From Clostridium sp. (GTDB lineage Bacteria > Bacillota > Clostridia > Lachnospirales > Lachnospiraceae), in assembly GCA_023664605.1 (NCBI GenBank), contig JAMPFF010000023.1:1-42635 (forward strand): a stretch of DNA of 42,635 bases, written 5' to 3'. The position numbers and the translations under genes were made by a program. The notes under the pieces were generated by a model. That model searched no databases. It was not told where the DNA came from and was given only the letters and a program-made list of their open reading frames with translations. Below are positions 1-42,635 of this stretch, piece after piece (the stretch's first letter is position 1; the number at the start of each line of letters is the position of its first letter).

Positions 1-71
1 CAATTCTGTTATGAAGTTACTATTATTATATCCCATTGATCACAACCGCACAATCTATTTTTACGATTGCT

Positions 72-258
72 CTACTACACCATTTACTACACCATTTTCC
101 CCAAAAATGACGACCTTTGACGAGTCAAGACAAAATGTACAATGTGCCGCAAAGCCCGTAAAATAGGCGCTTACGGCACACCATGAAACAAGACGGGAAC
201 CACCTCTTACTAACAAGAGGCGAGTGCTAATAATTTTATTAAGATTTTGCATACTCAG
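72..258. repeat. Left copy of ~187-bp direct repeat bounding the island
   Basis: This segment aligns almost without gaps to 4111-4297 in the same orientation, at roughly three-quarters identity by eye. Well conserved blocks are the CTACTACACC/ATTTACTACACCATTTT start, GTGCCGC, TGTAAAATAGGC-like and TACGGCAC in the middle, and CAAGAGG plus CTAATA/TTTTATTAA at the right end. On the minus strand it lies just downstream of the integrase remnant at 355-462. A 63-codon open frame runs through it on the minus strand but has no ribosome site and is probably not a gene. The repeat could be the 3' flank shared by two related integrated elements; its divergence argues against a recent att duplication. 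Confidence 0.7.
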
Positions 259-354
259 TATTTATGCGGGTTTTACTTTTTCTAAAATTTTATAATAACA
301 TATGTTATGCACCAATTTTACACCATTCTATTTTGGGGTTTAAGTTGTTAGGAC

Positions 355-462
355 TTAACAGCTTGCTGCAAGCGCATACCGCTCCACTTCTTCCCCCACA
401 TTCTGCCTGCTTCCAACATGATTATATACATCCAACGTCACATCATTGTTGGCGCGACCCAT
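355..462 (-). pseudogene. C-terminal remnant of a tyrosine recombinase/integrase
   Basis: The minus strand reads MGRANNDVTLDVYNHV followed by about 19 residues and a stop. This matches the end of phage/ICE tyrosine recombinases, where an MGH-type motif is followed by DVTxDVYNH, with the catalytic tyrosine in VYNH. An in-frame TAG lies a few codons upstream, so the core catalytic domain (Arg-His-Arg) is missing. Only about 35 codons remain, so it cannot be active. Its position beside the left repeat suggests the island came in with an integrating element that has since decayed. Confidence 0.7.
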
Positions 463-608
463 CCAAAATGCATCAAACTAAAACGCGTTCATTTTATAAT
501 ATTGCTAAACATCTGGGATCTCCACCTAATATTGTATATTAAATGAAAAAACTCCTACTCCAAATGATTAATAAGTAAGAGTTTTTGATGATATAATTTT
601 GTCCATTT
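463..608. other. AT-rich gap between integrase remnant and cassette
   Basis: No coding frame with a ribosome site was found. Around 545-595 there is an AT-rich stretch containing CTCCTACTCC and GTAAGAGTTTTT that could hold a weak terminator for the leftward cassette, but I could not define a clean stem. Confidence 0.3.
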
Positions 609-2033
609 TTAGGAAAAATCATTTAACAATATAATTTCCTCTTCAATAGTAATTGGCGTATCTGTCAAAAAAATACTTTTCCGTGTAGTTGGATTTAGTG
701 TTGGATTGGCTATTATCAAACTTCGCTTATCGTTTTTGGCACCAATTTCTAACACCCAAATATAATGTGGTAAATTTTGTGAAAGCAATCTCTTTATTTC
801 AAGCTCTTCTTCTTTTTCATACTCTTCATCAATTTTATCCTTCGATTTACCTTTACGAATATGTAATAGCCTGCTAAGATATTCCTTAATAGTATTGTTA
901 TCCGCAACTAATACTCTTTTATAAGTTTGACTTTCTATTTCTTGCAAACGCTTTAAATGGGAATCACAATGTCTGTGAATCAATTCATCATATAAAGTAT
1001 AAATCTTCTCATGCAATGGATACATGATAAAGCCACATTCATATTTATTATCTTCATCCTCTTGCAGCATTTCTTTTATCTCATCCCATGTTGCAATGTC
1101 CACAAACGAAACACCAATATTTTTTAGATGATATTTATAAGCAATATAATAACCAGAATCATCATAAATAATATATTTCCTCTCACCGCTTTCACTTAAA
1201 GTATATCCGACTATTTGAACTACATGTTCACCGCTTTCTTCTTCGTCTTCAACCGTTGTGTGAATACCTAACAAAACAGGCATAGCACTCTCAACACAAA
1301 AATCTATGTGTGCTCTTACCGCTTCATTCATTTTGTCGCTATACAATTTATAATCTATGGGGATTCCATTGGTATCCAAAATCTCAAGCATTTGAATCGG
1401 ATCCAACCCCATTGTAGGATAAATTTTTTTCCTGCCGTAGGTGTAACTATCATTGATATCTAATATCCGGATATTCTTATAATTATATTTACCCTTTAAA
1501 TATCTTGACATCGAAATCATACTTGCATGAGAGCAACTTGTCACTACCGAATCTTGAACAAACAAAGGATACGTGTACATAATCAATTCTTTCCCATAAA
1601 TATGTACTCGTTTTTTGTATGTCATAAAATAGCTGTCCTCAGCTAAATTCCCTAACAAGTTTTTCCAATTTGGATATACATAAGAAAGCATTAATTCAGT
1701 ATCATCAATACTTCTTAATGTAAAAAAGCCCAAATAATTCTCATTACTTACTTGCTGTTCACTAAACAGGTGTACTCTCATAACAGTTCTTTTGGTTTGA
1801 TATGTAGTATTAATATAATGCACACTTATCATATCTTTCCACTCTGTTTCAGTGTACTCTTCTTCAAATATATAGTAGATAGTCTTATGCTTATAAAAAA
1901 TCTGTAAACGTGGAAATATGTATGTTTCAACAAATTTCTCTAAATTGTTTTTTTCCTCGGAGCTAAACTCGACAACTTTCTTAATGTCTTCGCTTAATTC
2001 GAATGGCTTAAACTGCTTGAATGGAATTCTCAT
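609..2033 (-). CDS. Papain-like/C39-like cysteine protease-fold protein
   Basis: A 474-residue protein, last gene of the leftward cassette. Its ATG sits directly after the stop of the preceding small gene (TAGATG), with AGAAGG as ribosome site. Residues ~155-310 look like a papain-like C39-type fold: Gln160 then Cys167 in QDSVVTSCSHA, His270 in GEHVVQIVGY and Asp291/292 in IIYDDSG, the order Q-C-H-D expected for the oxyanion Gln and catalytic triad. The first ~150 residues and the charged C-terminal ~150 residues match nothing I know. There is no signal peptide or membrane segment, so it is probably cytosolic. A role as protease, acyltransferase (BtrH-like) or transglutaminase-like enzyme is possible; the fold call is inference from motif spacing only. 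Confidence 0.6.
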   Translation of the reverse strand: MRIPFKQFKPFELSEDIKKVVEFSSEEKNNLEKFVETYIFPRLQIFYKHKTIYYIFEEEYTETEWKDMISVHYINTTYQTKRTVMRVHLFSEQQVSNENYLGFFTLRSIDDTELMLSYVYPNWKNLLGNLAEDSYFMTYKKRVHIYGKELIMYTYPLFVQDSVVTSCSHASMISMSRYLKGKYNYKNIRILDINDSYTYGRKKIYPTMGLDPIQMLEILDTNGIPIDYKLYSDKMNEAVRAHIDFCVESAMPVLLGIHTTVEDEEESGEHVVQIVGYTLSESGERKYIIYDDSGYYIAYKYHLKNIGVSFVDIATWDEIKEMLQEDEDNKYECGFIMYPLHEKIYTLYDELIHRHCDSHLKRLQEIESQTYKRVLVADNNTIKEYLSRLLHIRKGKSKDKIDEEYEKEEELEIKRLLSQNLPHYIWVLEIGAKNDKRSLIIANPTLNPTTRKSIFLTDTPITIEEEIILLNDFS

Positions 2034-2213
2034 CTATATCCTTCTAAAAGTCGCCAATTTTCTTAAATCCGATTTTTTACATTTAGCACTTGTTGCCCTA
2101 TCATGCTTTGCTCCTGTAACCCTCTCATCAACAGATTTTTTATAATCATCCATTCCCATTCTTAACGCATTTCTTATTTCTCTATCTACTACATCATACT
2201 TTAATCTTGTCAT
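2034..2213 (-). CDS. Small basic protein, 59 residues, unknown
   Basis: This ATG is chosen because TAGGGAAAAG lies about nine bases upstream and because it clears the stop of the previous gene. A longer frame starts at 2267, but there the ribosome site abuts the start codon. The product is rich in Lys, Arg and Asp, with no membrane segment or cysteine pair: it opens MTRLKYDVVDREI and closes with LRKLATFRRI. It is translationally coupled to the protease-like gene (stop and next start are adjacent). It could be a regulator, substrate or inhibitor of that protein. No family recognised. Confidence 0.5.
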   Translation of the reverse strand: MTRLKYDVVDREIRNALRMGMDDYKKSVDERVTGAKHDRATSAKCKKSDLRKLATFRRI

Positions 2214-2230
2214 TGTTCTTTTCCCTATAC

Positions 2231-2407
2231 TTATTTTCGTGCAGGATGTTGTATTTTCCGTTGCCATCCTCTGAGTTTTTTCATGTCTTTGGAAGGCGTA
2301 TGAAGTGAAAAAAAAGATGGACGGCTTGTCTCATTTGTTTCCTGCTGCTTTACTGTATCTCTTTCATTTACAATACTTTCGTTTTCGTCTTCATTCGTTT
2401 TTCCCAT
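2231..2407 (-). CDS. Small hydrophilic protein, 58 residues, unknown
   Basis: The start is set by GAGGGA about seven bases upstream of the ATG; it falls 14 bases after the stop of the membrane protein. The N-terminal half is acidic and low-complexity (NEDENESIVNERDTV). The C-terminal part is basic and aromatic (MKKLRGWQRKIQHPARK), which might form an amphipathic or nucleic-acid-binding helix. It was not matched to any family. The two-halves charge pattern and the tight operon packing suggest a genuine micro-protein rather than a chance frame. Confidence 0.45.
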   Translation of the reverse strand: MGKTNEDENESIVNERDTVKQQETNETSRPSFFSLHTPSKDMKKLRGWQRKIQHPARK

Positions 2408-2420
2408 ACTCTTCCCTCTT

Positions 2421-2981
2421 TCAGATACTAACAGTAATTGCAAGAATCCATGTTAATAAACCAATTGAGATTACATACAAGCAATATGATATCACTACGT
2501 ATATAAAAGATGTATCATTAGTTTTCCTTAATGCTTCTGTGCTACTAGTGTATCTTAGAATCATATCATAAATACAATCCATTTCGCATTCATACTGTTC
2601 CGGATGTTCTTTAATTTCATTAAACATCCAAACACCGTCTGGAAACATTTCTGCGAAAATAGGTCTCTGTGCAATTAGTGCCAAAATGATACTAAATATA
2701 ATTGTTATCATCAAAATTACATATAGAGTCTTAACTAATTCGTTTAAATCGACTCCAAAGACACCTCTATCAACCAAAGCCACGACCAGATTAACTATTG
2801 CTATAAAAAGTGTACTATATTTTAGGATATTTTCACTTCTTGACTTGATACTTTCATATCTAGTCTTTTCTTGCTCATAAGCACACTTCCCTATATCCAA
2901 ACAATATTTTAGTTTTGCACAATCATTTTCATACATTTCATTACTATTTTGCTGGATTGGCTTACCCGAACTATCTTGCAA
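2421..2981 (-). CDS. Three-helix membrane protein (SLATT/PycTM-like layout)
   Basis: 186 residues if started at the TTG, which has a near-ideal extended ribosome site (AAAGGAGGTG) nine bases upstream. The GTG four codons earlier overlaps that site and cannot be used. An N-terminal soluble helical stretch (YEQEKTRYESIKSRSENIL) leads into hydrophobic segments at about residues 55-70 and 84-103. A soluble loop of ~55 residues and a third segment at about 159-184 follow. This layout resembles SLATT and DUF5706/PycTM membrane effectors of nucleotide-signalling defence systems, but I see no diagnostic motif. First gene of the cassette; it probably acts at the inner membrane together with the downstream protease-like protein. 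Confidence 0.6.
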   Translation of the reverse strand: MQDSSGKPIQQNSNEMYENDCAKLKYCLDIGKCAYEQEKTRYESIKSRSENILKYSTLFIAIVNLVVALVDRGVFGVDLNELVKTLYVILMITIIFSIILALIAQRPIFAEMFPDGVWMFNEIKEHPEQYECEMDCIYDMILRYTSSTEALRKTNDTSFIYVVISYCLYVISIGLLTWILAITVSI

Positions 2982-3037
2982 TACTTGTTCCACCTCCTTT
3001 TTAACGTTTCTATAGCCATGAGCAAAACTTCACACAT

Positions 3038-3052
3038 TCAGTATTTATGCGG
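3038..3052. repeat. Second copy of 15-bp motif TCAGTATTTATGCGG
   Basis: Identical to 255-269, where it touches the right end of the left 187-bp repeat. It lies in the leader between the cassette promoter and its first gene. A 15-base exact match within 3 kb is unlikely by chance, and the flanks differ, so it is a separate short repeat, possibly a recombination scar. Confidence 0.5.
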
Positions 3053-3118
3053 ATTGCGAGGCATGGCAAACCTCTTTTTCGCTCCATATTTATAGAAGCA
3101 ATCAACCTCTACTCTAAT

Positions 3119-3146
3119 AGTATAATTAACTTGCTACATTTGTCCG
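3119..3146 (-). promoter_or_regulatory. Possible promoter of the membrane protein/protease cassette
   Basis: On the minus strand a weak -35 (CGGACA, 3146-3141) and a good -10 (TATACT, 3124-3119) are 16 bases apart. This would give a leader of about 130 bases before the TTG start at 2981. The leader includes a small GAGG/CCTC hairpin near 3057-3075. Nothing else is seen in 2982-3297. Confidence 0.35.
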
Positions 3147-3297
3147 CTTTTTTGATATAAATTGCCCTTTCTTGTCCAGATTAGTTTCCTCCCCTCCCCC
3201 AATATTTAGCACTATATATTTTATCATATTAACGTTTGGAACATCAACCGCTAGGTTATGGGATACAAGAATCCATTCAATACAATATCTATTAAAT

Positions 3298-3711
3298 TTA
3301 TATCTTACTTTGACATTCTACCCAGAATTCATCCCCGCTACCCGGAGCAACACTATCCTTGCGTTGTACCATCCGGATTACCTTTCTCAGATTACTATTT
3401 TCTATAATATACTCAGCTATATCCCAAGATACCTTGCCACGCTCTGCCGCCGCAAGATCATATAGATAACATCTAGTGTCCATATGTTTCAATTCCAGCG
3501 CCTCAAATATTTCCTCCATTAACTCTTTCCCTGGAGGTTTATTATTTCCTCTTTCTATGTCACTGATATATGTCGGCGTCTTCTTTACTTCACTGGCAAT
3601 TTCACGTATCTTCAGTCTTTTCCTTTTTCTTATGATTCTTATGGATTCTCCAAAACTATATTTTCCCTTTTGAAACTCATGCAATAAATCTTCCCATTCT
3701 ATTTCGCTCAT
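3298..3711 (-). CDS. XRE-family HTH repressor of the island
   Basis: 137 residues. This ATG is preferred over one five codons upstream because GGAAGTGAG lies eight to nine bases before it. Residues ~20-75 form a HTH_3 domain: SFGESIRIIRKRKRLKIREIASEV, then the recognition helix region TPTYISDIERGNNKPP and a third helix. The C-terminal ~60 residues (after LELKHMDT) are unrelated to a known ligand domain and may dimerise. The gene has its own promoter with a palindrome at the start of transcription, so it is probably autorepressed. It reads toward the cassette and likely controls it too. This family commonly guards mobile elements and toxin-like modules. Confidence 0.85.
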   Translation of the reverse strand: MSEIEWEDLLHEFQKGKYSFGESIRIIRKRKRLKIREIASEVKKTPTYISDIERGNNKPPGKELMEEIFEALELKHMDTRCYLYDLAAAERGKVSWDIAEYIIENSNLRKVIRMVQRKDSVAPGSGDEFWVECQSKI

Positions 3712-3728
3712 AGCTCTCACTTCCATAG

Positions 3729-3777
3729 TTAGTTAGCTTACTAATTAATTTTTAACATATCATTTTCAAATTGTCAA
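3729..3777 (-). promoter_or_regulatory. XRE gene promoter with overlapping palindromic operator
   Basis: On the minus strand TTGACA (3777-3772) and TAAAAA (3754-3749) are 17 bases apart. The 16-bp near-perfect palindrome TTAGTTAGCTTACTAA (3729-3744, one mismatched pair) covers the expected transcription start. That placement fits autorepression by the XRE protein. Confidence 0.6.
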
Positions 3778-3865
3778 CTATAATTTCATTCGTGCTTCTG
3801 CTGTTTATGCTTTTCTTCAAAAATTATCAAAGTTATATGTTAAAACAATTCAGTATTCAAAATAA

Positions 3866-3902
3866 TTAAAGGAGTATCCTGTATATCAAGATACTCCTTT
3901 AA
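3866..3902. terminator. Long perfect hairpin
   Basis: TTAAAGGAGTATC (3866-3878) pairs perfectly with GATACTCCTTTAA (3890-3902) around an 11-base loop. There is no long T run on either side, so it may be a weak bidirectional terminator or part of a mobile relic. It lies downstream of the 57-codon frame at 3927-4100. Confidence 0.5.
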
Positions 3903-3926
3903 TCATCTACAATTTTGTTGTATATA

Positions 3927-4100
3927 CTACTCGTTTAGCAGGTAATAAATGTAATGCCAGTTCAATGTCTGCTGCCTTTTTAGATACTTTCCTGCTCCTC
4001 TGCCCGAAATAAAATCACCTCCAAGAATCACAAAACGCCCTATATTACACGCTACAAAGCACAATTCGCTATTATGAAGAAACCATATATACTTCTCCAT
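3927..4100 (-). CDS. 57-codon frame, probable gene remnant
   Basis: The minus strand reads MEKYIWFLHNSELC through VILGGDFISGRGAGKYLKR to YYLLNE and stop. The frame begins immediately inside the right 187-bp repeat and has no good ribosome site, but its composition looks protein-like (buried strand, GGDF, GRGAGK turn). It is most likely the C-terminal tail of a gene truncated when the repeat arrived. No family recognised. Confidence 0.35.
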   Translation of the reverse strand: MEKYIWFLHNSELCFVACNIGRFVILGGDFISGRGAGKYLKRQQTLNWHYIYYLLNE

Positions 4101-4110
4101 CCATTTAATC

Positions 4111-4297
4111 CACTACATCATTTACTACACCATTTTTTCACAAAATGATGATTTCTGATGAACTAAGATGAAATATAAAAAGTGCCGCGAATCCTGTAAA
4201 ATAGGCATCTACGGCACTTCATAAAACAAGTCGAATCCTGCTTCCAATTTCAAGAGGTGAGTACTAATACTTTTATTAAAATTCTAAAGAAACTCAG
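4111..4297. repeat. Right copy of ~187-bp direct repeat
   Basis: Partner of 72-258, in direct orientation. It separates the island from the truncated SUFU-domain gene (stop at 4346) at the end of the galactan operon. Between 4298 and 4345 a small TGCCA/TGGCA hairpin is the only structure that could terminate the leftward galactan operon. Confidence 0.7.
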
Positions 4298-4345
4298 ATA
4301 AAACAATCCACATGCCATAGTTGGCACAGGGATCGTCAACAATTC

Positions 4346-4798
4346 TCAGATCATTTTTCCCCGCTTCGGGTCAAGCACCCTCGGGAAATTTACCTCTGTC
4401 AATAAGTTCATCATTGGTTCAAATCCTTCCTCCAATTTATATAGAATTTCCTCTTTATACATGGGAATTGCCCACAAAAAATTAATCCTAGTGCCATCCT
4501 TACAGACCAAATCAGCGACTCCCGGATATGCTTCTCCCAAACCAACAACCGGCAGAAAGAAAAAACCGCCCATCTCCGTTCCTTCCCCAAGCGGAACATA
4601 ATCCTCTCCGTTTGGAAGCGTATGCCCCGTTCCCAGCCATGTTTTATATTCATGAGGAAATCTGGCAAGGTATTTCAACCATCTAATCGGCCAATAATAT
4701 GCATCACCCAACTTCTCCGCACTTTCTACCAACTCCTCCAATTTTCCAGTCTTTTGGCAGAAACTGGAAAAGTTCAGCTCTCTCATAATCTCCCTCAT
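4346..4798 (-). CDS. N-terminally truncated SUFU-domain protein
   Basis: 150 residues from the ATG that overlaps the stop of the permease gene (TGATGA junction). GGAGGGG lies eight to nine bases upstream, though that site is also permease coding sequence. The region WPIRWLKYLARFPHEYKTWLG, GHTLPNG, GGFFFLPVVG, INFLWAIPMYKEEI and LEEGFEPMM matches the C-terminal two-thirds of bacterial suppressor-of-fused domains. The usual N-terminal ~80-100 residues are missing; the protein starts near the ELTF-like strand (RELNFSSF). Such proteins often act as immunity or accessory factors for polymorphic toxins. Here it is probably a recombination remnant that happens to be translationally coupled to the operon. 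Confidence 0.65.
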   Translation of the reverse strand: MREIMRELNFSSFCQKTGKLEELVESAEKLGDAYYWPIRWLKYLARFPHEYKTWLGTGHTLPNGEDYVPLGEGTEMGGFFFLPVVGLGEAYPGVADLVCKDGTRINFLWAIPMYKEEILYKLEEGFEPMMNLLTEVNFPRVLDPKRGKMI

Positions 4799-5643
4799 CA
4801 CCCTTTCACCCCTCCTGCCGCCAATCCATTCTGAATAAACTGCTGCAGGCACATGAATACTATCATGACCGGCAGGGATGAAAGAACCGCCGCCGCTGAG
4901 AACAATGTCCAATGCGCAGCAAACTGGTCGCTGATAAATGACTGTAATCCTACCGCAAGCGTCATCTTTCCGGGCGTCTGCAAAAAGATAGACGTAATCA
5001 CATATTCGCTGTATGTGGCAATAAAAGAAAACAAAAAGATAACGGCAAGCTGCGGCATCGCCAGCGGCAGAACAATCTTATAAAATACCTGAAACTGATT
5101 TGCCCCATCCACCATTGCCGCCTCGTCCAACTCCACGGGAAGTCCGTCAATATATGATTTCAACAGCCAGATATTATAGGCGCTGCCCCCTGCCAGTACG
5201 AAAATCAACGCAATACTGCTGTCAACCAGCCCAAATTTGTAGATTAGGATATAATATCCTGCCACAGCCATGCTGTTTGGAAATACCTGCAGCACAAGCA
5301 GCGACATCAGCCCGTACTTTCGCCCTACGAAGCGAAGCCGCGCAAAAGCATATGCCGCCAGCGAGGTCAATATTAGCTGAATCATGGCAACGATAAAGCA
5401 AAACTTCAAAGAATTGAGTACCCATATGGGGAAATCAGTTTCCCGAAACAAGGCCGCATAATGCTCTGCGCTGAATTTTTCCGGAAACAGGGAAGATAGG
5501 AAAAAACTATCCCCTGCCGAAAAAGAGGACATAACAATCCACACTACCGGAAACATGACAATAATAATGGTAAGCCAGATAACAATTCTGCTCCCCCACA
5601 GTGCTCTCGCCTCCGCGGCTGTTATTTTTTCTTTCTTCTTCAT
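4798..5643 (-). CDS. ganQ: Galacto-oligosaccharide ABC permease, MalG/GanQ type
   Basis: 281 residues, inner-membrane half of the oligosaccharide importer. Six hydrophobic segments are visible, starting at IVIWLTIIIVMFPVVWIV. The cytoplasmic coupling (EAA) loop ELDEAAMVDGANQFQVFYKIVLP, which contacts the shared ATPase, lies at about residues 173-195. The end LAAGGVKG is the normal C-terminus of this family, so the protein is complete. AAGGAGG lies eight bases before the ATG, which follows the stop of the MalF-type gene directly. No ATPase gene is in the operon; Firmicutes importers of this class usually borrow a global MsmX-type ATPase. Gene name by analogy with Bacillus ganQ; substrate inferred from neighbours. 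Confidence 0.85.
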   Translation of the reverse strand: MKKKEKITAAEARALWGSRIVIWLTIIIVMFPVVWIVMSSFSAGDSFFLSSLFPEKFSAEHYAALFRETDFPIWVLNSLKFCFIVAMIQLILTSLAAYAFARLRFVGRKYGLMSLLVLQVFPNSMAVAGYYILIYKFGLVDSSIALIFVLAGGSAYNIWLLKSYIDGLPVELDEAAMVDGANQFQVFYKIVLPLAMPQLAVIFLFSFIATYSEYVITSIFLQTPGKMTLAVGLQSFISDQFAAHWTLFSAAAVLSSLPVMIVFMCLQQFIQNGLAAGGVKG

Positions 5644-6561
5644 CTAGTCAACCTCCTTGAATGAGCCGGACAGATGCATATTGACTAATGTAAAAGTTCC
5701 GACGATGATAAAAATCAGGACACTGAACGTTGCAGACAATTCATACCTGTTAGACCATGTTGTCATTTTATAGGTCGTGCTTGCAAGGATGTCCGTGTAC
5801 CCTGCAAACTGATTGTCAACCCTCGCCGGACCACCCTGCGTAATCATATAGATATTTCCAAAATTATTAAAATTAGATGCAAACGAAGAAATAACCAGCG
5901 GAATGGATAATTTCGTCACCATCGGCAGCGTTATGCTTTTAAAACACTGAAATCGGGACGCGCCATCCATCTTAGCCGCTTCATAGTATTCCGTCGAGAT
6001 AGCCTGCAGACCGCCAAGACACACATTCATCATATAGGGAAAACCCAGCCATACATTAACGATGATGAGTCCAATCCTTGCAAACAGCGGATTGGTTAGC
6101 CATGGTACATTCCACGCTATCCCAACTGCATGCAGAAGATTATTGATGCCGCCGTACTGTTCATTCAGCAGTCCCTGCCACGCCAGAATGGCAATAGTGG
6201 ATGGCAGCGCCCACGGCACAATCAATATCGCTCTGTATATCTTTGACTCTTTCATGTGCGGATTGTTCAATAAAATCGCAAGTATCAGCCCCATAGCATA
6301 AGAACCTGCAGTACTGAAGACCGCAAAGCACACCGTCCATCCAAGTACCGGAAAAAACACGCTCCTGATGCTCCCCGAAAACACAGTCAAATAGTTTTCT
6401 ATTCCGACAAAATCATAATCATTCAAGTGATACATATTATAATTTGTAAACGATAAAAACACCGTGTAGATAATCGGCAGACATGTCACCGCCAATATGG
6501 AAATCAATGCCGGAGCCAGATAGGTATATGCCATGACATTCTTTTTCTTTCTCATTTCCAT
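5644..6561 (-). CDS. ganP: Galacto-oligosaccharide ABC permease, MalF/GanP type
   Basis: 305 residues, partner of the MalG-type permease. It starts with a short basic stretch (MRKKKNVMAY), then the first membrane segment YLAPALISILAVTCLPIIYTV. The EAA coupling loop STEYYEAAKMDGASRFQCFKS is at about residue 205. GGPARVDNQFAGYTDIL is the typical late extracytoplasmic loop of GanP/MalF proteins. The gene starts three bases after the binding-protein stop; the second ATG two codons in is an equally good start (AGGG six bases before). It probably carries beta-1,4-galacto-oligosaccharides or related sugars. Confidence 0.85.
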   Translation of the reverse strand: MEMRKKKNVMAYTYLAPALISILAVTCLPIIYTVFLSFTNYNMYHLNDYDFVGIENYLTVFSGSIRSVFFPVLGWTVCFAVFSTAGSYAMGLILAILLNNPHMKESKIYRAILIVPWALPSTIAILAWQGLLNEQYGGINNLLHAVGIAWNVPWLTNPLFARIGLIIVNVWLGFPYMMNVCLGGLQAISTEYYEAAKMDGASRFQCFKSITLPMVTKLSIPLVISSFASNFNNFGNIYMITQGGPARVDNQFAGYTDILASTTYKMTTWSNRYELSATFSVLIFIIVGTFTLVNMHLSGSFKEVD

Positions 6562-6563
6562 CC

Positions 6564-7775
6564 CTACTTTCCTGAATCCATCAATTCAATCGCCTCTTTC
6601 AACTGTGCCGTCATGTTCTTAGCTGCCTCTTCCGGCGTCTGTTCACCCGACCACATCGAGCGGATATTATTTGTATGGATACTCCAAAGCTGTCCCATTT
6701 CCGAGACCGTCGGCATCGGTTCTCCGTTGTTAATCTGAGCAATAAAAGCCTGTGTATATTCATCGTTCTGTATTCCATCCAGTTCCTGTTCAGATAGTCT
6801 TGCCGGTATCCTATCCCCTGCCTCATACATATCCAGCGCGCCTTTTTCAATTAAATAACTGATAAAATCCCATGCCTGCTCCTGATGCTTACTGCTGTTG
6901 CTGACGAAACTTACCTGCGTTCCTACCGGGGTCACAAAAGGCTGTCCGTGAAATGTCGGCATTTCAGAAATTGCAAACGGCGTTCCTGCGGAGTTAAATC
7001 CATCAATATCCCATGGTCCTCCGATATAATAGGCGCATTTTCCATTCTGGAAATTACTCCTTGCGATATCCGCTGTCACATCTGCAGATATCAAGTGATA
7101 TTCATTACATAAATCATTCAGAAATTCATAGGCTTCCACCGCACCCTCATTAGCAAGTCCGATATCCGTAGTATCATATGCGCCGTTCTGATATTGGAAA
7201 ATATACCCGCCGCAGGCACGCACAAATCCAAGGTCATAATAGATGCTGGTCGCATCAAACTGCACTCCGCCATTTTGTGCCGCCTGTTCCACCAACTCTT
7301 CCCATGTCGCAGGAACCTCTCCGACAAGCTCCGTATTGTAAAACAGCGCTGTTGTTTCCACGGAAAGCGGCGCCGCATATCGTTTTCCATCCACATAACA
7401 TGCCTGTATCGCTGCGTCTGAGAAATCACTGTCCGTATACAATTCCTGCGGCGTTTCCGCTGTCAGTCCGGCATTCACATAATCGGCAAGCTGGTCATTC
7501 GGAATCCCTACCACGGCATCCGGTCCTGACGGACTCTTGACTGCCTGCGCAAACTGCTGTACGGACGGAGACTGATGAACGACTTCCACCTCATATCCAT
7601 TCTGTCCGCCCCATTCGTCGGCACACTTCTGAATCGTATCCGCTTCCACGCTCATATTTGTCCAAATGACAAGTTTGGAATCTGTTTTCCCCGAGCCGCA
7701 GCCTGTCAGCAGCCCTGCCGCTATCAACATTCCCGCCATACCTATCGTTATTCTTTTCAATCGTCTTTGTTCCAT
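6564..7775 (-). CDS. ganS: Sugar-binding lipoprotein of the galactan importer
   Basis: 403 residues from the ATG with GGGAGG eight bases upstream; a GTG eight codons earlier overlaps the galactanase end and is less likely. The signal MEQRRLKRITIGMAGMLIAAG is followed by lipobox LLTGC, so it is anchored to the outer face of the membrane. The body is a family-1 extracellular solute-binding protein with KLVIWTNMS at the start, AQAVKSPSGPDAVVGIPNDQ, the YAAPLSVETTALFYN hinge segment and GGPWDIDGF. It delivers oligosaccharides to the two permeases that follow. Closest functional relatives are GanS/CycB/MalE; the galactan link rests on the adjacent GH53 gene. Confidence 0.85.
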   Translation of the reverse strand: MEQRRLKRITIGMAGMLIAAGLLTGCGSGKTDSKLVIWTNMSVEADTIQKCADEWGGQNGYEVEVVHQSPSVQQFAQAVKSPSGPDAVVGIPNDQLADYVNAGLTAETPQELYTDSDFSDAAIQACYVDGKRYAAPLSVETTALFYNTELVGEVPATWEELVEQAAQNGGVQFDATSIYYDLGFVRACGGYIFQYQNGAYDTTDIGLANEGAVEAYEFLNDLCNEYHLISADVTADIARSNFQNGKCAYYIGGPWDIDGFNSAGTPFAISEMPTFHGQPFVTPVGTQVSFVSNSSKHQEQAWDFISYLIEKGALDMYEAGDRIPARLSEQELDGIQNDEYTQAFIAQINNGEPMPTVSEMGQLWSIHTNNIRSMWSGEQTPEEAAKNMTAQLKEAIELMDSGK

Positions 7776-7795
7776 CAAATTTTCCTCCCTGTTTT

Positions 7796-8890
7796 TCACA
7801 TTGTCCGCAAATTTATTAAGGCGCTGTTCGCGTTTCCATGCTCGTCAAACAAAGTCATGTTTGCCTGAGAATTTCCTACTTCCACCTTATCATTCATATA
7901 TAAACGTCCGCTCTCGCTCGCCCATGTACAGCCTTCTATCGGCAGCCATGCCGGTTCCCAGTAGAATACGCCGATGCCTCTTGCATTTTCCACACTTCTT
8001 ACTGTCTTACACAAATCCCGCAAAAAAGCCTCCTGTCCCTCCTGCGTCGCCGGATATCCGGTTGCTTTTTCCTGAGCCTTGGAATACACAATTCCCTTAC
8101 ACCCAAATGTTTCCGTTGTGTACCCTATGGACGTTTCCACAATCAGCACATCCTTATCATATCTGCTGCTAATGTCATTCATGTTGGCAAGCAGAAGTTT
8201 CTGACTCCCATTCCAGTGCGGATAATAGGACATTCCTATGATATCAAAATCAAGCCCATACGGTGTAATGCCGTCAAACCAGCGCCGATACATCTCATTG
8301 TCGGTTCCAAAGTCAAGGTGCAGCACAATCTTCGCATTCGGACACTCTCGTTTTACCCCGCTGATACCCGCCCGCAGAAGATTCGCCATGTCCTCTGTCC
8401 GGTCTATGCTGCCGTCCGGCCAGAGAAACCCTTTTGTAATCTCATTTCCAACCTGAACCATCGTGGGAATCAAGTTTTGATTCTTCAACGCTTTAAGAGT
8501 ATCCGCCGTATGTAAGTATACCGCCGTCTCAAGAGCCTCGCCGCTCAAATTCTTCCAAGTCTTCGGCTTTACCTGCTTCGCCGGGTCCGCCCAGAAATCA
8601 CTATACTGAAAATCCAGCATAAAATCCATACCGTTTTCCGCCGTTCTTTTCGCAATTTCAATCACGGTCCGCAGGTCGTTTTCTCCGCCTCCATAAGGAT
8701 TTCCCATTTCATCATAAGGGTCTGTCCATATCCGAATCCGTACCATATTGGTTCCGCATACTTTCAGCAGATGAAACAAATCCTCCCTCCTGCCATTCAA
8801 ACTATAAGACGCTCCACAGGCTTCCAGCTCCTTTACCATAGAAATATCCATGCCTTTGATAAAATCCATTTTCCCATCCTTTCCGTGCAT
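7796..8890 (-). CDS. ganB: GH53 arabinogalactan endo-beta-1,4-galactanase, no signal peptide
   Basis: 364 residues covering one complete GH53 barrel: FIKGMDIS start, RIRIWTDPYD, LDFQYSDFWADPAKQ, acid/base Glu150 in VQVGNEIT and nucleophile Glu252 in LIVETSIGYT. The enzyme cuts internal beta-1,4-galactosyl bonds of type I arabinogalactan or galacto-oligosaccharides. Unlike most relatives it has no signal peptide or binding module, so as annotated it would be cytoplasmic. The start could also be the ATG seven codons in (AAAGGA upstream). It begins seven bases after the stop of a galactan-binding lipoprotein, in another frame, as though an ancestral secreted two-domain enzyme had been split. Confidence 0.9.
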   Translation of the reverse strand: MHGKDGKMDFIKGMDISMVKELEACGASYSLNGRREDLFHLLKVCGTNMVRIRIWTDPYDEMGNPYGGGENDLRTVIEIAKRTAENGMDFMLDFQYSDFWADPAKQVKPKTWKNLSGEALETAVYLHTADTLKALKNQNLIPTMVQVGNEITKGFLWPDGSIDRTEDMANLLRAGISGVKRECPNAKIVLHLDFGTDNEMYRRWFDGITPYGLDFDIIGMSYYPHWNGSQKLLLANMNDISSRYDKDVLIVETSIGYTTETFGCKGIVYSKAQEKATGYPATQEGQEAFLRDLCKTVRSVENARGIGVFYWEPAWLPIEGCTWASESGRLYMNDKVEVGNSQANMTLFDEHGNANSALINLRTM

Positions 8891-8897
8891 GTTGAAC

Positions 8898-9455
8898 TTA
8901 CTCCTTCACAAGCGTAATGTCGTCGATTGTTCCCCAGCCGCCCGGAGCCGTTGAAACACGGACGCCTACTGTAATTTCCCCAGCCGCCGGTGTAATTCCG
9001 GAAAGTTGTGCCGTATACCAGTTGACATATCCATTCAATTCACCGTCCGCCCTGACTTCTCCGCCATCGCCTACCGCGTAAAAATATACGGATGCAGTCT
9101 CATCGCCTGCCGCTTCACCCTGAATATGCGCCGTCAGTTTATAAGAGCCATCCTCTAATCCTGCCACTTTCTGCTCCGCAGAAAAATTGACATTGCTGCT
9201 GCCGGAATAGAAATGCAGGGACTGCACCCCTTCAAAGCAGTCAGTTTCCCTGTCATAAATATCCAATTCTTCCGTGACGTCATCAATATTAGTCACTGTC
9301 CACCCTGTAAAATCAGATTCCTCAAAACTACCATTTACCAGATAATTCCCGTTTGCATCCGCTGCTGCCTTTGCAGCGCCCGACTGCCCGCACGCTGACA
9401 AAGCTGCTCCCATCATCCCTACAGTCAAAATAATTCCTAACATTTTCTTTTTCAT
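8898..9455 (-). CDS. Lipoprotein with galactan-binding (CBM61-like) module
   Basis: 185 residues; the third-codon ATG is chosen because AAGGAG lies seven bases upstream. The signal KKKMLGIILTVGMMGAALSAC ends in lipobox LSAC. The rest is one beta-sandwich: YLVNGSFEESDFTGWTVTN, SLHFYSGSSNVNFSAEQKVAGLEDGSYKLTAHIQG, YVNWYTAQ and GGWGTIDDITLV. This pattern is normally found as the N-terminal module of secreted Clostridial GH53 galactanases. Standing alone it could hold galactan chains at the cell surface. It is the first gene of the operon, 60 bases after the operator. Confidence 0.8.
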   Translation of the reverse strand: MKKKMLGIILTVGMMGAALSACGQSGAAKAAADANGNYLVNGSFEESDFTGWTVTNIDDVTEELDIYDRETDCFEGVQSLHFYSGSSNVNFSAEQKVAGLEDGSYKLTAHIQGEAAGDETASVYFYAVGDGGEVRADGELNGYVNWYTAQLSGITPAAGEITVGVRVSTAPGGWGTIDDITLVKE

Positions 9456-9502
9456 ATGCATGCTCCTTATCTTTTCATAAATTAATAATTTACTGTTTTT
9501 AT

Positions 9503-9517
9503 AGTAAATTATTTACT
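9503..9517. promoter_or_regulatory. LacI-type operator of the galactan operon
   Basis: AGTAAATTATTTACT is a perfect 15-bp palindrome of form AGTAA-N5-TTACT sitting on the predicted transcription start. The left half also pairs with AATAATTTACT at 9484-9494, making an overlapping second inverted repeat. The same AGTAA-N5-TTACT arrangement recurs at the repressor's own promoter (10761-10775). Confidence 0.7.
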
Positions 9518-9524
9518 TAAAGAA

Positions 9525-9553
9525 AACATAACATTTTACCACCCCAATGTCAA
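9525..9553 (-). promoter_or_regulatory. Promoter of the galactan operon
   Basis: On the minus strand a consensus TTGACA (9553-9548) and TATGTT (9530-9525) are exactly 17 bases apart. Transcription would start near 9518, inside or beside the operator, so bound repressor would block initiation. Confidence 0.75.
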
Positions 9554-9617
9554 TACTGCTTTCACCAATTTTACGATACTTCCAAATTGGAAGCGGATTT
9601 TTTGTATAAATTACACA

Positions 9618-9665
9618 AGAAAATCGCTTCGCGATTATCTTGGGAAGAATGCTTCGCATTCTTCC
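9618..9665. repeat. 48-bp double-hairpin repeat, copy 1
   Basis: 45 of 48 positions match 21327-21374. It contains two short hairpins, AATCGCTTCGCGATT and GAATGCTTCGCATTC. It lies between the galactan promoter and the repressor terminator, outside any gene, as expected for an intergenic REP-like family. Confidence 0.75.
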
Positions 9666-9692
9666 ACTTCATCGAACAATTTCCTATTACAC

Positions 9693-9722
9693 AAAAAGCG
9701 TGTGCCGACGCACACGCTTTTT
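9693..9722 (-). terminator. Rho-independent terminator after lacI-type gene
   Basis: AAAAAGCGTGTG (9693-9704) pairs with CACACGCTTTTT (9711-9722) around a six-base loop. The A and T runs on both sides make it usable in both directions. It lies ten bases past the repressor stop. Confidence 0.85.
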
Positions 9723-9732
9723 TCCTAACCTA

Positions 9733-10716
9733 TTAACAGCTCTTACGAAAAACAGGAATCCCATTCACAAAAACCAGTTTTGTAACTTTTCCTCCATACA
9801 GCACCCGATTCCTCAACAAATCTAGCGCAGTCTCACAGATACATGCGATATCTATATGGATAGTCGTAAGAGGTGGAGAGAGATATTTTGCAATATTCAC
9901 ATCATTGATGCTGAACACCGCTATCTGCTCCGGCACCTGTATCCCGCCTTCATTCAATGCCTGCAGTACTCCCACCGCCAAAGTATCGCTCGCAACACAA
10001 AGCGCAGACGGCAGTGGATTTTTCGCCAACAGCTCCTTTCCCATACGGTATCCGTCATCCACCGTAAATTTCTCTGAAATGAGTATATAGTCCTCATTCA
10101 AACACTGATAGTAGGATGCGCTCTGGCGAAAAGACCACTCCCGAATATCCATGGAAGATTTACCCGTATCAATGTTTCGGTCGCTTCCGCCGATAAATCC
10201 TATTGATTTATGACCTTTTTCCACAAAATAGTCCACCATCTGCGTCACAAAAGAGTCCATATTTGGCTTCACTGCATCAAAAAGTTTTTCATCCGGCGAC
10301 GTTCCGATAAATACCCCTTTTTTACATAATCCGTATAATTGATTGATTTCCTTTCGGTTAAGCCAGCCTACCGCAATAAATGCGTTCAGGTCTCTTGGAA
10401 TCTCATCCATCCCGTCTTTTCGGTCAAAAACGCTCAACTGGATATTCATCTTTGCCGCCTGTCTCATAAGCTCTTCCCGCACACCGCAGTAGAATACATC
10501 CTCCAACTCATCTTCATTATCCGTAAAGTATAACAACGCCACATTTTCTATTTTGGGATAAATCACTTTCTTCTTATATCCAATCTTCTCAGCCGCCGCA
10601 AAGATTGCTTCCCTCGTCTCATCGCTGACAGAGATTCCCTCATCATAATTCAGCACCCTTGAAACCGCCGCGCTTGAAACCCCTACTATTTCCGCTATTT
10701 CCTTGATTGTTGCCAT
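9733..10716 (-). CDS. LacI-family repressor of the galactan operon
   Basis: 327 residues from the ATG with GGAGGG five to ten bases upstream; a longer upstream frame lacks a site. The N-terminal LacI DNA-binding domain ATIKEIAEIVGVSSAAVSRVLN is followed by the hinge region YDEGISVSDETREAIFAAAEKIGYKK. A periplasmic-binding-protein-like effector domain comes next (GFIGG at mid-length, ALCVASDTLAVGVLQALNEGG, VFSINDVNIAKYLSPPLTTI). It resembles galactose/beta-galactoside repressors of Firmicutes; the effector is presumably galactose or a galacto-oligosaccharide. An operator at its own -10 predicts autorepression. Confidence 0.88.
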   Translation of the reverse strand: MATIKEIAEIVGVSSAAVSRVLNYDEGISVSDETREAIFAAAEKIGYKKKVIYPKIENVALLYFTDNEDELEDVFYCGVREELMRQAAKMNIQLSVFDRKDGMDEIPRDLNAFIAVGWLNRKEINQLYGLCKKGVFIGTSPDEKLFDAVKPNMDSFVTQMVDYFVEKGHKSIGFIGGSDRNIDTGKSSMDIREWSFRQSASYYQCLNEDYILISEKFTVDDGYRMGKELLAKNPLPSALCVASDTLAVGVLQALNEGGIQVPEQIAVFSINDVNIAKYLSPPLTTIHIDIACICETALDLLRNRVLYGGKVTKLVFVNGIPVFRKSC

Positions 10717-10760
10717 GTAAGCCCTCCATACTGCAAAACTTTCCGACATTTAGGGTCGTT

Positions 10761-10795
10761 AGTAATTATTTTACTAAAATATTTTACTATGTCAA
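10761..10795 (-). promoter_or_regulatory. Promoter and operator of the LacI-type gene
   Basis: On the minus strand TTGACA (10795-10790) and TAAAAT (10773-10768) are 16 bases apart. The operator AGTAA-N5-TTACT (10761-10775, extended to TTAGTAA/TTACTAA) covers the -10. The -35 overlaps the stop codon of the LysR-type gene, so the two genes are packed with no spare sequence. Confidence 0.7.
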
Positions 10796-11670
10796 ATAGT
10801 TTTTGGAAGTTTCTCCGCACTTACTTTCAAAAACTCCAAAAACATCTTTCCAGCCAAAGACATTTCCTTTTCATGCGCGACGCCTATCTCTATGATTTGC
10901 TCAGGTATCAATGGAAGAACCTTGACATTACCATGCCACTCCCTGCTGTTTATGCTATTATTCATGCTGATGCCTAACCCGGCGTCTACCATCTGCCAGG
11001 TTGCATAACTGTCCTTGGTATAAAAACAGGTATTCGGCACGATTCCCGATGCGGCAAAAATATGTGCATTATCAATATCCGCATCCGGATAGGTGTCAAT
11101 GTATGGTTCGCTTGCAAACGCTTCCAACGGCACGCCCCCTTTTTCTGCTAAAGGATGCCCGCCGGGTACCCATGCCGCCATAGGGTCTTTACAGATGGGA
11201 ATCCACCCGGACACTTCCTCTCTTTTACTGATGATGCACAAATCTAATTGATGGTTTTTCAAATTTTCCAATAGTTCTGTGCTATACCCGAATACAATCT
11301 CCACTTTAATGCCCGGATATTTTTCATGAAATGATTTAATCAAATCGGCAAGTTTACGATAAAAAGCGCTGTATGCCGTTCCAATTACCACATTACCAAT
11401 CTCCATACCCTTTATTTTTCCTGCCATAAGGATGCAATCATGTCCGCTGCGTACAAAACTATGTATGACAGGAAGCATCTGCTCGCACTCTTTCGTCGGG
11501 CGTATGCCCTCATGCGTACGAATCAATAAAGAAAATCCCAATTCCTCTTCAAGCGACGCCATCATCCGGCTGATGCCTGACGGCGTATATCCCATTGCTT
11601 CCGCGGCTGCCGATAAGCTTCCCCGCTCCAGCACACATAAAAGAGTTTCCATTTTTTCCAAATCCATCAT
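10792..11670 (-). CDS. LysR-family transcription regulator
   Basis: 292 residues; a second ATG one codon in has better spacing from AAGGAGG. The N-terminal winged helix reads LEKMETLLCVLERGSLSAAAEAMGYTPSGISRMMASLEEELGFSLLIRT. The effector-binding domain begins about residue 90 (GNVVIGTAYSAFYRKLADLIKSFHEKYPGIKVEI). It is divergent from a MATE exporter with 125 bases between, the usual arrangement for a LysR regulator and its target. An inverted repeat TATTGA/TCAATA (11701-11706, 11723-11728) in the gap could be part of its binding site. The ligand is unknown. Confidence 0.85.
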   Translation of the reverse strand: MMDLEKMETLLCVLERGSLSAAAEAMGYTPSGISRMMASLEEELGFSLLIRTHEGIRPTKECEQMLPVIHSFVRSGHDCILMAGKIKGMEIGNVVIGTAYSAFYRKLADLIKSFHEKYPGIKVEIVFGYSTELLENLKNHQLDLCIISKREEVSGWIPICKDPMAAWVPGGHPLAEKGGVPLEAFASEPYIDTYPDADIDNAHIFAASGIVPNTCFYTKDSYATWQMVDAGLGISMNNSINSREWHGNVKVLPLIPEQIIEIGVAHEKEMSLAGKMFLEFLKVSAEKLPKTI

Positions 11671-11795
11671 TGTCCCTCCTTTGACATTTCCTCAAAGCAT
11701 TATTGATTTATTTTTGCTTTTCTCAATATATTTTCATCATTATACTATAAATAGTTTCTAAAACAAACCTGTATCATAAAAAGGAGACTGGAAAG

Positions 11796-13124
11796 ATGAA
11801 AAGAAATCCTGAACTTACGCATGGAAATATGAAATACCATATGATCCGCCTGGCTATCCCGCTGATTTTGGGCAATATTCTTCAACAGACCTATAATACG
11901 ATTGATGCCTTTGTCATTGGGAAATATGCCGGCAAATTAGAATTTTCTGCCGTCGGAGTTGCCAGTTCCATTATGAATCTGCTGATTTTTATCATTGTTG
12001 GAGCATGTACCGGCGCTTCCATTATCTTTTCCGAATTATATGGCGGAAAACAAATCGGTAAATTCCGTACGGAACATTTTCTTGTGCTGACTTTGGGGAT
12101 GTTTATCACTGTCTGTATGAGTATTCTTGCCGGACTTTTTCTCATGCCCATTCTTCATTTGACACAAACGCCGGTTGAAATCGTGGACTATACGGTTCGT
12201 TACCTTAGGATTGTCCTGATTGGACTTCCGTTTGTTTTTCTTTACAACCTATATAACTCTCTTCTTCGCGCAACCGGAAATACCTCTATTTCGTTATATA
12301 TTCTTCTTGTTTCCGTTGCCATAAATCTGGGGTTGGACCTTTATATGGTCGGTACGCTGCACATGGGAATTGCCGGAGCCGCATGGGCAACCGTTTTTTC
12401 ACAGGCGGTCTCTGCCGTATGTTCCGTTGTGATTTTTCATAAAATGCTGCCGGATTTAAGATGTTATAAAAATGATTGCAGATGGGATAAGAGCCTTATG
12501 CAAAAAACGCTTCGTTTCAGCGTTGTTACCAGTGTTCATCAGGCAAGTTTATATATTGGAAAATTAATGGTGCAAAGCGCCGTAAATACAGCCGGCACAG
12601 AAATGATTGCCGCCTATACCGCCGCCATAAGAATCGAGGGATACGCTAATTCATTCGGTGACAGCGGCGCCGCCGCAACGTCTGTTATCATTGCGCAAAA
12701 TCACGGCGCCGGAAAACAAGACCGTGTAAAAAAAGGCTTTTGGGACAGTTTTGTCCTTCTTTTATCGCTCGGCATCCTATGTTCTGCCATTTTATATCTG
12801 GCTGCCCCGAACGCCGCAGCTGTGATTCTTGGGCATAGAGACGGTTTATCCTATCAAAATGCTGTCTCTTATCTGCGCATTATTGCCTTTTTTTATCCAT
12901 TCTGTTTTATCGGAAATACGTTTGCCGGTTACCTGGATGGAATTGAAAAAGTCTCCATCCCTTTTATCGGCGCGGCATGCCATATTGCCCTGCGCGTTAT
13001 GCTATCCTGGATATTCATACCATACTATAAACTTCCGGCAGTTGCTTTTGCCACCGGTACCGGCTGGGTTTTAGTGAATCTGTTTTGGGCTGTTTATCTA
13101 TTTGTACTTTGGCATAAAGCTTAG
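11796..13124 (+). CDS. MATE-family multidrug/metabolite exporter
   Basis: 442 residues with about twelve hydrophobic segments in two similar halves. Family features are PLILGNILQQTYNTIDAFVIGKYAG in segment 1, LRATGNT after segment 4, and the second-half start RFSVVTSVHQASLYIGKLMVQSAV with GAAATSVIIAQNHGAGKQDRVKKG. It exports cationic compounds or metabolites using Na+ or H+. AAGGAG lies nine bases before the ATG. It is likely regulated by the divergent LysR protein. Length is normal and no damage is seen. Confidence 0.9.
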   Translation: MKRNPELTHGNMKYHMIRLAIPLILGNILQQTYNTIDAFVIGKYAGKLEFSAVGVASSIMNLLIFIIVGACTGASIIFSELYGGKQIGKFRTEHFLVLTLGMFITVCMSILAGLFLMPILHLTQTPVEIVDYTVRYLRIVLIGLPFVFLYNLYNSLLRATGNTSISLYILLVSVAINLGLDLYMVGTLHMGIAGAAWATVFSQAVSAVCSVVIFHKMLPDLRCYKNDCRWDKSLMQKTLRFSVVTSVHQASLYIGKLMVQSAVNTAGTEMIAAYTAAIRIEGYANSFGDSGAAATSVIIAQNHGAGKQDRVKKGFWDSFVLLLSLGILCSAILYLAAPNAAAVILGHRDGLSYQNAVSYLRIIAFFYPFCFIGNTFAGYLDGIEKVSIPFIGAACHIALRVMLSWIFIPYYKLPAVAFATGTGWVLVNLFWAVYLFVLWHKA

Positions 13125-13184
13125 GTATCAACTTACTTGCATTGTGCCTTCCAGAATGCTGCCGCGTCATTAAGCCACCCAAAG

Positions 13185-13312
13185 ACTCTCCGGCACGTGT
13201 CAAGGTCAGCCCATGCGCTTCCGCGTAAACAGCGTGACATCGAGTTCCGATTCAAGGGAATTAATCTGCTTTATCATGCAGTCGGCGTTATGTGGAACTC
13301 TTCCACCGTTCC
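13185..13312 (-). pseudogene. LysR-type regulator HTH fragment, frameshifted
   Basis: On the minus strand three short stretches in different frames rebuild a LysR helix-turn-helix. They are VEEFHITPTA, then KQINSLESELDVTLFTRKRMG, then LTLTRAGESL. At least two single-base shifts separate them, and neither the start nor the effector domain is present. It is a decayed remnant between the MATE gene and the SGNH gene, not a working regulator. Confidence 0.75.
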
Positions 13313-13313
13313 C

Positions 13314-14732
13314 TCATCTTATCATTACTCCATTCCTGTTATAAGTAACCACATCCGCGACTTCATCCAGTGTCTTGTCATAGACCAAAATGGTAACATC
13401 ACTATAGTTATTATTTTTCTTTATATTGTTGACTTGCACTTCCATCATGGCATCATCATAAGATCTGCTGATTGCAATATCTGACAATTTTGTCTCCATA
13501 TACCATAGATATTCCGGTTCATCAGGTGTCTGATACAATATTTTCCCATTTTCCAGCACAATGGACGCAGAACTTCCCAGCCCGTATGGATCCATCCCCA
13601 GCAGTCTTTCCAAAAGCCGTACATAGGAATTTTCTTTATAATTATTATCAAGAGAAATGATTACGATATAATCCTCCCGGTTTTGAATTTTTCCAAGATA
13701 TTCTTCTATATCTGTACATTCTTGTACCTCTTGATCCTGATTCCAGGCTGCCCAGTAGTCACTGTATTTTTGCCATGAATCTCGTCTGACATCTCCCCTA
13801 TGGTCTTCCAGAGCGTAATTCTCCATCAGCCAATCTCCCAAATACGCTGTGAATTTACATGCGCCGTTATGGTTCAAATGAGATTCCTCCGCATAATCAA
13901 GCGCCGGATCAAACTTCATTTCTTCCAGATTCTCATTGCCGTTTAAAAACATAATCCCATTTTCTTTCGCATAATCTTCCGCCCATTGATATACCATCTG
14001 ATCTTCGTCTCCTATCCCCTCATATGGAACGATAATAAAGGCCAACTGGATATGATTCTCCTTGGCAAGCGCACACATTTTATCCAAATATTTTCTGTTT
14101 TTCACTGTAGGCATTCTTTTTTCCGAATCGGTTTTCACTTGTGGAAGCGTATCATACCGGGTAACTACATATGATGGTTTATACCCCTTATACCACTCCC
14201 CTCCAACACAATTTACAGCTTTATCATAATTTCCCCGCGTCAATTCCTTATAGCTGTCATGTGTCAACGGATAGGAGAGCATATAGGACAGAAATTCCTC
14301 ATGCGGTACGCTATTCCAGACATTTCTGATTTTATTAACAGAAAATTTCATACTGCTTACATTTTTAATAACATTGGTAGTGCCATAGTATTCCTCTTCA
14401 ATCAGGATGCCGTACAAATCCACTACCATCACCCGGGGTGACTGGTATTTTAGGGTTTCTTCCATATTATAATAAGAATTCCACAAGGTCTGCATGGTTC
14501 CGGCCATATTATAGCCTGCAACCCCGTAATCATCCCACAGGTCAATAACATTCACGCCCGAATATACATGACTGCTGCCATAAAAAACAACATCCACAGT
14601 ATCTTTGTCCATCTGATAAAACCCCGCCATTGACTGGTTTCCGTCATAGTTAGCCTCTAAAACATTCCCCAATCTTATAAAAAACAGCAGGGCTATCATA
14701 ATGCTTACTGAAAGCTTAATACATTTTTTCAC
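13314..14732 (-). CDS. SGNH-like (DltD/AlgX-type) partner of the MBOAT acyltransferase
   Basis: 472 residues from a GTG with AAGGGGGC about eight bases upstream; a TTG overlapping the MBOAT stop would add eleven residues. One N-terminal membrane anchor (IKLSVSIMIALLFFIRLGN) precedes an extracytoplasmic domain with the SGNH block-I motif VVFYGSSHVYSG. Late DYAEESHLNHNGACKF supplies the Asp/His-like block (DxxHxxxxG variant). Such proteins complete the O-acetyl or other acyl transfer started by MBOAT membrane enzymes onto a wall polymer or exopolysaccharide. The C-terminal ~130 residues are of unknown role. Adjacent and probably coupled to the MBOAT gene. Confidence 0.75.
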   Translation of the reverse strand: MKKCIKLSVSIMIALLFFIRLGNVLEANYDGNQSMAGFYQMDKDTVDVVFYGSSHVYSGVNVIDLWDDYGVAGYNMAGTMQTLWNSYYNMEETLKYQSPRVMVVDLYGILIEEEYYGTTNVIKNVSSMKFSVNKIRNVWNSVPHEEFLSYMLSYPLTHDSYKELTRGNYDKAVNCVGGEWYKGYKPSYVVTRYDTLPQVKTDSEKRMPTVKNRKYLDKMCALAKENHIQLAFIIVPYEGIGDEDQMVYQWAEDYAKENGIMFLNGNENLEEMKFDPALDYAEESHLNHNGACKFTAYLGDWLMENYALEDHRGDVRRDSWQKYSDYWAAWNQDQEVQECTDIEEYLGKIQNREDYIVIISLDNNYKENSYVRLLERLLGMDPYGLGSSASIVLENGKILYQTPDEPEYLWYMETKLSDIAISRSYDDAMMEVQVNNIKKNNNYSDVTILVYDKTLDEVADVVTYNRNGVMIR

Positions 14733-14761
14733 ATTCCATGCCCCCTTGCAAAATTCCTCTG

Positions 14762-16207
14762 TCAAAAATTATAATATAGAAAATTAACCGGATTGAATCC
14801 CGGTCCATAGATACCAAACAAGTACCATATGACCAGCGCCGCCAGAATAATCAAAGTCTGACAGAGCCAACTCTGTGACCGGAAGATATTGTGCAGATTC
14901 CTGGTATTCCCTGCACGCGAAACCCATCCAACCCCCACAGCCCCCACGATAAGAATCATAAAATCCCATTGGTCAAGCCCTGCCTGATACAGTGTTCCAT
15001 CTGTCAGTATCCAAGGATTCCAACCGGTGAACATACGCCGCAACATGACAAAAGCTTCCTTACATCCATTCGCCCGAAAAAACAACCACGCAAATTCTAC
15101 TAATATGGCCGTAGTCAATTTCTTACGCAGCACCGCTCCATGGCTGTACTCATCCAATCCGAGTATCTGACATATTTTCTTTCTGGTTTTCACTGTCATA
15201 CTGCCAACCACCTGATACAATCCATTCAAAAGGCCCCAAATCAAAAAGGTAATGCCTGCACCATGCCACATTCCACAGAACAGAAAAACAACCATAATAT
15301 TAAAATATTTTCGCACCGTTCCTTTTCGGTTTCCACCAAGAGGAATATAAAGATAGTCCTTAAACCATGATGTTAAGGACATATGCCATCTTCTCCAGAA
15401 CTCTGATGTGGTAACTGCCCCATAAGGAACACGGAAATTTTCTGCCATTTCTATTCCGAAAAGCTTCGACACTCCCAAAACAATATCCATACATCCACTG
15501 AAATCCATATAAAGCTGCAATGAAAACAAAAGAACGGCAAATATAATAAATAATCCACGATACATATAATAATGCCCGAAAACCTCATCGACAAAAACCG
15601 CCGCCCTGTCCGCTATGACCATTTTCTTGATATATCCCCAAAGGATCCTAAGCATTCCCTGATAAAAAGTATCTTTATCAAAAGAATGCCCGGCAACAAG
15701 TTGAGGTCCTATCTTTTCATAGCGATTGATTGGCCCCGATACAATATACGGGAAATAGGACGCGTATAACAAATAATGCCAGAAGTTCTTTTCCGGCGAA
15801 ACTTGCCCTCTATATGTATCAACTATATAAGATACATTCTGGAATGTAAAAAAGGACATTCCCAGTGGCAGTACCAGCTTCCATGCCAAAGCTGTTCCCA
15901 ACAGCCGGTTAATGAATGCCAGTTCCATACCGCTCCATTTCACAATCAGCAGAATACCAATATTGATAAATATCAAAACAGCCAGAAAAAGCTTTCTTCC
16001 AGTCCTTTGTTCTTCCAGTTTTCTTGCGCCATACCATGTAAAAAAGGAAACAGACAGGATATATGCCAAAAAGACAGGCCCCGAACACATATAAAAGAAA
16101 ATACTGGAAAATAAAAGTATCATCCATTGCCGCTTTTTAGGCACTGCATAATAGATACAGATGGTTATAAATATAAAAAATAGAAATGCATAAGATGTGT
16201 ATACCAT
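14762..16207 (-). CDS. MBOAT-family membrane O-acyltransferase
   Basis: 481 residues with about ten membrane segments. DltB/AlgI family marks are present: FFTFQNVSYIVDTYRG, FPYIVSGPINRYEKIGPQ, EFWRRWHMSLTSWFKDYLYIPLGGNRKG, and the conserved His in FLFCGMWHGAGITFLIWG. It would pass an acyl group across the membrane to the SGNH partner encoded next. The lack of dltA/dltC or alginate genes suggests a separate polysaccharide or wall O-acetylation pair. AGGAG lies about ten bases before the ATG. Confidence 0.9.
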   Translation of the reverse strand: MVYTSYAFLFFIFITICIYYAVPKKRQWMILLFSSIFFYMCSGPVFLAYILSVSFFTWYGARKLEEQRTGRKLFLAVLIFINIGILLIVKWSGMELAFINRLLGTALAWKLVLPLGMSFFTFQNVSYIVDTYRGQVSPEKNFWHYLLYASYFPYIVSGPINRYEKIGPQLVAGHSFDKDTFYQGMLRILWGYIKKMVIADRAAVFVDEVFGHYYMYRGLFIIFAVLLFSLQLYMDFSGCMDIVLGVSKLFGIEMAENFRVPYGAVTTSEFWRRWHMSLTSWFKDYLYIPLGGNRKGTVRKYFNIMVVFLFCGMWHGAGITFLIWGLLNGLYQVVGSMTVKTRKKICQILGLDEYSHGAVLRKKLTTAILVEFAWLFFRANGCKEAFVMLRRMFTGWNPWILTDGTLYQAGLDQWDFMILIVGAVGVGWVSRAGNTRNLHNIFRSQSWLCQTLIILAALVIWYLFGIYGPGFNPVNFLYYNF

Positions 16208-16430
16208 GCTATTACATTCTCCTGTTCTTCTGGTTCAAGTTATCATCCTTCCCTTCCGGTTCCCTTTGAAAATACAGATATTATAACTTTTTATTTTAGC
16301 ATAAACATATCACAAATACCTCCTATAGTCAAATTTAATACACCATGCAAATAGCACAATTCTAACATAATAAGGCAATGTATAAACTATTTCTTACCAG
16401 GAAAAATCATGCATTCCATTTTCCTACATA
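16208..16430. other. Intergenic region upstream of the MBOAT gene
   Basis: No gene. On the minus strand a TATAAT box at 16285-16280 is the likely -10 of the MBOAT/SGNH pair, with only a weak -35 (ATGTTT region near 16308). The rest is AT-rich and featureless. Confidence 0.35.
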
Positions 16431-16615
16431 TTACCACAAACCCCAATAACACCCCGCCAGCAATACGCGTTTTCTGCCCAGCATATCCGCCAACGCCCCC
16501 GACGGAACTTTACGAAACAGGCTCGTCACATGAAAAATCCCCTCTATCACGCCAATCTGCCAGAGGCTTACCCCCCATAACCCAGATAAATATTTTTCTT
16601 TAAATTTTGATACAT
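16431..16615 (-). pseudogene. N-terminal MFS transporter remnant, frameshifted and truncated
   Basis: An intact ribosome site (AAGGAG) lies eight bases before an ATG at 16615, and the frame begins MYQNLKKNIYLGY, a common MFS start. After a frame change it continues GVSLWQIGVIEGIFHVTSLF and VPSGALADMLGRKRVLLAG, which is the segment 2 to loop 2-3 motif (G-x-LAD-x-x-GRK-x-x-L) of MFS transporters. A stop follows and the remaining ten or so membrane segments are absent. Confidence 0.75.
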
Positions 16616-16659
16616 AACAGTAACTCCTTTTCTATTTGGTGTATTTTTGCGTACAAAAA

Positions 16660-16681
16660 AAGACATATTTTCATATGTCTT
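16660..16681 (-). terminator. Rho-independent terminator of the SuhB-like gene
   Basis: AAGACATA (16660-16667) pairs with TATGTCTT (16674-16681) around a six-base loop. Read on the minus strand it is followed by a run of T (the A run at 16655-16660). It serves the leftward gene ending at 16827. Confidence 0.7.
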
Positions 16682-16826
16682 ATCGGAATTACTGCAATCT
16701 CAAAATGACCCTTTTTTATCCCAAAATGGGCGCAGTAATCCCGTCGAAGCGCAATGTATACGTTTTCGACTGACTGCTGCTACTGCAAATTGGCGTATAT
16801 CCAAATCCGGTCATTGTTGTTATCTC

Positions 16827-17585
16827 CTATATTACCTCTCTTAACTCCTCATGAATCCTTCCATTCGTTGCGACGACGCTTCCTCTTTGCAAAAGATTCA
16901 GCGGTTTCCCCGAAAAGTCCGTCACCATTCCTCCCGCCTCTGTCACTAACAGCATTCCGGCGGCAAAATCCCACGGGCTTAAAACCGGTTCAAAAAATCC
17001 GCCCGTGCGCCCGCAGGCAACATAAGCTAAGTCCAAAGCCGCCGAACCTGTCCTGCGGATATCCTGGCTCTTTTTAAAAACATTTTGAATCCGTTTGAAA
17101 TTTTCCTCCGCCAGTTCCTTATCATAAGGCGACGTACCGACCGTAATAATGGTCTCGCTCAACGTCTCCGCCCCGGACACATAAATGGGCTTATCATTCA
17201 AAAAACTGCCTTTTCCTTTCTGCGCATAGTAAATATCCTCTCTGAAAGGGTCGTAAATAATCCCCAGCGTAATTTCGCCCTTATCATACAATCCCAGCGA
17301 TACGACGCTGTGCTGATAGTCGTGGATGAGGTTTGTCGTGCCGTCTATCGGGTCGAGAATCCAGTAGGTATCCGCGCTCATCTTATGAAGCCCTTCCTCC
17401 TCGCCCAGAAATTGAATCTCCGGCGCCAGCTTTCCCAGTTCCCGTGATAAAAAACTCTGGATATCCGTATCCACCTGCGTCACATAATCCGCCGGTCCTT
17501 TCACCTTAACATGAGCCGCTCTTTCCCTGTTTTCCACGAATGTTTTCGTCTGTTGTACCAATGCAAGGACATCTTGTATGTTCAT
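16827..17585 (-). CDS. suhB: Inositol-monophosphatase family phosphatase
   Basis: 252 residues, complete. The Mg2+-binding motifs of the family are all present: GEEEG (metal Glu), WILDPIDGTTNLIH (DPxDGT block) and late SPWDFAAGMLLVTEAGG (WD). ADYVTQVD supplies the earlier metal Asp. It dephosphorylates inositol-1-phosphate or a related small phosphoester (some relatives act on PAP or fructose-1,6-bisphosphate), in the cytosol. It lies 74 bases after the diguanylate cyclase stop and may share its transcript. The symbol is by family; the true substrate is not decided by sequence. Confidence 0.88.
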   Translation of the reverse strand: MNIQDVLALVQQTKTFVENRERAAHVKVKGPADYVTQVDTDIQSFLSRELGKLAPEIQFLGEEEGLHKMSADTYWILDPIDGTTNLIHDYQHSVVSLGLYDKGEITLGIIYDPFREDIYYAQKGKGSFLNDKPIYVSGAETLSETIITVGTSPYDKELAEENFKRIQNVFKKSQDIRRTGSAALDLAYVACGRTGGFFEPVLSPWDFAAGMLLVTEAGGMVTDFSGKPLNLLQRGSVVATNGRIHEELREVI

Positions 17586-17586
17586 A

Positions 17587-17658
17587 TCACTTCATCTGCC
17601 TTTCCTGCATTGCAATATTATCTTGTATTGCAGCCATATCCTGTATTGTAGTTTCCAT
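17587..17658 (-). CDS. Possible 23-residue micro-ORF between cyclase and phosphatase genes
   Basis: The minus strand reads METTIQDMAAIQDNIAMQER followed by three residues and a stop, filling nearly all of the gap. The spacing of hydrophobics suggests one amphipathic helix. No good ribosome site was found, and the DNA contains repeated CTGTATTG-like units, so it may be noise. Confidence 0.2.
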   Translation of the reverse strand: METTIQDMAAIQDNIAMQERQMK

Positions 17659-17659
17659 C

Positions 17660-19435
17660 TCACACAATCTCCACCCTATTCTTACCGCCCTTTTTCGCCT
17701 TATAAAGCCCCATATCCACTCGGCTGCACAGCGTATCCACCGTATCGTCCGCCTTTGCCTGCGTGACGCCGAGGCTTACCGTCTGCGGTCTGATACCCGG
17801 AAAATCGGTATTTGCAAAGCACTGTCTTATCAAATCCGCCACATAAGCGGCGGCGGAAGTCTCCGAATTGTGCAGAATCATCATAAACTCCTCTCCACCC
17901 CATCTGCCGGAAGAAACGCTCCTCATATGTCCTGCCTGTCCGTTACTTTGCAGGATGTCCGCCAGTCCGATAATGACCGCGTCGCCCTCCTGGTGTCCGT
18001 ATGTATCGTTTACCTGTTTGAAATTATCAATATCCAGCATAATCAGCGAAAACTTCTCGTTTTCAATATTGGTAAGCGCTTTTTCAATCTGCGCCTGAAT
18101 CTCTTTCCGATTATAAAGTCCCGTCAGACCGTCGATAATAGCCGCCATTTTCAATCTCTCATTCGCGGATTCCAACTGCTTATTCATATCCTCCAGTTCC
18201 AGCGACGTTACGCTGATAAACGTAGCCAGACGGGAAACAAGCGGCACTTTGGAAAGCGCATTTTCATCCGGCGTATTGGCGTGTGCGGCAAACGCTTTCT
18301 TTTCTCCCTCCCGCATCGCGGCAATGACAAGCGTAACATTATGCTGGTTCAATTTTTCGTTGGTGCGCAGAAATTCCCCGTGGGAAAAGAACCCGCATGA
18401 CGGCGATATCTCCTTAAACGGCTGAATTTCATAGGTCGGCTCTTTATCAGTCCAGAACGTACGCCTTGCCGCACAGGAAAAAATATGCAGCAAATCGGGC
18501 GCAAATTCGGCGATTCTCTGGCTGTCATATGTTATACTCTCAATAATGGTTCCCGGGTCGCCGTAAGAAATCCGCACAACCGAACCGACGTCGATATCGG
18601 ACGTCATTGTTAGGGAGCCATCGGCATTGCTTGCTACCGGCGTACGCAGGATGGTCGTGTCATTATGCTCGTAAAAAAGCGGAAATTCCAGCGTATTATA
18701 AAAAAAGTTCTCGTCGTTTTTGATATTCAAATATTTATGGTACACGTCGTAAGCCGCTATACCGTCAAGCTCCTGCAAAATAGAGCCGTTTGACTTCGTC
18801 ACATGGAATTTTCGCCCAAGCGGCTTCCAGCCCGTCACCTTAATCGAATCCACATAAAAATCGTCGCCGCCGTAAAATATAATAATAATGGAACTTGATG
18901 AAAAACCGCCGTCTTTGGTAAAGACGCAGCAATCGTCGCTCGTAATGTCATCACTGCACGAAACGCCGCCGAAAATCTGAATGCCCGGCGCGATATCCTT
19001 CAAGCCGTCGCAGAACTTTGTGGTAGAACCCTCCGGGATGGAAAAAAACATCTCGACAGCTTTTACCCACGGATTTTTCTTCGTTTCCTCGACAATCGCC
19101 GCGGTAATCGCTTCTACGGGTTCTTTCGCCATATCGTACCGGAAAATCGCAAATTGGGTCGATGGCAGCTCAAATATCGTACATACTACCGTAATATTGC
19201 CGGAAAGCTGGCAGTCGATAATGTTGCCGCTCGTGGAACAGCCCGTATATGGCGTATCAGGGAAAGATTGCACAATCGTATCGCACACTTCGCGAAGCGT
19301 TTCTTCCTCCAGCACCTCGGAATAAACTTGAAATAATCCGGCTTTTTCATTATTTTGGACGCACTGCTTTTGAAAATCTTCCAGCTCTTTTGCAAACGCC
19401 GCCTTATTATGATACTCAAATCGAAACTGTTTCAT
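17660..19435 (-). CDS. FIST-domain sensor diguanylate cyclase
   Basis: 591 residues from the first ATG with GGAAGG eleven bases upstream; a TTG ten codons earlier has no site. Residues ~1-400 form FIST_N and FIST_C sensor domains (YTGCSTSGNI, FGGVSCSDDI, FYGGDDFYVDSIKVTGWKPLG, SCGFFSHGEF), thought to bind small ligands such as amino acids. After a helical linker (LEDMNKQLESANERLKMAAIIDGLTGLYNRKE) comes a GGDEF domain. It has the active-site variant GGEEF and LIMLDIDNFKQVNDTYGHQEGD, so it should make cyclic di-GMP. The product-inhibition site is RSVS instead of RxxD, so feedback control is probably lost. No membrane segment. Confidence 0.88.
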   Translation of the reverse strand: MKQFRFEYHNKAAFAKELEDFQKQCVQNNEKAGLFQVYSEVLEEETLREVCDTIVQSFPDTPYTGCSTSGNIIDCQLSGNITVVCTIFELPSTQFAIFRYDMAKEPVEAITAAIVEETKKNPWVKAVEMFFSIPEGSTTKFCDGLKDIAPGIQIFGGVSCSDDITSDDCCVFTKDGGFSSSSIIIIFYGGDDFYVDSIKVTGWKPLGRKFHVTKSNGSILQELDGIAAYDVYHKYLNIKNDENFFYNTLEFPLFYEHNDTTILRTPVASNADGSLTMTSDIDVGSVVRISYGDPGTIIESITYDSQRIAEFAPDLLHIFSCAARRTFWTDKEPTYEIQPFKEISPSCGFFSHGEFLRTNEKLNQHNVTLVIAAMREGEKKAFAAHANTPDENALSKVPLVSRLATFISVTSLELEDMNKQLESANERLKMAAIIDGLTGLYNRKEIQAQIEKALTNIENEKFSLIMLDIDNFKQVNDTYGHQEGDAVIIGLADILQSNGQAGHMRSVSSGRWGGEEFMMILHNSETSAAAYVADLIRQCFANTDFPGIRPQTVSLGVTQAKADDTVDTLCSRVDMGLYKAKKGGKNRVEIV

Positions 19436-19568
19436 CTTAATCCATACCTTCCTCTCAGCTTGCAAGATTTGTATGCCAAAGCGCTGGCCAATATCCGCAA
19501 GACAAATAAATTTTTCACACTATCTGCCTGTCCTGTATGTATAAACCCCCAATTCATTCTTATTATTC

Positions 19569-19597
19569 ATTATATTGCATAATTATCCGCTTTACAA
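19569..19597 (-). promoter_or_regulatory. Promoter of the diguanylate cyclase gene
   Basis: On the minus strand TTGTAA (19597-19592) and a perfect TATAAT (19574-19569) are 17 bases apart. It diverges from the response-regulator promoter that starts 23 bases away. Confidence 0.65.
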
Positions 19598-19619
19598 GTT
19601 CTACTATTTTTTTTACAGA

Positions 19620-19648
19620 TTGACGAAAAAGACAAATCCATGTATCAT
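19620..19648 (+). promoter_or_regulatory. Promoter of the LytTR two-component genes
   Basis: TTGACG (19620-19625) and TATCAT (19643-19648) are 17 bases apart. Transcription would start about 19655, at the head of the triple repeat. Confidence 0.55.
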
Positions 19649-19652
19649 AAAT

Positions 19653-19705
19653 CAAGTGTTAGAACACTTGATTACAAGTGTCACAACACTTGATTACAAG
19701 TATTA
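19653..19705. promoter_or_regulatory. Three direct repeats with 22-bp period, likely LytTR sites
   Basis: CAAGTGTTA (19653), CAAGTGTCA (19675) and CAAGTATTA (19697) recur at exactly 22-bp steps. LytTR regulators bind ~9-bp direct repeats on the same helix face two turns apart, which this matches. The units also build inverted repeats, including the perfect ATCAAGTGTT-AG-AACACTTGAT at 19651-19672. The array lies at and below the predicted start site of the regulator gene, so binding would repress it; a leader RNA hairpin is the alternative. Confidence 0.6.
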
Positions 19706-19728
19706 CACCGGAAAGAGGGGCGGCCAAC

Positions 19729-20433
19729 GTGCGCATTGCGATATGTGATGATGAAAAAGCGCAGCAGGAACTTTTGCAAAAATACCTGAAAGAGTGGGCA
19801 GCGCAGACGCGCACTCCGTTGGAAACCGTTCTTTTTCCCGGCGCGGAAGCGTTTTTATTCGCATGGGAGGACGATAAAAACTACGATTTACTGATTCTGG
19901 ATATCGAAATGGGCGCGGTAAGCGGTATGGAGCTTGCGGGCAGCATCCGCAGGCAAAACGAGGATATCCCGATTCTGTTTGTGACCGGATATGACAAATA
20001 TATGGCGCAGGGATATGAGGTCGCGGCGCTGCATTATCTGTTAAAGCCCGTCCACAAGGAGAAGTTTTTCAGCGTTATGGATAAACTAAAGCAAAAGAAA
20101 AAGCCGGAAGAGAAATTGCTGTTCCGCACCGAAAACGGCTCGCTTTCCCTGCCCGTCTCCAAAATCTGGTATGTGGAGGCAAGGGCGCACCGCTGCATCC
20201 TGTACACGGCGGACACGGAATATGTCCTGCTCGCTTCGATTAGCGAAACGGCGCAGTATTTGGAAAAGCACAGCGAATTTATCCGCTGCCACCGCTCATA
20301 TCTGGTGAACATACAACATATCGCCGCCATTATCAAGACAGACCTTATTCTGGACGATAAACGCCGCCTGCCCGTCAGCCGCAGCGCGCAAAAGAAAGTA
20401 AATCAGGCATTTTTGACATTCTATCATAGATAG
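19729..20433 (+). CDS. LytTR-family response regulator
   Basis: 234 residues from a GTG with AGAGGGG eight bases upstream; the longer frame that starts inside the repeats has no site. The receiver domain has the acidic pair in CDDEK, phospho-acceptor Asp58 in LLILDIEMG, FVTGYDKYM and the Lys of LLKPV. Residues ~135-232 are the LytTR DNA-binding domain (VSKIWYVEARAHRCILYT, FIRCHRSYLVNIQHI, LPVSRSAQKKV). It is followed by its GHKL kinase. Targets probably include its own leader repeats; the ABC exporter genes downstream are the likely physiological output. Confidence 0.92.
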   Translation: MRIAICDDEKAQQELLQKYLKEWAAQTRTPLETVLFPGAEAFLFAWEDDKNYDLLILDIEMGAVSGMELAGSIRRQNEDIPILFVTGYDKYMAQGYEVAALHYLLKPVHKEKFFSVMDKLKQKKKPEEKLLFRTENGSLSLPVSKIWYVEARAHRCILYTADTEYVLLASISETAQYLEKHSEFIRCHRSYLVNIQHIAAIIKTDLILDDKRRLPVSRSAQKKVNQAFLTFYHR

Positions 20434-20498
20434 AATTTATTACAAATAAAATTGACGCATAAAATTCATCATTTACGAAAGGGAGGCTTGACGGGAAA

Positions 20499-21230
20499 AT
20501 GAACTGGCAGATGATAGGCATCATAACAGGTGTCCTCTTTTTTAACCTGCTGCTGTGGCTTTTTTTCATGCCATGGTATGTGAACCGCAGGCTTTCCCGT
20601 TTCCAAAACGAGCTTGTCAACAAGCATTACAGTGAAGTGGACACGATGTATCGGAGAATGCGGGGCTGGCGGCACGACTACCACAATCACATACAAACGT
20701 TAAAAGCATATATGAGCCTGTCGCAGTACGAGGAAACGATGCAGTATTTAAACAGGCTGGAAGCTGACCTTGCCAACGTGGATACGCTCCTGAAAACCGG
20801 AAATGTTATGGTAGACGCCATTTTAAACAGCAAATTGACGCTGATGCAGGAGCGGCATATCCCGGTGGACGCCACCGCCGCTGTGCCGGAGAATATTTCC
20901 ATTCCTGACATCGACTTATCCGTTATCATCGGCAATCTTTTGGACAATGCCATGGAGGCGTGTATGCAGCTTCCGGAGAAAGAACGTTTCATCCGCATCT
21001 ATATCGACGTCATTAAGAAGCAATTATACATTTCCGTCACCAATTCCATGCCGGAGCAGGTCAAAAAACGCGAAGAACGTTTTTCTACCTCCAAGGGAAA
21101 CGGACACGGACTCGGTCTTTTCAGGATTGACAGCATCGTCAACAAACACGGAGGTTATGTAAACCGGCAGACCGACAGCGGCGTTTTCGCCACGGAAATT
21201 ACGCTGCCGCTGATTCCCGCCGCCCCCTGA
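20499..21230 (+). CDS. GHKL (AgrC-type) sensor histidine kinase
   Basis: 243 residues, short for the family. A single N-terminal membrane helix (MIGIITGVLFFNLLLWLFFM) replaces the usual multi-span sensor. The dimerisation/phospho-acceptor region has His59 in WRHDYHNHIQTLKAYM. The ATPase part has the N box NLLDNAMEAC and the glycine motif GNGHGLGLFRI. Without an outside domain, the signal may be in the membrane or come from a partner such as the downstream transporters. It phosphorylates the LytTR regulator encoded 65 bases upstream. Confidence 0.9.
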   Translation: MNWQMIGIITGVLFFNLLLWLFFMPWYVNRRLSRFQNELVNKHYSEVDTMYRRMRGWRHDYHNHIQTLKAYMSLSQYEETMQYLNRLEADLANVDTLLKTGNVMVDAILNSKLTLMQERHIPVDATAAVPENISIPDIDLSVIIGNLLDNAMEACMQLPEKERFIRIYIDVIKKQLYISVTNSMPEQVKKREERFSTSKGNGHGLGLFRIDSIVNKHGGYVNRQTDSGVFATEITLPLIPAAP

Positions 21231-21259
21231 CTGAAACGCATTTTTCATTCGTTTTTCCA

Positions 21260-21300
21260 TTCGTGCATGACAGCTTACCATTCATGCACGAAATTTTTTT
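21260..21300 (+). terminator. Rho-independent terminator after the kinase gene
   Basis: TTCGTGCATG (21260-21269) pairs with CATGCACGAA (21283-21292), followed by a T run at 21294-21300. It separates the two-component genes from the exporters. Confidence 0.8.
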
Positions 21301-21326
21301 CCGGAAAAATAATATGATACACTACG

Positions 21327-21374
21327 AGAAAATCGCTGCGCGATTATCTCGGAAAGAATGCTTCGCATTCTTCC
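21327..21374. repeat. 48-bp double-hairpin repeat, copy 2
   Basis: Differs from 9618-9665 at three positions; both small hairpins (AATCGCTGCGCGATT and GAATGCTTCGCATTC) keep pairing or lose one pair. It lies between the terminator and the first exporter gene. Confidence 0.75.
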
Positions 21375-21423
21375 GCTCTTTGGCAAAATTTCATAATATT
21401 ACGAGAAAGGCATGGTGACGGCT

Positions 21424-23340
21424 ATGTTATATTTAGAAAAGGTCTTTAGCGACAAATCACGGCAAAAATACGGGCTTATCAGCAACTATATCTATAACTT
21501 GAAAGCGGCGAAAGAATGGGATAAGAAACTTTTCTGGGGACAGATTGCGGTTGTCATCCCGACTGTTGCCGCACCGCTTCTTAGCGCGTGGCTGCCGTCC
21601 AGATTAGTGTTTGACTTAACCGGTCAAATTCCTTTCCCCAGGCTCGCTCTGGAAATGGCTCTCATATCACTTGTTTTGTGGATTTGTAACGCTTTCGCCA
21701 ATATGATATCGGAATACTGCTATTTTGAGGGCAATTTTATCAGCACCTATTATGCCAAAAAATACGTCCATAAGGTTATCGATGTGGATTACGACTATCT
21801 GGAGGATGCAGCGTACCAGAAGATTTACGGCAACGCATGGCGCGTCGCCCAGTATGGGCAGGGGGTTTCCCGTGCAATGTCAACGTTTTCCATTTTCACC
21901 TCATCTTTTGTCGGCACTGTCATTTATGGATTCATACTGGCGCAAAAAAGCCTGATTTTGCTGCTGACGCTGACCGCCTCGCTCAGTATCAGCCTTTATC
22001 TGCTTTCCTTTGTCCGCAAAAAACACGCGGCTTACTATGAAAAGCTCCAGCTTCCCGCCAGAAAAGAAAGCTATATCAGCGCAGCCGCCACCAACAGCGC
22101 GGCGGGTAAGGACATCCGCCTTTACCGCCTTGCAGGCTGGTTTTTGGAAAAATATGACGCTTCCTTACAGGAAATTGGCAATACTTACGGCATTATCCAC
22201 CACTGGTATCTGTTCCGTAATGTCTCGCACGCCTTTTTACAGCTTCTTATGGACGGCGCGGCTTTCGGACTATTAGTCGTCATGCTGACTAAGGGCGCGC
22301 TGACGACAGCGCAATTCGTATTTTATATCGGTATCGTCAGCAGCTTTTCTCTCTCTTTTGAGAACGTATTAAGGTCGGTCATGAACTTTAGCAACACGAG
22401 CGCATCCATTAGTTATATACGGGAATTTCTGGAAACGAAAGATACATGGAAACGGACAGACGGCATCGGCGCGGACAAACTCGCCGCTTTCCAAAAAGAC
22501 GCCGTCAAGGTAGAACTTCGCAATGTTTCCTTTACTTATCCGGGCAAAAAAGAACCGGCTTTAAAAAATATCAACGCCATCATCTCACCCGGTGAAAAAG
22601 TTGCGCTCATCGGCTTAAACGGCGCGGGAAAAACGACGCTGGTAAAACTTATCTGCGGCTTTTACCATCCTACGGAGGGCGAAATCTTAATTAACGACAT
22701 TCCCGCCTCGGCATATACGAGAGACGAATATTACAGTCTCGTATCCGTGCTTTTTCAGGACTCTGCTTTCCTTGCGCGGACGCTGGATGAAAATCTGACC
22801 GGTCAAAATACGGAGGACATAGACAGGGCGCGGCTTTCTCATGCACTAAAGCTTTCCGGCTTCCAAAGCGTTTATGACGCGCTCCCTAAGAAAGGGCGGA
22901 CGCTTTTAGTGCAGGAGGTAAACGAAAACTCCACCAATTTTTCAGGCGGGGAAAAACAAAAACTGCTGTTTGCCAGAGCGTTGTACCAGAATACGCCGCT
23001 TGTCATTTTAGACGAACCGACCGCCGCGCTTGACCCTATCGCGGAAAATGAACTTTACTTAAATTATGGCAAGTCGATGGAACATAAAACGAGCATTTAT
23101 ATTTCCCACAGACTTTCCAGCACCAGATTTTGCGACAGGATTCTGCTCTTAGAGCATGGCGAAATCATAGAAGAGGGAACGCATGAAAGCCTGCTCGCCG
23201 AAAAGAGCCGTTATGCGGAACTTTTTGAAACACAGAGCCAGTATTATAAAGATGAAATCGAAAGAAAACGCAAAAGCGAACTGATGGGCGATACCTATCA
23301 GACAAAAGCGGACGCGGAAAGGGGTGTATTCGATGAGTAA
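21424..23340 (+). CDS. ABC exporter half 1 (membrane domain plus ATPase)
   Basis: 638 residues; this ATG is chosen because GGTGA (anti-ribosome complement) lies five bases before it. About six membrane segments fill residues 40-330. The ATPase has Walker A IGLNGAGKTTLVKL, Q-loop VLFQDSAF, signature NFSGGEKQKLLFARAL, Walker B plus catalytic Glu in VILDEPTAALDP, and switch His in YISHRLSS. All catalytic residues are intact. The next gene encodes a second half-transporter overlapping by eight bases, so the two probably form a heterodimer. Peptide, lipid or drug export is possible; no peptidase domain is present. Confidence 0.88.
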   Translation: MLYLEKVFSDKSRQKYGLISNYIYNLKAAKEWDKKLFWGQIAVVIPTVAAPLLSAWLPSRLVFDLTGQIPFPRLALEMALISLVLWICNAFANMISEYCYFEGNFISTYYAKKYVHKVIDVDYDYLEDAAYQKIYGNAWRVAQYGQGVSRAMSTFSIFTSSFVGTVIYGFILAQKSLILLLTLTASLSISLYLLSFVRKKHAAYYEKLQLPARKESYISAAATNSAAGKDIRLYRLAGWFLEKYDASLQEIGNTYGIIHHWYLFRNVSHAFLQLLMDGAAFGLLVVMLTKGALTTAQFVFYIGIVSSFSLSFENVLRSVMNFSNTSASISYIREFLETKDTWKRTDGIGADKLAAFQKDAVKVELRNVSFTYPGKKEPALKNINAIISPGEKVALIGLNGAGKTTLVKLICGFYHPTEGEILINDIPASAYTRDEYYSLVSVLFQDSAFLARTLDENLTGQNTEDIDRARLSHALKLSGFQSVYDALPKKGRTLLVQEVNENSTNFSGGEKQKLLFARALYQNTPLVILDEPTAALDPIAENELYLNYGKSMEHKTSIYISHRLSSTRFCDRILLLEHGEIIEEGTHESLLAEKSRYAELFETQSQYYKDEIERKRKSELMGDTYQTKADAERGVFDE

Positions 23341-25156
23341 AAAAGAATGGAAAAATATGTCTGCCTTTTTCTTCTCGTTAAATGACGGGCATAAAGATGT
23401 ACTAATATCGCTTGTGCTTTTATCCATTTTACAGGGGGCGCGCCCTTTTATCGCCGTCGTTTTGACCGGTATTTTAGTGGATGCAGCTTACGCGGGCGCG
23501 GCATTTACAACGCTTTTTAGCTATGCGGCAGTCGGCATCAGCGCCACTTTCCTGTTTTCAGCTTTAGAAGGCGTCTGCGTTATGTTCTTTAACCGAAAAC
23601 TGGAATATATGCAGGAGATACAAGGATTGCCTCTCAATAAAAAAAGCATGGCGATGGAATATGAATATCTGGAAGATATGAAAGTCAACGGTATGCGCCA
23701 GCGGGTGGAAAAGTTCGGCGATTGGAGCCTGATGGCGGTTATGTTAAGTACGGCAAATAAATTAATCAAAGCGGCTGTAAGCGCATTGGTATCCGTTTTT
23801 GTCGTCATTCCCATGTTTATCCGCAGTTCCCATGCCGTATCGGAGGGTTTTGTCGGTTCCTGGTTAATGTCGTTTCTGTTTTTTGCCATGACCCTGCTTC
23901 TTATCTGGCTGGAATTTAAAGCGGGCGGATATTTTGAAAGAAAAGCCGCAGAGGTAAGAAAGCAGATGACGGACAGTGAAACAAAGAAGAATTATTATCT
24001 TAATCTTTTATCAGGGCATGAGACGCAGAAAGATTTAAGAATCTGCAAACAGCAGCCTCTATTTGAAAAGGAGTTTGAAGAAATTGCGAAAAACACAAAA
24101 CAGGCGGTAGACGCCATGACGCATTTTAATATGCTGGATATTTTTACACAACAGACCGTATCGGCATTTGCGGGATTCCTTGTATACATTTTTGCGGGTA
24201 CGCTCGCTTATCTGCAAATCATCACCATCGGCGGGGTGGTAACATACGCTTCGAGTATCTTAAAATTTACGACCGCCATTGGCGAATTTGCCTATCAGAT
24301 GAATGATTTAAGGCGAAATACCATGTCCGCCGGCGATTATGTTGCGTATATGGCGCTGCCGCAGCGCAGACACCAAGGTACAATTCCCGTCGAAAAGCGG
24401 CGTGACGGACGCTTTCAGGTGGATTTTGATCATGTATCGTTCCGCTATCCAGGAAGTGACACATATGTCATAAAAGATTTAAACCTTTCTTTTGAAATCG
24501 GAGAAAAGCTTGCCATCGTAGGAAAAAACGGCTCCGGTAAAACGACGTTCATCAAGCTGCTCTGCCGTCTGTACGACGTAACGGAGGGCTGCATTAAAGT
24601 AAACGGCATCGACATCCGAAAATATGATTATGAGGAATACTGCGACTTATTCGCCGTCGTCTTTCAGGACTTTCAGGTATTTTCCTTTCCTTTGGGAGAA
24701 AATATTGCCGCAGGTTCCGAAGTGGACGCCGCACGCGCCATCGACGCGCTAAACAGGGCGGGGCTTGGCGAACGTTTTCAAACGCTTCCAAATGGACTTG
24801 ACACCTGTGTCGGAAAAGAATTTGAGGAAAGCGGCGTTACTTTCTCCGGCGGGGAAAAGCAGAAAATCGCCATTGCACGCGCTATTTATAAAGACGCGCC
24901 GTTTGTCATTATGGACGAACCGACCGCCGCGCTCGACCCGGAATCAGAATGCGAAGTTTACACCGGTTTTGATAAGATGGTCGGCAATAAAACGGCAATC
25001 TATATCTCCCACCGGCTCGCCTCCTGCCGCTTCTGCCAGGATATTCTGGTCTTTGACAAAGGATGCGTGATACAGCGCGGCAGCCACGAGGAGCTAGAAA
25101 AGCAGGAGGGGCTTTATAAGCAGTTATGGGAGGCACAGGCGCAGTATTATGCGTAA
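23333..25156 (+). CDS. ABC exporter half 2 (membrane domain plus ATPase)
   Basis: 607 residues from the ATG with AAAGGGG eight bases upstream; it overlaps the previous stop, which predicts coupled translation. Membrane segments occupy about residues 20-320. The ATPase has VGKNGSGKTTFIKL, VVFQDFQVF, TFSGGEKQKIAIARAI, FVIMDEPTAALDPESE and ISHRLAS, so both nucleotide sites of the presumed heterodimer would be canonical. Unlike many heterodimeric exporters, neither half has a degenerate site. It ends 18 bases before the membrane/PstS-like gene. Confidence 0.88.
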   Translation: MSKKEWKNMSAFFFSLNDGHKDVLISLVLLSILQGARPFIAVVLTGILVDAAYAGAAFTTLFSYAAVGISATFLFSALEGVCVMFFNRKLEYMQEIQGLPLNKKSMAMEYEYLEDMKVNGMRQRVEKFGDWSLMAVMLSTANKLIKAAVSALVSVFVVIPMFIRSSHAVSEGFVGSWLMSFLFFAMTLLLIWLEFKAGGYFERKAAEVRKQMTDSETKKNYYLNLLSGHETQKDLRICKQQPLFEKEFEEIAKNTKQAVDAMTHFNMLDIFTQQTVSAFAGFLVYIFAGTLAYLQIITIGGVVTYASSILKFTTAIGEFAYQMNDLRRNTMSAGDYVAYMALPQRRHQGTIPVEKRRDGRFQVDFDHVSFRYPGSDTYVIKDLNLSFEIGEKLAIVGKNGSGKTTFIKLLCRLYDVTEGCIKVNGIDIRKYDYEEYCDLFAVVFQDFQVFSFPLGENIAAGSEVDAARAIDALNRAGLGERFQTLPNGLDTCVGKEFEESGVTFSGGEKQKIAIARAIYKDAPFVIMDEPTAALDPESECEVYTGFDKMVGNKTAIYISHRLASCRFCQDILVFDKGCVIQRGSHEELEKQEGLYKQLWEAQAQYYA

Positions 25157-25173
25157 CAGAGGAGGATATCCCC

Positions 25174-26733
25174 ATGGATTATTTTTGTTTTACAGCGATA
25201 GTTACCGCGTTAGTAACGTTTCTTCCCTCGTTGCTTTACGCCATATTCTTCTCTGCCGTGTCGGCTCTTTCCATACCGCCGTTTGTATATGTCATGCTGC
25301 TTTTACTTTTCTGCTTTCTGGCAATGTATGGATATGGAAAAGCCGTTACGGCGATATCGCCTCATAAACCTCAAAGCAGGGCGGGGCTTTATGCGCCTTT
25401 GTTTGTGCCGCTTTTATGGTATCTTTTTCATACGGGGATTTGTAATCTGTTAAATGACAACGGCGAACTTACCGCGGTTTTGATTGGCTTCTGGGGTCTG
25501 CATCTGTTCGGCGTCTATACGGCAAATGAGGTCGCCATGATACCCGGATGTAACCTGTGGCATTCCGTGCTGCTTTGGAATCTTCTATATGACGCCGTCC
25601 TCTTTCTGGGCTTTGCCGCGGGCGAATACTTTTCCTCCAAAAAAGCCGGAATAAAGCGAAAACCCTTTTCCTGCCATAAAAAGCATATAGCGGTATTTTT
25701 AAGCATGATTGTTTTGACTTATTTGGTCAGTGAATTTATGCTTTTCAGGCAGCGTGAAAATATCGTAGATTCGGCGCGTCCTTCCTACCGCTTTTCTTAT
25801 GCGGGCGGGTATTCCAGCATTGATTTATCCCCCTATGATGTGACAAATGAAGAGAATATTCTGGCGAAGTTGGATGTTCCCGCCTCTTTTACCATAGCAA
25901 ATGTACAGGATATGCCCATCATGGACGGCGCGGAAGCGGCTTATCCCGTTTATGCCGCCTTTGCCAACGCCTGCTACGCTAATATAGCCAAAATCCAGGA
26001 AAAAGCGCAGAAACCCGACTCGGATAGCGTCATGCCGGTTCAGTTTCAAAACACGATTTATGCCTATGAGAAACTAATATCAGGAGAAATCGACATTTTC
26101 TTTGGCGCAAAACCGTCAGCGGAACAGTTTGCCATGGCGCAGGAAGCGGGCGTGGAATTGCAGCTTACGCCTATCGGCAAAGAGGCGTTTGTCTTTTTTG
26201 TCAATGAGAATAATCCGGTGGATAATTTAACTTCTGAACAGCTTCGCGCCATTTACTCGGGCGATATCAACAACTGGCGGGAGGTCGGCGGCGAAAAGCG
26301 CAAAATCCTTGCTTTCCAACGCCCCGAAAATTCCGGCTCCCAGACCATGATGGAGTATTTTATGGGTGATACGCCTTTAAGAAAGCCCCTGCAGGCGGAA
26401 TACGAATCGGGTATGGGCGATGTTATAAGAAGCACCGCCGCCTATGAAAACAGCGCCTCCGCCATAGGCTACAGCTTCCGTTATTATACGACCATTATGA
26501 TGCCTGATTCCGGCGAAGATACCGCGGGTATTAAGCTGCTTGCCATAGACGGCGTATATCCCGACTCCGAAACGATTCGCTCCGACGCATATCCCTATAC
26601 GACACAGCTTTATGCCATTACCACTACAAAGCGGATGGAAGAAAAAAGCACGATTGAGCCTTTTCTTGCCTGGATGACCGGTCCGCAGGGGCAGCAGATT
26701 GTAGCCGATACGGGGTATGTGTCTATTAATTAA
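25174..26733 (+). CDS. Multi-span membrane protein fused to a PstS-like binding domain
   Basis: 519 residues; start set by GGAGG eight bases upstream. About five hydrophobic segments fill residues 1-190 (first FCFTAIVTALVTFLPSLLYAIFF; last HIAVFLSMIVLTYLVSEFMLF). The rest is an extracytoplasmic type-2 periplasmic binding fold of the phosphate-binding kind: IDIFFGAKPSAEQ, EAFVFFVNENNPVDNLTSEQLRAIYSGDINNWREVGG, FQRPENSGSQTMMEYF and AIGYSF. Such domains are usually secreted, not fused to an N-terminal membrane bundle. It is in the exporter operon and could sense or present a ligand to it. The ligand is not certain to be phosphate. Confidence 0.75.
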   Translation: MDYFCFTAIVTALVTFLPSLLYAIFFSAVSALSIPPFVYVMLLLLFCFLAMYGYGKAVTAISPHKPQSRAGLYAPLFVPLLWYLFHTGICNLLNDNGELTAVLIGFWGLHLFGVYTANEVAMIPGCNLWHSVLLWNLLYDAVLFLGFAAGEYFSSKKAGIKRKPFSCHKKHIAVFLSMIVLTYLVSEFMLFRQRENIVDSARPSYRFSYAGGYSSIDLSPYDVTNEENILAKLDVPASFTIANVQDMPIMDGAEAAYPVYAAFANACYANIAKIQEKAQKPDSDSVMPVQFQNTIYAYEKLISGEIDIFFGAKPSAEQFAMAQEAGVELQLTPIGKEAFVFFVNENNPVDNLTSEQLRAIYSGDINNWREVGGEKRKILAFQRPENSGSQTMMEYFMGDTPLRKPLQAEYESGMGDVIRSTAAYENSASAIGYSFRYYTTIMMPDSGEDTAGIKLLAIDGVYPDSETIRSDAYPYTTQLYAITTTKRMEEKSTIEPFLAWMTGPQGQQIVADTGYVSIN

Positions 26734-26743
26734 TATGACGACA

Positions 26744-28042
26744 TTACTCTATTGGCACGATATACATATTTTCTTCTTTCCATTGATAGTGCCTATTTTC
26801 GTCCACTTCCGGTTCGGATTTTTGAAACAATAAGGCGTCCACCTGTGCCGGGTCGATGACGCGGCTTGTTGCATAAGATACATAGTAAATATCCTCGTTA
26901 CCATCAGCATATCCGCTGCCGCCCCCGTTCATAAGCTGTGTTAAAAGCGTGCCGTCTTTTAAGCGCACGCCCAGTAAATAGGGCGCATCCACAAAAGTTG
27001 AGGTCATAACTTTCTCGCCGTCCTGGTGGATTGCCTCTATCGGTTCCATTTGCAAGGGAAAATCATATTCCACATGCAAGGAAATCGGTGAAATTTCAGC
27101 ATATATCACGGTTGCGCCGCTCTCTCCCAGCGGTGCGTCTAATGCTACTTTCCTGACTTTGTCTGAACCTTTTAAGTCTATATCAAACTCCCATGACGCT
27201 TCGATATCTCCGGTAAAATCCGCTTTATAGACTGTTCCTAAATCTTCGAAAGTGACGTGCAGGGAAGAATTTGTCAGTCCTTTTTCATAATTTATGCCTA
27301 CTATCTCGATGATGTATTCCATATATCCCTCTTCATTGACATATTTTCCCACAATATTCCCGTCCGCATCTAACGCAGATGTGCCGTCCTCATAGTAAAA
27401 ACTGCCCCCATCGTAGCAAATCCCGTCATAAAACTGGCTATAATGAGAAATCACTGCATTCGGATTATCATCAATCACAATACCTACTCCGTCAAAACAG
27501 GGTTCTTTCCCCTCCGCTAAATCATAGCCCTCCACCTTAAAAGAAAGCCAGGCGAATCTCTCGTCCGCAATCATCTCTAACGGCGTTATGGTAATGCCCT
27601 GCGCCGTGACACCCTGCGCCATGCCGTCCGCCGCCGCGCCGCCGCTTGCCGTGCTGTTTCCGTTCCTGCCGCTTTCCGTCGATATTTCCGCGTTATGATT
27701 ATCTAAAATAGGCGACATATATCCCTGTTCTTCCAAAAGCTGTTTTTCTTCCGCCGTCATCTGCAGTTCCGCCTTAAGCCCCCTGCTCCAATGTATATAG
27801 GCGGCAGCGCACACGGTTGTTCCCACTGCCAGCGCCGCGGCGGCAACAGCCAGCCACACGGTTTTCCACTTTCTTTTCGCGGGGCGTTTATCAGGGCATA
27901 TAACGACCACTTCTCTATTTTCACCACTTTTTCGCCCCCCCCTCTGAATTATCTGAAACGCTTCCTGTGCTTTTTGCTCTACAATATCCGGAATCTCAAT
28001 ATCCCGCTGCATTCTATCCATTATTTCTTTTTCTTTCATCAT
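26744..28042 (-). CDS. Anti-sigma factor with DUF4179 domain
   Basis: 432 residues from the ATG with GGAG eight bases upstream. A cytosolic N-terminal tail with MKEKEIMDRMQRDIEIPDIVEQKAQEAFQII is typical of the sigma-binding end of DUF4179 proteins. It is followed by a membrane segment at about residues 60-85 (WLAVAAAALAVGTTVCAAAYI) and a long outer domain. Serine/glycine/alanine-rich GNSTASGGAAADGMAQG links it to the C-terminal sensor part. It overlaps the sigma gene by 29 bases and probably holds the sigma factor inactive until an envelope signal arrives. Confidence 0.8.
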   Translation of the reverse strand: MMKEKEIMDRMQRDIEIPDIVEQKAQEAFQIIQRGGRKSGENREVVVICPDKRPAKRKWKTVWLAVAAAALAVGTTVCAAAYIHWSRGLKAELQMTAEEKQLLEEQGYMSPILDNHNAEISTESGRNGNSTASGGAAADGMAQGVTAQGITITPLEMIADERFAWLSFKVEGYDLAEGKEPCFDGVGIVIDDNPNAVISHYSQFYDGICYDGGSFYYEDGTSALDADGNIVGKYVNEEGYMEYIIEIVGINYEKGLTNSSLHVTFEDLGTVYKADFTGDIEASWEFDIDLKGSDKVRKVALDAPLGESGATVIYAEISPISLHVEYDFPLQMEPIEAIHQDGEKVMTSTFVDAPYLLGVRLKDGTLLTQLMNGGGSGYADGNEDIYYVSYATSRVIDPAQVDALLFQKSEPEVDENRHYQWKEENMYIVPIE

Positions 28043-28604
28043 GATAATGCTCCTTTCCGGCATTTTTTACGCCATACAACGCCGCCACCTGCTCTCTCCC
28101 CCTTGCAAGCCTTGTCCTGACCGTACTCGCGGGCATATGTAAAAGAGAAGCAATCTCCTCCGTGTTGAATTGGTTTACATAATATAGTATGATGACTAAC
28201 CTGTACTTTTCATCCAGCCCTTTTAATGTTTCCAGCCATTCCACGGTTTCATAGTCGCTGACCGTGTCATAGGCATCCGCGCTTCCACTGACAGCCGCCG
28301 CTCCTACAGCTTCCCCGACTTCCTCTGCTGGACAGCTTCTTTTACGCTGTCTTAAAATATCGTTGCATTCGTTTATCAGAATCCTTGTCATCCATGTTTT
28401 AAAAAACTCCGGTTTTCTTAACTGTTCCAGTTTTTCCCAGCAAATAAGTATGGTTTCCGATATGGCATCCGCCGCGTCCTCGTCGTGATGAAGCATCGCC
28501 CTTGCCGTTTTATACATTGCCTGCATCTGCGACTGCATCAGTTTGGTAAAAGCGTCGGCGTCCTGCTTTTTTGCGCGCTTTATTAATTTATCCATGTTGT
28601 CCAT
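28014..28604 (-). CDS. ECF-type RNA polymerase sigma factor
   Basis: 196 residues from this ATG; AAAGGAG lies about twelve bases upstream, and a frame start at 28646 has no site, so the exact start is uncertain. Region 2 is AFTKLMQSQMQAMYKTARAMLHHDEDAADAISETILICWEKLEQLRKPEFFKTWMTRILINEC. Region 4 is LDEKYRLVIILYYVNQFNTEEIASLLHMPASTVRTRLARGREQ, the -35 reader. A short acidic/serine linker joins them. It is cotranscribed with its overlapping anti-sigma and probably activates its own promoter, but the upstream DNA is occupied by a palindromic element that may alter this. Confidence 0.9.
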   Translation of the reverse strand: MDNMDKLIKRAKKQDADAFTKLMQSQMQAMYKTARAMLHHDEDAADAISETILICWEKLEQLRKPEFFKTWMTRILINECNDILRQRKRSCPAEEVGEAVGAAAVSGSADAYDTVSDYETVEWLETLKGLDEKYRLVIILYYVNQFNTEEIASLLHMPASTVRTRLARGREQVAALYGVKNAGKEHYHDERKRNNG

Positions 28605-28661
28605 CTGCGGCTTTCTTCTCCTTTCCATCGTTCTATTTCGCATCATATATATTTAGTCGGA

Positions 28662-28859
28662 TAATTGCGAAACTCTCTATTTCCAAAATCCGGTTGTACA
28701 ATATCAACAATATTATAAGCAGGTGCTTTGGAACCGCCGCTGCTTAGCGAGGTTCTTTCGAGCTTAGCAGCGTTGCGAGTGACAGTGCAGCGCAAGCGTG
28801 CCTGCGTTAATTTGTTGATATTGTACATCGGACGCTTAGAAAAATGAGTTTCGCAATTA
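28662..28859. mobile_element. ~198-bp palindromic element (MITE-like)
   Basis: Perfect outer arms TAATTGCGAAACTC (28662-28675) and GAGTTTCGCAATTA (28846-28859) enclose perfect inner arms TGTACAATATCAACAA (28695-28710) and TTGTTGATATTGTACA (28812-28827). The sequence between arms is also largely complementary, and the core has a CGCTGCTTAGC/GCTTAGCAGCG hairpin (28738-28748, 28762-28772). The GC-rich core in AT-rich arms and lack of a gene fit a small non-autonomous element. No clear target duplication was found. Confidence 0.6.
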
Positions 28860-28895
28860 CCTCATTTACTCATTAGACGGATGAAAACACAAAAA

Positions 28896-28922
28896 CGTCT
28901 CGGTTAAAATCCAACCGAGACG
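28896..28922 (-). terminator. Terminator of the large lipoprotein gene
   Basis: CGTCTCGGTT (28896-28905) pairs perfectly with AACCGAGACG (28913-28922) around seven bases; on the minus strand five T follow (28895-28891). It lies 40 bases past the gene's stop. Confidence 0.85.
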
Positions 28923-28962
28923 AAGTATTCCCACTTTATTCTTTTTCATCACTCCTGATTCG

Positions 28963-31173
28963 CTATTTCCAAAGTTCCACCCACCATTTATCGACATGAG
29001 CGTCTCCATTTTCATCCCACACAATCAGAAAGCTGGCATTTCCTATCAAGTCCGAACTTCCACCGTTTCCATTAAGAGCCAATGACGTCTGAAGCGCATA
29101 TCCGGTTTTATACTCTATGCAGTGTACATTATAAAACCCAAATGCGCCGCTTATTCCGATGCCGCTCCAATCCCTATCCTGATTGGGCGCCTCAACAGCC
29201 ATTTCATCATCTATCATATCATCCGCCAGATAATCATAATATGCTATGTATTCGCCCTCTTTTTCTCCTTTTTCCACGGAAATGAGGATATCTCCATTAT
29301 TCCCGGGTATGCCTCCCATCCTTTCCATGGTTTGATTCTTGTATTTTACTATCTCATGATATCTGTCTCCTGAACCGGTTCCGGTTCCGGTGTTTCCAAA
29401 CACAATCTCCGTATACCCGTCATTGTCCAAATCAGCGCCGGAGGCATAAAAATCATCCCACCATGAGACGAAAAAAGGAAAATCTTCCTCATAAAAACAG
29501 TATGTTTTCTTTCCGTTCATATAAAAAAAGATGCAGCCTGTTCCATATGCAAATTTCATTTCAGGCGCCTGCATCATAATGGCAATATCATTTTGACCGT
29601 TTTGGTCGAAATCATGGATAACAAGTCCGTCTACTTCCATTCTGCCGTTTTGCAGCACATCATCGCGGCATAGCATTTGGAAATAGTGTTCCGTTTCCGC
29701 CTCCTGTAACCCCGCCTCTTTTGCCTTTTTATAAAACATGTTTTTATTGGCTTCGTCCAGTTCTTTGTCATATGCGGCGTCGGATATCGTAAACTCCGCC
29801 GCCAGACGGTATACTTCCAGTTCTTTTCCCGTACCGATAGTTATCTTTTTCGTAATGCGGTACTGTCCGTTTGGCAAAACGCCGTGAAAATATGTCCACT
29901 TCACGCCCCAGTCTGCCGTGGAATCCGGCGACAGGCTATAGCCGATGGCATTAAACGCCGCGTTATCAATAATATAATCCACCTTGCGCCATTCTCCGTC
30001 CTGCCATGCCTGTAATTCGTAATCATCACCGAACGTATACTCTTCATCCGTTTGATTGGTAAATACCAGATGGATGCCTTTGGGTGTGGCATACCCTGCC
30101 TCCATTGTCACTCCCTCAAGAGTATCCACTCCACCATCGTCTGTCTCTCCCAAAGACGCGGTCGGAAAGTCATCTTCAAAGAGGTTATCTATGGCAAGAT
30201 AAAGTTCTTCTATCGTTCCCGTTCCTTTCTCACGATAGCGGACTTCATCTATATATAAATACTCTCCCCGATATTCCAGCGTCTGCACAAGCCGACCGTC
30301 AGAGTCAAAAATCTGCATACAATAAGTGACGCCATCGTCCGTATATTGGTAGTCGTCTTTTTCAATGTCCAGATTAACGTATTTTATCAGGATATCCGAA
30401 AACTGAGAGGAAAAATCATCCATGTCACTTTTTACTGTATGCCATGCGCTGCTCTTATCAACTTCCATGTAATAACTGTCATCTATGGAGAGCAGAATGT
30501 CATTGGCTTTTTTGGTCAATCCATTGCCCGCGGACTCTGCTTCCGCCGTTTTTACAGCATAATAGGCAATCCCGCAAAATCCGTTTTCCGCCAGTTTATC
30601 ATCATCCCATCTCATATAAATCTCATACACTCTTCCCGCCTGTAAGGAAAGAGCAAAATCCGGCGCTTCGATTTCCTCTATGCTGTAACTGCATGTTTCT
30701 AATGGAGTGACTTCCTCACCGGATTTTCCCACGTCCGCAATATCCCATACTGTATAACCAAGAGTATCGGGAAGTTTATCAGGAAGTTTATCTACCGCTA
30801 CCGTATATGACTCCGTTTCCAAGCCGTCCTCCGACAGCGTTATCGTTTCCCACGGAGCGTTTTCATCTAATATATAGGCGCTGTCGGCAACCGCGCTGTT
30901 CGCTGTCTCTTCGCTTTCTAAATATGTCCATGTATAGCCGCTGGCGTGCAGGGTAACGTTCTGCTCTTCCCCGTCCGTGTTTTGAAGCGTTAAAACGGGC
31001 GGTTTGGTATATACAATTACAATTTCCGGCGCATTGCTGTTTTTCTCCGGCTCTGCCTCCGACGCCGCGGTATCCTCCTCTGCTTTGCCGCAGCCGCCAA
31101 GAACCAATCCGGTCAATATTATTAATAAACTGCATTTTCCCATAAAACTGCGTCTTTTTTCCATCCTCGTCAT
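28963..31173 (-). CDS. Large lipoprotein with Ig-like and integrin-like (VCBS) segments
   Basis: 736 residues; this ATG is chosen because GAGGAG lies seven bases upstream. Signal RRSFMGKCSLLIILTGLVLGGC ends in a lipobox, so it is outer-face anchored. Residues ~360-480 look like the bacterial Ig-like Big_23 domain (GVTMEAGYATPKGIHLVFTNQTDEEYTFG, WGVKWTYFHGVLPNGQYRI). Residues ~530-640 contain FG-GAP/VCBS-like calcium motifs (DFDQNGQNDIAI, DLDNDGYTEIVFGNTG). The N-terminal part is unassigned. It may be an envelope stress or adhesion protein; function unknown. It has its own promoter and is divergent from the DUF255 gene. Confidence 0.7.
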   Translation of the reverse strand: MTRMEKRRSFMGKCSLLIILTGLVLGGCGKAEEDTAASEAEPEKNSNAPEIVIVYTKPPVLTLQNTDGEEQNVTLHASGYTWTYLESEETANSAVADSAYILDENAPWETITLSEDGLETESYTVAVDKLPDKLPDTLGYTVWDIADVGKSGEEVTPLETCSYSIEEIEAPDFALSLQAGRVYEIYMRWDDDKLAENGFCGIAYYAVKTAEAESAGNGLTKKANDILLSIDDSYYMEVDKSSAWHTVKSDMDDFSSQFSDILIKYVNLDIEKDDYQYTDDGVTYCMQIFDSDGRLVQTLEYRGEYLYIDEVRYREKGTGTIEELYLAIDNLFEDDFPTASLGETDDGGVDTLEGVTMEAGYATPKGIHLVFTNQTDEEYTFGDDYELQAWQDGEWRKVDYIIDNAAFNAIGYSLSPDSTADWGVKWTYFHGVLPNGQYRITKKITIGTGKELEVYRLAAEFTISDAAYDKELDEANKNMFYKKAKEAGLQEAETEHYFQMLCRDDVLQNGRMEVDGLVIHDFDQNGQNDIAIMMQAPEMKFAYGTGCIFFYMNGKKTYCFYEEDFPFFVSWWDDFYASGADLDNDGYTEIVFGNTGTGTGSGDRYHEIVKYKNQTMERMGGIPGNNGDILISVEKGEKEGEYIAYYDYLADDMIDDEMAVEAPNQDRDWSGIGISGAFGFYNVHCIEYKTGYALQTSLALNGNGGSSDLIGNASFLIVWDENGDAHVDKWWVELWK

Positions 31174-31222
31174 TACCATGCTCCTCTTTTGCCACTGTAT
31201 GGTTAGCTTTATCAATAAGTTC

Positions 31223-31251
31223 ATTATAAATGACTTTTTCTACATATTCAA
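31223..31251 (-). promoter_or_regulatory. Promoter of the large lipoprotein gene
   Basis: On the minus strand TTGAAT (31251-31246) and a perfect TATAAT (31228-31223) are 17 bases apart, about 50 bases before the gene start. Confidence 0.7.
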
Positions 31252-31317
31252 TGCAAAGTTCGGGCAAAATGAACAGATAAGGGGTAAATGGCACAAAAAG
31301 GAAAGGAGTATACCAAT

Positions 31318-33324
31318 ATGAGCAACCGTTTACAAGAAGAGACCAGCCCATATCTGCTGCAACATGCAGAAAATCCGGTAGACTGGTATCCATGGTGTGA
31401 AGAAGCATTCGACAAGGCAAGAACGGAGGATAAACCGGTCTTTTTAAGCATCGGCTACAGTTCCTGCCACTGGTGTCATGTGATGGCGCGGGAAAGTTTT
31501 GAAAATGAGGAAATTGCACGGATTTTAAACCAGCACTTCGTCTGCGTCAAAGTGGACAGGGAAGAACGCCCCGATATTGACAGCGTCTATATGTCCGTAT
31601 GTCAGGAACTTTCGGGAAACGGCGGATGGCCGTTAAGCATCTTTATGAATGCGGCGCAGGAACCGTTTTTTGCAGGAACATATTTTCCGCCCGTATCCCG
31701 GCATGGCATGATTGGGTTTCGGGATTTGTTGACTTCTATAGTCAAAAAGTGGAACAATGCCAAAAGCGAATTAACCGAATCCGCCAGACAAATCGTGGAA
31801 CAGATGAGCAGCCGAAATGAACGGCAGGAGGGCGAAGAAAATGTGGAAATCAACAGCAGCCTGCCTGCACAGGCCGTCATGCACTTCGCCGGATGCTTTG
31901 ATGCACTCTGCGGCGGTTTCGGACAGGCGCCCAAATTCCCGTCACCCCACAATCTGCTTTTTTTGATGCTGTATTCCTATCTGAAACGGGAAGACGCCGT
32001 GTTAAAGCAAAAAGACATGGTTCTGGCGCAAGTATCACTTACTTTGGAACAAATGCGCCGGGGCGGTATTTTTGACCATATCGGTCATGGATTTTCGCGC
32101 TACTCTACCGACAGATATTATCTCGTTCCCCATTTCGAGAAAATGCTGTACGATAACGCGCTCCTCATTATCGCCTATGCACTGGCATACCGCCTGACAA
32201 ATAACCCTGTCTTCCTAAATACGGCGCAAAAAACAGCGGCCTATCTGACGCGGGAAATGGAGGCGGAAAACGGCGGATTCTATTCCGCGCAGGACGCCGA
32301 CAGCGAAGGGGCGGAAGGGAAATTCTATATATGGAGTTATGATGAAATCTGCAGCGTCTTAGGCGAGAAAAAAGGACGGCAGTTTTGCGAATATTACGGC
32401 ATCACAAAGCAGGGGAATTTTGAAGGGGAAAATATCCCCAATCTTTTAAACGGCAATAAAATAAGCGATATCTTTGAAAAGGAAAGAGCCAAGCTTTACG
32501 AATACCGCCAATCCCGCAGCAGACTGCACTTAGACGATAAAATCCTGACCTCATGGAACGCCCTGACAGTCAGCGCCATGTCGATATTATACCGCGTCAC
32601 CGGAGAGACGGAATATTTAAATACGGCGAAAAAAACGCAGCAGTTCATAGATAAGAATCTGTCCGAGCAAAATATCCTGTATGTAAGCTGGCGGGGCGGC
32701 GTCCGCTCCGTAAAAGGCTTTCTGGACGAATATGCGTATGAAACGGCGGCTCTTATCAATCTCTACGAAGCCTGCGCCGATATTGCCTATCTGAAGCGCG
32801 CCGGGAAAATCTGTCTGGAAGCCGAGAAACAATTTGCGGATGAAAACGGCGGCTATTTTTTGTATGGAACCCAAAACGACAGCCTGATTACCAGACCGAA
32901 AGAAACTTACGACGGCGCGATTCCAAGCGGAAATTCCATGATGGCCTACTGCCTTGTCCGCCTCTCGCAGTTATTGCAGCCCAAATCGGAATCGTCGGCG
33001 GCGTATTACCGTAAAAGAGCGGAAAAACAGCTCTCCTTTCTCTCTGCCGAAGCCGCCTCCTATCCCGCGGGCCACAGCATGTTGTTGACCGCCATGCTCT
33101 ATTATTTTTATCCGCCCCAAAAGATTACCGTGGTACTGTCCGAAAAGGACACACCGGAGTCGATTATGGCAAAACTGCCCTTTCTGGCGGACGTTGCCAT
33201 CCTGCCAAAAGAGACGGATGACTATAAACTACTTGACGGTAAAACAACTTATTATATCTGCAAAGACCATACCTGTTTTCCCCCGACAAATCAAGCACCC
33301 TTTTTCCACAAAAACATAACCTAA
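31318..33324 (+). CDS. DUF255 thioredoxin-domain protein (YyaL/SSP411 family)
   Basis: 668 residues; start set by AAAGGAG eight bases upstream. The N-terminal thioredoxin-like domain has the family opening [24 protein letters not shown] and the [15 protein letters not shown] redox-type Cxx[10 protein letters not shown] and FAGTYFPP are further family marks. The remainder is an alpha/alpha barrel like N-acylglucosamine epimerases and six-hairpin glycosidases ([38 protein letters not shown]). It is conserved from bacteria to animals, but the reaction is not established; a sugar or redox role is proposed for relatives. Complete and normal in length. Confidence 0.9.
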
Positions 33325-33341
33325 AATAAAGGTTATGTTTT
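33311..33341 (+). terminator. Terminator overlapping the DUF255 stop codon
   Basis: AAAACATAACCT (33311-33322) pairs with AGGTTATGTTTT (33330-33341) around seven bases. The stem includes the last coding bases of the gene. The T run is short, so read-through into the next small gene, 18 bases on, is possible. Confidence 0.65.
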
Positions 33342-33359
33342 GTAGAAAGGTGAGATTTT

Positions 33360-33833
33360 ATGGCATATAGAAACTATGAACCGATAATCGGCACTATCGT
33401 CAATATCGCAAGAGGAAATGACTGCTGTAGTCAAATGATGACGCTTCGCACGAATAGCGGCATTGCCAACTTTATGATAACGCCCGAAACGCACATTATT
33501 GACAACAGGCCGCTCCGGGCAGGACTGCGCGTAGCGGCGTTCTATGACGCCTCTTTGCCCATGCCGCTCATATTCCCGCCACAGTACCGCGCGCAGATTA
33601 TCACGGTGCTTGGCAGAAATGAGCAGGTGATGATAAATGAATTCGACCGCAATCTGCTTGCCAGAGACAATTCATTGCAGCTCAACATGGCAGGAAATAC
33701 ACGTGTAGAGACCATCAACGGCCAAAATACCTCCTGTAACCCCGGCAACCAAACGCTGCTCGTCTATTACAGCGCGACCACCAGAAGCATCCCGCCGCAG
33801 ACAACTCCCGGAAGAATTATTATTTTGTGCTAA
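33360..33833 (+). CDS. Conserved-looking protein of 157 residues, unknown
   Basis: AAAGGTGAG lies six to eight bases before the ATG. The opening YEPIIGTIVNIARGNDCCSQMMTLRTNSGIANFMITPETHIID looks like a small beta-barrel (OB-like) repeat of strands. Proline-rich MPLIFPPQYRAQIITVLG follows. The end is polar with SIPPQTTPGRIIILC. There is no signal peptide or membrane segment; three cysteines are scattered. It may be cotranscribed with the DUF255 gene. I recognise no family with certainty. Confidence 0.6.
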   Translation: MAYRNYEPIIGTIVNIARGNDCCSQMMTLRTNSGIANFMITPETHIIDNRPLRAGLRVAAFYDASLPMPLIFPPQYRAQIITVLGRNEQVMINEFDRNLLARDNSLQLNMAGNTRVETINGQNTSCNPGNQTLLVYYSATTRSIPPQTTPGRIIILC

Positions 33834-33917
33834 AAAAGTATATTTTGTCCAAAAATGACGGATAGCAAAAGATGATATGCTGTGATATACTATCAAGAAA
33901 GAAAGGGAGTGCGCATC

Positions 33918-34541
33918 ATGCCAAGTCATAAAAAGTACGAACAAATTCTGGACGCTCTTCAATATTTGCTGGACAGCAAGGATATACAGACGATTTCAGT
34001 CAATGAAATTGCGCAGACGGCCGGTATCGGCAAGGGAAGCATCTACTATTATTTTCCCTCTAAAGACGCCATCTTGGAAGCGCTAATTGAACGCAATTAT
34101 AAAAAACCGATTGCAACCGCGCAAAATCTGGCAAAGCAGAAAAATGTCTCTCCCTTTACGCGTATGGCTATGATTTTTCAGGCATGTAGGAATTCTTCCG
34201 CCGAATTTCTCAGACAGAATGAGGAAACTCCGGAAAATAAACTACAGGATACGCTTCTTTTGCACCAAAAATATTTAAATCATCTTGTGACGGAATTAAA
34301 ACCTGCCCTGACCGCCATCATTGAACAGGGTATCGAGTCGGGCGATATTCATTTTGATTATCCCGCCGCTTTGGCGGAAATCGCATTGATTGTACTGGCC
34401 GTCAAAACGGATACTGCCTTAATCCCCTCTTCTGCGGAGGAAATAGAGGAAACCATTTTAGGGCTTATTTCTTTACTGGAAAAAGGAACCGGCAATCCTG
34501 CCGGTTCCCTGAATTTTTTAATTATGCCGCCTGAGGATTAA
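33918..34541 (+). CDS. TetR-family transcription regulator
   Basis: 207 residues; start set by AAAGGGAG eight bases upstream. The HTH is KYEQILDALQYLLDSKDIQTISVNEIAQTAGIGKGSIYYYFPSKDAILEALIERN, a textbook TetR N-terminus. The C-terminal ligand domain is helical and continues to ETILGLISLLEK. The last ~20 residues (GTGNPAGSLNFLIMPPED) are encoded by a terminator hairpin and its T tail, so the original stop was probably lost. No clear target lies next door. Confidence 0.85.
   Translation: MPSHKKYEQILDALQYLLDSKDIQTISVNEIAQTAGIGKGSIYYYFPSKDAILEALIERNYKKPIATAQNLAKQKNVSPFTRMAMIFQACRNSSAEFLRQNEETPENKLQDTLLLHQKYLNHLVTELKPALTAIIEQGIESGDIHFDYPAALAEIALIVLAVKTDTALIPSSAEEIEETILGLISLLEKGTGNPAGSLNFLIMPPED
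34485..34519 (+). terminator. Terminator embedded in the TetR reading frame
   Basis: GGAACCGGCA (34485-34494) pairs perfectly with TGCCGGTTCC (34499-34508) around a four-base loop, followed by six T at 34514-34519. It lies before the stop codon at 34539-34541, which is unusual. Confidence 0.8.
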
Positions 34542-34557
34542 TATATTGCAAAAATCA

Positions 34558-34582
34558 GCAACTAATTTTAGTTGCATCTTTT
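34558..34582 (+). terminator. Second hairpin after the TetR gene
   Basis: GCAACTAA (34558-34565) pairs with TTAGTTGC (34568-34575), then ATC and five T. It would back up the hairpin inside the TetR frame. Its right arm overlaps the candidate hicAB -35. Confidence 0.6.
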
Positions 34583-34600
34583 TAATGAAAGTGATACATT
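34572..34600 (+). promoter_or_regulatory. Possible promoter of hicAB
   Basis: TTGCAT (34572-34577) and TACATT (34595-34600) are 17 bases apart, about 22 bases before the toxin start. AAAGGGG gives the ribosome site. Confidence 0.4.
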
Positions 34601-34621
34601 ATATACAAAGGGGTATTACTT

Positions 34622-34873
34622 ATGAGTAAGAAAGACAAACTAATAGATAGATTATTAAAGAAACCAAAAGATTTTACTTTTGAGGAAATGGAGTCTTTAT
34701 TATCCTATTTGGGATATAAATTGCAGCAAGGCGGAACCGGTTCAGGAGTAAAATTTATAAAAGATGGAAGTAATGAAGTGATAAACTTTCATAAACCACA
34801 TCCAAATGGAATACTAAAGCGGTATGTATTGGCACAGGTGATAGAGAAATTAAGAAAGGACGATTTATTATGA
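34622..34873 (+). CDS. hicA: HicA-type mRNA interferase toxin
   Basis: 83 residues. The dsRBD-like fold is recognisable: KLIDRLLKKPKDFTFEEMESLLSYLGYKL, then GGTGSGVKFIKDG, NFHKPHPNGILKRYVLAQVIEKL. This is the HKPHP subfamily; the GSH catalytic histidine of classic HicA is replaced (TGSGVKF), leaving the two His of HKPHP as candidates. Most of that subfamily has GSRVxF; here the Arg is Gly, so activity is uncertain. It overlaps the antitoxin by four bases, the usual order hicA-hicB. Confidence 0.85.
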   Translation: MSKKDKLIDRLLKKPKDFTFEEMESLLSYLGYKLQQGGTGSGVKFIKDGSNEVINFHKPHPNGILKRYVLAQVIEKLRKDDLL

Positions 34874-35202
34874 GTAATTTGCTGTCATATAAAAATTATA
34901 ATGGAACGGTAGAATATTCAAAAGAAGATCACTGCCTGTTTGGAAAAGTTATTGGAATAAAGTCTCTGCTATCTTATGAAGGCGACTCAGTTAAGGAATT
35001 AGAGCAAGATTTTCAAAATGCTATTGATGAATACTTAGCGGACTGTAAAGAAAGGAACATAGAACCTGAGCAGCCTTATAAGGGAACATTTAATGTTAGG
35101 ATTAGTCCTGAACTTCACCGGACTATTGCTGTGTATGCAATAGAACATGGAAAGAGTCTGAATGCTGCTGTTGAAGAAGCGATTGGAAATATGGTTGGAT
35201 AA
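34870..35202 (+). CDS. hicB: HicB-type antitoxin with RHH/HTH tail
   Basis: 110 residues. The N-terminal RNase-H-like fold has YNGTVEYSKEDHCLFGKVIGIKSLLSYEGDSVKELEQDFQNAIDEYL. The C-terminal DNA-binding part is GTFNVRISPELHRTIAVYAIEHGKSLNAAVEEAI. It neutralises HicA and represses the pair. The AT-rich composition of 34.6-35.3 kb differs from the flanking GC-richer genes, suggesting transfer. A strong terminator follows. Confidence 0.88.
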   Translation: MSNLLSYKNYNGTVEYSKEDHCLFGKVIGIKSLLSYEGDSVKELEQDFQNAIDEYLADCKERNIEPEQPYKGTFNVRISPELHRTIAVYAIEHGKSLNAAVEEAIGNMVG

Positions 35203-35226
35203 CATAATAGATTACAATAGATTTAT

Positions 35227-35264
35227 GAAAGTCCTGGTGTTCGCGCATCAGGACTTTCTTTTTT
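35227..35264 (+). terminator. Rho-independent terminator of hicAB
   Basis: GAAAGTCCTG (35227-35236) pairs with CAGGACTTTC (35249-35258), with extra pairs GTG/CAT inside, and six T follow. Confidence 0.9.
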
Positions 35265-35292
35265 ATATTTTTTATTTATAGTCTTGCATTTT

Positions 35293-35340
35293 CACCTACA
35301 TGGTGTTAATATAATTTTACACCTACAAATTGTTAATATA
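35293..35340 (+). promoter_or_regulatory. Tandem BlaI/MecI-like operators upstream of blaI-type gene
   Basis: Two units with CACCTACA then GTTAATATA recur with a 27-bp period (35293-35313 and 35320-35340). Each holds a TACA-like half and a TGT half, as in BlaI operators (TACA-x-TGTA). TATAAT at 35310-35315 inside the first unit, with TTGCAT at 35285-35290, is the likely promoter, so binding would block it. Confidence 0.5.
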
Positions 35341-35379
35341 GAAAATGGGAATAATTATAAGAAAGGCATGGTGATTCAT

Positions 35380-35754
35380 ATGGCACAGCAAATTTCTGAA
35401 TCAGAGCTGGTACTAATGAAAATCATATGGAAAAACGGAGGGGCGGCGTTATACTCCCTCATCATGGAGGAACTGGACAAAGACAATAATGAATGGAAAA
35501 ACAACACTGTACTGACGCTGCTTTCCCGGCTGGTAGAAAAAAAGTTCTTAAAAGTCAAAAAAATCGGCAGACGGAATGAATATGTGGCAGCAGTCACGGA
35601 AGCGGAATACCAGACCATGCAGACGCACAGCTTCCTTAATAAAGTCTACGGCGGCAATGTGAAAAACTTAGTGTCAACCTTGCTGCGGCAGGATATTCTG
35701 TCGGCAGACGAATTGCAGGAAATAGAAAACTTTTGGAGAAAAGAAAATGAATGA
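35380..35754 (+). CDS. BlaI/MecI-family repressor
   Basis: 124 residues from the ATG with GGTGAT five to six bases upstream; earlier in-frame ATGs lack a spaced site. The winged helix is ISESELVLMKIIWKNGGAALYSLIMEEL, NNEWKNNTVLTLLSRLVEKKFLKVKKIGRRNEYVA. The C-terminal dimer part contains the region cleaved in this family (SFLNKVYGGNVKNLVSTLL). It should be inactivated when the overlapping M56 peptidase senses its signal. Confidence 0.9.
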   Translation: MAQQISESELVLMKIIWKNGGAALYSLIMEELDKDNNEWKNNTVLTLLSRLVEKKFLKVKKIGRRNEYVAAVTEAEYQTMQTHSFLNKVYGGNVKNLVSTLLRQDILSADELQEIENFWRKENE

Positions 35755-37348
35755 ATTTATAAAAATATTATTATCACTGTCCGTTTCCGGCACATTTCTA
35801 TTGCTAATGATTTTGGGATTAAAGCCGCTGTATAAAAACAGATTCAGCAGACGTTGGCAGTATTATATCTGGATAATCGCCGCATTGCGTTTTCTGCTTC
35901 CTTTTACTCCCGATACTACGATTGTCGGGAGCCTGTTTGAACGTTTTAATACGACTGTCATAACGACTGAATCCCCCACAAGCCAAAATGCAGCCGTTTT
36001 AGTCAATACGGACAATACTAAGATAGAACCGATACAGGCAGACAAAAATATTGCCGATACCCCTGCCGAGCATAAAACATTTAGCTTATATTCTTATATA
36101 TTTGTTGTTTGGGCAGCATTGGCTTTGGTTCTTTTCGTCCGTAAAATAACGGTTTATCAAGGATTTATCCAGTATATCAAAGTGGGAAATACAGAGGTAT
36201 CGGATGTTAAAATCTTGAATCTGTTATCGGATTGTACAGAAAAACTGAATATCAAAACAAACATGGAATTATCCTATAATCCGTTGATTGCCTCCCCTAT
36301 GTCAATCGGCTTCTTTCGTCCAAGAATCGTACTGCCGGTTGGTGAATTGGAAGATAGAAAACTATCTTATATCTTTGCGCACGAACTGATTCACTATAAA
36401 CAACGGGATATGTTTTATAAATGGCTGATACAGATAGTTGTATGCGCCCATTGGTTCAATCCTTTTGTATATCTTTTGGAAAAGGAAGTCAATAGAGCCT
36501 GCGAATTATCGTGTGATGAAAAAGTCATATCCACGCTTGACGATAAAGCAAGGCGTGAGTATGGGGACACACTGCTTTCTTTTCTGCAACCAAACAAACT
36601 ATGCAAAAACTCTTTCGCTTCCGTCACTTTAACAGAGGGAGCGCAACAACTAAAAGAAAGGTTAGGCGCTATTATGAAATTTAAGAAAAAATCAAAAGTA
36701 ATTATTGCTATCTCTACTATTTTTACGGCTGCTGTTTGTGCGTGCTTTTTTGTAATCGGTGCATACGCCGCCCCTTCTGCCTCTAATGATATGAAAACAT
36801 GGAATGACAACGAAATACTGAATAAAGTTTTAACAGAAGATGGAGTATATTATATCTTTTGTGATGGTGCGGACGAGGCAGATAAACCGCTATCATCTGT
36901 TTCCGCTGGAAGTATCCAATTTGTTGTGGTGCGAAAAGATAGTTATACAACTATCGGACCGTTTAATAACTTAGAAACGTTTATAAATGATGTCACAGAA
37001 CAGTGCAAAGACATGAAATCTCTTACGCAGGAAGAAAAGGAATTAGTCATAAAGACCTCGGCGGAAATTGATGAAAATTCAGAACATTCCGCTTCCTATG
37101 AAAGGTTGATAGCATATAAAACAGAAAACTATTTACAACAGACTATATCGGACTTCAACGCCGCGCTTGCTCCGACATTTGAAAAGAAAATGCAAAACTA
37201 CTTAAATAGTCTAAGTGAAGCTGAAATCAAGGATGGCAATATCAAAACAAAACTTATGGGTAAAGCTAACGAACTCATGAAGAGCTTGTCAACGGAAAAT
37301 ATGAAGCTGTCGTCCTGTGACATTTCACTTGATATCAGCGATTCCTGA
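35747..37348 (+). CDS. BlaR1/MecR1-like M56 metallopeptidase sensor
   Basis: 533 residues; overlaps the repressor gene by eight bases. Membrane helices lie near residues 8-25, 38-52, 112-132 and about 320-340. Zinc motif HELIH has His212, Glu213 and His216, with a further Glu in NRACELSCDE. Typical BlaR1 proteins end in a penicillin-binding sensor; here the last ~190 residues lack the STxK/SxN/KTG motifs. The signal is therefore probably not a beta-lactam. It likely cleaves the BlaI-type repressor or switches its cleavage. Confidence 0.85.
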   Translation: MNEFIKILLSLSVSGTFLLLMILGLKPLYKNRFSRRWQYYIWIIAALRFLLPFTPDTTIVGSLFERFNTTVITTESPTSQNAAVLVNTDNTKIEPIQADKNIADTPAEHKTFSLYSYIFVVWAALALVLFVRKITVYQGFIQYIKVGNTEVSDVKILNLLSDCTEKLNIKTNMELSYNPLIASPMSIGFFRPRIVLPVGELEDRKLSYIFAHELIHYKQRDMFYKWLIQIVVCAHWFNPFVYLLEKEVNRACELSCDEKVISTLDDKARREYGDTLLSFLQPNKLCKNSFASVTLTEGAQQLKERLGAIMKFKKKSKVIIAISTIFTAAVCACFFVIGAYAAPSASNDMKTWNDNEILNKVLTEDGVYYIFCDGADEADKPLSSVSAGSIQFVVVRKDSYTTIGPFNNLETFINDVTEQCKDMKSLTQEEKELVIKTSAEIDENSEHSASYERLIAYKTENYLQQTISDFNAALAPTFEKKMQNYLNSLSEAEIKDGNIKTKLMGKANELMKSLSTENMKLSSCDISLDISDS

Positions 37349-37395
37349 AAAAAGAACCTGCCATTAAGTTGTGATAACTCTTTCCTTTAGTTTCT

Positions 37396-38784
37396 TTACG
37401 CTCTTAATATATCCTCATAAGTAACGAGCGTAACGTTGCCCATCTCATTTGCTTTGTCGATACAACCTTTGGTAAAGCCTGTTTTTGCAAAGAGATAAAA
37501 TTGTGTTTTCTTGTAACTAAACAAGGCGCTATGCTCTACAAGAGTTTCAAGAATATGAAGGTCAACCTTTTCGTTTGTCCATTTGCACTCGGCAAAAAGG
37601 GCGGTATCTTTATCCGTTCCCATAATGTCAATTTCTTCTTGAGATTTGGTTTTGGGGTTTGCCCCCCACCAACGACCAAGATCGGTAAAGTTTACTGCAC
37701 ACTTGCCTTCAAGGAGCAGTTTCCAAAGATACTGCTTGCAAATATCCTCAAAAACGCTGCCCATATAAGAAGAAAGTTCGGGAGCAATGCGGCTATATGC
37801 CAAGTCGATAGCGCCTCTTGAAATAACCGAAGTATTTTCCGGCACGAAACGATACCAAAAGCGAAACATATTATCCTCGATAGAGTAAATTGTCTTACGA
37901 GTGGACTTTTCACCGTAAGGCGATTCTTTCTTCACAATACCGAGTGTAATCAGATTTTTAATGTATGTGGCGCACACGCTTGTATCTTCGTCAATCTTAT
38001 TAGAAATTTCATTCATTTTGGATGAGCCGGTGGCAATAGCGGTAATAACCGCATTGTAAATGGCGGGCTCACGCACCTCTTGCTTTAAGAGGTTGTTGGG
38101 TTCCTCAAAAATAAAAGAAGCAGGATTTAAGTGTGTATTTTTAATATTTTCTTCAATAGAAAGGTTATCGTTAAGTTGCATCAGGTATTGTGGAGTTCCG
38201 CCTACAATGCCGTATGCCAAGGCTTTATCCTCGCCTGACAGTTTACTAAAATAACGGCAAGTTTCAAAGAACTCAAAAGGCTTAATTTTGAACTGCGCCG
38301 TTCTTCTTCCATAAAGGGGGGATTTATATGCCAAAACGTGATCTTCTATATAGGACATAGAGCTGCCGCAAAGAATTAAAAACAGCTTGGATGTGTCCTG
38401 ATTTTTATCAATTAAAAGCTGAATCGTGGAAGCAAGACTTTTGGACGCACGGGCAACGTAAGGGTACTCGTCAATTACAAGCACAATTCTTTTTGTTTTG
38501 GCAAGTTCAAAAACGTGTTCGAGAGCCATTTGAAAATTATGAAAGGAAGCACCCGTTGCAAGCCCCGTATTGTATTCCATAATACTTCTTGAAAAGTTAT
38601 CAAGATTTTGCTTTGCGTTGGTTTCAACACCGGTAAAGAAAATAGTATCTTTATCCTTTACAAATTCATTGATAAGGGCAGTTTTACCAACACGGCGGCG
38701 TCCGTAAATAACAGCAAACTCAAATTTATCAGAATTATAGAGCTTATTCAATATGTTAAGCTCGTTTTCTCTTCCTATGAACAT
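37396..38784 (-). CDS. P-loop ATPase with C-terminal DUF234 nuclease-like domain
   Basis: 462 residues; AGGAGG lies about eight bases before the ATG. The STAND/AAA-type ATPase has FIGRENELNILNKLY, Walker A YGRRRVGKTALINEF, Walker B IVLVIDEYPYVARAS and sensor LFLILCGSSMSYIED. A winged helix follows (KMNEISNKIDEDTSVCATYIKNLITLGIVKKE). The DUF234 tail contains EEIDIMGTDKDTALFAECKWT, a D-ExK-like (restriction-endonuclease-fold) signature. Such proteins are common, mobile and of unknown role, often suspected in defence or DNA transactions. Confidence 0.85.
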   Translation of the reverse strand: MFIGRENELNILNKLYNSDKFEFAVIYGRRRVGKTALINEFVKDKDTIFFTGVETNAKQNLDNFSRSIMEYNTGLATGASFHNFQMALEHVFELAKTKRIVLVIDEYPYVARASKSLASTIQLLIDKNQDTSKLFLILCGSSMSYIEDHVLAYKSPLYGRRTAQFKIKPFEFFETCRYFSKLSGEDKALAYGIVGGTPQYLMQLNDNLSIEENIKNTHLNPASFIFEEPNNLLKQEVREPAIYNAVITAIATGSSKMNEISNKIDEDTSVCATYIKNLITLGIVKKESPYGEKSTRKTIYSIEDNMFRFWYRFVPENTSVISRGAIDLAYSRIAPELSSYMGSVFEDICKQYLWKLLLEGKCAVNFTDLGRWWGANPKTKSQEEIDIMGTDKDTALFAECKWTNEKVDLHILETLVEHSALFSYKKTQFYLFAKTGFTKGCIDKANEMGNVTLVTYEDILRA

Positions 38785-38870
38785 AGGTACACCTCCTATG
38801 GATAATTCGTAGTTTACGATTTACTAAATTGTACTTCACAACAAAATAATAGTCAATAGATTTTGGGAAT

Positions 38871-39848
38871 TTACTTGATAGCCCCAATCTGACTAAACGT
38901 ATCTTCCTGCTTACGCTCTTTTAAAGCGGAACGGATGGTCGGCACCGCGCCAAGCAAAGTAAAGCCATACAGCAAAACCAGATTATACCAATAAGAAGCC
39001 TTGTCGATAATTTCCTCCTCTAACAGTGTCGGAATCAATTCCACTCCCGTGAATATGTCTACGCCCAATTCTCTGGCAATCAATACGCCCCAGTCGATGC
39101 AGTTTCCTGCATAGGTCATGACAATCATCATAACACTGCTGATAATGACGCCTTTTTTCGTCAGTTTTCCGCCCAGTATTTCATATCCCTTAATCGTACA
39201 TACCGCCATAATCACGCCGGAAATCGCCGCGACAAGGTTCATCTGACCAAACACTACAATACAGAGAATGCCAATCATGGAACCAAGCAGCGCCCCGACA
39301 ATGCCGCCGACCAGATTTTCGCCTTTTTGCTGTTTCTGCTGCTTTGCCAATTCGTTATTGTTTCTGACTCTGCCCGCACAGTCCGGACACAAGTGCATAT
39401 AATGTCCGCTCACATCAAACGCGGCTGTTCCCATTCTTTCTTCCGCCGATTGTCCACATAATACACAGCACGGAACAAATCCTTTGCTTTTTAAGAAAGA
39501 AGTCAAAGCATTCACGGCGCTGTTCATGCTGTCGCACATCTTATCCACTTTCCCTCTGCCGACTACCCCCATATTTATCTCATTGCCGACTTGTACAAGA
39601 CCAGAAACCGCTTTTTCTTCTTTGGCAAACTGCTTACAGTCCGCTTTCGTCAATGTTCCCATCTGGGATTTAGCCGCTGTTACTATCGAAAAATCGTACG
39701 GACTCCTAGAACGGTACGAATACGAATCTGCAACATAGATTAGCAGCTCAAATCCATTCTTCTGTCCGTAAATAACTTTTTTAGCCGCATCCAGTTTTAA
39801 CCCCAGAGACGCCGCTATCTGTTCGTAATGTTGCATTAATTTACTCAT
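38871..39848 (-). CDS. Zinc-ribbon multi-span membrane protein, unknown
   Basis: 325 residues with GGGAGAGG before the ATG. Residues 1-120 are a soluble domain (VIYGQKNGFELLIYVADSYSYRS, FLKSKGFVPC). Then comes a zinc-ribbon-like pair CVLCG and CPDCAG at about residues 128-158. About four hydrophobic segments follow (GGIVGALLGSMIGILCIVVFG and onward). Similar proteins occur widely in Lachnospiraceae without a known job. On the minus strand two TATAAT boxes lie near 39864-39882. No operon partner other than the beta-galactosidase upstream. Confidence 0.65.
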   Translation of the reverse strand: MSKLMQHYEQIAASLGLKLDAAKKVIYGQKNGFELLIYVADSYSYRSRSPYDFSIVTAAKSQMGTLTKADCKQFAKEEKAVSGLVQVGNEINMGVVGRGKVDKMCDSMNSAVNALTSFLKSKGFVPCCVLCGQSAEERMGTAAFDVSGHYMHLCPDCAGRVRNNNELAKQQKQQKGENLVGGIVGALLGSMIGILCIVVFGQMNLVAAISGVIMAVCTIKGYEILGGKLTKKGVIISSVMMIVMTYAGNCIDWGVLIARELGVDIFTGVELIPTLLEEEIIDKASYWYNLVLLYGFTLLGAVPTIRSALKERKQEDTFSQIGAIK

Positions 39849-39905
39849 TTGTCCTCTCCCTCATTTGAATTATAATTATAAAATGTGAAAAATTTATTTT
39901 CTACA

Positions 39906-42635
39906 CTATATGCCTTGGAATGTAAATGTAAATTCCAACTTTTTGCTCACATCAATCAAATACTCCGGATGCACCAAAGCCCCCCAGCTGTCGTCGCCGC
40001 CGACGCCCATCTGCTGTAAAGATACGCGTACTACCGTATAGTGTATCTGCGGCAGTTCAAAGTGATGCCTGGCATTTTCCATCTCGTGCGGCGTATAGGG
40101 CAGCGCGGAGAAATTCATATTATCTCCGGTAAATAAAAGCCCCCTGCCTTTTCTATCCGTCACCTTTGCATAGCGGACGCCCGTCTTATTGCCGCATTCC
40201 TGCGGAACGAGATATTTCGCCATATTATCGCTTACCATGTTGCGGTATATACCGAGTTTTGCACCCTCTTTGCGGTCCTCGTAAGTTTCCTCGGGACCGT
40301 TTCCGTACCACTCTACATGGTCGTAATCCGCGCTGCAATGGAATATCATGCCAAATTCCGGCATATCACCCAGCTCTTTTACCGGGTCATAGGAAAGCGT
40401 CGTCTGAATCCGTCCGTCGCCATATACGCGGTATATTACCTGACACTGTGCGTCCGGCGTCGTCTGGAACCTGTATGTATAAGTAATGACTGTGCAGTCC
40501 GCCTCTTCGCTGACAACGGGATTATCATACCATGTGCCGAGCGGCACCTGCTTTTTCACGCCCACGTCTTTTGCGGTCAGATAGAGGCTCGCCAGTTTCC
40601 ACTGCGCATATCTGCCCGGCATATTGCTTCCCTCGTCGTTATCTATAGGCGCGCGCCAGAAATTGGGCTTCGGTATTTTCTCTATCAGTTCCTTTCCCGC
40701 ATAACGGTAGGACGATAAGCCGCTCCCTCTGGAAAATAACGCCTCGAACGCCTCGCCGCGTACACCGATATTGTTTTTGCCGTAAGTAACAGTGTAAGGC
40801 TTTGCCGGCATTATCTGTACAGGCTCCCTGCTGATACGCGCCACAACCGCCTGTCCGAACGCCACCTCATAACCCGCTTTTGCCCATAAGGTATCATTTT
40901 TTAGATGGAATGAAACCGTAACGACATATTCCCCGGCGCAGTCGGGAATTGCAAAAGGAATCGGAAACCGCGCTCTGCTTTCCGGCTCCACGCATATGGA
41001 AAGCGCCTTTTCGGCAATCTGTGCGCCGTCTTTTAATAAAACGGCTTTCGCGTCAAAAGTATCTGCATTGACAAACAGACTTTTATTCCAGACTTCAAAA
41101 TCTTTTTCATGAACCGTAACCGTCAAATTTTGATAATCATATTTTACTTCCTGCATCTTCGGGGAAGCGTCCCTTTCCCCGCCGTAGACAATACCGTTTC
41201 CGCTAAAATTATAATCGCACGGACGGTCGCCAAAATCGCCGCCGTACGCCTGAAATTCTTTGCCGTAGCGGTCTTTTTTATAAATGGACTGGTCGATATA
41301 ATCCCATATAAAGCCGCCCTGATAACCGGAATTTTCCTTATCCGCAAGATTCGTATATTTATGCAGCGCGCCGCAGGAGTTGCCCATTGCGTGTGCATAT
41401 TCGCAGCAGATAAAAGGCTTTGCATCCGGCGTTTCCAGATATTTTTCGATATCCCATGCCTTAGGGTACATCCGGCTTTCCATATCGGAGGTATCGGGAT
41501 AGCTTCTGTCATGAAAGACGCCCTCATAGTGTACAAGCCTCGTATCGTCCAGTTTGCGGAACAGATCTGACATTTTAAAAAGCGTCCTGCCGCCGTAAGC
41601 CTCATTTCCACACGACCATATCACAATCGCCGGATGGTTTTTATCCCTTTGATAACAGGAGTTGACGCGGTCAAACATCATCTCCTCCCATTCTTCGTGG
41701 TCTTTCGGCAGAACATAGGATATGTCCTCAAAGCCTCTCAAATAGGCATCCCATGTGCCGTGTGTTTCCAGATTGCATTCTGCAATCATATACAGCCCGT
41801 ATCTATCGCACAAATCATAGATTGCCGCATCATCCGGATAATGGCAGGTTCTGATGGCATTGATATTGTTCCGTTTCATCGTCACAATATCTTTTTCCAA
41901 TTCTTCATAAGAAACATGGCGTCCTGAAACGGAGCTGAATTCATGTCGGTTGACGCCCTTAAAAACAATCCTCCTGCCGTTTAACAGCATCCTGTTATCT
42001 TTCATTTCAAATTTACGGAAACCGACCGCCTGCGTCGTATATTCCACAGTCTCCCCGGCCGCGTCAAACGCCTCTATCTCTAACTGGTACAAATACGGCG
42101 TCTCTGCGCTCCAGAGTTTCGGCTCGCAGACTTTTTCCTGAAACGTAAGCGTCCGTCTGCTTTCTTCCTTTTTGTCCATATTTTCCTGCCCGTCCGCTTC
42201 TTCGTCCAGCTCGTTATCCGCTTCTCCATCCGCCGTCTTTGTCTCATGTGTAAAAAGCGTTTTACCACCATCTTTTAAGGTATAGCGAATTGTTCCCTCG
42301 CCGCGTATCTTTGTCCGAATCTCCAGTACCGCTTTTTTAAAAACGTCGTCTGCAAATAATGTTTTTATCCGCATATCCTCGACATGAACGGACGGCACGG
42401 CGTATAGATAAACGCTGCGGTAGATGCCGGAAAAGCGAAAGAAGTCCTGGTCCTCGCACCAACTGGAAGAAGTCCATTTATAAACCTGCACCGCCAGTTT
42501 ATTCTCTCCGTCTTTGATATAAGAGGTAATATCAAACTCGGAGGGGGTAAAACTATCCTCGCTGTAACCTATGTAGCTTCCGTTTAACCAAAGCGCCATA
42601 CCGCTTTCCACACCCTGAAAAGAAATACGCACTTC
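39906..42635 (-). CDS. lacZ: GH2 beta-galactosidase, N-terminus cut by the window edge
   Basis: At least 909 codons; the frame runs off the right end (the last visible residues read EVRISFQGVESGMALWLNG), so about 100 N-terminal residues are missing. Visible are the jelly-roll end, Ig-like domain, GH2 barrel and large C-terminal domain. Catalytic acid/base is the Glu in IWSCGNEAYGG and nucleophile the Glu in FICCEYAHAMGNS (residues 344 and 411 counted from the visible GTG). It hydrolyses terminal beta-galactosides and would finish the products of the galactan operon. An acidic insert (GEADNELDEEADGQENMDKKEES) splits the Ig-like domain. Confidence 0.93.
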   Translation of the reverse strand, partial: EVRISFQGVESGMALWLNGSYIGYSEDSFTPSEFDITSYIKDGENKLAVQVYKWTSSSWCEDQDFFRFSGIYRSVYLYAVPSVHVEDMRIKTLFADDVFKKAVLEIRTKIRGEGTIRYTLKDGGKTLFTHETKTADGEADNELDEEADGQENMDKKEESRRTLTFQEKVCEPKLWSAETPYLYQLEIEAFDAAGETVEYTTQAVGFRKFEMKDNRMLLNGRRIVFKGVNRHEFSSVSGRHVSYEELEKDIVTMKRNNINAIRTCHYPDDAAIYDLCDRYGLYMIAECNLETHGTWDAYLRGFEDISYVLPKDHEEWEEMMFDRVNSCYQRDKNHPAIVIWSCGNEAYGGRTLFKMSDLFRKLDDTRLVHYEGVFHDRSYPDTSDMESRMYPKAWDIEKYLETPDAKPFICCEYAHAMGNSCGALHKYTNLADKENSGYQGGFIWDYIDQSIYKKDRYGKEFQAYGGDFGDRPCDYNFSGNGIVYGGERDASPKMQEVKYDYQNLTVTVHEKDFEVWNKSLFVNADTFDAKAVLLKDGAQIAEKALSICVEPESRARFPIPFAIPDCAGEYVVTVSFHLKNDTLWAKAGYEVAFGQAVVARISREPVQIMPAKPYTVTYGKNNIGVRGEAFEALFSRGSGLSSYRYAGKELIEKIPKPNFWRAPIDNDEGSNMPGRYAQWKLASLYLTAKDVGVKKQVPLGTWYDNPVVSEEADCTVITYTYRFQTTPDAQCQVIYRVYGDGRIQTTLSYDPVKELGDMPEFGMIFHCSADYDHVEWYGNGPEETYEDRKEGAKLGIYRNMVSDNMAKYLVPQECGNKTGVRYAKVTDRKGRGLLFTGDNMNFSALPYTPHEMENARHHFELPQIHYTVVRVSLQQMGVGGDDSWGALVHPEYLIDVSKKLEFTFTFQGI

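Follow-up and report, generated by a model that had tools for sequence, protein, structure and literature searches.

The window, a stretch of 42,635 nucleotides that forms an entire Clostridium sp. contig, carries a compact set of genes for a papain-like enzyme, two micro-proteins (S1 and S2) and a small membrane protein (TM). The cassette is genuine and conserved, but rare among bacteria. Tentatively, and with somewhat less than even confidence, it may be read as a membrane-associated form of a modular bacterial conflict system that has no name so far, the core of which would be a papain-fold enzyme with its own micro-protein of roughly 60 residues, here S2.

Organisation and conservation of the cassette

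The unit occupies positions 609-2981 of the minus strand and comprises the genes of TM, S1, S2 and the enzyme, separated in that order by 13, 17 and 0 nt. The features of the region are the following.

71..283: left copy of the direct repeat that brackets the cassette; recurs in the genus
609..2033, minus strand: papain-like enzyme, 474 aa, with an N-terminal segment, a papain domain (~130-340) and a C-terminal segment
2034..2213, minus strand: micro-protein S2, 59 aa; stop codon directly abuts the enzyme start; assumed to correspond to the micro-proteins at other loci
2231..2407, minus strand: micro-protein S1, 58 aa, charged, poorly conserved; ORF at the same place in 6/6 subfamily loci
2421..2981, minus strand: TM, 186 aa from TTG (190 aa if the GTG at 2993 in the ORF listing is used), three long helices; same place in 6/6 loci
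3298..3726, minus strand: XRE-type regulator, 142 aa, a local addition; HTH_3 E 4e-7, above the cut-off
3729..3744: 16-bp palindrome TTAGTTAGCTTACTAA just upstream of the XRE gene, a putative operator
4109..4283: right copy of the direct repeat; recurs in the genus

All five open reading frames proposed in the sequence-only reading, including two for proteins of fewer than 60 residues, are present where it placed them on the minus strand. Its description of five tightly fitted genes holds for TM, S1, S2 and the enzyme but not for the XRE gene, which ends 316 nt ahead of the TM start. No match to the XRE protein was found among the ORFs of loci L001-L004 (for L004, about 0.9 kb upstream was covered, partly masked), and L017 keeps a remnant of it, a 51-aa C-terminal piece; the regulator is thus rejected as a coupled core component. 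Its matches in PADLOC-DB 2.0.0 are HTH_VI (1.5e-9) and capH (3.7e-7). The palindrome at 3729-3744 is compatible with self-repression of the XRE gene, for which it may serve as operator. A search with a pattern written from 3729-3744 itself found no second copy in the window at up to 3 mismatches.

A search for the same gene order elsewhere found TM-S1-S2-enzyme in five further genomes, giving six loci with the window. This conservation, together with divergence at third codon positions, disfavours chance ORFs. In the comparison with L001 and L002, third positions are the most diverged in the enzyme, TM and S2, and weakly so in S1. Since the window is the whole contig, just 608 nt are visible past the enzyme end, on the left side.

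The papain-like enzyme

The AlphaFold model of the enzyme (pTM 0.85) has a papain fold with a Cys-His-Asp site, in agreement with the papain-like site at Q160, C167, H270 and D291/D292 predicted earlier. Q160, C167, H270 and D291 are invariant in all 21 aligned relatives, in the same catalytic order as in papain and with Q160 as the oxyanion Gln, and D292 is kept in at least 90% of these relatives. Because of the fold and the invariant Q/C/H/D residues the enzyme is probably catalytically active, with peptidase activity being a prediction. Three residues of the N-terminal segment, E57, R86 and G102, are likewise invariant (21/21).

The best PDB matches are staphopain and phytochelatin synthase (top Foldseek matches 1y4h, 8oig and 1cv8), and among the structural neighbours are C39 peptidase domains, CtaG and phytochelatin synthase, the last a transferase. 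The nearest Pfam family is Peptidase_C39_2 (PF13529), to which residues 155-292 align with E 0.0027 and 18.7 bits, below the gathering score of 24. Similarity to this family at E<=0.1 is found in 8 of 15 enzyme members; among the relatives scanned, the L043 enzyme scores 24.7 bits. Neither BtrH_N (PF14399) at E<=0.1 nor an ABC transporter domain was found in any of the 15 enzymes. A PDB sequence search with the enzyme family profile gave nothing usable, and no hydrophobic segment was found in the enzyme.

Micro-proteins

S2 is 63% identical to its counterpart in L001 and 61% to that in L002, with third-position divergence, and its leave-one-out profile gives an E of 1.5e-20. S1 is 38-40% identical to its L001/L002 counterparts and has a weak codon signal.

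A micro-gene of 52-83 aa was assigned to the enzyme in all 25 tabulated loci, on the enzyme strand in 23 and on the opposite strand in L019 and L026. The table leaves out L040 (G766, an incomplete copy where its contig ends), L008 (G024; ORF calls as in L007, genome of L018) and, as short duplicates, L005-L007, L009-L016, L030-L035, L059 and L061-L071. The micro-gene of each locus was picked by eye, and 106 of 151 control genes have a same-strand ORF of 50-85 aa within 750 nt; the presence of a nearby small ORF alone therefore says little and is rejected as evidence. The weight rests on tight coupling, homology within groups and annotation. The micro-gene lies within -8 to +12 nt of the enzyme gene in 11 of the 25 loci, as against 5 of 151 control genes, for a range that was set after the gaps had been seen; in the three loci discovered once this pattern had been recognised it lies at +1, +3 and -4 nt. 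For L017, the enzyme coordinate used starts one codon after an ATG, from which the overlap with S2 would be 4 nt. Eight loci have the micro-gene 153-733 nt from the enzyme, five of them beyond a third gene. Four of the 25 micro-genes are already annotated.

The micro-proteins of 14 loci are homologous within four groups. Across groups E stays at 0.059 or worse, at which homology is not demonstrable and a single micro-protein family is unproven. The profiles of two groups rank the micro-proteins of the other groups better than each of 25 column-shuffled profiles does; the subfamily-1 profile does better than 22 of 25, the remaining three doing as well. An aromatic residue or Met at position -4 occurs in only 14 of 25 loci and in none of three later loci, so a C-terminal motif is not claimed.

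The membrane protein and other third genes

TM has three hydrophobic regions by hydropathy, as expected for the three-helix membrane protein described earlier, and matches no Pfam family above its own cut-off. Its proposed likeness to SLATT/PycTM proteins is unsupported: the SLATT profile gave no match at E<=1 in any of the six TM members, in searches where most matches with E beyond about 0.1 are removed by HMMER's filters, and PycTM (PF18967) matched one of the six with 12.7 bits (E 0.17; cut-off 27.2 bits). Against known structures, the TM model (pTM 0.64) gave a best Foldseek E of 0.12, with VIA hits at helix noise level.

The third gene varies among loci, and the enzyme and micro-gene reach far beyond the TM subfamily, usually without TM. 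Apart from TM, five of nine other third proteins have a hydrophobic segment above threshold, as does a 198-aa protein of L072. Several loci (the plasmids, L060, L023 and L039) have no evident third gene. A shared third partner is rejected, the profile comparison of the 186-210-aa group giving E 0.54 against the 208-232-aa group and E 0.32 against the TM family.

Distribution, neighbours and mobility

The spread of the enzyme is patchy. With its own genome counted, it occurs in 9 of 77 genomes of the genus, 8 of 397 of the family, 4 of 392 of the order, 4 of 391 of the class and 2 of 348 of the phylum. Distant relatives are located on plasmids of Pseudomonadota and Bacteroidota, two of them conjugative; these were obtained with the L023 and L018 queries, while the plasmid search with the window enzyme found nothing. 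No match was detected in 50,697 phage records (four queries), in viral contigs or in E. coli (one distant blastn query).

That the cassette might travel with defence islands is borne out for some loci: 5 of 25 adjoin known or candidate defence genes, as judged from neighbours scanned for few loci and without a base rate, whereas others adjoin housekeeping or surface-glycan genes. The defence-type neighbours are SIR2-HerA (L003), E1/multi-ubiquitin genes (L041 and L043), a TrlF-type ATPase (L042), and a caspase and a HamB-like helicase (L044). In PADLOC-DB 2.0.0, no family matched the enzyme, TM, S1 or S2 at E<=5, consistent with the earlier statement that no named system has this make-up, and none matched the enzyme relatives L041, L042 and L060 at E<=0.01. 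In literature titles and abstract openings, with few subscription journals covered, a papain-like enzyme with a micro-protein was not found as a defence module.

The mobile-island setting suggested earlier is supported by the flanking repeat, the diverged copies of which are 75% identical over the ~175 bp of 4109-4283. In five of six relatives' stretches, a PD-(D/E)XK nuclease-transposase-like gene lies no more than some 0.35 kb from the repeat (by reading; Pfam on two), and one of the five also has an integrase. The small ORF 355-462 resembles an integrase C-terminus by eye, with no Pfam hit, and no tRNA was found at 1-6000. A role of the repeats as integrase att sites is unsupported.

Comparison with known systems

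In staphopain-staphostatin operons, a protease of the same papain fold is encoded next to a dedicated small protein. Staphopains are secreted zymogens and staphostatin has about 105 aa; in the cassette enzyme, in contrast, no hydrophobic segment was found; it carries additional segments at both termini and has a partner of about 60 aa. C39 peptidases are nearest in Pfam, yet the score stays below the cut-off, and the cassette enzyme has no ABC transporter domain but its own flanking segments within 474 aa. With SLATT/PycTM effectors, TM shares its small size, its helical membrane character and its place in what may be a conflict operon; it differs in the lack of profile support, and no nucleotide-signal gene was recognised in the operon.

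In protease-activated antiviral pairs (nuclease-protease and caspase-nuclease), too, the protease has a partner gene of its own, and at L044 caspase and helicase genes lie next to the enzyme gene. These pairs join a nuclease to a protease of the trypsin or caspase type (PMC12799240), whereas the cassette has a papain fold and a micro-protein. An enzyme is likewise paired with a micro-protein in Sofic-AS1, where the downstream micro-protein counteracts the toxicity of the defence enzyme in an antitoxin-like manner (PMC12249575); that enzyme is a FIC AMPylase, with a fold unrelated to the cassette enzyme.

Proposed function and alternatives

The reading as a membrane-linked conflict system builds on the gene order, the predicted fold, the invariant catalytic residues, the recurrent tightly linked micro-gene, the varying third gene, the patchy spread and some defence-type neighbours. 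In such a system, S2 would bind the enzyme in the cytoplasm and hold it inactive or steer it, much as an antitoxin, a pro-segment or a cytoplasmic inhibitor does. On a trigger, for instance when a phage infects or S2 is lost, the enzyme would be set free to cleave one or more proteins and bring the cell to a halt. TM (subfamily 1) could be an anchor or a membrane effector activated by cleavage, and S1 may tune TM.

Alternatively, S2 (perhaps S1) and/or TM could be substrates of an enzyme whose N- and C-terminal segments detect infection and which then cuts these proteins, releasing an active peptide or opening the membrane. The invariant E57, R86 and G102 and the hydrophobic segments of TM and other third proteins fit this explanation, and proteases in bacterial defence are known to switch on a partner by cutting it (PMC12799240); however, a third gene is not evident in the plasmids, L060, L023 and L039, and the residues at -4 provide no shared cleavage motif. 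This explanation is considered unlikely. Rather improbable is a C39-, BtrH- or CtaG-like enzyme maturing or modifying the micro-protein by peptide processing or acyl transfer to yield a secreted peptide or signal. The fold neighbours and the weak C39_2 similarity argue for it, but S1 and S2 lack a Gly-Gly motif, the scanned right-hand neighbours in the window include no peptide exporter or tailoring enzyme (other loci were judged by reading translations), and the ABC permeases encoded at 4798-6561 belong to the class that depends on binding proteins. A toxin-antitoxin pair serving mobile islets as a selfish addiction element, devoid of a defence role, would account for the patchy spread, the flanking repeats and the conjugative plasmids; four genes with varying partners are, however, richer than the usual addiction pairs, and the core mechanism would be that of the conflict-system reading, with purpose alone differing. 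It is considered very doubtful.

A broader extension of the conflict-system reading, itself not very likely, would place the cassette in an unnamed pan-bacterial immune or cell-suicide family. Its members would have a three-part papain-fold enzyme gated by a micro-protein that evolves fast and has about 60 residues; the third protein would differ between lineages, several having hydrophobic segments, or be missing. The window would hold the membrane-effector version, a death pathway that leads from protease to membrane and needs neither gasdermins nor caspases. The usual proteases of bacterial immunity are of the caspase, trypsin and CHAT types, and an immune or suicide module of this kind, if true, would add a papain-fold protease branch. 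Annotation easily overlooks its micro-gene. A core that stays constant while its partners vary predicts that S2 binds and controls the enzyme and that the system acts through TM or another partner.

Conserved organisation of the cassette

The five open reading frames (ORFs) of the cassette were confirmed in the window at the positions proposed in the sequence-only reading:

609-2033, minus strand: papain-like fold protein of 474 aa (the enzyme)
2034-2213, minus strand: micro-protein S2, 59 aa
2231-2407, minus strand: micro-protein S1, 58 aa
2421-2981, minus strand: three-helix membrane protein (TM)
3298-3726, minus strand: XRE

The tight packing suggested for all five genes holds for TM-S1-S2-enzyme, with gaps of 13 nt (TM-S1), 17 nt (S1-S2) and 0 nt (S2-enzyme), and does not extend to XRE. 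The TTG at 2981, the start originally chosen for TM, is preferred because the homologues in L001 and L002 (L numbers denote loci of enzyme relatives) begin at the same place. Since the window is one entire contig of 42,635 bases, only 608 nt are visible to the left of the enzyme gene.

Comparison of the window enzyme with species genomes identified four loci, L001-L004, at 35-64% identity over the best segment. A search of 61 genomes recovered, besides the own genome, one other full relative in the same genus (genome G012, L006/L017) and three distant relatives. Conserved gene order elsewhere, as would be expected of a genuine cassette, was found: TM, S1, S2 and the enzyme lie in this order on one strand in all six loci of subfamily 1 (the window, L001-L004 and L017), separated by gaps of -17 to about 31 nt, which vary with the start codons chosen. 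When codon positions are compared between the window, L001 and L002, the enzyme, TM and S2 show the pattern that purifying selection leaves in coding genes, the enzyme identity between window and L001 being 0.72, 0.82 and 0.46 at positions 1, 2 and 3; the pattern of S1 is weak (0.59, 0.55 and 0.50). XRE, previously regarded as a coupled core gene, is 316 nt from TM. No counterpart of it is present in the ORFs at L001-L004 (the upstream stretch of L004 being short), and L017 retains a 51-residue C-terminal piece only. The conserved unit thus consists of four genes, XRE being a local regulator or passenger.

Three hydrophobic regions are present in TM of the window, L001-L003 and L017, and two in that of L004. 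The structural model (pTM 0.64) contains long helices at residues 16-75, 85-109 and 137-189, with shorter ones between them, and structure searches with it were uninformative. The supposed SLATT/PycTM affiliation was not borne out: none of the six TM members matched SLATT, and only one matched PycTM, at no better than E 0.17.

The micro-protein partner

An ORF of 52-83 aa was assigned by eye to the enzyme at each of 25 tabulated loci, on the same strand in 23 and convergent in L019 and L026; its position is downstream except in subfamily 1 and on the plasmids, where it is upstream. Because a same-strand ORF of 50-85 aa within 750 nt also accompanies 106 of 151 further long ORFs at the tabulated loci, mere presence is not evidence, and tight linkage, homology and annotation are what count. 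The micro-gene is located within -8 to +12 nt of the enzyme gene in 11 of the 25 loci, compared with 5/151 control genes, a range fixed after the gaps had been seen. Three genomes retrieved after the pattern had been noted (G1217, G1551 and G1536) all carry an ORF of 61-65 aa, at +1, +3 and -4 nt from the enzyme stop. Homology was assessed by leave-one-out profile searches of 1,568 ORFs. In four groups, which together comprise 14 loci, the omitted member was recovered at E 2e-24 to 0.036, with the exception of the L004 micro-protein (E 0.59); homology between groups is only hinted at. All four plasmid records contain an annotated gene of 52-60 codons located 55-84 nt upstream of the enzyme. 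The assignment in L036 (83 aa, 72 nt away), which has neither tight linkage, group homology nor annotation, is weak.

Distribution of the enzyme and the third gene

The enzyme family is rare and patchy. In profile searches, whose query alignment was enlarged from A3 to A5 between genome sets, matches (own genome counted) were found in 9/77 genomes of the genus, 8/397 of the family, 4/392 of the order, 4/391 of the class, one of these being a contig-end fragment only, and 2/348 of the phylum. Three smaller sets yielded 1/10, 1/70 and 1/16, each time the already known genome. With two distant relatives as queries, tblastn extended the family to plasmids of Mesorhizobium, Shewanella baltica, Pseudomonas aeruginosa and Hymenobacter, which were recovered again with the plasmid proteins as queries. 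Residues E57, R86 and G102, outside the papain domain, are invariant in 21/21 relatives and possibly form a second binding site.

Third components differ between groups. In subfamily 1 they are TM and S1. In a second group (L018, L019, L020, L022, L026 and L073) a protein of 186-210 aa is encoded downstream of the enzyme, and in a third (L021, L024 and L025) a protein of 208-232 aa with conserved Cys is encoded upstream. Five of these nine proteins (L020, L021, L025, L026 and L073) have a hydrophobic segment above threshold and four do not. At L072 there are a 198-aa protein, one segment of which is hydrophobic, and an ORF of 62 aa upstream. No third gene was evident at L023, L036, L037, L039, L060 or the plasmid loci. 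When profiles were compared, no significant relation emerged between the second group and either the third or TM.

Genomic neighbourhood

PADLOC defence-gene profiles were run on 13 neighbour proteins from seven loci, without a base rate. Upstream of the cassette, at a distance of no more than 6 kb, L003 carries SIR2 (E 8e-106) and HerA (E 9e-149) genes; in this pair (L003:1441-4214), HerA appears as two ORFs that overlap (2504-3766 and 3573-4214), which may reflect a frameshift or assembly error. In L024, a 2,123-aa helicase-methylase, which we take to be part of an integrative element, also matches PADLOC models for helicases and methyltransferases, at best with E 3e-17. Among plasmid loci, L041 and L043, from two different genera, adjoin ThiF/E1 and multi-ubiquitin genes, and their enzyme could be part of such a system; L042 adjoins a TrlF-type ATPase gene and L044 caspase-family and helicase genes. 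The surroundings of other loci are diverse chromosomal genes, listed below.

Neighbouring genes named from translations
L001, L017, L018, L026: surface-glycan genes
L002: lepA
L020: ribosomal and elongation-factor genes
L021: atp genes
L023: flagellar genes
L036: clpX

At L023:7493-9243, the enzyme relative and its micro-gene lie within the flagellar cluster, as named by eye.

The window cassette is bracketed by two diverged repeat copies (75-77%; 71-283 and 4109-4283), 4.04 kb apart. This repeat of about 175 bp has matches in 11/37 genus genomes, own included, and a PD-(D/E)XK nuclease-transposase-like gene is close to it in five of six stretches (L053-L058), confirmed by Pfam in both stretches tested. 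Part of the repeat also lies at the end of contig C29 of the own genome, beside a gene judged by eye to be ClpB-like. The interval from the cassette to a sugar ABC transporter/GH53 cluster contains, at 4346-4912, a gene for a SUFU-family (Suppressor of fused) protein (Pfam E 1.9e-25).

Possible mechanism and relation to known systems

Two readings best account for the recurrent pairing of a probably active papain-fold enzyme with a micro-protein. In one, the small, fast-changing partner would control the enzyme as inhibitor, pro-segment or antitoxin, and a conflict module under such control is our tentative preference. In the other, which is considered less likely, the micro-protein would be the substrate of the enzyme. 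Peptide processing appears improbable, and a plain addiction unit slightly more so.

Each step of the proposed mechanism has a precedent. Staphostatin, one of these, is a small inhibitor of papain-like proteases. Two papers provide the others, namely Sofic-AS1, in which a micro-protein serves as antitoxin to a defence enzyme (PMC12249575), and protease-activated effectors (PMC12799240). Passages of PMC7159879, PMC10318531 and PMC12419801 mention papain-like domains in connection with conflict or classification, and none of these passages describes the enzyme and micro-protein arrangement. In the libraries and literature searched, neither the pair nor the four-gene cassette was found to have a name. 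With its function predicted, the cassette is provisionally placed among protease-centred conflict modules, and there is a real chance of its being a new family.
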